64,000 bases of DNA from Falsiroseomonas oleicola (GTDB taxonomy: Bacteria; Pseudomonadota; Alphaproteobacteria; Acetobacterales; Acetobacteraceae): the NCBI RefSeq assembly GCF_019029495.1, contig NZ_JAERQM010000008.1, positions 62,001 to 126,000 on the forward strand. The letters run 5' to 3'. The notes beneath the pieces are model-generated. The model was given only the letters and a program-made list of their open reading frames with translations. It did no database searches and was not told the origin of the DNA. This document shows, in pieces, positions 1 through 64,000 of the stretch (within the stretch, counting starts at the first letter, position 1; each line of letters opens with the position of its first letter). The translations under genes were made by a program, and so were the position numbers.

Positions 1-13
1 AGGCGCGGGGCGT

Positions 14-721
14 TTGGTGGGGGTGGTGACGCCGGCGACCAGGCCCAAGGCGGAGGATGCGGAGGGTGTCCACGCCCATCTGTTCCAGGCCATCGTCGAC
101 CAGCGCCTGCCGCCCGGCGCCAAGCTCACCGAACAATCCCTGGTCGAGACCTTCGACATCGGCCGCCGCGCCATCGGCGATGCGCTGCGCCGGCTGGTCT
201 GGGAGAGACTGGCGGTGGCCCCGCCCAATCGCGGCGTCTTCGTCGCGGCGCCCGATGCCGAGGAAGCCCGCGCCATCTTCGCCGCCCGCCGCGCCATCGA
301 GGCCGGCACGACGGAGGCCGTGGCCCGGCGCGGCGATCCGAAACAGGCGGACGCTCTGGCGGCCAACCTGGCGGAGGAAGCCCGGCTGCGAAAGGCCGGG
401 CGGGTGCGGGAGGCGATCGGCCTGTCGGGCGGCTTCCACACCCTGGTGGCGCGGCTGTCCGGCAATCCGATCCTGGAGGAACAGGTCAGGCTGCTGGTGG
501 CGCGCACCAGCCTGGTGGTCGCGCTATATGAGGACCGCAATGGCCTCGCCTGCTGGCATGACGACCATGCGGAGCTGGTGGCGCTGATCCGCGCCCGCCG
601 CCACCGCGCCGCCGCCGGCCTGATGCAGCGGCATCTCTCGGAGCTTGAGCTCGGCCTGCGGCTGGACCGACCACCGACCGAGGGGCTGGACATCCGGCTG
701 ATGCTGGCACGCCAGGGCTGA
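14..721 (+). CDS. GntR-family transcriptional regulator (FadR/FCD-type)
   Basis: A 235-residue regulator. The N-terminal winged helix (about residues 15-80) has the GntR pattern: a promoter-recognition helix around FDIGRRAIGDALRRL followed by a wing ending GVFVAAP. The C-terminal half (about 85-215) is an all-helical FCD-type ligand domain rich in Arg, His and Glu, which in this family binds small organic acids, often with a metal. The first in-frame start seen is a TTG 14 bases into the window, so the true start may lie upstream of the window edge. Downstream lie genes for hydroxyacid and aldol metabolism, so a role as their repressor is a reasonable inference, but no operator was identified. 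Family assignment is firm; effector and targets are unknown. Confidence 0.85.
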   Translation: MVGVVTPATRPKAEDAEGVHAHLFQAIVDQRLPPGAKLTEQSLVETFDIGRRAIGDALRRLVWERLAVAPPNRGVFVAAPDAEEARAIFAARRAIEAGTTEAVARRGDPKQADALAANLAEEARLRKAGRVREAIGLSGGFHTLVARLSGNPILEEQVRLLVARTSLVVALYEDRNGLACWHDDHAELVALIRARRHRAAAGLMQRHLSELELGLRLDRPPTEGLDIRLMLARQG

Positions 722-805
722 CACATTCCTGACACGAAACGTGCTTCATTTTTCCAGGATTGGCCGCACAGACTGAGACCGGTCACACCCCAAGGAAAAC
801 ATCCC

Positions 806-1165
806 ATGCGTCGTCTTCTGCTCGCCGGTTTCGCGGCGATGTGCCTGTCCCCCGCGGTCCAGGCGCAGGGGCGCCAGGATTTCACGATGGTCAATCGCAC
901 CGGCTACCAGATCAACGAGATCTATGTCGGCCCATCCAGCAGCCCGAACTGGGGCCGCGACCTGCTCGGCCAGAACGTGCTGGCCAATGGCCGCAGCTTC
1001 AACGTGAACTTCACCGGCAATTCCCGCGAATGCCTCTGGGACATCAAGATCGTCTATGAGGATCGCGACCAGTCCGAATTGCGACAGGTCGATCTGTGCC
1101 GCGTCAGCCGGGTGACCATGTTCTGGGACCGCCAGCGCAACAACACGCGCTTCGTCGCGGAGTAG
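806..1165 (+). CDS. Small secreted hypothetical protein
   Basis: A 119-residue protein with a clear Sec signal peptide: MRR, a hydrophobic core LLLAGFAAMCLSPA, then a VQAQ-type cleavage site near residue 21. The mature domain of about 98 residues has two cysteines (in ECLWD and DLCRV) that could form a disulfide in the periplasm. It also contains the stretch DFTMVNRTGYQINEIYVGPS, typical of small periplasmic proteins of unknown function that are widespread in alphaproteobacteria. The start is supported by an AAGGAAAA ribosome-binding site about 6 bases upstream. It is a single gene, convergent with the methyltransferase that follows 6 bases later. No function can be assigned. Confidence 0.8.
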   Translation: MRRLLLAGFAAMCLSPAVQAQGRQDFTMVNRTGYQINEIYVGPSSSPNWGRDLLGQNVLANGRSFNVNFTGNSRECLWDIKIVYEDRDQSELRQVDLCRVSRVTMFWDRQRNNTRFVAE

Positions 1166-1171
1166 AACGCC

Positions 1172-1900
1172 TCAATTGGCCGCCTTCACGAGCAGAAAAC
1201 TCGGCCGGTCACGCTCCTCCGCCCAGTCCGGCTCGGCTTCCAGCTGCGCCGGGCTGGGCGACCATTCCTCCAGCTTCGTCAGGGTGAAGCCGGCGCCGAT
1301 CAGGGCGTTGACCAGCGTGCCCAGGCCCCGGTGCTGCTTCACCACGCCGGGGGCGAGCCAGTCGGTCACGCGCGGCCCGTCCTCCAGATAATCATCCAGC
1401 GCCCAGACCCGCTGGCCCTCGGCCGGCGTGATCCAGCCGGGGTTGCTCGGCGCCGTCAGCAGCGGATGTTCCTGGGAGAAGACCAGCACCCCCTTCGGCG
1501 CCATCGCCGCATGCACCCGGCGCAGCATGTCCGGCAGTTCAACCACATAGTGGAAGGCGAGCGAGGAGAAGACGAGGTCGAAGGCGGCGATGGGAATGTC
1601 CAGCGCCTCCAGGTCCCCCTGGCGGTATTCGATGCCCTCGCCCTCGGTCAGCGCCGCGGCGCGTTCCAGCATGCGGGTGGAGACATCGAGGGCGAGCACG
1701 CTCTCCGCCCCCTGCCCCATCGCCCAGCGGGCGAACGAGCCATAGCCGCAGCCAAGGTCGAGCACCCGCTTCCCCGCCATCTCCGGCAGCAGGGCCTGGA
1801 GGGCCGGCCATTCCGGCGCGGCCTCCAGCCCCTTCTCCGAGCGTGGCAGCCGCGCATAGGCGGCGAAGAAGTCCGGACGGTCGTAGAGGCTTTCGGTCAC
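1172..1900 (-). CDS. Class I SAM-dependent methyltransferase
   Basis: About 242 residues with a Rossmann-type methyltransferase fold. Motif I is VLDLGCGYGSFARWA, the SAM acidic loop is LALDVSTRML, the post-II region reads YRQGDLEALDIP, and motif IV is FDLVFSSLAFHYV. This matches UbiE/MenG-like or Methyltransf_11 enzymes of unknown substrate. A GTG start at 1900, two bases after the TGA of the upstream RraA-like gene, fits best, because the protein then begins MTESLYDRPDFF. An in-frame ATG at 1954 would give an N-terminal extension overlapping the upstream gene. It is the last gene of a five-gene minus-strand operon. Substrate unknown. Confidence 0.85.
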   Translation of the reverse strand: MTESLYDRPDFFAAYARLPRSEKGLEAAPEWPALQALLPEMAGKRVLDLGCGYGSFARWAMGQGAESVLALDVSTRMLERAAALTEGEGIEYRQGDLEALDIPIAAFDLVFSSLAFHYVVELPDMLRRVHAAMAPKGVLVFSQEHPLLTAPSNPGWITPAEGQRVWALDDYLEDGPRVTDWLAPGVVKQHRGLGTLVNALIGAGFTLTKLEEWSPSPAQLEAEPDWAEERDRPSFLLVKAAN

Positions 1901-1901
1901 C

Positions 1902-2618
1902 TCACCGCCCGTGCCGCTTCCGCCATTCGGCGAAGCGTTCCAGGTTGCTCTCATCGGTCGGCGGATACAGGCCGAGGATGGATTGGCCGCCGGCCACCTG
2001 TTCCTGCACGAAATCCTCGAAGGCGGTCATCTCCACCGCCTCGGCCGTGACTTCGTCGGCGATATGGGCGGGGATGACGATGACGCCGTCATTGTCGCCG
2101 ACGAGCACATCGCCCGGAAACACCGGCGCATCGCCGCAGCCGATCGGCACATTGGCCTCGATGGGCTGGTGCAGCGTCAGGTTGGTGGGCGCCGAAGGCC
2201 TGGCGTGGAATGCGGGGATCGCCAGCTTGGCGATATCCGCCGCATCCCGGAAGCCGCCATCGGTCACAACGCCGGCCACGCCGCGCACCATCAGCCGCGT
2301 CACCAGGATGCCGCCGGCGGAGGCCGCGCGCGGGTCCTTGCGGCTGTCGACGACGAAGATGTGGCCCGGCGGGCAATCCTCCACGCCCTTGCGCTGCGGA
2401 TGGGCACGGTCGCGGAAGGCCGAGAGCGGGTTCAGATCCTCCCGCGCCGGAATCGTGCGCAACGTGAAGGCCTCCCCCACCATGCTCTCGCCCAGCGGGG
2501 CCAGCGGCAGCACGCCCTGGATCATCTGGCTGCGGAAGCCGCGCTTGTAGAGCGCGGTGGCCAGGGTGGCGGTGGAGACGCGCTTCAGGGCGGCGCGGGT
2601 CTGGTCATGCAAGGCCAT
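1902..2618 (-). CDS. RraA-family protein (aldolase/decarboxylase-like), copy 1
   Basis: About 238 residues, covering the RraA fold: an N-terminal helix, LKRVSTATLATALYKRG, GEAFTLRTIP, the conserved VTDGGFRD motif with its catalytic-site arginine, then VLVGDNDGVIVIP. Family members are either RNase E inhibitors (short form) or Mg-dependent 4-hydroxy-4-methyl-2-oxoglutarate and 4-carboxy-4-hydroxy-2-oxoadipate aldolases or oxaloacetate decarboxylases. The length and the catabolic context favour an aldolase or decarboxylase acting on a 2-oxo-4-hydroxy acid. The ATG at 2618 follows the TGA of the class II aldolase gene by one base, which suggests translational coupling; an in-frame start at 2645 is less likely. 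A second RraA-like gene lies at 11044-11718. Confidence 0.85.
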   Translation of the reverse strand: MALHDQTRAALKRVSTATLATALYKRGFRSQMIQGVLPLAPLGESMVGEAFTLRTIPAREDLNPLSAFRDRAHPQRKGVEDCPPGHIFVVDSRKDPRAASAGGILVTRLMVRGVAGVVTDGGFRDAADIAKLAIPAFHARPSAPTNLTLHQPIEANVPIGCGDAPVFPGDVLVGDNDGVIVIPAHIADEVTAEAVEMTAFEDFVQEQVAGGQSILGLYPPTDESNLERFAEWRKRHGR

Positions 2619-2619
2619 G

Positions 2620-3399
2620 TCAGCAGCGCCAATCCGTGCGGTCACCCTCGATCAGGCGCAGGCTCGCTTCCCAGGCCAGCTTCATGGTCGGGCTGTTGGG
2701 GTCGCGGCCGTATTGGCTGGCGGTGCGCAGGCGCACTTCCTCCGGCGGCAGGATCAGCTTGGCACCGCCCGAAAGCGCGGCGACCTGCGCCTGGCAGGCG
2801 CGCTCCAGATAGTAGATCTGGTTCCAGGCCTCCGGGATGGTGCGGCCGGTGACCAGCAACCCGTGATTCACCAGGATCATCGCCGAATTCGCGCCGAGAT
2901 CGGCCACCAGCCGGTCGCGTTCCTCCAGGTCCAGCGCGATGCCCTCATAGCCGTGATAGGCAAGCCGGCCGTAGAACTTCAGCGCGTGCTGGCTGATCGG
3001 CAGCAGCCCGTGTTCCTGGGCGGAAACGGCAATGCCGGCGGCGGTGTGGGTGTGAACAACGCACAGCGCATCCTCCCGCGCCGCATGGATGGCGGAGTGG
3101 ATGACGAAGCCGGCCTTGTTCACCGTGGTCGGCGCGGCCGGGTGGTGCGGATCCACCACATTGCCGTCCAGGTCGATCTTCACCAGGTCGCTGGCGCGCA
3201 TCTCATGGAACATCACGCCGTAGCGGTTGATGAGGAAGTGGTGTTCCGGGCCGGGAATGCGGGCGCTGATATGGGTGTAGATCAGGTCCGTCATCTTGTG
3301 ATGCGCGACCAGCCGGTACAGCGCGGCGAGGTCGCAGCGGATGGCCCATTCGGCCTCGTCGATCCCGGCGGGGATGCGGGTGGGGGTGTTGATGTCCAT
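2620..3399 (-). CDS. Class II aldolase/adducin-family protein
   Basis: A 259-residue protein with the class II aldolase/adducin fold. The zinc-ligand motif HTHTAAG lies in the middle of the protein, and a further histidine occurs in ILVNHGLLVTG. Relatives are fuculose-phosphate-type aldolases, sugar-acid phosphate aldolases and decarboxylases, all cytoplasmic. The start at 3399 (MDINTPTRIP) gives the normal family length; a longer frame exists upstream but overlaps the FAH gene. It is the third gene of the minus-strand operon, 23 bases after the FAH-family gene. Substrate not predictable from sequence alone. Confidence 0.87.
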   Translation of the reverse strand: MDINTPTRIPAGIDEAEWAIRCDLAALYRLVAHHKMTDLIYTHISARIPGPEHHFLINRYGVMFHEMRASDLVKIDLDGNVVDPHHPAAPTTVNKAGFVIHSAIHAAREDALCVVHTHTAAGIAVSAQEHGLLPISQHALKFYGRLAYHGYEGIALDLEERDRLVADLGANSAMILVNHGLLVTGRTIPEAWNQIYYLERACQAQVAALSGGAKLILPPEEVRLRTASQYGRDPNSPTMKLAWEASLRLIEGDRTDWRC

Positions 3400-3422
3400 G
3401 ACGGCGGCAGGCCCTTTGCGGA

Positions 3423-4220
3423 TCAGGCGACAGTATTGGTCAGGATGCCGAGGCCCGAAACCTCGAATTCCAGGGAATCGCCCGGGACCAGGAAGCGCGG
3501 CGGCTTCTGGGTGGCGCCGGTGCCTTCGGGCGAGCCGGTGGCGATCACATCGCCCGGCACCAGCGGCGTGATGGTCGACAGATAGGCGATGATCTTCTCC
3601 AGCCCGAAGAACATCGCACCGGCCTTGCTGTCCTGCACGGTCCTGCCGTTCAGACGGGTCTGCAGCCGCAGCTCGCGCCAATCGGCGACCTCATCGGCGG
3701 TGGTGACGGTGGGGCCCCAGCTTCCGGACTCGAAAAAATTCTTGCCGGCGGTGACGCTATGCGCCTGCCAGTCCCGCACCGAGCCATCGTTCAGGATGGT
3801 GTAGCCGCCGATATGCGCCAACGCCTCGGCTTCCGCGATGCGGTGGCCGCCCTTGCCGATGACCACGGCCAGTTCGCATTCATAGTCGAACTGTTCGGAG
3901 ACACCCGGCGGCCGCAACGCCGCGCCAGGGCCGACCAGCGCCGCCTGGTGCTTGAGGAAGTAGGAGATATTCGCCGGCCCCTTCACCTCCCCGCCCAGCG
4001 GATGCGGTTTTGGGTAGTTCAGCCCGATGCAGAACAGCCGCGCCTCCGGCAGCGGCGCGGTGATGGTGACGGCGGCCAGTGGCCATTCGCCATCCTCCGC
4101 CGGGGCGCCTTCGGACAGCACCTGCGACAAAGGCGGGTTGCCGCCAAAGCCGAGGACCTTGTCGCCGTGCAGGCGCCCGGTGCGGGGCACGCCGTCGACG
4201 GAAAAAGCCAAAAACTTCAT
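3423..4220 (-). CDS. Fumarylacetoacetate hydrolase (FAH)-family protein
   Basis: 265 residues with the FAH/HpcE/MhpD fold. Metal-binding acidic residues occur in FDYECELAVVIGK, followed by the core segment GYTILNDGSVRDWQ and the C-terminal loop VIATGSPEGTG, which is a family hallmark. Known activities include acylpyruvate hydrolysis, 2-oxo-acid decarboxylation and 2-keto-3-deoxy sugar-acid dehydration. The start codon overlaps the stop of the upstream hydroxyacid dehydrogenase by four bases (ATGA), so the two are translationally coupled. In context it probably opens or dehydrates a 2-oxo acid that then passes to the aldolases. Confidence 0.88.
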   Translation of the reverse strand: MKFLAFSVDGVPRTGRLHGDKVLGFGGNPPLSQVLSEGAPAEDGEWPLAAVTITAPLPEARLFCIGLNYPKPHPLGGEVKGPANISYFLKHQAALVGPGAALRPPGVSEQFDYECELAVVIGKGGHRIAEAEALAHIGGYTILNDGSVRDWQAHSVTAGKNFFESGSWGPTVTTADEVADWRELRLQTRLNGRTVQDSKAGAMFFGLEKIIAYLSTITPLVPGDVIATGSPEGTGATQKPPRFLVPGDSLEFEVSGLGILTNTVA

Positions 4221-5203
4221 GCCGGGGCTCCCTTGCGGCGGCGGTCCCAGACCTCGGGCTGCACCAGATGCGGCGGGCGGCGGCCGGCCAGCACGTCCAG
4301 GATCTGGTCGGCGCATTGCAGCGCCGTCTCCCGCATCGCCTCCTCCGTCACGCCACCGATATGCGGCGCGAGCACGGTATTGGGCGCGCCGAGGATCGGG
4401 TCCTCCAACGGGGGCGGCTCCACCTGGAAGACGTCGATGGCCGCGCCGGCGATGGTGCCGGCACGCAGCGCGGCGGCCAGGGCCTCCCCGTCGATCAACT
4501 GGCCACGGGCGGTGTTCACCAGCAGCGCATGCGGCTGCATCTTCCCGAGTGCGGCCGCGTCGATCATGTGGCGCGTGTCGGGGCGCAGCGGGCGGTGCAG
4601 GGAGACGACATCGGCGCGCTCCAGCAGCGCCTCCAGCGTCGGCGCGCGCTCGGCGCCGGCCTCGACCAGGATGGAATCGGAGACGTTGGGGGAGAAGACC
4701 AGCAGCTTCATCCCGAATCCGTTGCGCGCCATGGCGCCGGTCAGGCGGCCGATGGTGCCGAAGCCGACCAGGCCCATGGTCTTGCCATGCAGCTCCATCA
4801 TCCGCGCCTCGTAGCGCAGGCTCCAGCGCAGGCCGCGCACCGCGGCATCGGCCGGGACCACCTTGCGCGCCAGCGCCAGGGTCAGCGCCATGGCGTGCTC
4901 CGCCACGGAGCGGGCATTGGCGGTGGGCGTGAAGATGGTGGGGATGCCGAGCTCGGCGGCCTGCTTCAGGTCGATCTCATTGGTGCCGACGCCGTGATTG
5001 GCGATGACCAGCAGGCTGTCCGCCGCCCGCATCGCCGCCCCGTTCAGCCCGGCATTGCGGGTGATGGCGGCGACGCAGCCCGGCAATTCCCGCGCCACGG
5101 TCGCCATGTCATGCGCCGTGGCGATGCGGGGGGTCACGCCGCCGTCCCGCAGCCGGTCCAGTCCGGCCGGGTGGATGGGCTGGACGATGAGGCAGTCAGG
5201 CAT
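4217..5203 (-). CDS. D-2-hydroxyacid dehydrogenase (NAD(P)-dependent)
   Basis: 328 residues. The nucleotide-binding domain contains GLVGFGTIGRLTG. The catalytic Arg/Glu/His triad characteristic of the family is visible as NTARG (Arg), FQVEPPP (Glu) and APHIGG (His). It belongs to the phosphoglycerate dehydrogenase-like superfamily that interconverts 2-oxo and D-2-hydroxy acids. The chosen start (MPDCLIVQPIH) lies only 14 bases from the divergent HpcH/HpaI aldolase gene. It is the first gene of the minus-strand operon ending at 1172. A second enzyme of this superfamily is encoded at 9433-10380. Confidence 0.9.
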   Translation of the reverse strand: MPDCLIVQPIHPAGLDRLRDGGVTPRIATAHDMATVARELPGCVAAITRNAGLNGAAMRAADSLLVIANHGVGTNEIDLKQAAELGIPTIFTPTANARSVAEHAMALTLALARKVVPADAAVRGLRWSLRYEARMMELHGKTMGLVGFGTIGRLTGAMARNGFGMKLLVFSPNVSDSILVEAGAERAPTLEALLERADVVSLHRPLRPDTRHMIDAAALGKMQPHALLVNTARGQLIDGEALAAALRAGTIAGAAIDVFQVEPPPLEDPILGAPNTVLAPHIGGVTEEAMRETALQCADQILDVLAGRRPPHLVQPEVWDRRRKGAPA

Positions 5204-5217
5204 CAGGCTGCGGTCCC

Positions 5218-5991
5218 ATGCAATTGAATGATCTGAAGGCGCGGCTCGCAGCCGGCGATACGGCACTGGTCGCCACCCTGCAACTGGCCCGCTCCGGCGA
5301 CACCGCCCGAATCTTCGCCCGCAGCGGCTTCGACGCGCTGGTGCTGGATTGCGAGCACAATCTGATCGGCGCCGATGCGGCCGCCGACATCCTGCTGGCG
5401 GGGCTGGAGGCCGGGATCGCGCCGCTGGTGCGCCTGCCGGATGACGCGCCCGGCCCGATCGGCCAGGCGTTGTCGGCCGGCGCGCTGGGCGTGGTGATTC
5501 CGCGCGTGGAGACCGCCGCCCAGGCCCAGGCCGTGGCCCGCGCCGCCCGCTTCGCGCCGGAGGGACGCCGGCCCCTGCCCCCGGTCTTCCCGCATTTCCG
5601 CCGTCACAAGGTCAGCCAGGGGGAGGCCGTGGCGACGCTCTCGGCCGAGACCATCGTCGTGGTCATCATCGAGACGCAACAGGCGGTGCGCAACGCCGCC
5701 GCGATCGCCGCCGTGCCGGGGATCGACGTGCTGTTCCTCGGCGCCTCCGACCTCAGCGCCGATCTCGGCCAGGCCGGGATGAAGGAGAATCCGGCGCTGT
5801 GGGAGGCGGCGGAGGTTGTGGCCACGGCCTGCCGTGCGGCGGGCAAGGTGCCGGGGATGGGCGGCATCGTGGAGGAGGCGCATTTTGTTCGTGCCAAGGC
5901 CTTGGGCATGCGCTGGATGTCCACGGCCCATGACGCCACGCTGCTTCAGGCGGCGGCGACGGCCCGGGCAGCCTGGATGCGGGGGCTATAG
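5218..5991 (+). CDS. HpcH/HpaI-family aldolase
   Basis: 257 residues of the phosphoenolpyruvate/pyruvate-superfamily TIM barrel. Recognisable segments are FDALVLDCEHN, the substrate arginine in PLVRLPD, the conserved ALGVVIPRVET, the metal ligand in VVIIETQQAVRN, and FLGASDLSADLG with the metal-binding aspartate. Relatives are 4-hydroxy-2-oxoheptanedioate and 2-dehydro-3-deoxyglucarate aldolases, which cleave 4-hydroxy-2-oxo acids to pyruvate plus an aldehyde using a divalent metal. It diverges from the five-gene minus-strand operon across a 14-base gap, so the two transcription units probably share control. It is convergent with the downstream dehydrogenase gene. Confidence 0.9.
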   Translation: MQLNDLKARLAAGDTALVATLQLARSGDTARIFARSGFDALVLDCEHNLIGADAAADILLAGLEAGIAPLVRLPDDAPGPIGQALSAGALGVVIPRVETAAQAQAVARAARFAPEGRRPLPPVFPHFRRHKVSQGEAVATLSAETIVVVIIETQQAVRNAAAIAAVPGIDVLFLGASDLSADLGQAGMKENPALWEAAEVVATACRAAGKVPGMGGIVEEAHFVRAKALGMRWMSTAHDATLLQAAATARAAWMRGL

Positions 5992-5997
5992 GAGCCC

Positions 5998-6942
5998 CTA
6001 ATGCTCCGCCAGCCCGGCGCGGATGGCGTCGTGCAGCAGCGTGGCGCTGTGCCGCAGCGCCGCCGTCTCCGCCGCGTCCATCTCCGGCAGCAGGGGGTGG
6101 GAGGCACCGCGGGCGCCGAGCAGATGGGGCAGCGACACGCAGGTCTCCGCCACGCCGAGCAGTTCCTCCATGAAGGTGGAGACGCTGAAGACGGCCTGTT
6201 CGTCATTGACGATGCTGCGCGCGAGCCGCGCGACCGAGCCGGCGATCCCGTAATTGGAGACGCCCTTGCCCTCCTTGATCCGATAGGCGGAGCCGCGCAC
6301 TTCGCTGGCGATGCTGTCGCGCAGCTCGGCCGGCAGCGGGCGGCCGATCTGTTCGGCGAAGCGCAGCAGCGGCATGCCCGCGGCCTGCGCGCCGCTCCAG
6401 TGCAGCACTTCCGAATCACCGTGCTCGCCCAGCACATAGGCATGGACGGAGCCCGGGGAGACGCCGAGATACCGCGCCAGCCGATCGCGGAAACGCGCCG
6501 AATCCAGGGCACAGCCGGTGCCGATCGCCCGCCCCGGCGGCACGCCGAAGCGCCGCACCGCCAGCGCCGGCATGACATCGACCGGGTTGGTCGCGAAGAG
6601 CAGAACCGCGTCGGGCACCACCCGCAGCACCTGGTCCAACACGGCGCGGACCACCTTCACGTTGGATGCCAGCAGGTCGAGCCGGGTCTGCCCCGGCTTC
6701 AGGCTGGCCCCCGCGGCGACGACCACGAGCTGCGCGCCCGCCAGGTCACCATAATCCCCGGAGGTCACCTGCGCCGCCGGGCCGAAGGCCGCGGCATGGC
6801 TGATATCGGACGCCTCGGAAGCCGCCCTCGCGGCGTCCTGGTCCACCAGGATCAGCTCGTCGACGCCCGGCGTCTGCGCCAGCAGAAAGCCGGAGGCGGC
6901 GCCCACCTGGCCCGCGCCCACGATGCCCACTTTGCCGCGCAT
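5998..6942 (-). CDS. L-lactate/malate dehydrogenase family protein
   Basis: 314 residues. The N-terminal NAD site is GIVGAGQVGAASGF, the cofactor-binding aspartate lies in ILVDQD, the catalytic histidine is H174 in GEHGDSE, and D147 lies in CALDSARF. The mobile-loop arginine is present (R87 in QTRLDLL). At the specificity position of the loop, which is Gln in lactate and Arg in malate dehydrogenases, my alignment places Leu81, so a 2-oxo acid with a hydrophobic side chain may be preferred. It follows the SLC13 transporter gene with one base between stop and start, so carrier and enzyme are an operon. 'Malate/lactate dehydrogenase' is a family name here, not an established substrate. Confidence 0.85.
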   Translation of the reverse strand: MRGKVGIVGAGQVGAASGFLLAQTPGVDELILVDQDAARAASEASDISHAAAFGPAAQVTSGDYGDLAGAQLVVVAAGASLKPGQTRLDLLASNVKVVRAVLDQVLRVVPDAVLLFATNPVDVMPALAVRRFGVPPGRAIGTGCALDSARFRDRLARYLGVSPGSVHAYVLGEHGDSEVLHWSGAQAAGMPLLRFAEQIGRPLPAELRDSIASEVRGSAYRIKEGKGVSNYGIAGSVARLARSIVNDEQAVFSVSTFMEELLGVAETCVSLPHLLGARGASHPLLPEMDAAETAALRHSATLLHDAIRAGLAEH

Positions 6943-6943
6943 C

Positions 6944-8434
6944 TCACAGCACTCCCATCATCGGCCAGATCGTCGCGGAGAGCAGCAGGATCAGCCCGAG
7001 CCCGGCGAAGGTCATGACAACGCCGACCTTGGCGAATTGCATCGTGGTGAAGGCGCCGGTGCCGTAGCACAGCATGTTCTGCGGCGCGTTGGTCGGCAGG
7101 ATGAAGCCGAAGGACACGACATAGGCCTGGATCATCACGATGCCGAAGATGGTCTGCGGCCCGAAGGGCAGGGTCTGCGCGAAGGCGATCATGATCGGGA
7201 TCAGCGTGCTGGCGAGGCCGGTCGCCGAGGCGAAGCCCAGATGCAGGATGATGCTGAACAGCGACAGCGCGCCGACGACGGCCACCACCGATCGCGTCTC
7301 CAGCCCCAGCTGCCCCAGCGTGACGCTGGCCAGCCAGGTGGCGGCGCCGGTGCGGGCCAGCAGGATGCCCAGCGCGATGCCGGCCGCGAACAGGACGATG
7401 GTGCCCCAGGGCACCTGCTTCTCCGCCCCCGCCCAGGTCATGACGCCGAAGCGCGGCATCAGCAGCAGCGCGATGCCGACCAGCGTGACCGTGGTGGTGT
7501 CGAGCGGATGCAGCCAACCCTCGGTGGACCAGGCGACCAGCAGCAGGCCGGCCACCAGCATCAGTCGCCATTCCGCCGGCGTGACGGGGCCGAGGCCCGC
7601 GACCTCCTTCGCCAGCCGCGCACGCGCCTCCTCCGCCGGGGGCACCTGGGGGCGCAGCAGGAGCAGGGAGACGAAGAACAGCACGACGCTCATCGACAGC
7701 GTCAGCGGCAGCGCGGTGACGAACCACTCGCCCCAGGTCACGGTCCGCTCGAAGCTGGACTGCATGAAGTTCAGGCTGATCAGGTTCTGCGCGGCACCGG
7801 TCTTCACCGCGATGTTGAAGATGGAGCAGGCCTGCGCCGTCACGATCATCAGCGTGGCGCCCAGGCTGCTGGCCACGGGCAGGCCCAGCGCCACCGTCAC
7901 ACCGACCATGATCGGGATGATGGCGCCGACGCGGGCGGTGGCGGAGGGGATGAACAGGGCCAGGACGAATCCCACGATCATGGCGCCCACCGTCAACCGG
8001 GCGGCCGAAATGCCGACGCGGCTCATCACCAGCAGGGCGACACGGCGGTCGAGGCCGGTGAGGCGCAGCGCGACGGCGAGGAACAGCGCGCCTGCCACGA
8101 GAATGACGGCGGAGGAGGAGAAGCCGGCCAGCATCACCGACAGGGCCTCGGCGGAGCGCATCGGCGCGCCGCCCGCCACCAGGGGCTTGCCCATCAGGCC
8201 CAGCACGGCACCGCCGATCAGCAGAACGGCGCTGGCGGCGGGGGAGACGCATTCGGTGATCCAGAGGATGACCACCAGGGCCAGAAGCCCCAGCGCCACC
8301 TGCCCCGAAGCCGAAAGGCCCGCGGGCGTCGGCAGCATAAGAACGGCGAGATAGGCGCCGATGGCGACGGCCAGCCAGGCCAGCTTCCGATTTGAGGAAG
8401 GTTCTGCCGGCGAGGTAAGAAGCATCTGGCGCAT
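6944..8434 (-). CDS. SLC13/DASS-family anion (dicarboxylate-type) permease
   Basis: 496 residues, almost entirely hydrophobic helices (about 11-12 membrane segments). The two SLC13 signature regions are visible: SATARVGAIIPIMVG after the first half, and FGFILPTNAPQNMLCYGTG near the C-terminus. This family carries sodium-coupled or exchange transport of di- and tricarboxylates or sulfate at the inner membrane. An ATG at 8425 (MLLTSPAEP) has better spacing from an AAGGA ribosome-binding site than the ATG at 8434, which sits immediately against it. It is coupled to the lactate/malate-type dehydrogenase downstream, suggesting that its substrate is an organic anion oxidised or reduced by that enzyme. 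Confidence 0.88.
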   Translation of the reverse strand: MRQMLLTSPAEPSSNRKLAWLAVAIGAYLAVLMLPTPAGLSASGQVALGLLALVVILWITECVSPAASAVLLIGGAVLGLMGKPLVAGGAPMRSAEALSVMLAGFSSSAVILVAGALFLAVALRLTGLDRRVALLVMSRVGISAARLTVGAMIVGFVLALFIPSATARVGAIIPIMVGVTVALGLPVASSLGATLMIVTAQACSIFNIAVKTGAAQNLISLNFMQSSFERTVTWGEWFVTALPLTLSMSVVLFFVSLLLLRPQVPPAEEARARLAKEVAGLGPVTPAEWRLMLVAGLLLVAWSTEGWLHPLDTTTVTLVGIALLLMPRFGVMTWAGAEKQVPWGTIVLFAAGIALGILLARTGAATWLASVTLGQLGLETRSVVAVVGALSLFSIILHLGFASATGLASTLIPIMIAFAQTLPFGPQTIFGIVMIQAYVVSFGFILPTNAPQNMLCYGTGAFTTMQFAKVGVVMTFAGLGLILLLSATIWPMMGVL

Positions 8435-8618
8435 TCCTTGAGGTCGGCTAACCCCTGCGCCTTGACCTATTTGCGCTGCCGCAGCAACGCGCGGAACAGC
8501 GACTTCACCAACTGGCCACGAACTATTGCGTGAAGCACGTCATCTGTCGGGCCAGCCGTTCCAACTATCGGATACTTGGCAGCTATTTTGCCTGAGGCGT
8601 TGCTCCCAGGCTTCGGCG

Positions 8619-9389
8619 CTACACCACCGCGGTCATCCCGCCATCCACATACAGCAGGTGCCCATTGACGAAATCCGAGGCGCGGGAGGCCAGGAACACC
8701 GTCGCTCCCACCAGCTCCTCCACCTTGCCCCAGCGCCCGGCCGGCACGCGCTGGCACAGCCAGTCGGTGAACTTCGGATCATCCACCAGCGGCTTGGTCA
8801 GGTCGGTGGCGAAATAGCCCGGCGCCACGGCATTCACCTGGATGCCGCCCTTGGCCCATTCGGCGCAGAGCGTGCGCGTCATCATCCGCACCGCGCCCTT
8901 GCTGGTCGCATAGGGGGAGATGGTGGCGCGGCCGAGTTCGGACTGCACGCTGGCGATGTTGATGATCTTGCCATGGCCGCGTTCCAGCATCCGCCGCGCG
9001 CAGGCCTGGGCCATGAAGAACACCGCCTCCACATTGGTGGACATCACCTCCCGGAAGGTTTCGGGCGTCACCGCCGTTGCCGGGAAGCGGCGGTTGATGC
9101 CGGCATTGTTCACCAGCACCTCGATCGGGCCGAGCCGTGTCTCGATTTCCGCAATCGCGGCGTCCAGCGCATGCGGGTCGGTGACGTCGAAGCCGGCCTC
9201 GGTCACGTCCAGCCCCTCCCCGGCCAGGGTGCGGGTCGCCTCCGCCAGCACCTTGGGGTCGCGGCCGTTGAGCACCACGCTGGCGCCCGCCTGGCCCAGC
9301 CCGCGCGCCAAGGCGAAGCCGATGCCGCGGCTGGAGCCGGTGATCAGCACCCGGCGCCCCTTCAGGTCGAACAGCCCTTGCGTCATCAT
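8619..9389 (-). CDS. SDR-family oxidoreductase (gluconate 5-dehydrogenase-like)
   Basis: 256 residues of a classical short-chain dehydrogenase. The cofactor motif is TGSSRGIG, the structural motif NNAG occurs at mid-protein, the catalytic Ser lies in IASVQSELG, and YATSK supplies the catalytic Tyr and Lys. It ends in YVDGGMTAVV. Similarity of overall pattern is closest to gluconate 5-dehydrogenase or 3-oxoacyl reductase-like SDRs. Tandem ATG codons occur at 9389 and 9386 behind an AGGAGG site; the second has the better spacing. It diverges from the D-2-hydroxyacid dehydrogenase gene across 43 bases, and such pairs commonly act in ketogluconate or sugar-acid metabolism. The substrate is inferred only from family. 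Confidence 0.88.
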   Translation of the reverse strand: MMTQGLFDLKGRRVLITGSSRGIGFALARGLGQAGASVVLNGRDPKVLAEATRTLAGEGLDVTEAGFDVTDPHALDAAIAEIETRLGPIEVLVNNAGINRRFPATAVTPETFREVMSTNVEAVFFMAQACARRMLERGHGKIINIASVQSELGRATISPYATSKGAVRMMTRTLCAEWAKGGIQVNAVAPGYFATDLTKPLVDDPKFTDWLCQRVPAGRWGKVEELVGATVFLASRASDFVNGHLLYVDGGMTAVV

Positions 9390-9432
9390 TGCCTCCTGCC
9401 CTTCATTCAGGGCGAGGGTGGGGGGAAATGGG

Positions 9433-10380
9433 ATGACGGACAAGCCGGGGCTGCTGGTGGTGGGCGAATTGCCCGATTGGGATTTTGTGGCACTCGCCCA
9501 ACGCTTCACCCTGCACCACTACTGGAGCGCCCCGGACAAGGCGACGCTGCTGGCGGCGGGGCGGGACAGCATCGTCGCCATCTGCACCAAGGGCGAGATC
9601 GGCGCCGACGCCGCGCTGATGGATGCGCTGCCACTGACAAAAATCATCGCCTGCTATGGGGTGGGCGTGGATGCGATCGACCTGGAGGCCGCCCGGGCGC
9701 GCGGCATCCGCGTGACCAACACGCCGGATGTGCTCACCGAGGAAGTGGCCGACATGGCCATGATGCTGATGCTGGCCGCCGCGCGGAACCTGCGCCTGGG
9801 CGAGGCCTGGATTCGCGACGGGTCCTGGCCCGTGAAGGGGCCGATGCCGCTGTCCACGCGCGTCTGGGGCAAGCGGCTCGGCATTGTCGGGCTGGGGCGC
9901 ATCGGCAAGGCCATCGCGCAGCGAGCGGCGGCCTTCGGCATGGACATCGCCTATTCCGGCCGCAGCCCCCAGCCGGGGCTGCCCTATACCCATTATCCGA
10001 CGCCGGCCGCCCTGGCCCCCCAGGTGGATGTCTTCTGCGTCTCGGCCGCCGGGGGTGCCGCGACGCGCGGGCTGGTGGACCGCGCGGCGATCGAGGCGCT
10101 CAATCCGGGCGCGATTTTTGTCAATGTCTCCCGCGGTACCGTGGTGGATGAGGCGGCGCTGCTGGAGGCGCTGCGAAGCGGGCGGATCGGCGCGGCGGGG
10201 CTCGACGTGTTTCTCAACGAGCCCGCGATCGACCCGGAATTCCTCACCTTCCCCAATGTCGTGCTCCAGCCCCACGCCGCCAGCGGCACGGTGGAGACGC
10301 GCAAGGATATGGGGCGGCTGATGCGGGAGAATCTGGAAGCGCAGCTGGATGGGCGGCCGCTGCTGACAGCCTTGATTTGA
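9433..10380 (+). CDS. D-2-hydroxyacid dehydrogenase (glyoxylate/2-ketogluconate reductase-like)
   Basis: 315 residues. The Rossmann motif is GIVGLGRIGKAIAQR, and the catalytic triad residues appear in NVSRGTVVDE (Arg), VFLNEPAID (Glu) and LQPHAASGT (His). It belongs to the glyoxylate/hydroxypyruvate/2-ketogluconate reductase branch of the D-2-hydroxyacid dehydrogenases. The ATG at 9433 lies 43 bases from the divergent SDR gene, so both probably share a regulatory region. The 90 bases after its stop hold a C-rich run and a REP-like palindrome before the convergent osmC-like gene. Confidence 0.9.
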   Translation: MTDKPGLLVVGELPDWDFVALAQRFTLHHYWSAPDKATLLAAGRDSIVAICTKGEIGADAALMDALPLTKIIACYGVGVDAIDLEAARARGIRVTNTPDVLTEEVADMAMMLMLAAARNLRLGEAWIRDGSWPVKGPMPLSTRVWGKRLGIVGLGRIGKAIAQRAAAFGMDIAYSGRSPQPGLPYTHYPTPAALAPQVDVFCVSAAGGAATRGLVDRAAIEALNPGAIFVNVSRGTVVDEAALLEALRSGRIGAAGLDVFLNEPAIDPEFLTFPNVVLQPHAASGTVETRKDMGRLMRENLEAQLDGRPLLTALI

Positions 10381-10434
10381 ACCTCAATGGGGAGCGCGGA
10401 CGGCTCCAGTCCTGTGCGCCCCCCCCCCACCCTG

Positions 10435-10461
10435 CCCTCTCCCTCCTTTGGGTGGAGAGGG
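10435..10461. repeat. REP-like palindrome, copy 1 (imperfect)
   Basis: An inverted repeat of the form CCCTCTCC, a short loop, then GGAGAGGG, preceded by a run of C and CACCC. It sits between two convergent genes. The same core occurs at 23452, 41207, 48832 and 48999, so this is a dispersed extragenic family. It may act as a transcription end signal or simply be a REP-type element. Confidence 0.6.
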
Positions 10462-10470
10462 TTCTGCCGC

Positions 10471-10905
10471 TCAGCTTTCCAGCGTCGCCTCCAGGGTGAT
10501 CTCCGCGTTCAGCACCTTGCTGACCGGGCAGTTCGCCTTGGCCGTCGCCGCCAGCTTCTGGAAGGTGGCGTCGTCGCAGCCCGGCACCTTCGCCTTCAGG
10601 GTCAGCGCAACTCGAGAAATCTTCCAGCCGCCCTCCACCTGGTCCATCCCGAGCTTGGCCGAGGTGTCCATCCGCTCCGCCGTGAAATTCGCCCCGGCGA
10701 GCTGGAAGGCCAGCGCCATGGTGAAGCAGCCGGCATGGGCGGCGGCGATCAGCTCCTCCGGATTGGTGCCGCGGCCCTCGCCGAAGCGGGCGTTGAAGCC
10801 GTAGGGGGCCTCCTTCAGCACGCCGGACTGGGTGGACACATGCCCTGTGCCATCCTTGCCGCCACCTTCCCAATGGGCCGAACCGCTGCGGGAAATGCTC
10901 GCCAT
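10471..10905 (-). CDS. OsmC-family peroxiredoxin
   Basis: 144 residues. The two redox cysteines of the OsmC/Ohr fold are C60 in AAAHAGCFTMAL and C126 in ANCPVSKVLNAEI. The family reduces organic hydroperoxides with thiol donors in the cytoplasm, and this sequence resembles the OsmC rather than the Ohr branch (opening MASISRSGSAHWEG). The ATG at 10905 is preceded by AGAAGGAGA at good spacing. It diverges from the second RraA-like gene across 138 bases. The gene is probably a stress-defence gene independent of the catabolic genes around it. Confidence 0.9.
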   Translation of the reverse strand: MASISRSGSAHWEGGGKDGTGHVSTQSGVLKEAPYGFNARFGEGRGTNPEELIAAAHAGCFTMALAFQLAGANFTAERMDTSAKLGMDQVEGGWKISRVALTLKAKVPGCDDATFQKLAATAKANCPVSKVLNAEITLEATLES

Positions 10906-11043
10906 GGGTAGTCTCCTTCTGTTGACGGGGCGGCAGATGGGGCGCGGCCGCGCGCTTTGCGATGACAATGCCGCGCGCAGGCACCTTGCCGCCGCCGCGC
11001 ACCCCCTGTAGGCGAGGAAAAAGTCCTGCCTGGAGAGACGCCC

Positions 11044-11718
11044 ATGCCTGTCGGTTTCCGTATCCTGCCCCGCAGCCGCGCCGTGGCGCCCGCGCTGATC
11101 GAGCGCTTCCGCAAGCTGCCGGTGGCCAATGTCTCCGACAGCATGTCCCGCATCTTCGCCGCCGGCCCGACCCTGCGGCCGATGCACAAGGGCGGCGTCA
11201 TGGCCGGCCCGGCCTTCACCGTGCGCAGCCGCCCGGGCGACAACCTGATGGTCCACAAGGCGATCGACATCGCCGAGCCCGGCGACATCGTCGTGGTCGA
11301 TGCCGGTGGCGACCTGACCAATGCCATCATCGGGGAGCTGATGCTGGCCCAGATGGTCCGCCGCAAGCTGGGCGGCATCGTCATCAACGGCGCCATCCGC
11401 GACCTCGGCGCGCTGTCGCAGCAGTCCTTCCCGGTCTATGCCGCCGGCGTGACCCATCGCGGCCCCTACAAGGACGGGCCGGGCGAGATCAATGTGCCGA
11501 TCTCCATGGGCGGGCTGGTGATCGAGCCGGGCGACCTGATCCTGGGCGACGAGGACGGTTTTGTTTCCGTGGCTTACGCCGATGCCGAGAAGGTCTGCGC
11601 CGCGACGGAGGCGAAGCACGCCGCCGAGAACAAGCAGATGGCGGAGATCGAGGCCGGCACCATCGACCGCGCCTGGGTCGATGCCACGCTGCGCAAGCTT
11701 GGTTGCGAAGGCGTCTGA
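11044..11718 (+). CDS. RraA-family protein (aldolase/decarboxylase-like), copy 2
   Basis: 224 residues with the RraA/HMG-aldolase pattern: LPVANVSDSMSRI, GPAFTVRSRPGDNLM, GDIVVVDAGGD, the key VINGAIRDLGAL motif with its arginine, and GDLILGDEDGFVSV near the end. Its length and motif set match 4-carboxy-4-hydroxy-2-oxoadipate aldolase-like proteins more than the short RNase E inhibitors, but substrate cannot be read from sequence. It is followed after 8 bases by the BciB/FrhB-like gene and then the tartrate dehydrogenase-like gene, forming a likely three-gene operon. It is clearly diverged from the RraA-like copy at 1902-2618. Confidence 0.87.
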   Translation: MPVGFRILPRSRAVAPALIERFRKLPVANVSDSMSRIFAAGPTLRPMHKGGVMAGPAFTVRSRPGDNLMVHKAIDIAEPGDIVVVDAGGDLTNAIIGELMLAQMVRRKLGGIVINGAIRDLGALSQQSFPVYAAGVTHRGPYKDGPGEINVPISMGGLVIEPGDLILGDEDGFVSVAYADAEKVCAATEAKHAAENKQMAEIEAGTIDRAWVDATLRKLGCEGV

Positions 11719-11726
11719 GCGCGCCC

Positions 11727-12989
11727 ATGGCCCCCGCGGCGGTGCAGGCGCCGGTCCTCGGCCCTGCGGCGCCGCGCGGGCTGTGTACCGATTGCGGCGT
11801 CTCTCGCACCGCGGACGCCAAGGCCTGCGGCCGGGCCTGTCAGTTCATCCAGCCGGATTATGCGCGGCTGGAGGCCCAGGTGCATGGCAGGGCGCGCGAC
11901 CCCGCCCGGCCGGACGAGCTGCATTTCGGCCCCTTCCGCCAGATGCTGCGGGCACGGCTGGCGGCGCCCCGCCCCGGCGCGCAATGGACCGGCATCACCA
12001 CCCGCCTCGCCGAAAAGCTGCTGGAGGCCGGCGCGGTCGATGCCGTGCTGACCATGGCGCCGGACCCCGAGGACAAATGGCGCCCGGTGCCGGTGCTGGT
12101 GACGAAGCCGGAAGGCATGGCCCAGTGCCGCGGCATGCGGATGGGCTATGCGCCCCTGCTGGCGCTGCTGGAACCGGCCCGCACCGCCGGCCACAGGCGC
12201 CTGGCCATCATCGGCATCCCCTGCCAGGTCTATGCGCTGCGGGCGCTGGAGGCAGAGCTGGGGCTGGAACGGCTCTACGTCATCGGCACGCCCTGTTCCG
12301 ACAACACCACCACGGAAAACTTCCATCAGTTCCTGGCGCTGCTGGACGCCGATCCGGACAGCATCACCTACCTCGAATTCCGCGCCGACTTCCATGTCGA
12401 GCTGCGCTTCGCCGATGGGCGAATTCGGGAAATTCCGTTCCTGCAACTGCCGATCAGCCAATTGCCGGGGGATTTCTTCCCCCTCACCTGCCGAAGCTGC
12501 GTCGACTACACCAATGTGCTGGCCGATATCACCGTGGGCTACATGGCCGGCGAGGGCGACCAGTGGCTGCTGGTGCGCAACGCCCGGGGCGAGGAACTTT
12601 TGGGCCTGCTGGGGGATGAGGTGGTCACCACAGCCCCCGGCAGCGCCGGTAAGCGCGCCGGCCCGGTGAAGGGCTTCCTGGCCAATACCGAACGCGCCGC
12701 CGGCGGCCTGCCGCTGCGGCGCATGCCCAACTTTATGCGCGGCATCGTCGGCTGGCTGATGCCGCGCATCGGCCCGCGCGGGCTGGAATTCGCCCGCGCC
12801 CGGGTGGAGATGAAGGCGGTGGAGACGGTGCTGCATCTGCGCCGCCAGCTTCCGGCGCGGATGAAGAACATGGTGCCGCCGCATGTCTGGGCGCTGGTCG
12901 CGCCCTATGGCATCACCCCGCGCGATGGCGAGAACGACAAGGGAGAACAGGGCAATGCGCAAGCACAGGATCGCGGCGATCGGCGGTGA
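11727..12989 (+). CDS. Coenzyme F420 hydrogenase/dehydrogenase beta-subunit-like (BciB-like) iron-sulfur flavoprotein
   Basis: 420 residues. The N-terminus has the cysteine cluster CTDCGVSRT followed by ACGRACQFI, then the segments LEAQVHGRARDP, GAQWTGITTRLA, GIPCQVYALRALE, IGTPCSDN and CRSCVDYTNVLADITVGYMAG. These match the FrhB/FdhB family, and the order and wording resemble ferredoxin-dependent divinyl chlorophyllide 8-vinyl reductase (BciB) in particular. The family carries FAD and [4Fe-4S] clusters. As I recall BciB, a cysteine stands where this protein has Ser (CGVS), so cluster ligation may differ. The start at 11727 follows the RraA-like gene by 8 bases, and the 3' end overlaps the next gene by 35 bases. 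No pigment-synthesis gene is visible nearby, so the function is open. Confidence 0.8.
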   Translation: MAPAAVQAPVLGPAAPRGLCTDCGVSRTADAKACGRACQFIQPDYARLEAQVHGRARDPARPDELHFGPFRQMLRARLAAPRPGAQWTGITTRLAEKLLEAGAVDAVLTMAPDPEDKWRPVPVLVTKPEGMAQCRGMRMGYAPLLALLEPARTAGHRRLAIIGIPCQVYALRALEAELGLERLYVIGTPCSDNTTTENFHQFLALLDADPDSITYLEFRADFHVELRFADGRIREIPFLQLPISQLPGDFFPLTCRSCVDYTNVLADITVGYMAGEGDQWLLVRNARGEELLGLLGDEVVTTAPGSAGKRAGPVKGFLANTERAAGGLPLRRMPNFMRGIVGWLMPRIGPRGLEFARARVEMKAVETVLHLRRQLPARMKNMVPPHVWALVAPYGITPRDGENDKGEQGNAQAQDRGDRR

Positions 12990-14031
12990 CGGCATCGGGC
13001 CGGAGGTGGTCCAGGCCGGGCTGCGGGTGCTGGAGGCCGTGGCCAAGGCCGATGCCGGCTTCGCCTTCGAGACCACCAGCTTCGACTGGGGCAGCGATTA
13101 TTACCGCCGCACCGGCCGCATGATGCCGGAAGACGGCCTCGCCCAGCTCGCCCCCTTCGACGCCATCTTCTTCGGCGCCGTCGGCGACAAGGAGATTCCG
13201 GACCACATCACCCTGTGGGATCTGCGGCTGGCGATCTGCCAGGGCTTCGACCAATACGCCAATGTCCGCCCCACCACCCTGCTGCCCGGCATCGTCGGCC
13301 CGCTGAAGGACGAGCTGGGCGCGGCGATCGACTGGGTGATCGTGCGCGAGAATTCGGAAGGCGAATATGCCGGCGTCGGCGGCCGCGCCCATCGCGGCCT
13401 GCCGCTGGAAGTCGGCATGGATGTCGCCGTCTTCACGCGCGGCGGCGTGGAGCGCATCGCCCGCTTTGCCTGCGACCTCGCCATGACCCGGCCGCGGCGC
13501 AAGCTGACCGTGGTGACCAAGTCCAACGCCCAGCGCCACGGCCTGGTGCTGTGGGATGAGGTGGTGGCCGGCGTGGTCGCCGACTATCCGGAGCTGACGG
13601 TGGACAAGATGCTGGTGGACGCCATGGCGGCCCGCATGGTGGTGAAGCCCGGCAGCGTCGATACCGTTCTGGCGACCAACCTGCATGCCGATATCCTGTC
13701 CGACCTCGCCTCCGCCTGCGCCGGCTCGCTCGGCATCGGCGCCACGGCGAACCTGGACCCGTCCCGGAAGAACCCCTCGATGTTCGAGCCGATCCACGGC
13801 TCGGCCTTCGACATCGTCGGCAAGGGCATCGCCAATCCGCTCGGCTCCTTCTGGACCGGCGCGATGATGCTGGAGCATCTGGGGGAGGCCCCGGCCGCCA
13901 AGCGCCTGATGGCGGCGATCGCCAGCGTCACCGCCAAGGGCACGGTGCTGACCCCCGACCTCGGCGGCAGCGCCACCACCGATCAGGTGACCGAGGCGGT
14001 GATCGCCGCCCTGCGCGGCGCCAACGCATGA
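12955..14031 (+). CDS. Tartrate dehydrogenase/D-malate dehydrogenase (decarboxylating)-like enzyme
   Basis: 358 residues of the beta-decarboxylating dehydrogenase family (isocitrate, isopropylmalate, tartrate and D-malate). It has AIGGDGIGPEV at the start, the phasing segment FGAVGDKEIPDHITLW, the substrate-binding arginines around NVRP, VRENSEGEYAGVGG, the metal-binding DAMAARMV...LHADILSDL segment, and FEPIHGSAFDI. The W in ITLW and the overall wording match tartrate/D-malate dehydrogenase rather than LeuB. It needs Mn or Mg and NAD. The ATG at 12955 has GGGAGAA upstream and lies inside the end of the BciB-like gene. It supports a dicarboxylic hydroxyacid as the substrate of this region. 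Confidence 0.88.
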   Translation: MRKHRIAAIGGDGIGPEVVQAGLRVLEAVAKADAGFAFETTSFDWGSDYYRRTGRMMPEDGLAQLAPFDAIFFGAVGDKEIPDHITLWDLRLAICQGFDQYANVRPTTLLPGIVGPLKDELGAAIDWVIVRENSEGEYAGVGGRAHRGLPLEVGMDVAVFTRGGVERIARFACDLAMTRPRRKLTVVTKSNAQRHGLVLWDEVVAGVVADYPELTVDKMLVDAMAARMVVKPGSVDTVLATNLHADILSDLASACAGSLGIGATANLDPSRKNPSMFEPIHGSAFDIVGKGIANPLGSFWTGAMMLEHLGEAPAAKRLMAAIASVTAKGTVLTPDLGGSATTDQVTEAVIAALRGANA

Positions 14032-14035
14032 CGGC

Positions 14036-14278
14036 TCAGGCGATGGGTTGTGGCATCTGCGGGCCGGGCGGGGAGATGCTCGGCACCTCAGGATACTGGC
14101 CCGGATAGGGCAGATCCGGCCCCGGGGTGGGGGTGGGCGGCGCCTCCGGCGGGCCAGGCATGGTGTCAGGCTGCGGGGGCGGCAGTTCCCGCTCCGGGGT
14201 TGGCGGATTGACCGGCGGCAGGCCCGGCAGTTCGGGCGGCGGCGCCTTGGGGTCGTCGGACATCTGGGTCTGGGTCAT
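14036..14278 (-). CDS. Proline-rich small protein of unknown function
   Basis: 80 residues, of which about 31 are proline, with no cysteine and no signal peptide or membrane segment. It reads as an extended polyproline tail (PPP and PTP units) with a short acidic head MTQTQMSDDP. It is convergent with the tartrate-dehydrogenase-like gene, with stops 5 bases apart. Third-position GC is high, as expected for any frame here, so coding status rests on the intact frame and its position. It may be a small Acetobacteraceae-specific protein; no function can be assigned. Confidence 0.5.
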   Translation of the reverse strand: MTQTQMSDDPKAPPPELPGLPPVNPPTPERELPPPQPDTMPGPPEAPPTPTPGPDLPYPGQYPEVPSISPPGPQMPQPIA

Positions 14279-14308
14279 CGCATCTGAACGCAGCAGGGAA
14301 CCGCCCGT

Positions 14309-14623
14309 TCAATGCGCCCTGGCCGCCGCGTTCCTCTTGCGCGTCGCCGCCGCCTTGCGCGCGCTGGCCGAGCGTTCCTCCGGCGTGCGCGAGGCTGCGG
14401 TCTTGCCGCCGATGGCGCCGCCCTTTCGTGCCGAGACCGTCGTCTCCGCCTGGCCCCGGCCGCTGCCGCTACGATTGCCGCCGCCGCTTTCCTTGTTCAC
14501 GGTCGCCCAGGCCCGCGCCTCGGCCTCCGGCTCCTGCACGCCACGGTTTTCATAGCCCTCGGCGATATGCGCGGCCTTGCGCTTCTGCTTGTCGGTGTAG
14601 CTGGATTTGTCACCACGGGGCAT
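14309..14623 (-). CDS. Small basic 'plasmid stabilization'-type protein
   Basis: 104 residues, strongly basic. It begins MPRGDKSSYTDKQKRKAAHI and contains the conserved block EGYENRGVQEPEAEARAWATV followed by Gly/Ser-rich and Ala/Arg/Lys-rich stretches. Alphaproteobacterial homologues are often labelled plasmid stabilization proteins, but there is no evidence here for a plasmid function. The lysine-alanine tail looks nucleic-acid binding. The start at 14623 has GGGAGGA upstream. It diverges from metN across about 195 bases of relatively AT-rich DNA. Confidence 0.8.
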   Translation of the reverse strand: MPRGDKSSYTDKQKRKAAHIAEGYENRGVQEPEAEARAWATVNKESGGGNRSGSGRGQAETTVSARKGGAIGGKTAASRTPEERSASARKAAATRKRNAAARAH

Positions 14624-14663
14624 CGGCAGGTCCTCCCGCGCGAGCAACGCGGGACGGGCGGCT

Positions 14664-14720
14664 GCGTTTTCACGATTTACATCTGTATAAATTGACAAAA
14701 TACCTCCCACAGACGTATTC
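14664..14720 (+). promoter_or_regulatory. AT-rich divergent intergenic region with candidate promoter for the metNIQQ operon
   Basis: An unusually AT-rich stretch inside a high-GC genome. It has a perfect TTGACA hexamer at 14692-14697 and a weak -10-like TATTCA at 14716. It also contains the short inverted repeat ATTTA / TAAAT around 14675-14692. Promoter activity is inferred from composition and position between metN and the divergent small gene. Confidence 0.35.
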
Positions 14721-14818
14721 ACCCGCTGCGACCACAAGGGCGTGTGATCCAGACCATGGCTGACCTGCGTCCCTTGAGGCTTTTGCACCGCAGCAACCCG
14801 GGCCATACCCCTGTCATC

Positions 14819-15856
14819 ATGAGCACCCAGCCTGCCATCGCCCTCTCCGGCCTCCGCAAACGTTTCGCCCAGGGCGGCACGGTGGCGCTCGACGATGTGG
14901 CGCTGGATGTGGCGCCGGGTGAAATCTTCGGCATCGTCGGCCGCTCGGGGGCCGGCAAATCCACGCTGATTCGCTGCGTGAACCTGCTGGAACGGCCCGA
15001 TGCCGGGCGGATCACCGTGCTCGGCCAGGACATGCTGGCGCTGGACGAGGCCTCCCTGCGCGCCGCGCGGCGCCGCATCGGCATGGTCTTCCAGCACTTC
15101 AACCTGCACAGCCGCCGTACCGTCGCCGAGAACATCGCCTTCCCGCTGGAAGTCGCCGGCATTGCGCGCGCCGAACGCCAGGCGCGTGTCGCCGAAATCC
15201 TGCCGCTGGTGGGGCTGGAGGCGAAGCGGGACGCCTATCCGGCCCAGCTTTCCGGCGGTCAGAAGCAGCGCGTCGGCATTGCCCGCGCGCTCGCCTCCCG
15301 CCCCGAAATCCTGCTCTGCGACGAAGCGACCAGCGCGCTGGACCCGGAGACGACGCAGGAAATCCTGGCCCTGATCCGCGACCTTCGGGCGCGGCTGGAC
15401 CTGACCGTGCTGCTCATCACCCATGAGATGGGTGTGGTGAAGGCCATCTGCGACCGCGTGGCGGTGATGGAGGCCGGGCGCGTCATCGAGCAGGGCCGCG
15501 TCTTCGACGTCTTCACCCAGCCCGCCCATCCCACCACCCGCCGCTTCGTGGCGGAGGTGATCGGCCATTCCGTGCCCGCCGCCACCCTCGCCCGCCTGCC
15601 CGCTCCGGGCGAGGGTGAAACGCGGCGCCTGGTGCAGGTGGTCTTCGCCGGCCCGGCCAGCACGCGGGCCGTGGTCAGCGAGGCCAGCCGCGACTTCGGC
15701 ATCGACATCAACATCGTCTCCGGCCGCGTCGACGAGATCGCCGGCGAGCCTTTTGGCGTCATGGCGCTGGCTGCCTATGGCCCGCCCGAAAGACTGGAGG
15801 CTGCCTTTGCCTGGATGCTCGGCCTGGGCCTCACCGTGACGGAGCTTGAAGGATGA
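14819..15856 (+). CDS. metN: Methionine-type ABC transporter ATP-binding protein
   Basis: 345 residues. The Walker A motif GRSGAGKST is at residues 41-49, the signature LSGGQKQR at 144-151 and Walker B ILLCDEATSALD at 164-175, followed by the H-loop in LLITHEMG. The C-terminal 90 residues form a NIL/ACT-like domain, which in MetN senses internal methionine. The ATG at 14819 matches the family N-terminus; an in-frame start at 14744 would add an unsupported extension. It is the first gene of a five-gene operon, overlapping metI by four bases. Confidence 0.93.
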   Translation: MSTQPAIALSGLRKRFAQGGTVALDDVALDVAPGEIFGIVGRSGAGKSTLIRCVNLLERPDAGRITVLGQDMLALDEASLRAARRRIGMVFQHFNLHSRRTVAENIAFPLEVAGIARAERQARVAEILPLVGLEAKRDAYPAQLSGGQKQRVGIARALASRPEILLCDEATSALDPETTQEILALIRDLRARLDLTVLLITHEMGVVKAICDRVAVMEAGRVIEQGRVFDVFTQPAHPTTRRFVAEVIGHSVPAATLARLPAPGEGETRRLVQVVFAGPASTRAVVSEASRDFGIDINIVSGRVDEIAGEPFGVMALAAYGPPERLEAAFAWMLGLGLTVTELEG

Positions 15857-16515
15857 GTTGGCTCGCCCCCGCCATCCAGGACCTGCTGATTGAGGCGCTG
15901 TGGCAGACGCTGGCCATGGTCGGTGCCTCCGCCGCCATCGCCGCGGTCCTCGGCCTGCCGATCGCGCTGCTGCTGCATGTGACCTCGCCGGAGGGGCTGA
16001 CCCCAAGGCCCTGGATCAACCGGCCGGTGGGGCTGCTGGTGAATGCGGCGCGCTCCACGCCCTTCATCATCCTGATGGTCGCCATCGTGCCCTTCACGCG
16101 GCTGGTGGCCGGCACCTCGATCGGCACCGGCGCGGCCATCGTGCCGCTGGCGCTGGCCGCCACCGCCTTCCTCGCCCGGCTGTTCGAGAATGCGCTGCGC
16201 GAGGTGGACAAGGGTGTGATCGAGGCCGCCCGCGCCATGGGTGCCACGCGGCTGCAGATCGTGTGGAAGGTTCTGGTGCCGGAGGCGCTTCCGGGTCTGG
16301 TCGCGGCCACCACCGTCTCCCTCGTCTCGCTGGTCGGCTTCTCCGCCATGGCGGGTGCCGTCGGTGGCGGCGGCCTGGGTGATCTTGGCATCCGCTTCGG
16401 CTACCAGCGCTTCATGCCGGAGGTGATGGCCACCGTCGTCGTCATCCTCATCTTGCTGGTCCAGGGGCTGCAATCGCTCGGCGATTGGCTGACCCGCCGC
16501 CTGTCACATCGCTGA
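15853..16515 (+). CDS. metI: Methionine-type ABC transporter permease
   Basis: 220 residues with five predicted membrane segments. The EAA loop reads EAARAMGATRLQIVWKVLVP, which docks on the ATPase. N-terminal SWLAPAIQDLLIEALWQTLAMV and the segment AARSTPFIILMVAIVP are typical of MetI. It is coupled to metN through an ATGA overlap and followed 13 bases later by the first metQ. It acts in the inner membrane as a homodimer. Confidence 0.93.
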   Translation: MSWLAPAIQDLLIEALWQTLAMVGASAAIAAVLGLPIALLLHVTSPEGLTPRPWINRPVGLLVNAARSTPFIILMVAIVPFTRLVAGTSIGTGAAIVPLALAATAFLARLFENALREVDKGVIEAARAMGATRLQIVWKVLVPEALPGLVAATTVSLVSLVGFSAMAGAVGGGGLGDLGIRFGYQRFMPEVMATVVVILILLVQGLQSLGDWLTRRLSHR

Positions 16516-16528
16516 GGGAAGAAAAACC

Positions 16529-17332
16529 ATGATCGCACGTCGCCCCCTGCTGCTCGCCGGCCTTGCCCTCCCCTTCGCCGCGCAGGCCCAATCCGCCGAG
16601 ATCGGCACCGCCGCACGGCCGCTCCGCATCGGCGTCACCGCCGGCCCGCATGCCCAGGTGATGGAGCATGTGCGGGACCAGGCCGCCCGGGAAAACTTCC
16701 TCATCCGCATCACGGAATTCCAGGACTACATCCAGCCGAACGTGGCGCTGGCCGCCGGCGACCTCGACGCCAACAGCTACCAGCACCAGCCCTTCCTCGA
16801 TCAGCAGGTGCGCGACCGCCGCCTGGCGCTGGTCGCCGCCGGCAAGACGCTGGTCTTCCCGATGGGCCTCTACTCCAAGCGCCATCGCGCCTTGGATGCC
16901 ATCCCCAATGGCGGCCGCGTCGCCGTGCCGAACGACCCGACCAATGGCGGCCGCGCGCTAGTGCTGCTCGCCGCGAACGGCGCCTTCAAGCTGCGCGAGG
17001 GCGCCGATTTTCGGGCGACCGTCGCCGACATTACGGAAAACCCGCGCCGCCTGCGCGTGGTGGAACTCGAGGCGGCGCAGCTGCCGCGGGTGCTGGATGA
17101 GGTGGACCTCGCCGCCATCAACACCAACTACGCAATGCCCGCCGGCCTGAACCCGGTGCGCGACAGCCTCGCCATCGAAAGCGCCGACAGCCCCTATGCC
17201 AACCTGATCGCCGTGCGGCAGCAGGACGCGCAGGCGCCGTGGGTGCGCCGTCTGGTCGCGGCCTACCAGACGCAGTCCGTGAAGGATTTCGTCGCGACCA
17301 CCTTTGCCGGCGCCGTCGTCCCCGCCTTCTGA
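16529..17332 (+). CDS. metQ: MetQ/NlpA-family substrate-binding protein, copy 1
   Basis: 267 residues with a signal peptide (MIARRPLLLAGLALPFAAQAQ) that lacks a lipobox cysteine, so it is probably a free periplasmic protein rather than the usual lipoprotein. Family hallmarks are LRIGVTAGPHAQVMEHV, DYIQPNVALAAGDLDANSYQ, the stretch VAVPNDPTNGGRALVLL, and NTNYAMPAGLNP, which line the ligand pocket. It is followed after 12 bases by a second copy of the same family. Ligand could be methionine, another sulfur compound or a dipeptide. Confidence 0.9.
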   Translation: MIARRPLLLAGLALPFAAQAQSAEIGTAARPLRIGVTAGPHAQVMEHVRDQAARENFLIRITEFQDYIQPNVALAAGDLDANSYQHQPFLDQQVRDRRLALVAAGKTLVFPMGLYSKRHRALDAIPNGGRVAVPNDPTNGGRALVLLAANGAFKLREGADFRATVADITENPRRLRVVELEAAQLPRVLDEVDLAAINTNYAMPAGLNPVRDSLAIESADSPYANLIAVRQQDAQAPWVRRLVAAYQTQSVKDFVATTFAGAVVPAF

Positions 17333-17344
17333 GGATTCTCTTCA

Positions 17345-18145
17345 ATGCTCCGTCGTTCGCTTCTCGCCCTTCCCGCTTTGCTGCCTCTCGCCGCGCGGGC
17401 GCAAACCGCCGAGTTCGGCACCGCCGCGCGGCCGCTGCGCGTCGGCGTGACGCAGGGCGTGCATGGCCAGACCTTCGAGAAGGTGCGGGACGTGCTGGCG
17501 CGCGACGGCTTCATCACCCGCGGCGTCGAATTCGGCGACTTCATCCAGCCGAATGCTGCGCTCGCCGCCGGCGACCTCGACGCCAATGCCTATCAGCACC
17601 TGCCCTTCCTGGAGGCGCAGCGCGCCCAGCGCGGCTATGATTTCGTCCCCGTGGGCAAGACGGTGCTGACGCTGATGGGCGTCTTCTCCCGCACCCATCG
17701 CAGCCTGGACGCGCTGCCGAATGGCGCGCGCGTCGCCATCCCGAACGACCCGACCAATGGCGGCCGCGCGCTGCTGCTGCTGGCCCAGGCCGGGGTCTTC
17801 ACGCTGCGCGCGGGTGCCGACCACACCGCGACGGTCGCCGACATCACCGCGAACCCGAAGCGCATCCGCATCGTGGAGCTGGAGGCGGCATCGATCGCGC
17901 GGTCGCTGCAGGATGTCGATGCCGGCGCCATCACCGGCAACTACGCCGTGCCCGCCGGCCTGAACCCGCTGCGCGACGCCTTGGCGCGGGAGACGGAGCA
18001 GAGCGTCTATACCGTGCTGGTCGTGGTCCGCCGCGCCGATGCGGAGCGCCCCTGGGCGAAGCGCCTCGCGGAAGGCTACCGCCACCCGGAGGTCCGCGCC
18101 TTCGTCGAACAAACCTTTGGCGGCGCGGTGATCTCCGGTGGCTGA
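17345..18145 (+). CDS. metQ: MetQ/NlpA-family substrate-binding protein, copy 2
   Basis: 266 residues, clearly a tandem paralogue of the preceding gene. Shared blocks include AEFGTAARPLRVGVTQG, DFIQPNAALAAGDLDANAYQ, IPNDPTNGGRALLLL and GNYAVPAGLNPLRD, while pocket-lining positions differ (YSKRHRALDAIPNG versus FSRTHRSLDALPNG). A Sec signal peptide is present, again without a lipobox. Its last 8 bases overlap the GTG start of the flavin monooxygenase gene. Two receptors for one MetNI pair suggest a broadened ligand range. Confidence 0.9.
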   Translation: MLRRSLLALPALLPLAARAQTAEFGTAARPLRVGVTQGVHGQTFEKVRDVLARDGFITRGVEFGDFIQPNAALAAGDLDANAYQHLPFLEAQRAQRGYDFVPVGKTVLTLMGVFSRTHRSLDALPNGARVAIPNDPTNGGRALLLLAQAGVFTLRAGADHTATVADITANPKRIRIVELEAASIARSLQDVDAGAITGNYAVPAGLNPLRDALARETEQSVYTVLVVVRRADAERPWAKRLAEGYRHPEVRAFVEQTFGGAVISGG

Positions 18146-19463
18146 GCGCCGGCGGCTGCATCTGGGCGCCTTCATGCGCCCGGTCAGCATCCACACCGGC
18201 GCCTGGCGCTACCCCGGCGCCTGGGCCGACGCCAACTTCAACTTTGCCCGGCTGAAGTACCTGATCCAGAAGCTGGAGGCGGGCAAATTCGACGCCTTCT
18301 TCATGGCCGATCACCTGGCCCTGCTGAACATGCCGATCGAGGCGCTGCGCCGCAGCCACACCGTGACCAGCTTCGACCCGTTGACCCTGCTGCCGGCACT
18401 CGCCGCGGTGACCGAGCGCATCGGGCTGATCGCGACGGCGTCGACCACCTATAACGACGCCTATCACGTCGCCCGAAAATTCGCCTCGCTCGACCATATC
18501 TCGAACGGTCGCGCGGGCTGGAACCTGGTTACCACGGCGAACCCCGACGCCGCGCTGAATTTCGGCCAGGACGCCCACATGGCGCATGGCGAGCGCTACA
18601 AGCGCGCCCGCGAGTTCTATGACGTGGTCACGGGTTTATGGGACAGTTTCGCGGATGACGCCTTCATCCGCGACCAGGAGAGCGGCATCTTCTGGGACCC
18701 GGCGCGGATGCATGTGCTGGACCACAAGGGCCCCGAGCTCTCGGTGCGCGGCCCGCTGAACGTGGCGCGCCCGGTGCAGGGCTGGCCGGTGATCGTGCAG
18801 GCCGGCGCCTCCGACGCCGGCCGCCAGATCGCCGCCGAGACGGCGGAAATGGTTTTTGCGGCTGGCGGCACGCTGGCGGATGCGCAGGCCTTCTACGCCG
18901 ACGTGAAAGGCCGCGCGGCCCGGTACGGCCGCGATCCCGAATCGATAAAAATCCTGCCCGGCGCGCTGGTGGTGGTGGGCGACACGGTGGCCGAAGCGCG
19001 CGCCGCGCGCGACCACCTGGACAGCCTGGTGCATGAGGACAGCGCCATCGGCTCGCTCTCCATCGCCCTCGGCGTCGATGCCCGCGCCTTCGACCCGGAC
19101 GGCCCCCTGCCCGAGATTCCCGAGACCGAGGCCAGCAAGTCCGGCCGCGAGCGCGCCATCAACCTGGCGCGGCGGGAGGGGCTGACGGTGCGGCAGCTGG
19201 CGCAGCGCCTCGGCGGCTATGCCGGCCTGGCGTTGGTCGGCACGCCCGAGACCATCGCGGATGAGATGGAGCAGTGGCTGGATGGCCGCGGCTGCGACGG
19301 CTTCAACATCATGTTCCCGCATGTGCCGGCGGGGCTGGATGACTTCGTCGACAAGGTGGTGCCCGAATTGCAGCGCCGCGGCCTGTTCCGTCAGGACTAC
19401 GAGGGCACCACGCTGCGCGACCACCTCGGCCTGAAGCGGCCGGAGAACCGCTTCTTCCCGTAG
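18138..19463 (+). CDS. LLM-class flavin-dependent monooxygenase (NtaA/SnaA/DszA type)
   Basis: 441 residues with a bacterial luciferase-like TIM barrel. Diagnostic segments are LHLGAFMRPVSIHTGAWRYP, FDAFFMADH, the FMN-site run ERIGLIATASTTYNDAYHVA, NGRAGWNLVTTANPDA, and PVIVQAGASDAGRQIAAETA. This is the NtaA/SnaA/DszA/EDTA-monooxygenase branch, which needs reduced FMN supplied by a separate reductase; none is encoded nearby. The GTG start overlaps metQ copy 2 by 8 bases, so the enzyme is part of the importer operon. The likely job is oxidative breakdown of the imported sulfur or nitrogen compound. Confidence 0.9.
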   Translation: MAERRRLHLGAFMRPVSIHTGAWRYPGAWADANFNFARLKYLIQKLEAGKFDAFFMADHLALLNMPIEALRRSHTVTSFDPLTLLPALAAVTERIGLIATASTTYNDAYHVARKFASLDHISNGRAGWNLVTTANPDAALNFGQDAHMAHGERYKRAREFYDVVTGLWDSFADDAFIRDQESGIFWDPARMHVLDHKGPELSVRGPLNVARPVQGWPVIVQAGASDAGRQIAAETAEMVFAAGGTLADAQAFYADVKGRAARYGRDPESIKILPGALVVVGDTVAEARAARDHLDSLVHEDSAIGSLSIALGVDARAFDPDGPLPEIPETEASKSGRERAINLARREGLTVRQLAQRLGGYAGLALVGTPETIADEMEQWLDGRGCDGFNIMFPHVPAGLDDFVDKVVPELQRRGLFRQDYEGTTLRDHLGLKRPENRFFP

Positions 19464-19469
19464 GTCCTC

Positions 19470-19802
19470 TCAGCGCGCCGACCGGATCACCACCGGCGCG
19501 TTGCCCGCGCAATTCTGCCGCATGGCGAGCAGCCGCTGTGCCTCCGCATTGTTGCCGATGCGGCGCTGGATGCCGGCCCCTTCCTCCAACTCCAGGTTGT
19601 AGCCTTCACAGGTATCCGCCGCGGCACGACGCCGCTCCATCGGCACGGCATAGGGCGCGATGGTGCCGGAAGCCGCGGACATGGCGCGGAAGGCGGCGGC
19701 AGTGCCCGGCTCCGGCGCCCGGCGCATGACGAGGACGACGCCGACCACGACGACAAGCAGGCACAAGGTCCCTGCCAGATAGGCCAAATTCCGACGCGTC
19801 AT
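19470..19802 (-). CDS. Small single-span membrane protein, hypothetical
   Basis: 110 residues. After MTRRN comes one strong transmembrane segment (LAYLAGTLCLLVVVVGVVLVM), then a soluble, probably periplasmic domain with two cysteines (DTCEGYN and RQNCAGN) that could pair. The start at 19802 has AAAAGGGAA at good spacing; a longer in-frame start at 19856 is less likely. It is convergent with the monooxygenase gene (6 bases between stops). No recognised domain. Confidence 0.7.
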   Translation of the reverse strand: MTRRNLAYLAGTLCLLVVVVGVVLVMRRAPEPGTAAAFRAMSAASGTIAPYAVPMERRRAAADTCEGYNLELEEGAGIQRRIGNNAEAQRLLAMRQNCAGNAPVVIRSAR

Positions 19803-19896
19803 GGCATTCCCTTTTGGATCCGCACCGGGGACCACAAAGCGAAGCGGCCGCGCCAAGTCAACGGAATTTCAGCACATGACAGGGCTGTGAGACATC

Positions 19897-22611
19897 TCAA
19901 TTCCGATACGCCGCCCGCCGGGGCAAGGCATGCGCCGAATTCGCCAATTCGCGCTCCAGATCCGGTGCCGAGGCGCGGGCGAGCGGCATGGTCATCTGGC
20001 AGAGCAAGCCTTCCGGCCGCCAATCCATGGCGATGGAACCGCCGAGCTGGCCGGCGATCGTCGCCTCCAGCACCCGGGTGCCGAAGCCCTGCCTCCGTGG
20101 CGGAGCCGCCAGCGGCGGCCCTCCGGTCTCGATCCAGCGCAGATGCAGAAGGCCGGATTCGGAGAACCATCCCAGCGATACCTGCCCACCGGGCACCGAC
20201 AGGGCGCCATGCCGTATCGCATTGGTCGCGAGTTCATGCAGCGCCATGGACAGCGCCTGCGCCGCGGTGGGGGCGATGCGCACCGGTGGCCCCTCCACCC
20301 GTACCAGCGGCTGGCCATCGGCGGCCAGGAAGGGCGCCAGTTCCGCCGCCACCAGCTCCTGCAAGCCAACGCCATCCCATTTGCCATCGGCCAGCAGCGT
20401 ATGGGCGCGGGCCAGGGCCGCGATGCGGCCGAGCACCGCGTTGGCGAAGGCCTCCGGGTCATCCTTCGGCGTCATCCGCACCGCCGCCTGCACCACCGCC
20501 AGGGCGTTCTTGGCGCGATGGTCCAACTCCCGCATCAGCACGGTCTGGCGTTCCTCCGACTCGCGGCGCTCCGTGACATCGAGCGCCACGCCGAGCAGGC
20601 GCAGCGCCTGGCCGGTCACGCGGTCCCGCACCACTTCCCCGCGTTCGGCGATCCAGCGCAGCGCCCCGTCATGAACGCGACGGATGCGGAATTCCTCCGC
20701 CCAATCCCGCTGATCGCCCGCCAGCAGGCGGCGCAGCCCGGTCTCGACGCGCGGACGATCGGCCGCTTCGACCCCGCGACGCCAGCGGAGGAGATCGATC
20801 GGCTCCGCGGGATCTGTGCCGTAGAGGCGGTGGCAGCTTTCCGACCAATGCACATCGCCGGTCCGGATGTCCCACTCCCAGGTGCCGACCTGCCCCGCCT
20901 CCTGCGCCAGGCGCAGCCTTTCGACGCTGCCACGCAGCGCAACCTCCGCCATGCGGCGCTGGATTTCCGCCTGGCGCGCGGCCTCGACATCCCGCGCCGC
21001 GACGGTGACGCCGCCGCCCTGGGCGGGGTGGATATTCAGCTCGAACCAGGTGCCGGCGAGCGGTGAGCGGGCGCAGAGATGCGCCTCCTGCCCCGTGGCG
21101 ATGACCCGTTCGATGGCCTCCCAGCTCTGGCTGCCGCGCACCGTGGGGAACAGGTCCAGGAAATCCCGGCCCAGAACTTCCTCCCGCCGCAGCCCCCACA
21201 GTTCCAGCGCCCGGCGGCTGGCGAAGCGGATCGCGCCCTGGGCGTCGAGCGCGTAGAGCATGTCGCCCAGGCTTTCCAGCACCTCCCGCGCCCGCTGCAC
21301 GGATTCGGCCAGCGCGGCCTCGGCCTGCTTCAGCTCCGTCACATCGACATGCGCGCCCAGCATGCGCAGCGCCCGGCCGGAGGCGTCGCGCTGGATCTCC
21401 GCCCGCGCAGCAATCCAGCGCACGGCGCCGGCCGGCGTGACGATGCGGTATTCCTGGGCATACTCGGTGGCGACGGAGTCCGGCGCGATCGCGTCGAGAA
21501 AGCGGGTTTCGGCCCGCACCCGATCCTCCGGATGCAGCCGCGCCACCCAGTCGGCATGCTGTTCCTCCGCCGGCAGGGCGTCCCGGCCCTGCAGGTCCAT
21601 ATATTCGGGGGAGCGCAGGTTCTGCCCGGTGCGCAGGTCGATCTCGAAGCCGCCGACGCGGCCCACCTGCTGCACCCGGCGCAGCCGGGCCTCGCTGGCA
21701 CGCAGCGCCGCCTCTGCGCGCCGGCGCCGCAGCGCCGACCACAGCCGTTCCGCCACTTCCAGCGCCAGCGCCGCCTCCGACTCCGTCCAGCGGCGCGGCG
21801 TGGGATGATGCAGGCCAAGCAGGGCTGCCAGCCGGCCCTGTTTCAGCAGCGGCACGGTCAGGCCGCCATCCGCCTCCGCCACGTCCAGACCCAGGGGGCG
21901 TCCGGCGCGCAGGGTGGCGATGCCGGCGCCGAACCGCGCCAGGGGCCAGGTGCCCGGCGCGCTGGGCAGGGTGCCATCGGTCCAGTCGGCCGCGATGCCA
22001 CAGCTCGTTTCCGTCGCATCCACCTCGGCAAAGGCACAGCGCCCGGCGGCAAGATGCCGGCCGAGCGCTGCCGTCGCGGTGCGCAGCAGGGTCTCCGGCG
22101 CATCCAGGTCCCGCAACGCCGCATCGAGGTCGAGCAGAAAGCCGTCGCGTCGTTCGGCCAGGACCGGCCGGGTGATGTCCGTCGCCGTCAGCAGGGCGCC
22201 GGCGATGCAGCCCTCCAGATCCCGCAGCGGCACCGCCAGAAGATCGAAGAAACGGGGTCCGGGGCGTTCCAGCGATGCCAGGCGGCCAGGACGGCCGGCC
22301 AGGGCCGCGCGCACCATGGCTGCAATGCCATCCGCGCCGGGCCAGAGCAGTCCGCAGGCCTGGCCCTGCGGCGCGTCCGGCGGCAGCAGCGGGGCGAAGG
22401 CGGGATTGTGCAGGCAGGACAGGTCCGGCCCCCAGATCAGCGCAGCCGGACCGGCATGTTCGCGCACCAGGTCGGAGAAGCCGCGCAGGGCGGAGGACCA
22501 GCCGGCCATCGGACCCAGTGGGGTGCCGGACCAGTCAGCCTCGCCCGTCGAAACCACGGGCGCCCCATCATCACACTGGGGGCCGGCCGGCGATGGCGGG
22601 ATGCGGCGCAT
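19897..22611 (-). CDS. Multi-PAS sensor histidine kinase of the HWE family
   Basis: About 904 residues, with no membrane segment, hence cytosolic. The order is an N-terminal PAS-like region (to about 130), a GAF-like domain (about 140-300), then three PAS/PAC modules, each ending in a PAC signature such as LRMLGAHVDVTE or LRLLGVALDVTE. The HWE kinase domain carries phospho-acceptor H698 in ELDHRAKNALAVVQ, and the ATPase half has ALHELATNAIRHGAL and GFGTRVLE. In HWE kinases the usual ATP-lid is replaced, as here. No response regulator is adjacent, so it is an orphan. The ATG at 22611 is preferred over a TTG at 22650; the start is uncertain. Confidence 0.88.
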   Translation of the reverse strand: MRRIPPSPAGPQCDDGAPVVSTGEADWSGTPLGPMAGWSSALRGFSDLVREHAGPAALIWGPDLSCLHNPAFAPLLPPDAPQGQACGLLWPGADGIAAMVRAALAGRPGRLASLERPGPRFFDLLAVPLRDLEGCIAGALLTATDITRPVLAERRDGFLLDLDAALRDLDAPETLLRTATAALGRHLAAGRCAFAEVDATETSCGIAADWTDGTLPSAPGTWPLARFGAGIATLRAGRPLGLDVAEADGGLTVPLLKQGRLAALLGLHHPTPRRWTESEAALALEVAERLWSALRRRRAEAALRASEARLRRVQQVGRVGGFEIDLRTGQNLRSPEYMDLQGRDALPAEEQHADWVARLHPEDRVRAETRFLDAIAPDSVATEYAQEYRIVTPAGAVRWIAARAEIQRDASGRALRMLGAHVDVTELKQAEAALAESVQRAREVLESLGDMLYALDAQGAIRFASRRALELWGLRREEVLGRDFLDLFPTVRGSQSWEAIERVIATGQEAHLCARSPLAGTWFELNIHPAQGGGVTVAARDVEAARQAEIQRRMAEVALRGSVERLRLAQEAGQVGTWEWDIRTGDVHWSESCHRLYGTDPAEPIDLLRWRRGVEAADRPRVETGLRRLLAGDQRDWAEEFRIRRVHDGALRWIAERGEVVRDRVTGQALRLLGVALDVTERRESEERQTVLMRELDHRAKNALAVVQAAVRMTPKDDPEAFANAVLGRIAALARAHTLLADGKWDGVGLQELVAAELAPFLAADGQPLVRVEGPPVRIAPTAAQALSMALHELATNAIRHGALSVPGGQVSLGWFSESGLLHLRWIETGGPPLAAPPRRQGFGTRVLEATIAGQLGGSIAMDWRPEGLLCQMTMPLARASAPDLERELANSAHALPRRAAYRN

Positions 22612-22823
22612 GGTCGAGTGAGAAGCTCCCGCGCGCCGCGCTCGGCGCAATGCTGGGGCGCGACTCCGGCCCGCGCGCCCATTCCGGGATGTGTAGCGTC
22701 GGCAGGCCGGGGCGTGGCGTCACAAAGACGGGCACGGCCGGGCTGAAAACCGGTCTGGACCAGCCCCTTCCGGACCTGCTCCGAAGCGACAACGCGGCGC
22801 AGGGCGAGGCGTTGCACGGGTCC

Positions 22824-23426
22824 TCAAATCAGGGCGCGAAGACTCGCATGCGGCACCGTCAGCGGCTGGCCAAGGCGGCAGAGCGCGGCGGCCGGCGCCA
22901 TGCTGGCCTGGGCGAGGGCGACGCAATCCGCCCCCGCGGCGAAGGCCGCATCGGCGGCCGCCGCCACCATTTCCGCGTAGAGGGCGACATTCCCGGCCCG
23001 GAAGGCCGCCCATGCCTCCGGCACCAGGCGGATGCTCGCCACGGCGCCGCTCGCCTGGAAAAGCGCGGCGGTCGGCGCCATCGTGGTCTCCACCGCGCAG
23101 AGCGCGACCACCCTGCCCCCGCCATCCGCCGCGGCGGCTGCCAGCGCCGCATCGGCCCGGCGAACCGGCACGCCGGCCTGGGCCAGGGTGACAGCGGGGC
23201 CAAGGGTGGAGCAGGTGAGGAGCACCGCATCGATGCCCGGCAGGGCCAGGGCCTCCAGCGCCGCGGCGGTGCGCGCGGCGATATCGGGGGTCAGGCCGCC
23301 GGCGGCTTCGGCCTCGGCCAGCAGGTCGGGGCGGATCGTATGATGCAGCGCCAGCCCTGGCGGACAGGCGGCATCGAACAGCGGAAGATTGCTGGCGGCG
23401 GTGTGGAGGCAGGCGATGTGGCGCAT
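22824..23426 (-). CDS. Aspartate/glutamate racemase-family protein
   Basis: 200 residues with the Asp/Glu/hydantoin racemase fold. The first catalytic cysteine is C72 in LLTCSTLGP. At the place of the second, the sequence is LAQASMAPAA, with alanine instead of cysteine, so a two-base racemization mechanism is unlikely. Relatives with one cysteine include decarboxylases and isomerases such as maleate isomerase-like and arylmalonate decarboxylase-like proteins. No signal peptide. It lies between the histidine kinase and ilvC genes on the same strand, with a REP-like element before ilvC. Confidence 0.75.
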   Translation of the reverse strand: MRHIACLHTAASNLPLFDAACPPGLALHHTIRPDLLAEAEAAGGLTPDIAARTAAALEALALPGIDAVLLTCSTLGPAVTLAQAGVPVRRADAALAAAAADGGGRVVALCAVETTMAPTAALFQASGAVASIRLVPEAWAAFRAGNVALYAEMVAAAADAAFAAGADCVALAQASMAPAAALCRLGQPLTVPHASLRALI

Positions 23427-23451
23427 GGTCGTCGCAGCCCCCTCACCCCGG

Positions 23452-23478
23452 CCCTCTCCCCCCGTCGGGGGGAGAGGG
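23452..23478. repeat. REP-like palindrome, copy 2
   Basis: An inverted repeat CCCTCTCCCC / GGGGAGAGGG with a short loop, preceded at 23439-23449 by CCCCCTCACCC. It lies in the 63-base gap between the racemase-like gene and ilvC. It shares core and flanking box with the copies at 41207, 48832 and 48999. Confidence 0.7.
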
Positions 23479-23489
23479 AGGTATCGTCC

Positions 23490-25573
<2,084 letters not shown>

Positions 25574-25628
25574 GGCATGGGCTCCGGAAACGGTTCGCCC
25601 CGCGAACGGCGGAAAGGCCCGCAAAGTT

Positions 25629-26150
25629 TCAGACCGTCAGCGCGGAGCTGCCCCGCACGATGGCCACCGCGCCGGTCCGGCTGACCTCCTTCAGCCCGAT
25701 CGGCCGCATCAGGTTGCAGAAGGCGTCGATCTTGTCGGCATTGCCGGTCATCTCGAAGACGAAGCTTTCGGTCGTCGCATCCACCACCCGGGCGCGGAAG
25801 GCATCCGCCAGCCGCAGCGCCTCCACCCGATGCTCGCCGCTGCCCACCACCTTGATGAGCGCCAGTTCGCGCACGAGATGCGGCCCGGCCAGCGACAGGT
25901 CGGAGACCTTGTGCACCGGCACCAGCCGGTCGAGCTGCGCCTTGATCTGCTCGATCACCATCCCCGTGCCGGAAGTGACGACGGTGATGCGCGACAGGCG
26001 CCGATCCTCATCCACCGGGGCGACGGTCAGGCTTTCGATATTGTAGCCGCGGCCGGAGAACAGGCCGATGACGCGCGCGAGCACGCCGGCCTCGTTCTCC
26101 ACCAGCACCGCGATGGTCGCGGAGCGGAAATTTTCCAGATTGTCGGACAT
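25629..26150 (-). CDS. ilvN: Acetolactate synthase small (regulatory) subunit
   Basis: 173 residues. An N-terminal ACT domain (TIAVLVENEAGVLARVIGLF, then GYNIESLTVAP) provides valine feedback inhibition, followed by the conserved C-terminal domain with ELALIKV and FVFEMTGNADKIDAF. It activates and regulates the large subunit encoded just upstream; the intergenic gap is 55 bases. The length and both domains are those of the IlvH/IlvN-type single-ACT small subunit. Confidence 0.95.
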   Translation of the reverse strand: MSDNLENFRSATIAVLVENEAGVLARVIGLFSGRGYNIESLTVAPVDEDRRLSRITVVTSGTGMVIEQIKAQLDRLVPVHKVSDLSLAGPHLVRELALIKVVGSGEHRVEALRLADAFRARVVDATTESFVFEMTGNADKIDAFCNLMRPIGLKEVSRTGAVAIVRGSSALTV

Positions 26151-26205
26151 GGGTTCAGCAGTTCAGCAGGAGGACAGGGGACGGCGGAGCAGGTCGGGCG
26201 AAGGT

Positions 26206-28008
26206 TCAGACCAGAACCTTGCCCTCATCCGTCACCCCGGCGACGCCACCCTCCTGCCCCGGGCCCAGGATCATCTCATTATGCGCGGCGCCCGAGGGGA
26301 TCATCGGGAAGCAGTTCTCGTCCTTTGCCACCGCGATATCGGCGATCACGGGCCGGTCGGTCGCCAGCATTTCCCGGATCACGTCGTCGAGCTGGCTTTC
26401 CTCGGTCGCGCGCAGGCCGACGCCATGGAAGCTTTCGGCCAGCTTCACGAAGTCCGGCAGCGCCTCGGAATAGCTTTCGGAATAGCGGCCGCCATGCAGC
26501 AGTTCCTGCCACTGCCGCACCATGCCCATATATTCGTTGTTCAGGATGAACACCTTCACCGGCAGGCGGTACTGGCAGAGCGTCGCCATCTCCTGGATGT
26601 TCATCAGGATGCTGGCCTCGCCGGCGATGTCGATGACCAGCGCATCCGGATGCGCGATCTGCACGCCCATCGCCGCCGGCAGGCCGTAGCCCATGGTGCC
26701 GAGGCCGCCCGAGGTCATCCAGCGGTTCGGCTTCTCGAAGCCAAAGTACTGGGCGGCCCACATCTGGTGCTGGCCGACCTCCGTGGTGATGAAGGTCTCG
26801 CGGCCGGATTCCCGGGTGATCTCGTACAGCCGCTTCACCGCATGCTGCGGCTTGATGATCTTGCCCTGCTGGACATACTGAAGGCAGTTCTTGCCGCGCC
26901 ACAGGTCGATCTGGCGCCACCACTCGGCCAGGGCCTCCCGCATCGGCGGCTGGCTGTCTTCCTTCCAGACCTGGATCATGGCGGCCAGGATCTGCCCGGC
27001 ATCGCCGACGATCGGCACCTCCACCTTGACGTTCTTGTTGATGGAGGAGGGGTCGATATCGGCGTGGATCTTCTTCGAGCCCGGCGAGAAGAAGGCCAGG
27101 TTGCCGGTCACCCGGTCATCGAAGCGGGCGCCCATGTTCAGCATGACGTCGCAGCCATGCATGACCAGGTTGGCTTCATAGGTGCCGTGCATGCCGAGCA
27201 TGCCGATGAATTGCGGGTCCTGGGACGGGAAGGCGCCGAGGCCCATCAGCGTATTGGTCACCGGGAAGCCGGTCAGATGCGCGAAGTCGGACAGCAGCCG
27301 CGCCGCCTCCGGCCCCGAATTGATGACGCCGCCGCCGGCATAGATCACCGGGCGCTTCGCCTGCTTCATCATCGCCACGGCCTTGCGCACCTGCGCCATG
27401 TCCGGGCTGGTGACGGGGCGGTAGGAGCGGTGCGGCTGGGCGGCGGGCGGCGCTTCCGTATAGGGCGCCTTGTTGATGAGGATGTCCTTCGGCAGGTCGA
27501 TCACCACCGGGCCGGGACGGCCGCTGCGGGCGACGTGGAAGGCCTCATGCACCACCCGCGCCAGGTCTGCGCTGCGCTTCACCAGGTAGTTGTGCTTGGT
27601 GGCCGGGCGGGTGATGCCGGTGGTGTCGGCTTCCTGGAAGGCGTCATTGCCGATCAGATGCGTCGGCACCTGGCCGGTCAGGCAGACCAGCGGGATGCTG
27701 TCCATCAGCGCGTCCAGCAGCCCCGTCACGGCATTGGTGGCGCCGGGGCCGGAGGTGACCAGCACGCAGCCCACCTTGCCGGTGGAGCGGGCATAGCCTT
27801 CCGCCGCATGCACCGCGGCCTGTTCGTGGCGCACCAGGATGTGGCGGATGGCGTTCTGCTGGAAGATCGCGTCGTAGATCGGCAGCACCGCGCCGCCGGG
27901 ATAGCCGAAGATGACCTCTACCCCCTGCTCCTTCAGCGCGCGAAGGACGACCTCGGCGCCCGACATCGTCAGGGGCTGCGTCGCGGCGTGCTGAGAGGTG
28001 GCGGACAT
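26206..28008 (-). CDS. ilvB: Acetolactate synthase large (catalytic) subunit
   Basis: 600 residues of a ThDP-dependent enzyme. The N-terminal PYR domain has the catalytic glutamate in LVRHEQAAVHAAEGYARSTG, then the FAD-type central domain, and the C-terminal PP domain with GEASILMNIQEMATL leading to FILNNEYMG. The GDG-to-NN thiamine motif thus reads GEA, a variant that as I recall is common in alphaproteobacterial AHAS. The reaction condenses two pyruvates, or pyruvate with 2-oxobutyrate. The ATG at 28008 gives the normal N-terminus. It lies 64 bases downstream of miaA on the same strand. Confidence 0.96.
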   Translation of the reverse strand: MSATSQHAATQPLTMSGAEVVLRALKEQGVEVIFGYPGGAVLPIYDAIFQQNAIRHILVRHEQAAVHAAEGYARSTGKVGCVLVTSGPGATNAVTGLLDALMDSIPLVCLTGQVPTHLIGNDAFQEADTTGITRPATKHNYLVKRSADLARVVHEAFHVARSGRPGPVVIDLPKDILINKAPYTEAPPAAQPHRSYRPVTSPDMAQVRKAVAMMKQAKRPVIYAGGGVINSGPEAARLLSDFAHLTGFPVTNTLMGLGAFPSQDPQFIGMLGMHGTYEANLVMHGCDVMLNMGARFDDRVTGNLAFFSPGSKKIHADIDPSSINKNVKVEVPIVGDAGQILAAMIQVWKEDSQPPMREALAEWWRQIDLWRGKNCLQYVQQGKIIKPQHAVKRLYEITRESGRETFITTEVGQHQMWAAQYFGFEKPNRWMTSGGLGTMGYGLPAAMGVQIAHPDALVIDIAGEASILMNIQEMATLCQYRLPVKVFILNNEYMGMVRQWQELLHGGRYSESYSEALPDFVKLAESFHGVGLRATEESQLDDVIREMLATDRPVIADIAVAKDENCFPMIPSGAAHNEMILGPGQEGGVAGVTDEGKVLV

Positions 28009-28072
28009 GGGGTGGGTGGCTTTCCTGTGATCTGGCGGGTTGGCCCGGGGCGGTGCCACGGACGCGGTTTCC

Positions 28073-29059
28073 TTACCCCCGGTGCTGCGACGCGTCAACG
28101 CCCGGATAAACAAACATCCTCAAATGACCCAGAACACTTTCCGAAAGTTGCGAGAGACCATCGGCGCGCGCATGGATGCTATGCGCATGCTCCGGGCGCG
28201 CCAGCGCGTGATGGCGGAACCAGGTGGCCTGCCGCTTGGTGTACTGGCCCGTATTGAGGATCGCCCGCGCCGAGGCAGCGGCCAGTGTCATCCGCCCCTC
28301 CAGATGGGCGATCAGCTCCGGCACCCCATGCGCGCGCATCGCCGGCAGCGCTGGGTCCAGGCCCTGGGCGGCCAGCGCCCGCACTTCCTCCAGCGCGCCC
28401 TGGTCGAGCATCCCCTGCCAGCGCGCGGTGATGGCGGCGCGCAGCGCATCGCGCGGCGGGTCGAGCAGGATGGCGGCGAAGCGCCAGGGCGCCGGGCCGG
28501 TGCCCCCTTCCCGCTGCCAGTCCCGCAGGCCGCGGCCGGTGCCGGTCACCACCTCATAGGCCCGCGCCAGGCGCTGGCTGTCGGAGGGGCGCAGCGCCGC
28601 CGCCGTCTCCGGGTCCAGCACGGCGAGGCGGGCATGCAGCGCGGCCGGCCCCTCCTCCGCCAGCAACCGCCGCGCCTCCGCCCGCGCCGCCTCCGGGACG
28701 GGGGGAATGGCAGACAGGCCCTCGGTGAGGGAAAGGAAATACAGGCCCGTGCCGCCGCACAGGATCGGCACCCGCCCCGCCACCTGCGCCTCCGCCATCG
28801 CCGCCAGCGCCGCACCGCGCCACCAGGCGACTGTCCCCGCCTCCCCCGGCGGACGGACGCCGTAAAGAAGATGCGGCACCCGCGCCTCCTCGGCCGGCGT
28901 CGGCCGCGCGGTCAGCACCCGCAGCCCGGCATAGACCTGCATGGAATCGGCGTTGATGACCGTCCCGCCCAGGCTTTCGGCCAGCGCCAGGGCCAGGGCG
29001 CTCTTGCCGCTGGCGGTCGGACCCGCGACCAGGATCGCGGGCGGTTGTGCTGGCGTCAT
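28073..29059 (-). CDS. miaA: tRNA dimethylallyltransferase
   Basis: 328 residues. The P-loop GPTASGKS is at residues 13-20, followed by the conserved INADSMQVY, the tRNA-contact segment LCGGTGLYF, and the C-terminal GQYTKRQATWFRHH. It adds a dimethylallyl group to A37 of tRNAs reading U-initial codons. It diverges from serB across a 23-base gap and is followed by ilvB, with which it is probably cotranscribed. Confidence 0.96.
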   Translation of the reverse strand: MTPAQPPAILVAGPTASGKSALALALAESLGGTVINADSMQVYAGLRVLTARPTPAEEARVPHLLYGVRPPGEAGTVAWWRGAALAAMAEAQVAGRVPILCGGTGLYFLSLTEGLSAIPPVPEAARAEARRLLAEEGPAALHARLAVLDPETAAALRPSDSQRLARAYEVVTGTGRGLRDWQREGGTGPAPWRFAAILLDPPRDALRAAITARWQGMLDQGALEEVRALAAQGLDPALPAMRAHGVPELIAHLEGRMTLAAASARAILNTGQYTKRQATWFRHHALARPEHAHSIHARADGLSQLSESVLGHLRMFVYPGVDASQHRG

Positions 29060-29082
29060 GGCAGTGGCACAGGGCGCGGGCC

Positions 29083-29976
29083 ATGCCCCATATCCTGACC
29101 CTGGTCGCCGCCCCCGGCGCCCTCGACCCAGCCCTGGTTTCCCGCTGCCGCGCCGCGCTGACGGCCCTCGGCGCCACCCCCGGCGCGCCGGACTGGCTGG
29201 CGGAGGCGGAGGCGGTGGACCTGCCCTTCGAGAACGCCCCGGCCGAACTCGCCGCCGCCGCCGCCCGCACGGCGCTGGAGGGGGCGCCGGTGGATGCCAT
29301 CGCCAGCCCGGCGGAGGGCCGCCGCAAGAAGCTGCTGGTCGCCGACATGGACAGCACCATCGTGACGTCGGAGACGCTGGACGAGATCGCCGCCTATGCC
29401 GGGCTGAAGGACCAGATCGCCGCCATCACCGCGCGCTCGATGAACGGGGAACTCGACTTCGCCCAGGCGCTGCACGCGCGCGTGGCCATGCTGGCCGGCC
29501 TGTCCGTCGATGCGCTGGAGGCCACCTGGGCGACCACGGAGATGATGCCCGGCGCCGCGACGCTCGTGGCCACCATGCGGGCCGATGGCGCTGTGTGCTG
29601 CCTCGCCTCCGGCGGCTTCACCTTCTTCACCGGGCGGGTCGCCCAAAAACTCGGCTTCGATCACCACGTCTCCAACACCCTGCTGATCGAGGGCGGCAAG
29701 CTGACCGGCAAGGTGGCCGAGCCGGTCTTCGACCGCAACGCCAAGCTGGCCACATTGACCCGGCTGGCGACCGAGAACGGGCTGCCGATGGCCGCGACCC
29801 TGGCGGTGGGCGACGGCGCCAACGACCTCGACATGATCGGCGCGGCCGGGCTGGGCGTGGCCTATCGCGCCAAGCCGATCGTGGCGGCGGCGGCCCGCGC
29901 CCGGGTGGACCATACGGACCTGCTGGCGCTGCTCTATGCGCAGGGGTTTCGGCGGACGGAGTTCCGGACGGGCTGA
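29083..29976 (+). CDS. serB: Phosphoserine phosphatase
   Basis: 297 residues. An N-terminal ACT-like region of about 75 residues is followed by the HAD phosphatase core: the nucleophile motif VADMDSTIVTSE (D88, D90), the cap segment LDFAQALHARVAML, SGGFTFF and the metal site VGDGANDLDMI. This is the last step of serine synthesis. The ATG at 29083 matches the family start; another in-frame ATG at 29047 overlaps miaA. Confidence 0.95.
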   Translation: MPHILTLVAAPGALDPALVSRCRAALTALGATPGAPDWLAEAEAVDLPFENAPAELAAAAARTALEGAPVDAIASPAEGRRKKLLVADMDSTIVTSETLDEIAAYAGLKDQIAAITARSMNGELDFAQALHARVAMLAGLSVDALEATWATTEMMPGAATLVATMRADGAVCCLASGGFTFFTGRVAQKLGFDHHVSNTLLIEGGKLTGKVAEPVFDRNAKLATLTRLATENGLPMAATLAVGDGANDLDMIGAAGLGVAYRAKPIVAAAARARVDHTDLLALLYAQGFRRTEFRTG

Positions 29977-29984
29977 TCCGCCCA

Positions 29985-30024
29985 GAAAAAAGCCCCCTTC
30001 CCGATCCGGGAAGAGGGCCCTTTC
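29985..30024 (-). terminator. Rho-independent terminator for the Deg-protease gene
   Basis: On the minus strand an 11-base-pair GC stem (CTTCCCG / CGGGAAG core) is followed by six T residues. It begins about 25 bases past the stop of the minus-strand Deg-protease gene. On the plus strand the hairpin is followed by only CCCTTTCG, so it may act weakly for serB too. Confidence 0.8.
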
Positions 30025-30046
30025 GTCGAGGCTCAGCCCAACCCGA

Positions 30047-31627
<1,581 letters not shown>

Positions 31628-31686
31628 GACATTGGCACGGGAGGGATGAATCGGAAGCCCAGTGCGGCATGACGAGGCTGTCACGC

Positions 31687-31884
31687 TCAAATCAGGACAA
31701 TGATCCAGGCGGCCGTGACCCCGATCGTCGCCGCCACCAGCCCGAACTGCCGGAGCCGGTTGTCCGGCACGGTCAGCAGGCTGGCGATCATCCGCTTCAT
31801 GGCGGCGGGGAAAAGGCCGTAGCAGAGGCCCTCCACCGCCAGCATCACCGCCACGCCCGCCAGGACGTGGCTGAACTCCAGCAC
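31687..31884 (-). CDS. DUF2065 small membrane protein
   Basis: 65 residues with two membrane segments (HVLAGVAVMLAVEGLCYGLF and QFGLVAATIGVTAAWIIVLI) and the family block AAMKRMIASLLTVPDNRLRQ. DUF2065 (YjeT-type) genes commonly sit next to hflC and hflK, as here, where it follows the hflC stop by 3 bases. It may be an accessory of the HflKC complex, but no function is established. Confidence 0.9.
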   Translation of the reverse strand: MLEFSHVLAGVAVMLAVEGLCYGLFPAAMKRMIASLLTVPDNRLRQFGLVAATIGVTAAWIIVLI

Positions 31885-31887
31885 CGG

Positions 31888-32928
31888 CTATTGTGGCGCC
31901 GGCGTCGGGGCCACCACCGCCGGCGGGGCGCTGGGGGCGGCAGGCGCCTGGGGCGCCGGAGCCTGGGACGCCGGAGCCTGAGGCGCCGGAGCCTGGGTCG
32001 TGGGCGCCTGGGCGGCGCCGGCGGCCGGGGCCGGCCGGCCACCCCTGCCCTGCGGCAGCAGGCTGTCCGGCATGCTCCCCCGGAAGTAGCGGAAGAACTC
32101 GCTGTCGGGCGACATCAGCAGCCGGGTCTCGCCACCCGAGAAGGCGTCCCGATAGGCCTGCATGCTCCGGTAGAACTGGAAGAACTCCGGATCCTGCTGG
32201 AAGGCCTCGGCGAAGATGCGGATCGCATCCTGCTCGCCCTGACCACGCAGGATGTCGGCCTGGGCCTGCGCCTCGGCCAGCAGCACGGTGCGCTCACGAT
32301 CCGCGCCGGCGCGGATGCGGGTGGCTTCCTCCTGGCCGCGGGCGCGTTCCTCGGCCGCGACGCGCTGCCGTTCGGACTGCATGCGGGACAGGATGGCGTC
32401 GGTGTTCTGTTCCGGCAGGTCGGCGCGGCGGATGCGGACATCCAGCACCTCGATGCCGAAGGCCAGCATCTCCTCATTCACCAGGCGGCGGATCTCACCC
32501 ATGATCCGGGCGCGGTCGTTCGACAGCACGGACAGCAGCGGCTCATTGCCCAGCACCCGCCGGACGGCGGAGGTGACGACGGAGTTGATGCGGGCACGGA
32601 TGCCGGATTCCAGCGGGCCGACGGTCTGGTAGAAGCGCAGCGGGTCGGTGATGGAATAGCGGGTGAAGCTGTCCACGCTCAGCCGGCGCTGGTCGCCAAG
32701 GATGATCTCCTCCGCCGGCGCGTCGAAGTCGAGCAGGCGGCGGTCGAAGGCGATGACCGACTGCACGAAGGGAATCTTGGCATGCAGGCCCGGATCGCGG
32801 ATCACGCGGATCGGCTCACCGAACTGGGTGATGAGCACCTGCTGGGTCTGGTGCACGGTGAAAAGGGTCGAGGCGGCAACCACCAGGACAACGGCAACGG
32901 CAACGCCGAGGGCGACGAGCTTGTTCAT
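31888..32928 (-). CDS. hflC: Protease modulator HflC
   Basis: 346 residues. One N-terminal membrane anchor (ALGVAVAVVLVVAASTLF) is followed by the SPFH/prohibitin domain: VLITQFGEPIRVIRDPGLHAKIPF, LLDFDAPAEEIILGDQRRLSVDSF and the coiled-coil segment ERQRVAAEERARGQEEATRI. With HflK it forms a cage around FtsH in the inner membrane. The last 60 residues are an Ala/Pro/Gln repeat tail absent from typical HflC, encoded by a 15-base tandem repeat. The start overlaps the hflK stop by four bases. Confidence 0.94.
   Translation of the reverse strand: MNKLVALGVAVAVVLVVAASTLFTVHQTQQVLITQFGEPIRVIRDPGLHAKIPFVQSVIAFDRRLLDFDAPAEEIILGDQRRLSVDSFTRYSITDPLRFYQTVGPLESGIRARINSVVTSAVRRVLGNEPLLSVLSNDRARIMGEIRRLVNEEMLAFGIEVLDVRIRRADLPEQNTDAILSRMQSERQRVAAEERARGQEEATRIRAGADRERTVLLAEAQAQADILRGQGEQDAIRIFAEAFQQDPEFFQFYRSMQAYRDAFSGGETRLLMSPDSEFFRYFRGSMPDSLLPQGRGGRPAPAAGAAQAPTTQAPAPQAPASQAPAPQAPAAPSAPPAVVAPTPAPQ
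31942..32013. repeat. 15-base tandem repeat in the 3' end of hflC
   Basis: About five imperfect units with the core GCGCCGGAGCCTGGG, in frame with hflC. On the coding strand they encode a repeated Gln-Ala-Pro-Ala-Pro-like pentapeptide. A multiple of three keeps the frame, so unit number can vary without loss of the stop. Confidence 0.75.
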
Positions 32929-34121
32929 CGGGTCGCTCCCGCCGGGCGCGGCGCGTTATTGGGCTGCGGGGCGGGCTGCCCCCCCTGGCGCTGCGGCTGC
33001 AACGGGCCGGGCCGGGCCCCATCCAGGTTCAGGAAGGGCACCATGCCCTGCAGGTTGTTGTCGATCAGGATGGCCGGGTTGCGGCGCAGCACTTCCTCCA
33101 TCGTCTCGATGTACATGCGGCGCACCGTCACGTCCTGCGCCACCTGATAGGCCGACAGCACGGAGAGGAAGCGTTGCGATTCACCGCGTGCGCGGGAGAT
33201 CTGGCTTTCGCGGAAGCCCTCGGCCTCCTGCACCAGGCGCTGCGATTCACCGCGGGCGGCCGGGATGATGCCGTTGCGGTAGGATTCCGCCTCGTTCCGC
33301 GCACGCTCGCGGTCGGCGCCGGCGCGCTGCACGTCGATGAAGGCGTCCACCACGCGGGCCGGCGGCTGGGCGTTCTGGAGCTGCACCTGGGTGATTTCCA
33401 CGCCGGCGCGATACTGGTCCATGATCCCCTGGGTGCCGGTGCGCACGGCCTGCTCGATCTGCGCGCGCGCCTCGGTCAGGGCCGGCTGGATCGGCGTGCG
33501 GCCGATCACCTCCCGCATCACGCTCTCGGCGGCGGATTTCACCGTGGCCTCGGCGTTGCGGGTGTTGAACAGGAAGTCGCCGGCATCGCGGATGCGCCAG
33601 AAGACGGCGAAGTCGATGTCGATGATGTTCTCGTCGCCCGTCAGCATCAGGCTTTCTTCCAGCACGTCCCGCGCCGGAATCGGGCGCACGGCCTGGCCGG
33701 AATCCGCAGCGGCGCGGAAGCCGACATCGACGCGGTTGATGCGGGTGACGCGCGGCGTGGTCACGCTCTCCACCGGCCAGGGCAGGTGGTAGTTCAGGCC
33801 CGGCTGGGTGGTCTGGGTATAGGCGCCGAAGCGCAGCACGATGCCCTGCTCATCCGCCTGCACCCGGTAGATGCCGGAGGCGAGCCAGCCGCCCACCAGC
33901 ACCAGGGCCAGCAGGCCGAGGCCGGCACCGCCGAGGCCGCGCGGCAGCATGCGGCGTGCCGCATCCTGCGCCTGGCGGATCATGTCATCGAGGTCGGGTC
34001 CGCGGCCACCGCCGCCGCCGCCACCCTGGCCTCCGCCCGAAGGCGGCTGCGGCTGGCCCCAAGGTCCGCCGGGCCGGGGATTGCCCCAGGGGCTGGGTCC
34101 GCCGCTGCTGTTCCACGCCAT
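32925..34121 (-). CDS. hflK: FtsH protease activity modulator HflK
   Basis: 398 residues. A Gly/Pro/Trp-rich cytoplasmic N-terminus (NSSGGPSPWGNPRPGGPWG and further Gly runs) is followed by a membrane segment (GLLALVLVGGWLASGIY). Then comes the SPFH domain with YRVQADEQGIVLRFGAYTQ, PGLNYHLPWPVE and LMLTGDENIIDIDFAVFWRI, followed by a coiled coil and a proline-rich end. It partners HflC in the FtsH-associated ring. It is the first gene of its operon, 234 bases from the divergent mrp gene. Confidence 0.95.
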   Translation of the reverse strand: MAWNSSGGPSPWGNPRPGGPWGQPQPPSGGGQGGGGGGGRGPDLDDMIRQAQDAARRMLPRGLGGAGLGLLALVLVGGWLASGIYRVQADEQGIVLRFGAYTQTTQPGLNYHLPWPVESVTTPRVTRINRVDVGFRAAADSGQAVRPIPARDVLEESLMLTGDENIIDIDFAVFWRIRDAGDFLFNTRNAEATVKSAAESVMREVIGRTPIQPALTEARAQIEQAVRTGTQGIMDQYRAGVEITQVQLQNAQPPARVVDAFIDVQRAGADRERARNEAESYRNGIIPAARGESQRLVQEAEGFRESQISRARGESQRFLSVLSAYQVAQDVTVRRMYIETMEEVLRRNPAILIDNNLQGMVPFLNLDGARPGPLQPQRQGGQPAPQPNNAPRPAGATR

Positions 34122-34355
34122 CGGGCTTTAGGCCTCCTCCAAACGCAGTCAAAATCCTGCCACGCCACTCCGTCGATGGGGAGGGGTGCAGCAGCCGCGG
34201 CGACGGTCCATATGAGGCTCGTCATCCGCGGAGGAACCGAACCGGGACACCGGGCCGGGGTGGCGCACGCCAACCATCCGGTCTGACCGGAGGCCGGGCG
34301 GAATGGCGGGCATGCGCGCGCATGCGGCGTCATCGGCCGACGCGCGGGATATCGT

Positions 34356-35501
34356 ATGGAACAGGGGGTTTTTCAAGCGATGGGCGAAGGGTTGGAGCAG
34401 GCGGTGCGCAACGCGCTGCGTGGGGTGCGCGACCCGGTCAGCGGCCAGGACGTGATCAGCGCCGGCATGGTGGACGGCCTCGCGGTGAAGGCCGGCATGG
34501 TGCAATTCGCCATCCAGGTGCCACGCGAACGGGCGCGGGAGAGTGAGCCGCTGCGCGCCGCCGCCGAACGCGCCGCCGCCGGCGTGCCGGGCGTGCTCTC
34601 CGCCACCGTGGTGCTGACCGCGCATCGGGCCGAGCCGGCGAAGCCCGCGCCGGAGCCCGGCCGCAAGGCGCCGCCGGGGGGCACGCCCGGCCAGGGCCAG
34701 ATGCTGCTGCCCGATGTCGGCGCCATCATCGCGGTCGCCTCCGGCAAGGGCGGCGTCGGCAAGTCCACCACCGCCGTGAACCTGGCCGTGGCGCTGGCCA
34801 TGCAGGGGCTGAAGGTCGGGCTGCTGGATGCGGATATCTATGGCCCTTCCCTGCCGCAGATGCTCGGCACCCGGGAACGCCCCCGGACTGAGGGGCAGCA
34901 GATCATCCCGCTGTCCCGCTGGGGGCTGAAGGCGATGTCCATCGGCTTCCTGGTGGAGGAGGAGACGCCGATGATCTGGCGCGGCCCGATGGTGATGGGC
35001 GCGCTGGAACAGCTCATGGGCCAGGTCGCCTGGGGCAAGCTGGACATCATGATCGTCGACATGCCGCCGGGCACCGGGGACGCCCAGCTCACCATGAGCC
35101 AGCGCGTGCCCCTGGCCGGCGCCGTCATCGTCTCCACACCCCAGGATGTGGCGCTGCTGGATGCGCGGCGCGGCGTCAGGATGTTCGAGCGGGTGGGCGT
35201 GAAGGTGCTCGGCCTGATCGAGAACATGGCCTTCTTCTGCTGCCCGAATTGCGGCCACCAGACCGATATCTTCGGCCATGGCGGCGCGCGGGCGGAGGCG
35301 GAGCGGCTCGGCGTGGAGTTCCTGGGCGAGTTGCCGCTGAAGCTGGCGATCCGCGAACTGGCCGATGCCGGCACCCCCATCGTCGCCGCGCGGCCGGAGA
35401 CGGAGGAGGCCGCGACCTATCAGCGCATCGCGACCCGGCTGCGGGAGAAGCTGGCGGAGGGCGCGGCAACCCCCGCCGGCCCGAAGATCGTCATCGCGTA
35501 G
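34356..35501 (+). CDS. apbC: Mrp/NBP35-family ATP-binding iron-sulfur carrier protein
   Basis: 381 residues. An N-terminal MIP18/DUF59 domain (about 10-90, with LRGVRDPVSGQDVISAGMV) is followed by a variable linker and the P-loop ATPase: deviant Walker A SGKGGVGKSTT at 129-139, DADIYGPSLPQML, and VDMPPGTGDAQLT. The cluster-bridging CxxC pair is C296/C299 in FCCPNCGH. It transfers Fe-S clusters to apoproteins in the cytosol. It overlaps the convergent ribokinase gene by 11 bases at the 3' end. Confidence 0.95.
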   Translation: MEQGVFQAMGEGLEQAVRNALRGVRDPVSGQDVISAGMVDGLAVKAGMVQFAIQVPRERARESEPLRAAAERAAAGVPGVLSATVVLTAHRAEPAKPAPEPGRKAPPGGTPGQGQMLLPDVGAIIAVASGKGGVGKSTTAVNLAVALAMQGLKVGLLDADIYGPSLPQMLGTRERPRTEGQQIIPLSRWGLKAMSIGFLVEEETPMIWRGPMVMGALEQLMGQVAWGKLDIMIVDMPPGTGDAQLTMSQRVPLAGAVIVSTPQDVALLDARRGVRMFERVGVKVLGLIENMAFFCCPNCGHQTDIFGHGGARAEAERLGVEFLGELPLKLAIRELADAGTPIVAARPETEEAATYQRIATRLREKLAEGAATPAGPKIVIA

Positions 35502-36381
35502 AGAGCAGCGCCTCGGTCTCCGCCGCCACCGGCATCGAGGGTGCGGCGCCGGCGCGGGTGCAGGCCAGCGCGGCGGCGGCGGCGGCGCGGCGCATCGCGT
35601 CCTTCAGGCTCAACCCGCGATCGAGGCTGGCGGCGACCACGCCGCACCAGGTGTCGCCGGCGCCGGTCGTGTCCACCGGCATCATGGTGAAGGCGGGCAT
35701 GGCGATGGCCCCCTCCGCGCCGGCGGCCTCCGCCCCCGCCGCGCCGCGCGTCACCGCGACGGTGATGCCGAGCGCCAGGTGCAGCGCGCCGGCGGTGGCT
35801 TCCGTGCCCAGGCGGGTGGCGAGCACCGCGGCCTCATGCTCGTTCAGCACCAGCAGGTGCAAGGCGCGCAGCGCCTCCTCCGGCATCTCGCGCGGCGGGG
35901 CGAGGTTCAGGATGCAGCGGGCGCCGGCCTCGGCGGCACGCAGGATCAGCGCCGCGACCTCCTCCGCCGGGACCTCCATCTGCATCAGCAGGGTCACGCC
36001 CGGATGCAGCGCCGCATCCTCCACCTGCGCCGCGCGGGTCATGCGGTTGGCGCCGGGGGCGACGGCGATCTGGTTGCGGCCCTCGGCATCGACGCAGATG
36101 CTGGCGACGCCGGTCGGCTCATCCACCGCGATCAGCCGCGAGAGGTCCACCCCGGCGTCGCGCATCGCGCCGAGGGCCACCTTGGCCAGCCCGTCCTCCC
36201 CCACACAGCCGACGAAGGCCACCTCCGCCCCATCGCGCGCGGCGGCGACGGCCTGGTTGCCGCCCTTGCCGCCGGCCATCTGGGCAAAGCCCTCGCCGAG
36301 CACGGTTTCGCCGGGCGCCGGCAGGTTGGGGACGGTGAAGACGAGGTCCGTATTGACGGAGCCGAAGACGAGAATGCTCAT
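35491..36381 (-). CDS. rbsK: Ribokinase-family sugar kinase
   Basis: 296 residues of the PfkB family. Signature 1 is GGKGGNQAVAAARDGAEVAFVG, and the C-terminal signature is DTTGAGDTWCGVVAAS with the catalytic aspartate and anion hole. VFGSVNTDLV at the start is typical of ribokinase rather than fructokinase. No ribose transporter or regulator lies nearby, so in vivo it may serve nucleoside-derived ribose. It overlaps the following HD-domain gene by four bases. Confidence 0.88.
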   Translation of the reverse strand: MSILVFGSVNTDLVFTVPNLPAPGETVLGEGFAQMAGGKGGNQAVAAARDGAEVAFVGCVGEDGLAKVALGAMRDAGVDLSRLIAVDEPTGVASICVDAEGRNQIAVAPGANRMTRAAQVEDAALHPGVTLLMQMEVPAEEVAALILRAAEAGARCILNLAPPREMPEEALRALHLLVLNEHEAAVLATRLGTEATAGALHLALGITVAVTRGAAGAEAAGAEGAIAMPAFTMMPVDTTGAGDTWCGVVAASLDRGLSLKDAMRRAAAAAALACTRAGAAPSMPVAAETEALLSTR

Positions 36382-36977
36382 TCCGCGAACATGCGCCCGG
36401 CCCGGGCGCGGTCATAGAGATTCGCTATAAGGGCCTCGAAGGCCGGCGCGACGGCGCGGGCCGGTGCCATGCGGCCATGGGTCGCGGCCTCGGCGATGCC
36501 GGCATGGCGCCAATGGCCGGTGCCGATGACGCCCTGGAGAAAACCCTGGGCGCGGTCGCAGGCCATGGCGAAGCGGGCCTCGGGGGTCTCGCCGTCCTCG
36601 AATTCCTCCCACAGCCCGCGCAGCCTGGCGCCGAGGTCGGGTGGCAGGATGCCGAAGACGATGTCGGCGGCGGCCTTTTCGCGCGCCGCCTGGGTCAGCA
36701 GGTGGGCCTCGTCATAGGCAAAGGTGTCGCCGGCCTCGATCTCCACCAGGTCATGGGCGGCGATCATCGCCAGGGCATGGCCGAGGTCGGGGCGCGGCTC
36801 CGGCATCTCGCCATGCAGCAGCAGGGCCACCAGGGCGACGTTCCAGCAATGCTCGGCGGAGTTCTCGCGGCGGGAGGTGCCGTCCGGATGGGCGGTCTCG
36901 CCCCGGCGCTCGATGTGCTTGAGGCGGTCGGCCAGGGCCAGGAAGCCGATCAGGGCGGCGGTGCGGTCGGCATCCAT
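36378..36977 (-). CDS. HD-domain hydrolase (YfbR-type 5'-deoxynucleotidase-like)
   Basis: 199 residues. The HD-domain metal ligands are visible: His in RRENSAEHCWNVALVALLL, the His-Asp pair in IAAHDLVEIEAGDTFAYD, and a distal Asp in FAMACDRAQGFLQG. The order and length match YfbR/HDDC2-type phosphohydrolases that act on deoxynucleoside 5'-monophosphates. Overlap with the ribokinase gene, and thyX just upstream, hint at nucleotide or nucleoside salvage. The start at 36977 (MDADRTAALIG) gives the family length. Confidence 0.87.
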   Translation of the reverse strand: MDADRTAALIGFLALADRLKHIERRGETAHPDGTSRRENSAEHCWNVALVALLLHGEMPEPRPDLGHALAMIAAHDLVEIEAGDTFAYDEAHLLTQAAREKAAADIVFGILPPDLGARLRGLWEEFEDGETPEARFAMACDRAQGFLQGVIGTGHWRHAGIAEAATHGRMAPARAVAPAFEALIANLYDRARAGRMFAE

Positions 36978-36988
36978 CTTTGTCTCTT

Positions 36989-37273
36989 TCAGACTCCGGC
37001 CGTCCAGCGGCCGAGCAGGAAGCCGAACAGCACGGCGCCGCCCAGCAGCGCCACGACCTCCCCGAACATGGCATGGGCCAGCGGCAGGCCGAGGGTAATG
37101 AGCGCCACCAGCAGCGCCACCTTCCACCAGCGCGTCAGCCAATCCAGCCGCGCCGGCGCCGCCGCCTTGCCGCGCGGCCGGGACGCGCCCTTGGCGCGGC
37201 CGGCGGCGGGGCGCGGGCTGGCCGGGCGGGTGCGGGGGGCCCGAGCCGGGGCCTCAGGCGGCGGCACGACCAA
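36989..37273 (-). CDS. Small membrane protein, hypothetical
   Basis: 94 residues. A basic, Pro/Arg-rich N-terminus (about 40 residues) is followed by [23 protein letters not shown] and [18 protein letters not shown], two membrane segments. It overlaps the end of thyX by 20 bases and precedes the HD-hydrolase gene by 11 bases, so it lies within a compact minus-strand operon. No known domain; the start is uncertain. Confidence 0.6.
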
Positions 37274-38195
37274 GCGTCTCCATCAATTCGCGCCATTCGC
37301 GCTTGGACAGGCCGGAGGCCGCCTGGTCCACCGCCTCCCCCGCCAGCATCCGCCGCAGGATGCCGAGCATCTGGGCGGAGAGGGTGACGGCGCCCAGGCG
37401 GTAGTCGCGGAAGGCCGCGGTGGCGATCGGCACCCAGGCCTCGGCGCTTTGCATCATCGCCTCGGCATAAACGCGGATCTCGTACTGGGCGTGGGCGTCG
37501 GCGCGCAGCGACAGGAAGTGGAACAGGTTGTGGAGGTCCGTCTTCCAGTACCATTGCGTATAGGCGTTCAGCGTCAGGTTCATTCTCCCGAGTTCGCGGG
37601 CCAGCCCCTGCCGGCCCGGATCGATCGGGTCCCCCTGCTCATCCTCGTTCAGCATCTCGACATAGTGGTCGTAGTTGCGGGTCGCATCCTCCCGCAGCAG
37701 GTCCAGGACCCGTGCGGCTTCCGCGCCCTCCAGCACTGCCCCCCGGCCCTGCCGGTTCATGGAGGACTGCGCGGCCAGGTTCTCGGGGGCCGGGATGTAG
37801 AATTCGCGGTCGAGGATCGAATAGCGCGCCGAGTATTCGTTCACATTGGCGGTGCGGTGGCGGATCCATTGCCGGGCGACGAAGATCGGCAGCTTCACGT
37901 GATACTTGATCTCGCACATCTCGAAGGGGGTCGAGTGGCGGTGACGCATCAGGTAGCGGATCAGGCCACGATCCTCGGTCACCGCGCGGGTGCCGCGGCC
38001 ATAGGAAACGCGGGCAGCCTGCACGATGGCGGCATCGTCGCCCATATAGTCGACCACCCGGACGAAGCCGTGGTCGAGCACCGGGGTGGCGGTGAACAGC
38101 ATGTCTTCCAGGGCCGGCACGGTCGGCCGCCGGGTGGCATGCGCGGCGCTGCGCGCGGCGTCGATTTCCTGCTGCTGGGCGTCGGTGAGCGCCAT
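37254..38195 (-). CDS. thyX: FAD-dependent thymidylate synthase
   Basis: 313 residues. The ThyX signature appears as [15 protein letters not shown], preceded by [21 protein letters not shown], where substrate and FAD contacts lie, and followed by [24 protein letters not shown]. ThyX makes dTMP from dUMP with methylenetetrahydrofolate and reduced FAD. The ATG at 38195 matches family starts; an in-frame start at 38255 is less likely. The gene heads a minus-strand operon and diverges from the ssrA gene. Confidence 0.96.
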
Positions 38196-38313
38196 GACGA
38201 GTCGTCCAAAGGTCAAAGGTGGCGCTTCACTAGCCCATGACGCCGGGGGCGGCACCCCCTTTGCGGGTCGGCACCACCTGCCCCTGGATTCTGCCGCGCG
38301 ATGCGCCTACATA

Positions 38314-38640
38314 GGTGTCGTCGCCTCGGCGACTATGGTGATAAACGCGACCTGGAATAATCGTTGCGGACCCGGGGGCAGTGCCCGGCGCCTCCACCAA
38401 ACCCTGCCTCGGCAGGACCATGGGGGCGAAACAGCTTCGACGCGCGTGGTAAAGAGGTCGTTTTTGCCCGGCATTGTACCGCCGTTATCGGGCTAATCTC
38501 TAAGTGCGAACGACAATAGCCGCGAGGCTTACGCACTCGCTGCCTGAATAAGGTAAGCGCGGTTCGGGGGGCACCGGGCAACAGAAGCCCCCCACTCTCA
38601 CGCCTCTTTCGCACCCGGCGCCCCGGGACTATGGTCCGCG
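38314..38640 (+). ncRNA. ssrA: tmRNA, circularly permuted two-piece form
   Basis: The acceptor piece lies first and ends in CGCCTCCACCA at 38389-38399; its T-arm stem CCGGG/CCCGG is visible. After a 22-base spacer the coding piece starts GGGGGCGAAACAGC at 38422. Its first seven bases pair with CGCCTCC of the acceptor piece and place a G-U wobble at the third pair, the alanine identity element. The tag frame runs from 38506 to the TGA at 38545-38547 and encodes ANDNSREAYALAA, ending in the ClpXP-type ALAA. A pseudoknot-like GGGGGG/CCCCCC pairing follows at about 38566-38592. This permuted order is the alphaproteobacterial form; processing removes the spacer. Outer ends are approximate. Confidence 0.95.
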
Positions 38641-38655
38641 CAAAGGGAATTCCGC

Positions 38656-39156
38656 ATGAGTGATGACGCACGTCCGGCCGACAGCCTTATCCCCTATGAC
38701 CGCTGGACCGACGACGCGCTGCGCGAGGTCGTGATGCGCGCGCTGGAGCTGGCGGGGCGCGAAGGCCTGCCCGGCGAGCACCATTTCTATATCACCTTCC
38801 GCACCGACCATGCCGGCACCAAGGTTCCGGGCCATCTGAAGGCCCGCTACCCGCAGGAAATGACCGTGGTCCTGCAGCACCAGTTCGAGGCGCTGACGGT
38901 CGACCGGGTCGCCAACCTGTTCTCCGTGCGGCTGCATTTCGGCGGCGTGCCCTCCACCCTCGTGGTGCCCTTCGCCGCCCTGGCCGGCTTCGCCGACCCC
39001 GCCGTGCGCTACGGCCTGCGCTTCCAGCCCAGCATGGAGGAGGCCCCGGTCGAGGAACCCGCGCCGCCCGAGCCGGAAGCCGCCCCCGCCCCGCCGGAGG
39101 CCCCCGCCCAGGTGGTCAGCCTGGACGCTTTCCGGCGCCGCCCCGCGCGGGACTGA
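38656..39156 (+). CDS. sspB: ClpXP adaptor SspB (alpha type)
   Basis: 166 residues. The core (LIPYDRWTDDALREVVMRAL to about residue 120) is the SspB tag-binding fold, with YITFRTDHAGTKVP and YPQEMTVVLQHQFE. An acidic, Pro/Ala-rich linker leads to the C-terminal ClpX-binding peptide QVVSLDAFRRR. It tethers ssrA-tagged proteins to ClpXP. It starts about 15 bases after the estimated end of the permuted ssrA gene, with AAAGGGA as ribosome-binding site, so tag and adaptor genes are neighbours on the same strand. Confidence 0.93.
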   Translation: MSDDARPADSLIPYDRWTDDALREVVMRALELAGREGLPGEHHFYITFRTDHAGTKVPGHLKARYPQEMTVVLQHQFEALTVDRVANLFSVRLHFGGVPSTLVVPFAALAGFADPAVRYGLRFQPSMEEAPVEEPAPPEPEAAPAPPEAPAQVVSLDAFRRRPARD

Positions 39157-39246
39157 TCCCGCCTGCCCCGACCATCCGGGGCTGAATTCCTGCCGACCCC
39201 ACGAGGCGCCGCCCACCCTGCGTGCCGGCGCCCACGGAGAACCGCC

Positions 39247-40920
39247 GTGTCCGCACCGCTCGACCTCGACTCGCCCGTGATCGCGCCGACCCGGCCCGAG
39301 GGCTTTCGGTACAGCCCGATGTATCCGCTGGGCGCCGATTCCACGCCCTATCGCAAGCTGGACATCCAGGGCGTCAGCACCGCGACCTGCGACGGTCAGA
39401 CCGTGCTGAAGATCAAGCCACAGGCGCTCGAAGAACTGGCCTTCGCCGCCTGCAAGGACGTCTCCCACCTGCTGCGCCCGGCGCACCTGGCCCAGCTCGC
39501 GAAGATTTTGCAGGACCCGGAGGCGAGCCCGAATGACCGCTTCGTGGCGCTCGACCTGCTGAAGAACGCGAATATCGCCGCCGGCGGCGTGCTGCCCATG
39601 TGCCAGGACACCGGCACCGCCATCGTCTTCGGCAAGAAGGGCCAGCGCGTCTGGGTCGAGGGCGATGAGGAGGAGGCGCTGAGCTACGGCGTCCACCGCA
39701 CCTATACCGAGACCAACCTGCGCTATTCGCAGATGGCCCCCCTGACCATGTGGGACGAGGTGAATACCGGCAACAACCTGCCGGTGGAATTCTCCATCAT
39801 GGCGGAGCCGGGCGATCACCACGCGGATGAGATGAAGCTGATGTTCGTCCTCAAGGGCGGCGGATCGGCCAACAAGACCTTTCTCTATCAGCAGACCCGG
39901 GCCGTTCTGAACAAGCCGAAGCTGCTGGCCTTCCTGGAAGACAAGATCAAGACGCTGGGCACCAGCGCCTGCCCGCCCTACCACCTGGCCATCGTCATCG
40001 GCGGCACCAGCGCGGAGGCGAACCTCAAGACGGTGAAGCTGGCCTCCACCAAATGGCTGGACGCGCTGCCGACCGAGGGCAGCAAGGCCGGCCACGCTTT
40101 CCGGGACGTGGAATTCGAGGCGGAAGTCCATAAGCTGACCCAGAACCTGGGCATCGGCGCGCAATTCGGCGGCAAGTACTTTTGTCATGACGTGCGTGTG
40201 GTGCGGCTGCCGCGGCACGGGGCTTCGCTGCCGATCGGGATCGGCGTTTCGTGCTCGGCCGACCGGCAGATCAAAGCCAAGATCACACCGGAAGGGGTGT
40301 TCCTGGAGCAGCTGGAGCAGGATCCGGCGCATTACCTGCCGGCGGCGACCGACGAGATCCTGGGCGGCGACGTGGTGCGGATCGACCTGAACCAGCCGAT
40401 GGCGGCGATCCGGGCAGAGCTGTCGAAGCATCCGGTGAAGACCCGCGTCTCCTTGACCGGCACGGTGGTGGTGGCGCGCGACATCGCCCATGCCAAGCTC
40501 CAGGAACGGCTGGATCGTGGCGAGGGTCTTCCCGACTACCTGAAGAACCATCCCGTCTATTACGCCGGCCCCGCCAAGACCCCCGATGGCTACGCCACGG
40601 GCAGCTTCGGCCCGACCACCGCCGGGCGCATGGACAGCTATGTCGAAGCCTTCCAGAAGGCCGGCGGATCGCTGGTGATGCTGGCCAAGGGCAATCGCAG
40701 CAAGGCGGTGCTGAAGGCCTGCCAATCCTACGGCGGCTTCTACCTGGGTTCCGTCGGCGGCCCCGCCGCCCGGCTGGCGCAGGACTGCATCCGCAAGGTC
40801 GAAGTGCTGGAATATCCGGAGCTTGGGATGGAGGCCGTCTGGCGGATCGAGGTCGAGGATTTTCCTGCGTTCATCGTGGTGGATGACAAGGGGAACGACT
40901 TCTACGAAGGCCTGGAATAG
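39247..40920 (+). CDS. fumA: Fumarate hydratase, class I ([4Fe-4S])
   Basis: 557 residues, the fused alpha-beta form. Cluster cysteines include C119 in [11 protein letters not shown], and others occur in GTSACPPYH and GVSCSAD. The C-terminal domain contains [33 protein letters not shown] and [10 protein letters not shown]. It hydrates fumarate to malate in the TCA cycle with an oxygen-sensitive cluster. The start is GTG at 39247 with GGAG upstream. The DUF1272 gene begins directly after its stop. A second, unrelated class II fumarase is encoded at 43843-45258. Confidence 0.95.
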
Positions 40921-41166
40921 ATGCTGGAGCTTCGGCCGAATTGCGAATGCTGCGGGCGCGACCTGCCGCCCGATTCGGCCGAGGCGCTGATCTGTTCCTT
41001 CGAATGCACCTGGTGCCGGGACTGCGCGGCCCATCGCCTGGCCGGCGGTCTCTGCCCGAATTGCGGCGGCAACCTGGTGCCGCGGCCGATCCGGCCGGCG
41101 GGGAAGCTGGAGCGCTTCCCGGCCTCCGCGACCCGCAAGCGCAGTACCCTGCCCGCCTGTAGCTGA
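40921..41166 (+). CDS. DUF1272 small cysteine-rich zinc-binding-like protein
   Basis: 81 residues. Cysteines are arranged as CECCGRDLP, CSFECTWCRDCA and CPNCGG, a treble-clef-like pattern that fits DUF1272 with its characteristic start MLELRPNCE. The ATG follows the fumarase stop with no intervening base, so the two are cotranscribed and translationally coupled. No function is established; zinc binding is inferred from the cysteines. Confidence 0.9.
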   Translation: MLELRPNCECCGRDLPPDSAEALICSFECTWCRDCAAHRLAGGLCPNCGGNLVPRPIRPAGKLERFPASATRKRSTLPACS

Positions 41167-41206
41167 GCCGGGCGAGGCGTCGAAGGCGCGGATTGTTCTC
41201 CGCGCG

Positions 41207-41230
41207 CCCCCTCACCCTGGGGGGAGAGGG
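41207..41230. repeat. REP-like palindrome, copy 3 (shortened)
   Basis: CCCCCTCACCC followed directly by GGGGGGAGAGGG, so the central arm of the other copies is missing. It lies between two convergent genes (DUF1272 and the solute-binding protein). Confidence 0.6.
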
Positions 41231-41237
41231 TTCCCGT

Positions 41238-42788
41238 TCACCGCGGCCGGATCGCCACCGCCTGCACTTCCTCATCCGCCCGCGCCTCGAAGGTCAGCCC
41301 GGCCTTGCCGGCGTTCACCGACCGCAAGATGCCCACCCCGATGATCAGCGCCTCATCCGACGCCTGCCGCACCAGGGCGGCGAGCTGGCGGCTGCGCTCC
41401 GCATTGTCCAGCGTGCCCCGCGCGCGCTGGATCAGCGCATCCATCTCCGGCGTGCCGGCGCCCGTGAAGTTCAGCGCGCCCAGCCCTGTCACCACGCCGC
41501 GGCGATGCAGCTGGGAGCCGATGAGGTAGGAGGTCTCGCCGGTCAGCGACCCGAAGACCGTCACGAAGACGCCGTAGTCGCGACGGTTGCGGCGCGGCAG
41601 GAAGGTCGCCTGCGGCACCACCTCCACCGTCGTGCGGATGCCGATGCGGGTCCAGGCGGCGGCCGCCGCCTGGCAGATGCGGGGCGTGCGGTTGGGCGAG
41701 CAGAACAGGTTCAGCCCGAAACCCTGGCCCCAGCCGGCTTCCGCCAGCAGCGCCCGCGCCGCGGCGAGGTCCGCCGCCGGCACCGGGCGGTCGGCCACGG
41801 CGCCGAAGATGAAGGGCGGCACCGGCTGGTCCGTCGGGTCGGCGAATCCTTCCAGGATCGTCCGCGCGATCCCCTCCCGGTTCAGGGCGAGCGACATGGC
41901 GCTGCGCACGCGGACATCCTTCATCGGGTTGCGGCCGCCGGCATCGATGCCCGGCGCATCGTCCCGCTCCACATCCGGATAGATGTTCACGGCATAGATC
42001 GAGGGGCCGGCGAAGAGCGCGACGCGGGAATCGCCGCGGATGCGCTCGGCATCCTGAAGCGGCACGTTGTTGATGAAGTCCACGTCGCCGGCCAGCAGCG
42101 CGCCCACGCGCGCCGCATCGTTCGGGATCGGAGTCATGCTCACCGTCTGCCACGGCACGTTGCCGCCCCACCAGGTCTCGTTCCGGCGCAGCACCAGGGG
42201 ATCGTTGGCGCGCCAGTTCTCCAGCCGGAACGGCCCGGTGCCGATCACGGCGCGGCCGGAATTGAACTCCGCATTGCCGAGATCGGCCACGGATCGCGGC
42301 ACGATGAAGATCTGCGTCAGGTTGGTCGGCAGGTTCGGCGTCGGCCCGCTGGTGCGGACGCGGAAGGTGAGGTCGTCCACCACCTCCACCCCGGTCACAC
42401 CCGCCAGGTAGATGGTGTAGGGGTTGGGGTTCCCGGGCACATTCGGCACCCGGGCGAAGGAGGCCGCGACATCGGCCGAGGTCAGCGGCGAACCGTCATG
42501 GAATCGCACGCCGGGCCGCAGCTTGAACTCCCAGGTCGTGTCATCCACCACCCGCCAGGATTCGGCCAGGCCCGGCTTCAGCGCCATGCTCGGGTCGCGC
42601 GCCACCAGCGTGTCGAAGATGTTCCGCAGCGCGCCGGTGTTCGACAGGTTGAGCAGCCAGTGCGGGTCCATCGTGCTGGGCGGCGCCTGGATGCCGATTC
42701 GCAGCGTCTGCGCCTCGGCGGAGGCCAGAAGCCCCGTCGGCGCGGCCAGCAGCGACAGGCCCAGGGCAAGGCGTTTGACGAGGCTCAT
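41238..42788 (-). CDS. ABC transporter substrate-binding protein, family 5 (peptide/opine type)
   Basis: 516 residues. The Sec signal peptide is MSLVKRLALGLSLLAAPTGLLASAEA. The mature protein shows family 5 landmarks: LRIGIQAPPSTMDPHW, LVARDPSMALKPGLAESW, WEFKLRPGVRFHDGSPLTSADV and GTGPFRLENW. Such proteins bind peptides, nickel, glutathione or other solutes in the periplasm. No permease or ATPase gene is adjacent, so its partners are elsewhere. The start at 42788 is the natural signal-peptide start. It is convergent with DUF1272 and divergent from the RidA-like gene. Confidence 0.9.
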   Translation of the reverse strand: MSLVKRLALGLSLLAAPTGLLASAEAQTLRIGIQAPPSTMDPHWLLNLSNTGALRNIFDTLVARDPSMALKPGLAESWRVVDDTTWEFKLRPGVRFHDGSPLTSADVAASFARVPNVPGNPNPYTIYLAGVTGVEVVDDLTFRVRTSGPTPNLPTNLTQIFIVPRSVADLGNAEFNSGRAVIGTGPFRLENWRANDPLVLRRNETWWGGNVPWQTVSMTPIPNDAARVGALLAGDVDFINNVPLQDAERIRGDSRVALFAGPSIYAVNIYPDVERDDAPGIDAGGRNPMKDVRVRSAMSLALNREGIARTILEGFADPTDQPVPPFIFGAVADRPVPAADLAAARALLAEAGWGQGFGLNLFCSPNRTPRICQAAAAAWTRIGIRTTVEVVPQATFLPRRNRRDYGVFVTVFGSLTGETSYLIGSQLHRRGVVTGLGALNFTGAGTPEMDALIQRARGTLDNAERSRQLAALVRQASDEALIIGVGILRSVNAGKAGLTFEARADEEVQAVAIRPR

Positions 42789-42970
42789 ATGGTGCGATCC
42801 TTGGCTGCCATTCGCCCGGGCGGGCGCGATTCCGGCAGAGTGCCACCCTCCCGCCGCCGGCGCACCGGTGTCGCGGCGCCTTTTGCGGCGGAAGGCGGCC
42901 CTTCCTGCCGCGGCGACAGTGGGATATGGCTTCCGCGACACCCAGCCACACTCCGGGAACCAACCCCTAC

Positions 42971-43369
42971 ATGGCCCGTACCCGCTTCTCCTCCGGCAGC
43001 CGGTTCGAAGAAGAGATCGGCTATTCCCGCGCCGTCATCGATGGCGACTGGATCTTCGTCTCCGGCACCACCGGCTACGACTACGCGACCATGACCATCG
43101 AGCCCGGCGTGGTCGAGCAGTGCGAGCAGACCTTCAAGAACATCGAGACCGCCCTGCGCCAGGCCGGCGGCCGCATCGACGACATCCTGCGCGTCACCTT
43201 CATCCTGCCCGACCGCGCCGATTGGCCGCCCTGCTGGCCGGTGGTGAAGAAGTGGCTCGGCCGGGCCAGGCCTGCCTCCACCATGATGGTGGCCGGGCTC
43301 CAGGGGCCGGAGATGCGGATCGAGATCGAGGTGACGGCCCGCCTGCGCCGCCGCGATGGGGACAAATAG
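42971..43369 (+). CDS. RidA-family protein
   Basis: 132 residues from the ATG at 42971 (MARTRFSSGSRFEEEIGYSR), matching the family start; an in-frame ATG at 42926 would add 15 residues. RidA-fold landmarks are VDGDWIFVSG-like IDGDWIFVSGTTGYDY, ETALRQAGGRIDDILRVT and RPASTMMVAGL, with a C-terminal EIEVTARL. It belongs to the YjgF/RidA superfamily. The Arg that defines imine-deaminase RidA appears absent from the usual place (IEIEVTA), so deaminase activity is unproven. It is followed 3 bases later by the VOC-family gene. Confidence 0.85.
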   Translation: MARTRFSSGSRFEEEIGYSRAVIDGDWIFVSGTTGYDYATMTIEPGVVEQCEQTFKNIETALRQAGGRIDDILRVTFILPDRADWPPCWPVVKKWLGRARPASTMMVAGLQGPEMRIEIEVTARLRRRDGDK

Positions 43370-43372
43370 GCC

Positions 43373-43783
43373 ATGCGCTTCGCCGTCGACCGGCTGGACC
43401 ACCTCGTCATCACCTGCGCCGATGTCGGCACCAGCGCCAATTGGTATGAGCGCGTGCTGGGCATGGAGCGTGAGAGCTATGGCGAGCAGCGCCGCACCGC
43501 GGTGAAATTCGGTGGCCAGAAAATCAACCTGCGGCCGCGCGATGCCAGCCAGGCCGAGTGGTTCTCCTCCGTGGTGGCGGAGCCGGGGACGCAGGATCTG
43601 TGCTTCATCGTCACCGTCTCCGCCGACGACATTGCCGCGCATCTGCGGAGCTGCGGCGTGACGGTGGAGCTGGGGCCGGTGGCCAAGGCGGGCGCGCTCG
43701 GTCCCATCACCTCGGTCTATTGCCGCGACCCGGATGGCAACCTGATCGAGATCGCGACCTATGGGGACCGATTCACGGAATAA
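43373..43783 (+). CDS. VOC-family (glyoxalase/bleomycin-resistance fold) protein
   Basis: 136 residues. The paired beta-alpha-beta-beta-beta modules are seen in VDRLDHLVITCADVGTSANWYERVLGM and LGPITSVYCRDPDGNLIEIATY; His10 and Glu near the end are likely metal ligands. Families with this fold include glyoxalases, ring-cleaving dioxygenases and antibiotic-binding proteins. It shares a transcript with the RidA-like gene. Substrate unknown. Confidence 0.87.
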   Translation: MRFAVDRLDHLVITCADVGTSANWYERVLGMERESYGEQRRTAVKFGGQKINLRPRDASQAEWFSSVVAEPGTQDLCFIVTVSADDIAAHLRSCGVTVELGPVAKAGALGPITSVYCRDPDGNLIEIATYGDRFTE

Positions 43784-43842
43784 GTATCCGTGATGGGCGT
43801 GCGGCCCCCTTGGCCCCTATCTCTCCGACCAAGGAGATCCGC

Positions 43843-45258
43843 ATGACCCAGGCCACCCGCAGCGAGACCGACAGCCTCGGCACCATCGACATCCCGGCCG
43901 ACCGGCTCTGGGGACCGCAGACCGAGCGCGCGCGGCAGCTGTTCCGCATCGGCTCGGAGCGTTTTCCGCCCGGTCTGATCCGCGCGGTCGGATTGCAGAA
44001 GCAGGCCGCGGCTCAGGCCAATGCCCAGCTGGGGGAGCTGCCCGCGGACATCGCGGAGCCCATCGCGGCGGCGGCGGCGGAGGTTGCCGCCGGGCAGCAC
44101 GACGCCGAATTCCCCCTGCCCGTCTGGCAGACCGGCAGCGGCACCCAGACCAATATGAATGCGAATGAGGTCATCTCGAACCTCGCCAACCGGGCGCTGG
44201 GCCAGCCGCTTGGCAGCCGCAAGCCGGTGCATCCGAACGACCACGTCAATCGCGGCCAGTCCTCCAATGACAGCTTCCCCACCGTCATGCATGTGGCGGC
44301 GGCGGAGGCGGTGGCGGGGCGGCTGATCCCGGCACTCGGCGTGCTGCATGCCAGCCTGGACCGGCGCGCGCGGGAATGGGCCGGGCTGACCAAGATCGGC
44401 CGCACCCATATGATGGATGCCGTGCCGGTCACCCTCGGCCAGGAAGCCGCAGCCTGGGCCTGCCAGGTGGAGCTCGGCATCGCCCGGCTGCGCGATGCCC
44501 TGCCCCGGCTGATGCCCTTGGCCCAGGGCGGGACGGCGGCGGGCACCGGGCTCAACACCCATCCGGATTTTGCCCGCACTTTCGCCGGCATCATGGCGGA
44601 ACTGACCGGCCTGCCCTTCACCGCGAACAAAAATCCCTTCGAAGGGATGGGCGCGCATGACGCGCTGGTGGAGCTTTCCGGCGCCCTGAACACCATCGCC
44701 GTGTCGCTCAACAAGATTGGCAATGACGTGCGGCTGCTCGGCAGCGGGCCGCGCGCCGGGCTTTCGGAACTGGTGATCCCCGCCGATGGCCTGTCCAGCA
44801 GCATCATGCCGGGCAAGACCAATCCCACCCAGTCCGAGGCGATGACCATGGTCTGCGCCCAGGTGATGGGCAACCATGTGACCGTCACCATCGGCGGCGC
44901 CCAGGGCCATCTGGAGCTGAACGTCTTCAAGCCCGTCATCATCCAGGCGGTGCTGCAATCCGCCGGGCTGCTGGCCGATGTGGCCGAGAGCTTCGCCCAG
45001 AACATGGTCGACAAGCTGGAGCCGAACCGGGCGAAGCTGGCGGACAATCTCGGCAAGTCGCTGATGCTGGTCACCGCCCTGAACCCGCGCATCGGCTACG
45101 ACAAGGCCGTCGCCATCGCCAAGAAGGCCCTGGCCGAGGACATCACCCTGAAGGCCGCCGCCGCGGCACTCGGCCATGTGTCGGAAGCCGATTTCGACCG
45201 CTGGGTGCGGCCGGAGGACATGCTGCGCCCCGGCGGCACGCTGGACGGCGGCGGGTGA
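43843..45258 (+). CDS. fumC: Fumarate hydratase, class II
   Basis: 471 residues of the aspartase/fumarase superfamily. Diagnostic segments are LWGPQTERARQLF, GSGTQTNMNANEVISN, NRGQSSNDSFPT, the catalytic-histidine site KIGRTHMMDAVPVTLGQE, and the signature loop SSIMPGKTNPTQSE. It is cofactor-free and oxygen-stable, unlike the class I fumarase at 39247-40920. The ATG at 43843 has AAGGAGA at good spacing. Confidence 0.96.
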   Translation: MTQATRSETDSLGTIDIPADRLWGPQTERARQLFRIGSERFPPGLIRAVGLQKQAAAQANAQLGELPADIAEPIAAAAAEVAAGQHDAEFPLPVWQTGSGTQTNMNANEVISNLANRALGQPLGSRKPVHPNDHVNRGQSSNDSFPTVMHVAAAEAVAGRLIPALGVLHASLDRRAREWAGLTKIGRTHMMDAVPVTLGQEAAAWACQVELGIARLRDALPRLMPLAQGGTAAGTGLNTHPDFARTFAGIMAELTGLPFTANKNPFEGMGAHDALVELSGALNTIAVSLNKIGNDVRLLGSGPRAGLSELVIPADGLSSSIMPGKTNPTQSEAMTMVCAQVMGNHVTVTIGGAQGHLELNVFKPVIIQAVLQSAGLLADVAESFAQNMVDKLEPNRAKLADNLGKSLMLVTALNPRIGYDKAVAIAKKALAEDITLKAAAAALGHVSEADFDRWVRPEDMLRPGGTLDGGG

Positions 45259-45385
45259 GACCAAATCCTGCCCACAGTCGCCGGCACGGGTCTGCGCGCG
45301 TCCGGCTGCGCCAAAGTTGCGGCCGGCACCGTGCGGCGCCTCGGCCGGCTGTGCCGGCGGCAGGTTCCGATCCATGGGATCTGGC

Positions 45386-45622
45386 ATGAGGCATCTGCGG
45401 AAACGCTCCTTCCGCCTCGCCGGCCACCGCACCTCCGTGGCGCTGGAACCCGAATTCTGGACGGTGCTGGAGGCCGCGGCACAGCAGCAGGGGCTGAGCC
45501 TCGCAGCGCTGGTCGCGGCGGTTGATGCGGCGCGGCCTGACCCCACCCTGCCCCTGGCCAGCGCGCTGCGCGTGGAGGCGCTGCGCCGGGCCGCCCCTCA
45601 CCCGGCCTCGACGGCCGCCTGA
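45386..45622 (+). CDS. Ribbon-helix-helix domain protein
   Basis: 78 residues from the ATG at 45386 (another in-frame ATG at 45374 adds four). The DNA-binding ribbon-helix-helix reads RKRSFRLAGHRTSVALEPEFW, then LEAAAQQQGLSLAALVAAVD, matching the small alphaproteobacterial RHH_4-type family. It may be an autoregulator; no partner gene is adjacent. Its 3' end overlaps the convergent gene by 25 bases. Confidence 0.75.
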   Translation: MRHLRKRSFRLAGHRTSVALEPEFWTVLEAAAQQQGLSLAALVAAVDAARPDPTLPLASALRVEALRRAAPHPASTAA

Positions 45623-45876
45623 TCCGCCGCGACCCGGTCCTTGTTCCGCAGGAACCAGAGCCGCTCATGCGCCGCGCAAAGCGTCTCGGCGACGCGGCGA
45701 CGGTCGCGCATCGGCTGCCGCGCATTGTTCATCGCAACCTCGCAGCACTCCAGCAGCATGCGCGCGGTTTCCAGATCGTCATGGTCGCAGGCGTGATGGA
45801 AGGCCAACAGGATCTTGTCCGACAGCCTTCGTGTGTAGATCGGCTTGTGCCCAGCGCCGTCGGGCGTCTCCGTCAT
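45598..45876 (-). CDS. Conserved hypothetical protein, small helical
   Basis: 92 residues, helical, with LSDKILLAFHHACDHDDLETARMLLECCE and RRVAETLCAAHERLWFLRN. The charge pattern and two-helix layout resemble small TPR-like proteins, but no family is recognised with certainty. The start has GGGGAAGAGG directly upstream. It overlaps the convergent ribbon-helix-helix gene. Confidence 0.7.
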   Translation of the reverse strand: MTETPDGAGHKPIYTRRLSDKILLAFHHACDHDDLETARMLLECCEVAMNNARQPMRDRRRVAETLCAAHERLWFLRNKDRVAADQAAVEAG

Positions 45877-45969
45877 GCCTCTTCCCCAATTGATTGACCC
45901 TGGTCCATCGGGACCAGCCTCCGGGGTGGATGCATCACAAAAACGTGATAAATAAAATAGTATCGAAGG

Positions 45970-48819
45970 TCAGCCGCGCTCCGCCCGCCAACGCGCCCAG
46001 GCGGAGGTCTCCGGCAGCCGGCGCGGTTCCTCGACCGGTCCGTTGAGACGCAGGCCCAGATCAGGGGCATCCGGCATGGCGGGCCGCGCCAGCACGCGCA
46101 GATCCAGCGTCGCGCGCGGCAGGTCGATGCCGCCTTCCAGGGTGGCGGAAGCCGCGCCTTCCGCCGCCAGTCGAACCGCCTCCAGCCGCAGCCGGCCGGC
46201 GGCCAGGGTGGCGGTGCCCTGCAACTGATCGAAAGCGGTCGCACCGGCCAGCAGCGCCTCGCGGATCACCGCCTCCGCCGCCAGGGCATCCGAAGCGGCG
46301 GAGGCGGCGGCGGCGGCCGCCAGATCGAAGCCGGTCAGGACGCCATCGCGCAGATCGACCTCCAGCCGCCCGGACAGCGAGGCGAGCAGCGCCGCCGGGC
46401 TGTGCCCGCCCGCCGTCAGATCGAAGCCCAGATTGCCACGCGCCGCCGTCAGGTCGACCGGCACGCCGAACAGCGGCGCGCCAAGCGTCACATCGGCAAG
46501 CCGCCCCCGCAGCGCCATGCGCGGCGGCAGCCCAGGCTCGGTCTCTGCCGTCAGCGTCGCTTCCACCTGGCCGCCGGCGAGCCGGGCGCGCAAGCCTTCC
46601 AGCCGGAGCTGCCCCTCGCCCAGGAACAGTGTCGCGGCCGCCGCCTCGGCCACCGCCGCCCCGATCATCAGCCGCCCGGCCTCCACCGCCAGTTCCGCAT
46701 CCAGCGCCGCCAGCGCTGGCAGTCCGAGCGGGCTGGTGGCGCGCCAGCCGGGGAAGGGCAGTGGCAGGGTCTCCGCCGTGATGCGGCCGGTCAGGCGGGG
46801 GCGGGCGCCGGCGGCCAGCGCCACCGCGCCCCGCGCCCGCAAGGCGGCGGCGACCAGTTCGAAACTCTCCGCCCGGATCTCCCGCGGTCCAGCCGCGAGG
46901 TTGGCGATCAGGGAGAAGGACCCCTCCCCCATCCACTCCCCGACGCTCAGCCCGAAAGCCTCCGAGAGCAGGCGCGGGGCGCCGGGATGGCGCAGGGTCA
47001 GGACCAGATTGCCGCTGCGCTGGGGCGCGTTCAGTGTGCCATTGGCCTCCAGCCGCAATTCGCCAAGGTCCAGGTTGCCGCGCAGCGCCAGCGCCTCCAT
47101 CGCGCCACCGCCGGACAGGCGCAGCGCCAGCGGCAGGTCGACCAGCGCGGCGCCGGCCGGCCAGCCGCCCGGCAGCAGGGCGGCGAGGCCGCGGGCATTG
47201 GGGCCGGTCGCCTCGATATTCAGGTCCTGGAGCCGCAGCTGCGGGGCCAGCGCCAGCACGCCGGAGGCGGTGAGATCGACCTCCGCCAGCCGGCCGGACA
47301 GCCGGCGCAGCGTCAGCCGGCCACCTTCCAGCGCCGCATCCAGGGCGGCGCGCTGCATCACCGCATCCCGCAGCACGACGCGCTCGGCCGCCAGGCGCAG
47401 GTTGAGGTCGACGGTGCCCAGCGCGCGGCCGGCGCGTGTGGGATCGAAGCCCTGGGGCAGCCAGCGCGCGAGGTCCAGCGTGTCGATGGACAGGCCGAGG
47501 CCGAGCGCCGGGCGCGGGCCATGGCGCAGCACCCCGGCGCCGGAGATCTGGATGTCGCCGAAACTCGCCACCAGCTCCGGCATCGCCGCCTGCGCTTCCT
47601 CCAGCACCAGGCGCATCCGGCCCTCGCCACGGCGCAGCAGCGTCGGGTCCAGCTCCTCCACCGGCAGGCCCAGCGCGGCGAGGCTGGTGCGGATGTCGGG
47701 GCCGGCGAAGCGGGCGCTGAGTTCCAGCCTCTGGCCCGCCGTGGCGCCGGCAAGGTCGAGCTGTGTTTCCCCGGGCAGCAGCAGGGAGATGTCGGAGAGC
47801 GTCAGCCGGCCTTCCTCCAGGAAGGCGGCGCCGCGCAGCCGGCGCAGGGTGATGCCGCGGAACATCCCGGCCTCGGCCGAGAGGTCGATGGAGATCGGCC
47901 AGGGTCGCGTGCCCGCCCCCCGCAGCGCGCCCACCCAGCCATCCAGGTCCAGCCGCCCGGCGACCAGCGCGATATCCAGCCGTGGCGCCGGCGCCAGCCG
48001 CAGCGCGATGGCGCCGCGTGCCGGATTGCCGGCGATCTCGATCGCCAGTTCATCCGCCGCGATCAGCTCGGCGGAAGCACTCAGCCGGCCGGCGGCGCGG
48101 AAGGCCCCGGCGGGGCTGGGCAACAGGGCGGAGAGGTCGGGGCCGCTGGCCTCCACCGTGCCTTCGAAGCCGGTGCCGGGAATCAGCACGCCGCGTGCAT
48201 TGCCGAGGATCTCGGGCAGCACCAGCGCCACCTCGAAGGTCGAGACACCGTCCCAGCCGGGCCGGCCGAGGGAGGCGGTGAAGCGGGTGGCGCGGCCGTT
48301 CCAGGTGAAGGCGCCGGCCATTTCCAGCGTCTGCGCGGCGCCGCCGGAGGTCAGCCGCGCGGTGACCCCTTCCAGCACCGCATCGCCGACCCGGACCAGG
48401 CCATCCTCCAGATTCGCATCGAGCTGGGTGATCCAGGCCGGCGGGCGCAGGGCCAGCATCGGGCCGGGGGGCCAGGGCAGGGTCAGTTCGGCGCCGACCA
48501 GCGCGATCTCCCGCGGGGAGAGCGTGCCGCGCAGCAGCGCCGGCAGGTCGAGCCGCACGCGCAGCAGGCGCGCGGTGAAGCTGTATTCCTCCCCCGCCTC
48601 CCCCACCGCGACGCCGCCGGCGCGGACCACGGGCTGCGGCAGCAAAGCGAGCTCGACGGGGCCTTCCAGCGTCACCGGCCGGCCGAGCTGGTCGGAGGCG
48701 AGTTCGGCCAGGCGTGCGCGCCAGGGCTCCCAATCGACGAAGCGCGGCCCGAACCAGAGGCCGCCGATGACGACCAGGACCAGCAGGGCGAGTGCGGCGA
48801 GAAGGCGCTTCATGAGCAT
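45970..48819 (-). CDS. AsmA-family protein (large, membrane-anchored)
   Basis: 949 residues. The N-terminus has a short cytoplasmic segment and one membrane anchor (LLAALALLVLVVIGGLWF), then the AsmA start DWEPWRARLAELASDQLGRPVTLEG. The long middle is a beta-rich, repetitive lipid-transfer-like groove (many GLT/LDLA blocks), and the C-terminal AsmA-like domain contains LTGFDLAAAAAASAA and ATLEGGIDLPRATLDL. AsmA-like proteins are anchored in the inner membrane and are linked to lipid supply to the outer membrane. The start at 48819 (MLMKRLL) is chosen because it directly precedes the anchor. Confidence 0.88.
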   Translation of the reverse strand: MLMKRLLAALALLVLVVIGGLWFGPRFVDWEPWRARLAELASDQLGRPVTLEGPVELALLPQPVVRAGGVAVGEAGEEYSFTARLLRVRLDLPALLRGTLSPREIALVGAELTLPWPPGPMLALRPPAWITQLDANLEDGLVRVGDAVLEGVTARLTSGGAAQTLEMAGAFTWNGRATRFTASLGRPGWDGVSTFEVALVLPEILGNARGVLIPGTGFEGTVEASGPDLSALLPSPAGAFRAAGRLSASAELIAADELAIEIAGNPARGAIALRLAPAPRLDIALVAGRLDLDGWVGALRGAGTRPWPISIDLSAEAGMFRGITLRRLRGAAFLEEGRLTLSDISLLLPGETQLDLAGATAGQRLELSARFAGPDIRTSLAALGLPVEELDPTLLRRGEGRMRLVLEEAQAAMPELVASFGDIQISGAGVLRHGPRPALGLGLSIDTLDLARWLPQGFDPTRAGRALGTVDLNLRLAAERVVLRDAVMQRAALDAALEGGRLTLRRLSGRLAEVDLTASGVLALAPQLRLQDLNIEATGPNARGLAALLPGGWPAGAALVDLPLALRLSGGGAMEALALRGNLDLGELRLEANGTLNAPQRSGNLVLTLRHPGAPRLLSEAFGLSVGEWMGEGSFSLIANLAAGPREIRAESFELVAAALRARGAVALAAGARPRLTGRITAETLPLPFPGWRATSPLGLPALAALDAELAVEAGRLMIGAAVAEAAAATLFLGEGQLRLEGLRARLAGGQVEATLTAETEPGLPPRMALRGRLADVTLGAPLFGVPVDLTAARGNLGFDLTAGGHSPAALLASLSGRLEVDLRDGVLTGFDLAAAAAASAASDALAAEAVIREALLAGATAFDQLQGTATLAAGRLRLEAVRLAAEGAASATLEGGIDLPRATLDLRVLARPAMPDAPDLGLRLNGPVEEPRRLPETSAWARWRAERG

Positions 48820-48831
48820 GGGGCTGGAAAG

Positions 48832-48855
48832 CCCTCTCCCCCTGACAGGGGGAGG
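48832..48855. repeat. REP-like palindrome, copy 4 (reverse-oriented half of a pair)
   Basis: CCCTCTCCCC with a CTGACA loop and GGGGGAGG, followed by the hairpin TTGCGGCACTGCCGCAA and then GGGTGAGGGGG at 48888. That last box is the reverse complement of the CCCCCTCACCC box of copy 5, so the two copies face each other. Confidence 0.7.
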
Positions 48856-48998
48856 TTGCGGCACTGCCGCAACGCCGAAGGCTGGTTGGGTGAGGGGGTC
48901 ACAGCCGAATCGAGCCGTGATCCTGGAGGAAAGGCGCTTTTCCAAAGCCGCTTTTTGGACGGCATGTCGGGTCGCGGGGCACTGCCCCCCTCACCCCG

Positions 48999-49025
48999 CC
49001 CTCTCCCCCTGTCAGGGGGAGAGGG
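48999..49025. repeat. REP-like palindrome, copy 5
   Basis: A near-perfect inverted repeat CCCTCTCCCC / GGGGAGAGGG around a CTGTCA loop, preceded by the box CCCCCTCACCC at 48986-48996. It faces copy 4 in the gap between the AsmA-like and the oxoprolinase-type genes. Confidence 0.75.
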
Positions 49026-49051
49026 AGTGATCCCTAAGGCGAATCCCTTTC

Positions 49052-52000
49052 TCATGCCGCCGGGGCGCTGCCCCAGCCACCGCCGCCGGGGGTTTCCAGC
49101 GCCAGCACGTCGCCGGGGTTCAGGCTGGCGCGGTCACAGCCCTGCATCGGCTGCACGCTGCCATCGGCGCGTTCCACCCACTGCCGGCCGGGGGCGCCCG
49201 CCGCGCCGCCATGCAGCCCATGCGGCGGGACGCGGCGGCGGGAGGCGACGATGACGGCTTCCATCGGCCGCAGGAAACGGATGCGCCGGCGGCTGCCATC
49301 ACCACCCGGCCATTGCCCGGCACCGCCGGAGCCGCGGCGGATGGAGAACTCCTCAAGCCTCACGGGGTAGCGCAGTTCCAGCACTTCGGGGTCCGTCATG
49401 CGCGTGTTGGTCATATGCGTCTGCACGGCGGCGGTTCCGGCAAAGCCGGGGCCGGCGCCGGTGCCGCCGCAGACGGTCTCGTAGTATTGGTAAACCGCAT
49501 CGCCGAAAAGCAGGTTGTTCATCGTCGCCTGGGCCGAGGCGCAGGCATCGAGTGCCGCCAGCAGCGCATTGCAGGTCATCTGGCTGACCTCCGTATTGCC
49601 GGCGACCACCGCAGCACCGGGACGTGGCGAGAGGAAGGTGCCCTCCGGCACGATGATCTCCAGCGGCACCAGGCAGCCATCATTCAGGGGAATCTCCTGC
49701 CCCACCAGGCAGCGGAAGCAGTAGAGCACCACGGCGCGGCAGACGGCGGCCGGGGCGTTGAAATTGTCCGGCCGCTGCGGGCCGATACCGGTGAAGTCGA
49801 TGACGGCGCTGCGGGTTTCGCGATTGACCCGGACGGCGACCTTCAGCGGGGTGCCGTCGTCGATCGTCGTCTCGAAGGCGCCATCGGCCAGCCGGTCGAG
49901 CACGCCGCGCACCGCCGCCTCGGCATTGTCCATCACGTGGCGCATATAGGCGCGCACGGTGTCGAGGCCGAATTCGGCGACGGCCCGGCGCAGTTCCTGC
50001 ACGCCCTTCTCATTCGCCGCGACCTGGGCGGTGATGTCCGCGACATTCACATCCGGGCTGCGCGCCGGATATTTGGCGGAGGCCAGCAGGGCACGGAACT
50101 CGGCCTCCCGCATCCGGCCCTCGGAGACGAGCAGGAAGTCGTCGATGACAACGCCTTCTTCCTCCAGCGTGGCGGAGCCGGGCGGCGTGGAGCCGGGGGT
50201 AAGACCGCCGATATCGGCGTGATGGCCGCGGGAGCCGACGAAGAACAGGATCTCCTGCCCCGCCTGGTCGAAGACCGGCGTGATGACGGTGACATCCGGC
50301 AGATGCGTGCCGCCGTTGAAGGGATTGTTCAGTGCCACCACGTCGCCCGGCCGCAGGGTCGTGGCGCGGGACCGGATGACGGTGCGCACGCTTTCGCCCA
50401 TGGCCCCCAGATGCACCGGCACATGCGGCGCATTGGCCACCAGCCGGCCCGTCGCATCGAAGATGGCGCAGGAGAAGTCGAGACGTTCCTTGATGTTCAC
50501 CGAGAGCGAGGTGTTTTGCAGCACCGCGCCGGTCTGCTCGGCGATCGACATGAACAGGTTGTTGAACAGCTCCAGCATCACCGGATCGACACGGGTGGCG
50601 TCGGCGATGCGAGCGGCTTCGCGCTGGGTCGTGCGGCGCAGGATCATGTGGTTGGCCGGCGTGACCTCCGCCGTCCAGCCGGGCTCCACCACCGTGGTGG
50701 CGATGGCCTCCCGGATCAGCGCGGGGCCGGGGATGCGATCGCCGGCACGCAGCGCGTCGCGGTCCAGCACCGGGGCGGTATGGGCGGCGCCGGCCATGAA
50801 GACCGGGACCTGGGCCAGCAGGGGCAGCGATTCGCCATCCGGGCGCGGGGTCAGCGTGGCCTCGGCCACCTGTTCGCCGGGGGCGGTGACCTCCACGACG
50901 CAGGCCTCCACCACCACGGGGCGTTCCGGCGTGGCGAAGCCGAAGCGGCGGCGATGGGCTTCCGTAAAGGCCTCCAGCGCCGCCGCGTGATCGGCGAAGG
51001 GCACGGGCAGAAAGGAATCCGTGCCGGCATAGCGCAGATGCAGGCGGCGCGCGGCGCGCAGCGCCTCGGAGGCGGCGCCCTGGCGGGCCAGCTCCTCCCG
51101 CCCCGCCTGTTCCAGCGCGTCCAGCCGGGTGGCGAGATCGGCCATGGTCTCGGCGGCCAGCGGCGCTTCCACCGCCGCCTCCCGGATCACGCTTTGATCG
51201 GCGAGGCCCATGCCATAGGCGGAGAGCACGCCGGCGAAGGGGTGCAGGAACACCGTCTCCATCCCGAGCTCATCCGCCACCAGGCAGGCATGCTGCCCGC
51301 CGGCGCCGCCGAAGCAGGTCAGGGCGTAGCGGGTGACGTCATGGCCCTTCTGGATCGAGACCTGCTTGATGGCATTGGCCATATTGGCGACGGCGACCCG
51401 CAGGAAGCCCTCGGCCACCGCTTGCGCATCCTGTTTCTGGCCCGTGGCGGCCTCGATCTCCGCCGCCAGCGCCGCGAATTTCTCGCGCACCACATCGGCA
51501 TCCAGCGGCTGGTCGCCATTGGGCCCGAAGATGGCGGGGAACTGCGCCGGCTGGATCTTGCCGGTCATGACATTCGCATCCGTCACGGTCAGCGGTCCGC
51601 CGCGGCGGTAGCAGGCGGGTCCCGGCACGGCGCCGGCGCTCTCCGGGCCGACGCGGAAGCGGGCGCCATCGAATTTCAGGATGGAGCCGCCCCCGGCCGC
51701 CACCGTGTTGATCGCCATCATCGGCGCGCGCATGCGCACCCCGGCCACCTGCGTTTCGAAGGCGCGTTCGAACTCGCCGGCATAGAGCGCGACATCGGTG
51801 CTGGTGCCGCCCATGTCGAAGCCGATGATTTTCTCGAAGCCCGCCATGGCGGCGGTGCGGGCGGCGCCGACGATGCCGCCGGCCGGGCCGGACAGGATCG
51901 CATCCTTGCCCTGGAAGCTGCGCGCCTCCGCCAACCCGCCGGAGGACTGCATGAAGTACAGCTTCACGCCCGGCATCTCGCCGGCCACCTGCTCCACATA

Positions 52001-52660
52001 GCGGCGCAGGATCGGCGAGAGATAGGCATCGACCACGGCGGTGTCGGTGCGCGGCACGATGCGCGGCAGCGGGCTCGCCTCATGGCTCAGGCTGACCTGG
52101 GTGAAGCCCGCGTCGCGCGCCAGTTCGCCGAGGCGGACTTCGTGCGCCGGATAGGCCCAGGCATGCATCAGGCTGATGGCGACGGCGCGGATGCCCTGGG
52201 CATGGGCGGCAGCGAGGGCCGCGCGGGCGGCCTGCTCGTCCAGGGGTTCGATCTCGCTGCCATCGACGGCCATGCGGCCGCCAATTTCAGAAACGTCTTC
52301 CTGCAGAAGCTCGGGCAGCTTCACCTGAAGGTCGAACAGGCGCGGCCGGGCCTGGTTGCCGATGCGGGTCATGTCGGCGAAGCCGCGATTGACCAGCAGC
52401 AGCACCCGCTCCCCCTTGCGTTCCAGCAAGGCATTGGTGGCCACCGTGGTACCCATCTTCACCGCCTCCACCAGGCCGGGCGGCAGGGGTGCCTCCGGCG
52501 CCAGGTCGAGGCAGGCGCGGATGCCGGCCAGGGCTGCGTCGCGGTAGCGGCCGGGATTCTCGGACAGCAGCTTCCGGGTGGTCAGGCGCCCTTCCGGATC
52601 GCGTGCCACGATATCGGTGAAAGTGCCGCCGCGATCGATCCAGAACTGCCAGCCGCCCAT
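49052..52660 (-). CDS. 5-oxoprolinase-type hydantoinase (fused HyuA/HyuB domains)
   Basis: 1202 residues. The N-terminal hydantoinase A half (to about 690) has [14 protein letters not shown], the ATP-binding [11 protein letters not shown] and [15 protein letters not shown]; the hydantoinase B half (about 700-1190) has [16 protein letters not shown] and [15 protein letters not shown] and ends GGGGWG. Full-length fusions of this kind are ATP-dependent 5-oxoprolinases or related amidohydrolases; the exact substrate is not fixed by sequence. The start at 52660 ([12 protein letters not shown]) matches family members. It diverges from a MarR-like regulator gene across 265 bases that contain a perfect palindrome. 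Confidence 0.88.
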
Positions 52661-52738
52661 TGCCGCAAACCCCCAAGGTCCGTCGCTGATCACACCCATG
52701 CCGGATCGACGCAAGGCCGGCCGGCGGGCTTCGGCGTC

Positions 52739-52766
52739 ATTGACGATTTACCGATAAATCGTCAAT
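52739..52766. promoter_or_regulatory. Perfect 12-base inverted repeat, candidate operator
   Basis: Arms ATTGACGATTTA (52739-52750) and TAAATCGTCAAT (52755-52766) are exact reverse complements with a CCGA spacer. The element lies in the gap between the 5-oxoprolinase-type gene and the divergent MarR-like regulator, and its AT content is far above the surroundings. Each arm opens with a TTGACG, a -35-like hexamer, so regulator binding here could block transcription in both directions. The operator role is inferred from symmetry and position. Confidence 0.7.
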
Positions 52767-52925
52767 ATTTTTTCAGTGCCCTCAGGCGCCGGGCCGGCCG
52801 CATCCGCGCCCCTTGGCTTCGCGGCATAAAGCCGCGGCGGCCAGTCGGCCGCTCGGCCGGCCATGCCGGCCGCAGGTTGCGCATTCGGTCCATGGGCCGT
52901 GTTGCGTCGTGATCGGAGGCCCAGG

Positions 52926-53441
52926 ATGACCAGCAAAGCCGCGACCCCCGTCGTCTCCTCCGCCCATCTCGCCGCCGGCGCCTCCCCCGGCCTGTCGGAG
53001 GTGGAATACGGGCTGATCCTGGCCGGGCATGGCTTCCACCGCTGGATGACGCGCTGCATGGCCGCCGCCGGCCGCCCCGGCCTCTCGCCCACCGAGATCC
53101 TGATCCTGCACACGGTCCGCCACCGCGACCGGCCGAAGCGGCTGGCCGATATCCTGCTGGTGCTGGATATCGAGGATGCGCACATCGTGACCTATGCCAT
53201 CCGCAAGCTGGCCGCCGCCGGCCTGGTCGCGACCAGCCGCGCGGCCAAGGAGAAGCTGGTGGCGGCGACCGAGGCCGGCGCCACGCTCTGCGCCGAATAT
53301 GCGGCCGTGCGGGAACGCCTGCTCGCCCGCCCGCTGCGCGCCGCCGGCCCCAGCGAGGCTCAGCTCTCCGAAGTGGCGGAATTGCTGCGCGGTCTGTCGG
53401 GCTTCTACGATCAGGCCGCCCGCGCCGCGGCCACCCTGTAG
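52926..53441 (+). CDS. MarR-family (winged helix) transcriptional regulator
   Basis: 171 residues. The helix-turn-helix core is LSPTEILILHTVRHRDRPKRLADILLVLDIEDAHIVTYAIRKLAAAGLVATSR, shown here only by its extent (about residues 53-105). Flanking helices at both ends form the dimer interface typical of MarR proteins. The ATG at 52926 has GGAGGCCCAGG upstream. Its gene is divergent from the 5-oxoprolinase-type gene, with the palindrome at 52739-52766 between them, suggesting local control of that enzyme. Confidence 0.8.
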   Translation: MTSKAATPVVSSAHLAAGASPGLSEVEYGLILAGHGFHRWMTRCMAAAGRPGLSPTEILILHTVRHRDRPKRLADILLVLDIEDAHIVTYAIRKLAAAGLVATSRAAKEKLVAATEAGATLCAEYAAVRERLLARPLRAAGPSEAQLSEVAELLRGLSGFYDQAARAAATL

Positions 53442-53458
53442 CGCCAGCCCCACCCATG

Positions 53459-53592
53459 CTAGTGTCCCGAACCTGAAATTCGCCGCCAGTGCGGCGAATT
53501 TCATTTTCGGTCCACTAGCTGTTGTTTTCAGTGGCCTGCTTATCCGCACCGTTCGCTGCGAAGTGCAGCGAACTGCGCGGGCAGGACACTAG
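53459..53592. mobile_element. MITE-like miniature element with perfect terminal inverted repeats
   Basis: The ends are CTAGTGTCC (53459-53467) and GGACACTAG (53584-53592), an exact 9-base terminal inverted repeat. Inside are two perfect hairpins: GAAATTCGCCGC / GCGGCGAATTTC at 53476-53503, and GTTCGCTGC / GCAGCGAAC at 53551-53573. At 134 bases it encodes nothing. A TA target duplication within CTAG is possible, as in IS630- or IS5-type elements. It occupies the gap between the MarR-like gene and the DnaJ-domain gene. Its active parent element is not in this window. Confidence 0.7.
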
Positions 53593-53619
53593 GACCACCT
53601 GGACAAAAGTGAGGCCAGC

Positions 53620-54381
53620 TTGAGCATCTGGGGCAAATTGCTGGGCGGGGTCGCCGGCTTCGTCACCGGCGGGCCGCTCGGCGCGGTGATGGGCGCTGCG
53701 CTGGGCCATGCGGCGGATCAGGGGCCAGGCGGGCGCATCGGGCCGGGCGCGGCGGACATGGCCGCGCTGCTGGGCAACCGGGAAACGCTGTTCGCCATTT
53801 CCGTCATCGTTCTCTCGGCCAAGCTGGCCAAGGCCGATGGCCCGGTGCAGCGCACGGAAATCGACGCCTTCAAGGCGATGTTCCGCATCCCGCCCGAGAA
53901 TCTGCGCCAGGTGGCGCAGATGTTCGACGAGGCGCGGCGCGATGCCGGCGGGTGGGAAACCTTCGCCGAACGGCTGGGCGAGGCCTTCGCCGACAATCGC
54001 GGGATGCTGGAGGATGTGCTGAACGCGCTGTTCTACATCGCCCGCGCCGATGGCCCGATGACCAAGGGCGAGCTGCGCATGCTGCAGGGCGTGCATCTGC
54101 GCTTCGGCCTGGACGAGGCGGCCTGGAACCGCGCCAAGGGCGGCCAGGGTGGCGCGGCGCAGCGGCAGGTGGAGGAGATCGACGCCTATGCCATCCTCGG
54201 CCTGCCCAGCACCGCGACGAATGAGGAGGTGCGCCTCGCCTGGCGCAAGCTGATGCGGGAGAACCACCCGGACAGCCTGGCATCGCGCGGCGTGCCGGCG
54301 GAATTCGTCGATCGCGCCACCCGCAAGGTGGCCGAGATCAACGCGGCCTGGGACCGCATCAAGCGGCAGCGCGGGCTTTAG
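53620..54381 (+). CDS. TerB/DnaJ-domain co-chaperone (DjlA-like)
   Basis: 253 residues. A Gly-rich hydrophobic N-terminus (GKLLGGVAGFVTGGPLGAVMGAALGHA) is followed by a TerB-like helical domain (FAISVIVLSAKLAKADGPVQ to about residue 150). The C-terminal J domain has DAYAILGLPSTATNEEVRLA and the HPD motif in RENHPDSL, needed to stimulate DnaK. The architecture matches DjlA, though the true transmembrane anchor is less clear. The start is TTG at 53620. The amidase gene follows 2 bases after its stop. Confidence 0.87.
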   Translation: MSIWGKLLGGVAGFVTGGPLGAVMGAALGHAADQGPGGRIGPGAADMAALLGNRETLFAISVIVLSAKLAKADGPVQRTEIDAFKAMFRIPPENLRQVAQMFDEARRDAGGWETFAERLGEAFADNRGMLEDVLNALFYIARADGPMTKGELRMLQGVHLRFGLDEAAWNRAKGGQGGAAQRQVEEIDAYAILGLPSTATNEEVRLAWRKLMRENHPDSLASRGVPAEFVDRATRKVAEINAAWDRIKRQRGL

Positions 54382-54383
54382 CG

Positions 54384-55085
54384 ATGCTGTCCCCGCGACC
54401 GGCGCGGAACCCGGACAGCCTGCGCATCCACGACGCCCCCAGCCCGAACCACGACGAACGTCCGCAGCCGGTGGACATGCTGGTGCTGCATTATACCGGC
54501 ATGCGTTCCGGCGCCGAGGCGATCGCCCGGCTGCGCGACCCCGTCGCCCGCGTCTCCAGCCATTATGTGGTGGAGGAGGATGGCGCGATTTTCCGGCTGG
54601 TGGCGGAGGATCGGCGCGCCTGGCATGCCGGCATCTCCCATTGGCGTGGCGCGACCCTGCTCAACGGGCGCTCCATCGGCATCGAGATCGTCAATCCCGG
54701 CCATGAATTCGGCTACCGCCCCTTCCCCGCCCTGCAGATGGCCGCCGTCTGCGATCTGTGCCTCGATATCCTGTCGCGCCACGCCATCGCGCCGCGCGAC
54801 GTGGTGGCGCATTCGGATATCGCGCCGGACCGCAAGGACGATCCGGGCGAGCTGTTCGACTGGGAGGGGCTGGCGGCGAATGGCGTCGGCCTGTGGCCGA
54901 GCGACGGCGCGGAGCCCCACGCGGATGCGCTGACCCTGCTGGGCCGCATCGGCTACCGCACCGACCTGCCCCTGCCGGTGCTTCTGCGGGCTTTCCAGCG
55001 TCACTGGGCGCCGGCGCGGGTGGATGGCCAGGCGCATGCGGCGACGCTGGCCCGGCTGGCGGCGGTGGCCCAGGCAATCGAATAA
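54384..55085 (+). CDS. N-acetylmuramoyl-L-alanine amidase (AmpD-like, cytosolic)
   Basis: 233 residues of the Amidase_2 family. Zinc ligands are likely H36 (LVLHYTG), H143 (VAHSDIAPDR) and D153; the catalytic Glu lies in IGIEIVNPG. A C-terminal peptidoglycan-binding-like tail follows (GRIGYRTDLPLP to the end). No signal peptide, so it most likely recycles muropeptides in the cytosol. It is coupled to the DnaJ-domain gene and lies just before rnpB. Confidence 0.87.
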   Translation: MLSPRPARNPDSLRIHDAPSPNHDERPQPVDMLVLHYTGMRSGAEAIARLRDPVARVSSHYVVEEDGAIFRLVAEDRRAWHAGISHWRGATLLNGRSIGIEIVNPGHEFGYRPFPALQMAAVCDLCLDILSRHAIAPRDVVAHSDIAPDRKDDPGELFDWEGLAANGVGLWPSDGAEPHADALTLLGRIGYRTDLPLPVLLRAFQRHWAPARVDGQAHAATLARLAAVAQAIE

Positions 55086-55154
55086 AGGCGGGCCGGCGCG
55101 ATTGCACCGCTCGGCCGATTGACCGCGGGGCGTGAAGCGGCGATGTGACGCGCG

Positions 55155-55585
<431 letters not shown>

Positions 55586-55975
55586 CACTCATACCAGCGG
55601 CCCTTCCGCGTGACCGCTCCAGGCCCCCCTCAATTGCCGGGCGGAAGCCTCCGGTTTCCTCGGCTTCGCCGCGCCGAAGGCGCGCCTGCGGCACGACGCA
55701 TAGGCCGCGGCGCGTCGGGGCAGCGCCCCGACCGGGACGCTCGGACCGGTCAGGAGACCGGCCCGCTGGTATCGTTCCTGTCCCGCCAGCCAGTCGTATC
55801 GACGGCGCGAGGCGCGAGAACACAAGAACAAATCGCGAATACATGAAGCACCCCACGATCACGCGCAGTTTTCTCCGGCGGCCGGGAAGAGCCGATCGCT
55901 ACTGATCTGTTAATGCGTGTTTTTTCTGTGCACGTCCCAGGCGCCACCGGGAATTTAGCTTGCCTGCCCAGAAAA

Positions 55976-56000
55976 TCCCGGGTATTCCCGGGTTATCCCA
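55976..56000 (-). promoter_or_regulatory. Candidate MraZ-binding boxes, three at 10-base spacing
   Basis: On the minus strand the sequence reads TGGGA, five bases, CGGGA, five bases, CGGGA, in exact 10-base phase. MraZ is known to bind tandem TGGGN repeats separated by five bases upstream of its own operon, and mraZ starts 179 bases downstream. The reversed orientation is unusual. Binding is inferred. Confidence 0.5.
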
Positions 56001-56098
56001 ACTGGGGCCCAGATTACAGCGCTGGGGGGCGCGGGCTTCGAAGGGATGGTCGGGCGAGCCGGCGAGGTCGGGGGGCCTCGCCGGCGCGCTGACAAGGC

Positions 56099-56165
56099 GG
56101 GGGCACGGCGGTCCAAGGGCCGCCTCTTGGGGGCATGGCGGTCCATGGATCGTCTTTTGGGGGCA
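56099..56165 (+). repeat. 30-base tandem repeat just upstream of mraZ
   Basis: GGGGGCA starts at 56099, 56129 and 56159, exactly 30 bases apart, and the two full units agree at most positions between (GGCGGTCCA shared). The third copy is partial and ends 13 bases before the mraZ start codon. A 30-base period is about three helical turns. Confidence 0.75.
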
Positions 56166-56178
56166 ACAGCAACGCGCG

Positions 56179-56655
56179 ATGACCCAATTCGTGGGCACGC
56201 ATTTTGGAAAGCTGGACCGCAAGGGCCGCATTTCCGTGCCCGCGATCTTCCGCGCAGAGCTGGAGGCCGCCGCCACCAACCAGCTCGTCTTCCGGCTTGC
56301 CCACACACATCCCTGCATTGAGGCACGGTCGCGCCCGGTTTTCCAGCAGATCGTCGACAGCATCCAGGCCCTGCCGCATTTCTCCGAGGAGCGTGAGTTG
56401 CTGGAAGCCACCCTGATCTCGGGCAGCGAAATGCTGAAGCTGGACGGCGAAGGCCGGCTGGTGCTGCCCGCCGAGATGATCGAGGACTGCGCGCTGGGCG
56501 AGCAGGTCGGCTTCCTTGGAAAAGGCGATCGTTTCGAGATCTGGAACGAGGAGGCGGCCCGCGCCCATGTCGCGGATGCCAAGAAGCGGGCGCGCGAATT
56601 GCGTCTGACCGTTGCTGCAACGCCCCTCAACACGACTCCGCGCGGCGTGTCATGA
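56179..56655 (+). CDS. mraZ: Transcriptional regulator MraZ
   Basis: 158 residues. Two SpoVT/AbrB-like DNA-binding repeats are visible: [19 protein letters not shown] near the start and [20 protein letters not shown] in the middle. MraZ assembles as a ring and represses its own cell-division and wall operon. The ATG at 56179 (MTQFVGTHF) gives the canonical start; the frame stays open upstream, but the 30-base repeat there is non-coding by this reading. It overlaps rsmH by four bases. Confidence 0.95.
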
Positions 56656-57602
56656 GCACGCATATCCCCGTGATGCTGGAGGAAGTTCTGGCGGTACTGC
56701 AGCCGCGCGACGGCGCCATCTATCTCGATGCCACCTTCGGCGGTGGCGGCTATGCGGCGGCGATCCTGGCCGCCGCCGATTGCACGCTGTGGGCGCTGGA
56801 CCGCGACCCGGATGCGATCGCGCGCGGTGCCGCGCTGGCGGCGCGGTATCCGGGCCGGTTGCATCTGTTGCATGCCTGCTTTGGCGACATGCTGGCCACG
56901 CTGGCGGAACGCGGCGTGGAATCGCTCGACGGCGTGGTGATGGATCTCGGTGTCTCCTCCTTCCAGATCGACCAGGCCGAACGCGGCTTCTCCTTCCGCC
57001 AGGACGGCCCGCTCGACATGCGCATGGGCCGCGACGGGCCGAGCGCGGCCGACCTGGTGAACACCCTGCCGGAACGGGAACTGGCCAGCATCATCTCCGA
57101 CTTCGGGGAGGAGCGGCACGCCCGCCGCGTCGCCCGCGCCATCCTGCGCGAACGCGAAGCGGCCCCGATCACCACGACGGCGCGGCTGGCCGAGATCGTG
57201 CGCGGCGCAGTGCCGCGCGACCCCTCCGGCATCGATGGCGCCACTAGGTCGTTCCAGGCGCTGCGCATCGCCGTGAATGACGAGCTGGGCGAGATCGAGC
57301 GCGGCCTGGCCGCGGCACAGTCGATGCTGGCGCCGGGCGGGCGGCTGGTGGTGGTGTCCTTCCATTCGCTGGAAGACCGCATCGTCAAGCGCGCCATGGT
57401 GGGTGCGGCCGGCCGCGCCGGCACCGCCTCCCGCCACGACCCCGCCGCGCTGCTGCCGCCGCCGAAGCCGGATTTCAGCCTGCTGACCTTCCGCGCCCAG
57501 CGGCCGGGGGATGCCGAGACGCATGCCAATCCGCGCGCCCGCTCCGCCCGCCTGCGCGCCGTCGAACGCCACCTGATGCCGAACCAGGGAATGCAGCCAT
57601 GA
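56652..57602 (+). CDS. rsmH: 16S rRNA (cytosine(1402)-N4)-methyltransferase
   Basis: 316 residues. It starts [15 protein letters not shown], with the SAM motif [16 protein letters not shown] and the conserved [22 protein letters not shown], followed by PLDMRMG and the C-terminal [14 protein letters not shown]. It modifies C1402 of 16S rRNA in the ribosome. It is coupled to mraZ and to the ftsL-position gene by 4-base overlaps. Confidence 0.97.
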
Positions 57603-58477
57603 TCCGGCCCTTCACCATCCTCTGCTTCGCCGCCTTCGCCGGGGCGGGTGCCTGGCTCTATCACGTGAAGCATGAGGTCACGACGCTGGACCGCGACCTG
57701 CGGGAGGTCTGGCGCCAGACCGAACAGGCGCGCGACCGCACGGCCATCCTGCGCGCCGAATGGGCGATGCTGAACGAGCCGGACCGCCTGCGCCAGGTGG
57801 CGCAGCGGCACCTGACGCTGGAGCCGATGCAGCCCCATCAGTTCACCCGGCTGCCGGAAGCGGTGCGCCGCCTGCCGCAGGCCGTCGCCTTCGCCGGCCC
57901 GCCCAACCTCTTCGTGCCGGAACGGTCGCGCCATGAGGCGGAGGTTATGCTGGCCGCGGCACAGATGCCGGCCCCCATCGCCGGCGCCGAGGATACCGAC
58001 GTCGACGCCCTGCCGCCGCCGCCGCCCGCCGCGCCGCCCCTGCTGCTGGCCGCCGCCCGTCCGGTGGAGACCGCCATGCGCGCCGCCCCGTCACGCCCCG
58101 CTGCGACGACGGAAGCGCTGCGCGGGGACGAAGTGCCGGCGCCGCAGGCATTGGCCGCCACCCTGGCGGCGCAGCAGGCCGCCCCGCGGCGCGCGGCGCC
58201 CCCGGTGCCGCCGCGCGCCGCGCCCCTGCGTGACGCCACCCCCGTGGCGCCGCGCCGCGCCGCCGCGCCGCCGCAGGCCATGCAGCCGGCAGTGCTGGTC
58301 GCCCCGGCCCGCCCGGCCGCCCCGGTGCTCCGCACGACCCAGGCGGCACCCCGGGCGCCGGCGCCGACCTATGTCTCCGCCCTCGGCGCCGCCTCCTCGC
58401 TCGGCCGGCCGACGCTGGCGCCGCCGGTACCCTTTTCCTCCGCCAATGCCGCCACGCTGAACAGCACGACGCGCTGA
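57599..58477 (+). CDS. ftsL: FtsL-position cell-division protein with long Pro/Ala tail
   Basis: 292 residues. Only the first 100 look like FtsL: a membrane segment ([20 protein letters not shown]), a leucine-zipper-like coiled coil ([20 protein letters not shown]) and the [19 protein letters not shown] motif. The remaining 190 are a low-complexity Ala/Pro/Arg tail, which would project into the periplasm. FtsL is usually about 100-120 residues. The position between rsmH and ftsI supports the assignment. Confidence 0.8.
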
Positions 58478-58485
58478 GACCCGGC

Positions 58486-60417
58486 ATGAACAACTTCCCC
58501 CCCGCCCCGGACGCGCCCCCCGCCGGCCGCACCATCGGCCACGCCGCCACCGCCCGCACCGATGTCGTGCGGATCGGCCAGCCGGAGCTGCTGCGGCGCG
58601 CGGTGATGGAACGCACCCGGTCCCGCCTGCTGGTCGCCGCCTGCGGCTTCGCGGTGTTGTTCGGCGCGGTCGCCGCGCGGCTGGCCGATGCGACGCTGAT
58701 CTCCCCGGCGGAACCCCGGCGGCTGGCCGCCATGGTGCGCCAGAACATGCCACCGGCCGAGCACCTGCCCGGCCGCGCCGCCATCACCGACCGCAATGGT
58801 GAATTGCTGGCGGTGACGCTGCCGATCGTCGCGCTCTACGCCAATCCCAGCGAGATCCATGACGCGGCCTTCGTCGCCCGCCGCCTGGCGCAGGTGCTGC
58901 CGCAACTGGATGTCGAGCGCGTGACGGCCCGGCTGAGCGGCGAGCGGCAATTCGCCTATCTGGCGCGGGCGCTGACGCCGCGCGAGCAGCAGGCGGTGAA
59001 CTCGCTCGGCATTCCGGGCCTGTATTTCGAGGAATCGGAGCGCCGGATCTACCCGCAGGGCCGCGCCGCCGCGCATATACTCGGCGGCGTCGATGTCGAC
59101 GGCAACGGCACCGCCGGCGTCGAGCGCTATTTCGACGAGCGGCTTCGCGCGCGCCGTGGCGAGGATCTGCGGCTTTCGATCGATGCGCGGGTGCAACTCG
59201 CCATCCGCGACGCGGTGCAGCACGCGATCACGGACTACAACGGCGTCGGCGGCGCGGGCATCCTGATGGATGTGCGCAGCGGCGAGATCCTCGGCATGGT
59301 CTCCCTGCCCGATTTCGACCTGGCCGAGCCGGCGCGGGTGGATGCCGTGGCGCCGGGCGCTGACCAGCAGGGCACCAATCCGCGCTTCAACCGCGCCACC
59401 GTCGGCGTCTATGAGCCGGGGTCCACCTTCAAGCTGCTGACCGCCGCCATGGCGCTGGAACTCGGCACGGTGAATGTCTGGGGCGGCTACGATGCCTCCC
59501 GCCCCATCCGCTACGGGCGCTTCACCATCAACGACTATCGCGGCAAGAACCGCTGGCTCGCCTTGCCGGAGATCCTGGCCTATTCGTCGAACCTCGCCTC
59601 CGCCCATATGGCCGCGGCGGTGGGGCCGCAGCGGCACCGCGAATTCATGGTCCGCATGGGCATGGGGTCCCGCATCGGGCTGGAGGTGCCGGAGACGGCG
59701 CTGCCGCTGATTCCGCGCCCCAATGCCTGGCGCGACATCAACACGCTGACCATCGGCTTCGGCCACGGCATCTCCGTGACGCCGCTGCATGTCATCACCG
59801 GCGTCAGCGCCGTGGCCAATGGCGGCATCCTGCGCCAGCCGACCCTGCTGGCGCGGCCGCCGGGCACGGTGGCGGAGGGCACGCGCGTGATCAGCGAGCG
59901 CACCTCCGACACCATGCGGCGGCTGATGCGCCTGGTGGTGACCGAGGGTTCCGGCCGCAGCGGCGACGTGCCGGGCTATTTCCTGGGCGGCAAGACCGGC
60001 ACGGCGCAGAAGATCGGCCCCAATGGCCGCTACCTCCAGAACAAGCGCATCGCCGCCTTCGTCGGCGCCTTCCCGATGCAGGCGCCCCGCTACGCGCTGT
60101 ATGTGATGGTGGACGAGCCGCAGCCGAACGCGCGCAGCCATGGCTTCGCCACGGCCGGCTGGGTCGCCGCCCCCGCGGCCGGGGAAATCCTGCGCCGCGT
60201 CGCGCCGATCCTCGGCATGGCGCCGGAGACGGATCGCATGGCGGAGATCCAGGCGGCACTGCACATGCCCCTCCAGCCCGGCCGCCCGCAGCGCGCCCCG
60301 GCAGCCCCCACCCGCGCCGCCCCGCGCGTCGCGCCTGCCCCCGCGCCGAGCCAGGCGGCCGCACGCCCAGCCCCGAATCCCGCCTTGCTGCGGGAGGTGA
60401 GCATTGCGCCCCGATGA
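58486..60417 (+). CDS. ftsI: Peptidoglycan D,D-transpeptidase FtsI (PBP3)
   Basis: 643 residues. A single membrane segment (about 48-66) is followed by a dimerization domain and the transpeptidase domain with S313-TFK316 (nucleophile), S367-SN and K503-TG motifs. The last 60 residues are a Pro/Ala tail. It crosslinks septal peptidoglycan in the divisome. The murE start lies inside its last 14 bases. Confidence 0.96.
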   Translation: MNNFPPAPDAPPAGRTIGHAATARTDVVRIGQPELLRRAVMERTRSRLLVAACGFAVLFGAVAARLADATLISPAEPRRLAAMVRQNMPPAEHLPGRAAITDRNGELLAVTLPIVALYANPSEIHDAAFVARRLAQVLPQLDVERVTARLSGERQFAYLARALTPREQQAVNSLGIPGLYFEESERRIYPQGRAAAHILGGVDVDGNGTAGVERYFDERLRARRGEDLRLSIDARVQLAIRDAVQHAITDYNGVGGAGILMDVRSGEILGMVSLPDFDLAEPARVDAVAPGADQQGTNPRFNRATVGVYEPGSTFKLLTAAMALELGTVNVWGGYDASRPIRYGRFTINDYRGKNRWLALPEILAYSSNLASAHMAAAVGPQRHREFMVRMGMGSRIGLEVPETALPLIPRPNAWRDINTLTIGFGHGISVTPLHVITGVSAVANGGILRQPTLLARPPGTVAEGTRVISERTSDTMRRLMRLVVTEGSGRSGDVPGYFLGGKTGTAQKIGPNGRYLQNKRIAAFVGAFPMQAPRYALYVMVDEPQPNARSHGFATAGWVAAPAAGEILRRVAPILGMAPETDRMAEIQAALHMPLQPGRPQRAPAAPTRAAPRVAPAPAPSQAAARPAPNPALLREVSIAPR

Positions 60418-61900
60418 GCCCGGAACGATGCGGCGCCTCGATGGATTTCTGCGCGCGCTTTCAGGGCTGACCGTTCCGGCGGGCGAATTTCCACCGCTGG
60501 GTGGGCTGACGGCCGACAGCCGCCGCGTCGCGCCCGGCGACCTGTTTGCCGCTTTGCCCGGCAGCCAGGCCGATGGCCGCCGCTTCATCGCCGAGGCCGT
60601 GTCGCGCGGCGCCGCCGCCGTGCTGGCGCCGGAGGGCACCGGCTGGCCGTCGGAAGTCGCCACCCTGCCGATGATCCAGGCCGCCGATCCGCGCCGCGCC
60701 CTGGCGCTGATCGCCGCCGCCTTCCATGGCGCGCAGCCCGATTGCGTGGTCGCGGTGACGGGCACCAATGGCAAGACCAGCAGCGTCGATTTCCTGCGCC
60801 AGCTCTGGACCCTGGACGGCCAGCGCGCCGCCTCGCTCGGCACGCTGGGGCTGCGGGCCGAGGGATTCCCGGAAGGGCCATCGCTGACCACGCCGGATCC
60901 GGTCGCACTGCACGCCACGCTGGCGGCACTCGCCAAGGCCGGCTTCGGCGCGGCGGCGCTGGAAGCCTCCTCCCACGGGCTGGAGCAGCGGCGGCTGGAC
61001 GGGGTGCGGCTGGCGGCGGCCGGCTTCAGCAACCTGACGCGCGATCACCTGGACTACCACGGCGACATGGCCGCCTACCGCGCCGCCAAACTGCGGCTGT
61101 TCGACACGCTGCTGCCGGAAGGTGCGGCGGCGGTGGCGAATGCGGATATGGATGCGACGACGCTGGCCGCGCTGCGCGACATCGCGCAGGCGCGCGGGCT
61201 GCGCCTGCTGACGGTGGGAGAGGCCGGGGAGGCGCTGCGGCTGGTCGCGCAGGTGCCGCTGCCGGAGGGCCAGGAGCTGACCGTGGAGGGTTTCGGGCTG
61301 GTCCGCACCCTCCGCCTGTCCCTGCCCGGCCGCTTCCAGGCCGACAATGCGTTGATGGCGGCGGCGCTGGCGATCGGCACCGGCATGGCGCCGGACCGCA
61401 CCCTGGCGCTGCTGCCGCGGCTCGCCGGCGTGCGCGGGCGGATGGAACTGGCGGCGCGGCTGCCCAATGGCGCGGCCGCCTATGTCGACTACGCCCATAC
61501 GCCGGATGCGCTGGACCGGCTGCTGCGGGCGCTGAGGGCGCATGTCGCGCCCGGTGCGAAGCTGCATGTGCTGTTCGGCGCCGGCGGCGACCGCGACCCC
61601 GGCAAGCGCCCGCTGATGGGCGCGGCCTGCGCGGCGCAGGCCGATATCTGCTGGGTGACGGATGACAATCCGCGCAGCGAGGATCCGGCCACGATCCGCG
61701 CCGCGGTGCTCGCCGCCTGCCCGGGCGGGATCGATGCCGGCGAGCGTGCCGGCGCCATCGCGCGTGCCGTCGCGGCGCTGGGCCCGGGGGATGTGCTGGC
61801 GGTGGCCGGCAAAGGGCATGAGAGCGGCCAGACCATCGGGCGGGTGACCCTGCCCTTCGACGATGCCGCAGTGGTGCGCGACGCGGCGGGGCTGGCATGA
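60404..61900 (+). CDS. murE: UDP-N-acetylmuramoyl-L-alanyl-D-glutamate-meso-diaminopimelate ligase
   Basis: 498 residues. The ATP site is TGTNGKTS at 119-126, and the meso-DAP recognition motif DNPR is at 421-424, so diaminopimelate rather than lysine is the substrate. It contains the lysine-carbamylation region and YVDYAHTPDALDRLL. The TTG at 60404 has GGGAGG 6 bases upstream; an ATG at 60428 is the alternative. It overlaps ftsI by 14 bases and murF by four. Confidence 0.96.
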   Translation: MRPDEPGTMRRLDGFLRALSGLTVPAGEFPPLGGLTADSRRVAPGDLFAALPGSQADGRRFIAEAVSRGAAAVLAPEGTGWPSEVATLPMIQAADPRRALALIAAAFHGAQPDCVVAVTGTNGKTSSVDFLRQLWTLDGQRAASLGTLGLRAEGFPEGPSLTTPDPVALHATLAALAKAGFGAAALEASSHGLEQRRLDGVRLAAAGFSNLTRDHLDYHGDMAAYRAAKLRLFDTLLPEGAAAVANADMDATTLAALRDIAQARGLRLLTVGEAGEALRLVAQVPLPEGQELTVEGFGLVRTLRLSLPGRFQADNALMAAALAIGTGMAPDRTLALLPRLAGVRGRMELAARLPNGAAAYVDYAHTPDALDRLLRALRAHVAPGAKLHVLFGAGGDRDPGKRPLMGAACAAQADICWVTDDNPRSEDPATIRAAVLAACPGGIDAGERAGAIARAVAALGPGDVLAVAGKGHESGQTIGRVTLPFDDAAVVRDAAGLA

Positions 61901-63267
61901 GCATCCTCTGGACCAGCGCGGAGCTGCGCGCCGCGACCGGCGGGACGCTGGGGGCGGATGTCGCGGTGACCGGCGTGTCGATCGACAGCCGCTCCGTGGC
62001 AGCCGGCGACCTGTTCGTGGCGCTGCGCGATGCGCGGGACGGGCATGGCTTTGTCGCCGATGCGCTGGCGCGCGGCGCGGCGGCGGCGCTGGTGGATCAT
62101 GTGCCGGCGGGTGTCGCCGCCGATGCGCCGCTGCTGCTTGTGGCGGAGACGCTGGAGGGGCTGCGCGCCCTGGGCGCCGCCGCGCGGGCGCGCACAGATG
62201 CGCGCGTGATCGGCGTGACCGGCAGCGTCGGCAAGACCACGACGAAGGAAATGCTGCGCGCGCTGCTCTCCCCCTTCGGCGCGACCCATGCGGCGGTCGC
62301 CAGCTACAACAACCATTGGGGCGTGCCGCTGACCCTGGCGCGCATGCCGCGCGACGCCTGCTTCGCCATCATCGAGATGGGCATGAACCATCCGGGCGAG
62401 ATCGCGCCGCTGGCCGCGCTGGCGACGCCGCATGTCGCCATCATCACGGCCATCGAGGCGGCGCATCTCGGCCATATGGGCAGCCTGGAGGCCATTGCGC
62501 GGGAGAAGGCGGCGATCCTGTCGGGCTTGCTGCCCGGCGGCATTGCCGTGTTGCCGGCCGAAAGCCCCTTCCTGCCGCTGCTGCGGGCGGCTGCCGGTAC
62601 GGCGCGGGTGCTGACCTTCGGCGAGGGCGGTGATGCCCGGGCCGTGTCCGTCGCCGCCGATGCCGAGGGCAGCGACATCGTGGCGGAGATCACCGGCACG
62701 AAGCTCGCTTTCCGGCTCGGCACGCCCGGGCTGCACATGGCGCGCAATGCGCTGGCGGCGCTGGCGGCCGTGGCGGCGCTGGACCTGGACGTCGCCAGCG
62801 CGGCAGCCTCCCTGGAAGGCTTCCGGGCCTTGCCGGGGCGCGGCGACCGCCGGGCCATCGCCACCCGCGACGGCGGCAGCGCGACGCTGCTGGACGAGGC
62901 CTATAACGGCCAGCCGCCCTCGATGCGCGCGGCGCTGGCCTTGCTGCGGCTGCTGCCCGCGAAGCGCCGGGTGGCGGTGCTGGGGCAGATGGGCGAGCTG
63001 GGCGATTTTGCGCGGGACGAGCATGCCGGGCTGGCGCCGCATATCGCGGCCACCGCTGACCTCGTCTTCGCCTGCGGGCCGATGATGCGCCATGCGATCG
63101 AGGCCCTGCCCGCCGGGCGGGTCGGCGCCTGGGCCGAAACCTCCGCCGAGCTGGCGCCAATCGTCGCGGCCGCGCTGCGCGATGGCGATGCCGTTCTTGT
63201 CAAAGGCAGCCTGGCGACGGGGATGAAGACCGTGGTGCAGGCGCTGACCGAAAGCCCTCCCCGATGA
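61897..63267 (+). CDS. murF: UDP-N-acetylmuramoyl-tripeptide-D-alanyl-D-alanine ligase
   Basis: 456 residues. The ATP-binding motif is GVTGSVGKTTTKE (106-118), followed by YNNHWGVPLTLARM and the family glutamate in AIIEMGMNHPGEI, then DEAYNGQPPSMRAAL. It adds D-Ala-D-Ala to the precursor. It overlaps murE and mraY by four bases each (ATGA). Confidence 0.97.
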   Translation: MSILWTSAELRAATGGTLGADVAVTGVSIDSRSVAAGDLFVALRDARDGHGFVADALARGAAAALVDHVPAGVAADAPLLLVAETLEGLRALGAAARARTDARVIGVTGSVGKTTTKEMLRALLSPFGATHAAVASYNNHWGVPLTLARMPRDACFAIIEMGMNHPGEIAPLAALATPHVAIITAIEAAHLGHMGSLEAIAREKAAILSGLLPGGIAVLPAESPFLPLLRAAAGTARVLTFGEGGDARAVSVAADAEGSDIVAEITGTKLAFRLGTPGLHMARNALAALAAVAALDLDVASAAASLEGFRALPGRGDRRAIATRDGGSATLLDEAYNGQPPSMRAALALLRLLPAKRRVAVLGQMGELGDFARDEHAGLAPHIAATADLVFACGPMMRHAIEALPAGRVGAWAETSAELAPIVAAALRDGDAVLVKGSLATGMKTVVQALTESPPR

Positions 63268-64000
63268 TCTACCATCTCGTCACGCTCATCTCCGAGGGTT
63301 TCACGCCCTTCAACGTGGTGCGCTACACCACCTTTCGCGCGGGCGCCGCCTGCCTGACCGCGCTGGTCATCGCGCTGTTCTTCGGCCCGATGCTGATCCG
63401 CTGGCTGCGCGCCAAGCAGAATGGCGGCCAGCCGATCCGCGAGGACGGGCCTGCGAGCCACCTGCTGACCAAGAAGGGCACGCCCACCATGGGTGGCGTG
63501 CTGATCCTTCTGGCTCTCACGGGATCCACCCTGCTCTGGGCCGATCTGCGCAACGGCTTTGTCTGGTGCGTGCTGATGGTGACGCTGGGCTATGGCGCGC
63601 TGGGCTTCGCCGATGACTGGCTGAAGGTCACCAAGCGCAACACCAAGGGCGTCTCCGGCAAGCAGAAGCTGATCGCCCAGGCGGCGATCGGGCTGGTGGC
63701 AGCAGTATGGCTGGTGCTGCTGATGCCGGAGCCGCTGGCCGACAAGCTGGCGCTGCCGGTGTTCAAGGAAGTGCTGATCCCGCTCGGCATCGTCTTCCCC
63801 GTGCTGGCCATGCTGGTGATGATGGGCGCGTCGAATGCCGTGAACCTGACGGATGGGCTGGACGGGCTGGCGATCGTGCCGGTGATGATCGCCGCCGGCG
63901 TCTTCGCGCTGATCGCCTACCTCGTCGGAAATCGCATCTTTGCCGACTATCTGCAGCTGCATGCCGTCGCCGGTTCCGGCGAGCTGGCGGTGTTCTGCTC
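63264..64000 (+). CDS. mraY: Phospho-N-acetylmuramoyl-pentapeptide transferase (partial, runs off the window)
   Basis: About 245 residues visible, ending at the window edge. Membrane segments alternate with conserved cytoplasmic loops: KKGTPTMGGVLI, GFADDWLKVTKRN (the DD pair), KGVSGKQKL and NAVNLTDGLDGLA with its metal-binding aspartate. The full protein is usually about 360 residues, so the 3' third is missing from view. It transfers phospho-MurNAc-pentapeptide to the lipid carrier. Confidence 0.96.
   Translation, partial: MIYHLVTLISEGFTPFNVVRYTTFRAGAACLTALVIALFFGPMLIRWLRAKQNGGQPIREDGPASHLLTKKGTPTMGGVLILLALTGSTLLWADLRNGFVWCVLMVTLGYGALGFADDWLKVTKRNTKGVSGKQKLIAQAAIGLVAAVWLVLLMPEPLADKLALPVFKEVLIPLGIVFPVLAMLVMMGASNAVNLTDGLDGLAIVPVMIAAGVFALIAYLVGNRIFADYLQLHAVAGSGELAVFC

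Follow-up and report, generated by a model that had tools for sequence, protein, structure and literature searches.

In the 64,000-nucleotide stretch of Falsiroseomonas oleicola DNA analysed here (the window), the two-piece ssrA gene and the sspB gene that follows it likely make up an ordinary alphaproteobacterial pair for trans-translation and clean-up, probably transcribed together in many species and with a tag and tag reader that co-evolve by charge. The last of these is the new part: covariation among genomes points to a tag and a reader that evolve in step through matching charges. The permuted ssrA would yield a two-piece tmRNA; this RNA would rescue stalled ribosomes and append (A)ANDNSREAYALAA to the incomplete protein. 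SspB, probably made in many species from the transcript leaving ssrA, would bind the ANDN end of the tag and hand the protein to ClpXP, with its residues 97 and 76 matching in charge the tag residue just after ANDN. The features concerned are these:

37254-38195, minus strand: thyX, the divergent upstream neighbour (TIGR02170).
38281-38319, plus strand: conserved, promoter-like leader at the start of the alpha_tmRNA model (Rfam alignment; putative function).
38320-38399, plus strand: acceptor piece of the two-piece tmRNA, with CCA end (sequence, Rfam, ARAGORN; 5' boundary predicted).
38400-38421, plus strand: spacer, presumably removed, with a possible 5-bp hairpin (sequence reading).
38422-38596, plus strand: tmRNA coding piece (sequence and Rfam; 3' end predicted by the model).
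38506-38547, plus strand: tag reading frame ANDNSREAYALAA and stop (ARAGORN, sequence reading).
38597-38655, plus strand: 59-nt gap, with CTATGG at 38629-38634 (possible -10 element of an sspB promoter) and AAAGGG before the start codon (gap comparison).
38656-39156, plus strand: sspB, ClpXP adaptor for ssrA-tagged proteins, 166 amino acids (Pfam PF04386, PDB sequence relatives).
38881-38883, plus strand: codon of SspB Q76, whose charge covaries in other genomes with the residue after ANDN (charge scan).
38944-38946, plus strand: codon of SspB G97, whose charge likewise covaries in other genomes with that residue (charge scan).
39247-40920, plus strand: class I fumarate hydratase, the downstream neighbour (Pfam Fumerase and Fumerase_C).

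The Rfam alpha_tmRNA model (RF01849) matches positions 38281-38596 of the plus strand over its full length (cmscan, 241.3 bits, E=8.2e-69, above the gathering score of 50), and this is the single match in the whole assembly. ARAGORN also calls a permuted tmRNA, with a coding part at 38506-38547 and the tag ANDNSREAYALAA, whose frame closes with small hydrophobic residues followed by the stop TGA; with the tmRNA-carried alanine counted in, the tag is AANDNSREAYALAA. Read from the sequence, the acceptor piece closes with CCA at 38397-38399, a 22-nt spacer capable of a small hairpin follows, and the coding piece opens at 38422 with GGGGGCG opposite the partner strand CGCCUCC. The layout of acceptor piece, spacer and coding piece given in the first-pass annotation is thus confirmed by cmscan, ARAGORN and sequence alike, and the G-U wobble that it placed at the third acceptor pair is present (G38424-U38393); the Rfam match that it called for was found, although it begins at 38281, ahead of the 38314 at which the locus had been taken to start. 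Cutting at the spacer would, from this layout, produce the two-piece RNA. The leader at the start of the match carries CTGGAT (38284-38289) and, 18 nt on, TACATA (38308-38313); comparable CTxG...CCTATAT leaders are found in 11 other members of the Acetobacteraceae, and a consensus scan of 38150-39260 does not call the window leader as a promoter. Processing of tmRNA precursors is expected to fall to RNase P, whose RNA (bacterial class A) is also encoded in the window, at 55158-55586 on the plus strand (Rfam, 278 bits).

The identity of the next gene on the same strand, annotated in the first pass as sspB, holds up against both Pfam and solved structures. Its product matches the SspB profile PF04386 at E=1.7e-39 (135.8 bits, curated cut-off 27), the only SspB-family match in the assembly, and sequence comparison places it with the solved SspB proteins 2QAS (E=1.9e-30), 2NYS and 2QAZ (E=2.4e-28), the similarity spanning residues 5-141. 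The alphaproteobacterial adaptor represented by 2QAS and 2QAZ, that of Lessner 2007, is accordingly a sequence relative of the window protein over those residues, and the window protein is set apart from it by neutral residues at 76 and 97. In the class alignment the C-terminal VVSLDAFRRR is conserved; we take this to be the ClpX-binding tail. Membership of this family is what suggests that the window SspB binds the tag and ClpX and delivers to ClpXP, as membership of the tmRNA family suggests the tagging itself. The closest named relatives belong to Falsiroseomonas, Acetobacteraceae: the nearest SspB among 80 named loci is that of Falsiroseomonas bella (78% identity), and a tag identical to that of the window occurs in a Falsiroseomonas metagenome-assembled genome (L261).

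The acceptor-spacer-coding order, the G-U third pair and the whole-model match are shared with the two-piece tmRNA of Caulobacter crescentus; the window tag differs in its middle from the tag that the first-pass annotation gives for that species, and no structural difference is seen. The pathway roles in the Escherichia coli SspB/ssrA system are the same as those of the window pair. The gene order is not shared: E. coli K-12 carries sspB behind sspA near 3.376 Mb, and smpB near 2.755 Mb, which is presumably also the site of ssrA. PMC3985003 describes the circularly permuted tmRNA gene, citing Keiler 2000 for its function in Caulobacter, and, with reference to Lessner 2007, considers ClpXP with SspB to be perhaps the dominant route in alphaproteobacteria. 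Neither the adjacency nor the covariation was found as the subject of a paper in the open literature searched, a scope outside which Lessner 2007 and Chien 2007 fall.

The adjacency is not peculiar to the F. oleicola genome. Among 143 evenly sampled alphaproteobacterial genomes, a tmRNA was matched in 140 (in 138 of them above the Rfam cut-off) and SspB in 133; counted on the 138 strong matches, with two weak-match genomes and secondary matches left out, 132 have both genes, and in 94 of these sspB lies at most 1 kb downstream on the same strand. The remaining 38 pairs are apart: 15 on the same strand at 1.2-8 kb, one at 797 kb, 3 on opposite strands and 19 on different contigs, some of these last because the contig is broken at the tmRNA. 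Within the Acetobacteraceae a tmRNA is found in 59 of 60 genomes, with sspB downstream in 46 of 58 loci, thyX upstream on the minus strand in 51 of 58, and fumarate hydratase in 25 of 58, most loci having been taken with only 1.5 kb of flank. A further 30 + 30 genomes gave a tmRNA in 56, with SspB inside the 1.5-kb flank in 46 of the 56. Retention of the adjacency in relatives, looked for in the first-pass annotation, is thus found at both levels, and in the favoured reading the ssrA-sspB order is old in Alphaproteobacteria. The Sphingomonadales depart from it: no tmRNA was found near sspB in 25 of 25 loci, and all 25 of their SspB proteins have R or K at residue 76. Two nearly complete genomes (G134, G139) yielded no match to tmRNA or to SspB, and one (G006, 4% contamination) has three separate alpha_tmRNA matches above the cut-off.

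Whether the two genes are also transcribed together is a question on which the gap between them bears. The few bases once thought to separate them are in fact 59 nt. Across the class the gap, measured in 91 of the 94 adjacent pairs (three gaps of more than 320 nt were left out), has a median of 68 nt and a minimum of 8 nt and is shorter than 40 nt in 29 of 91; start codons were taken as those nearest to 10 codons before the SspB profile, so that individual gaps may be off. Gaps shorter than 40 nt favour shared transcription in the genomes that have them, and from gap lengths ssrA and sspB are probably cotranscribed in many species. The 39 gaps measured in Acetobacteraceae are longer (45 to 236 nt, median 94) and are enriched in certain 6-mers: CTATGG (5 against 0.3 expected), GCTATG (5 against 0.2), GTCGCA (7 against 0.6) and TGTCGC (8 against 1.3). 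These could mark a separate sspB promoter, and in the window CTATGG stands 22 nt ahead of the sspB start codon. Calls over 38150-39260 give no terminator-like site and no plus-strand promoter-like site, the sole promoter call being on the minus strand. With no terminator called and a possible promoter in CTATGG, the window may use read-through, a promoter of its own, or both; in Acetobacteraceae generally, the window included, sspB may have its own promoter besides the shared transcript. Two further comparisons were without effect: T content downstream of the tmRNA is not significantly different in 91 adjacent and 41 non-adjacent genomes (p=0.07), and the last 113 nt before the sspB start fold no better than shuffled sequence (z=0.72).

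The competing explanation, to which we give somewhat under an even chance, is that ssrA and sspB are neighbours by ancestry only, with ssrA terminated, sspB served by its own promoter and the order not selected. The enriched 6-mers, the long Acetobacteraceae gaps, the pairs separated in 38 of 132 genomes and the 25 Sphingomonadales loci all speak for it; yet gaps of 8-39 nt offer scant space to a promoter that does not extend into the tmRNA, a terminator was not found in the window, and the order is kept across most of the families sampled. The co-regulation proposed in the first-pass annotation accordingly is favoured by the short gaps and by the lack of a terminator call in the window, and is weakened by the long family gaps and their CTATGG-type motif. 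Against it that annotation had set a separating promoter and terminator together with an unconserved adjacency: what is found is a conserved adjacency, no terminator call and a possible CTATGG promoter element.

Of 131 genomes with SspB, 128 retain the tag motif [ASC]NxN, as do 3 of the 6 that have a tmRNA but no SspB match; loss of ANxN where SspB is missing is as expected if the motif serves SspB. The three SspB-less genomes that lack it (G034, L071; G129, L068; G072, L119), two of which share a genus code, have the tags AKSDYAEYALAA, AKRDYAEYALAA and ANESYAIAA. Tags of at least 20 residues occur in 14 of 137 class genomes (for example G082, L149; G103, L156; G038, L157), and also at L397; several long tags have two NDN motifs or a shifted ANxN, such as ANDNVAFVAANDNTVVEVAVAA, and some of these frames may have been misread by the programs.

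Covariation of tag and reader was scanned in the class sample. Tags were read in 137 of the 138 genomes (21 by hand, where ARAGORN failed or misread); 131 genomes have both tag and SspB, and the 114 with a short tag starting ANDN formed the charge-scan set. Across 891 combinations of an SspB column with a tag position, charge correlation is at its most negative for residue 97 and position 5, the residue right after ANDN (r=-0.60, 33 genomes with opposite and 0 with like charges); residue 76 with position 5 ranks third (r=-0.40, 11 opposite, 0 like). Twelve of the 14 tags with D at position 5 go with R or K, 17 of the 26 with E go with K or R, and 9 of the 12 with R go with D or N. This covariation suggests a position facing the tag for residues 76 and 97. 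Acidic residues stand at both 97 and 76 in the genomes of five unusual tags that carry a basic residue within the motif or after it (G014, G080, G114, G096, G133). In the window the trio of S (tag), Q76 and G97 is neutral throughout, which fits the charge pattern without testing it.

The pattern recurs in 58 new distinct SspB proteins with ANDN tags: residue 97 gives 18 opposite and 3 like (r=-0.53; the same-charge exceptions are L388, L395 and L404) and residue 76 gives 12 opposite and 0 like (r=-0.52), with two other pairs more negative and one positive pair, residue 157 with C-8, equally strong (r=+0.63). Fifteen of the 58 were drawn from clades around genomes with already known pairs and so were not blind; the other 43 were picked by family code with their own SspB unseen, many from families with charged tags. 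In these 43, residue 97 again forms with position 5 the most negative of 510 pairs (15 opposite, 3 like, r=-0.53, permutation p=0.00015); residue 76 contributes only 1 opposite and 0 like. Pooled over 172 genomes, a set that leaves out 46 Acetobacteraceae and 36 named genomes, the two sites rank first and second (51 opposite and 3 like at residue 97, 23 and 0 at residue 76), and for the 90 charged tags residue 97 or 76 has the opposite charge in 70 cases, a like charge in 3 and neither in 17. In Acetobacteraceae G occupies residue 97 almost without exception, and K76 accompanies each of the two D tags. Charged tags are few in the 80 named loci: residue 97 has 2 opposite and 1 like, residue 76 has 1 opposite and 0 like. 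Searching by DNA pattern for basic or acidic tags proved too strict, each of the two finding 5 of 386 genomes.

That such covariation might be a by-product of shared ancestry or base composition, with no contact between tag and SspB, is very improbable. When tag and SspB charges evolve independently in three states on an SspB tree (built without the columns tested) or a tmRNA tree (built without the tag frame), none of 2000 simulations gives a correlation as strong as that observed, for either site on either tree; on the SspB tree a stricter count, opposite minus like, is equalled in 52 and in 101 of the 2000 runs. The by-product explanation gains something from the weak support for the SspB tree, on which an independent-pairs sign test rested on 1-2 usable pairs, and from families that, read by hand, show no joint switch of tag and SspB (f68, f85, f39): f85 retains a basic residue 97 after its tag lost the acid (L340 against L342 and L343), and f68 does so although its tag gained a base (G068 against L388). 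Against it stand, besides the simulations, the repetition in 43 new genomes and the joint switches, also read by hand, within f20 (E with K97, R with N97), f84 (E with K76, R with N97, K with D97) and f24 (V with G97, R with D97).

A requirement of linkage for the covariation was rejected: charges match in 18 of 21 genomes with the genes apart and in 24 of 32 with them adjacent, so that the covariation is not a consequence of adjacency. The co-evolution of tag and reader foreseen in the first-pass annotation is therefore supported by the charges at SspB 97 and 76, but its tie to the gene order is not.

A bolder version of the co-evolving pair is, in our estimate, evenly poised between true and false: the two genes would be an ancestral unit, with sspB translated in short-gap lineages from the trailer of the tmRNA precursor, and an electrostatic code acting through 97 and 76 (D/E with K/R; R/K with D/E or N) would have allowed specificity to be re-tuned repeatedly and independently. 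The usual view of the tmRNA tag is that of a ClpX signal whose front half is loosely conserved. If the charge code is true, that front half would be under selection by the adaptor, and the code, testable by simple swaps in laboratory strains, would tell which tags each adaptor can read; the adjacency of the genes would offer a ready-made way of testing whether the two are produced in step.
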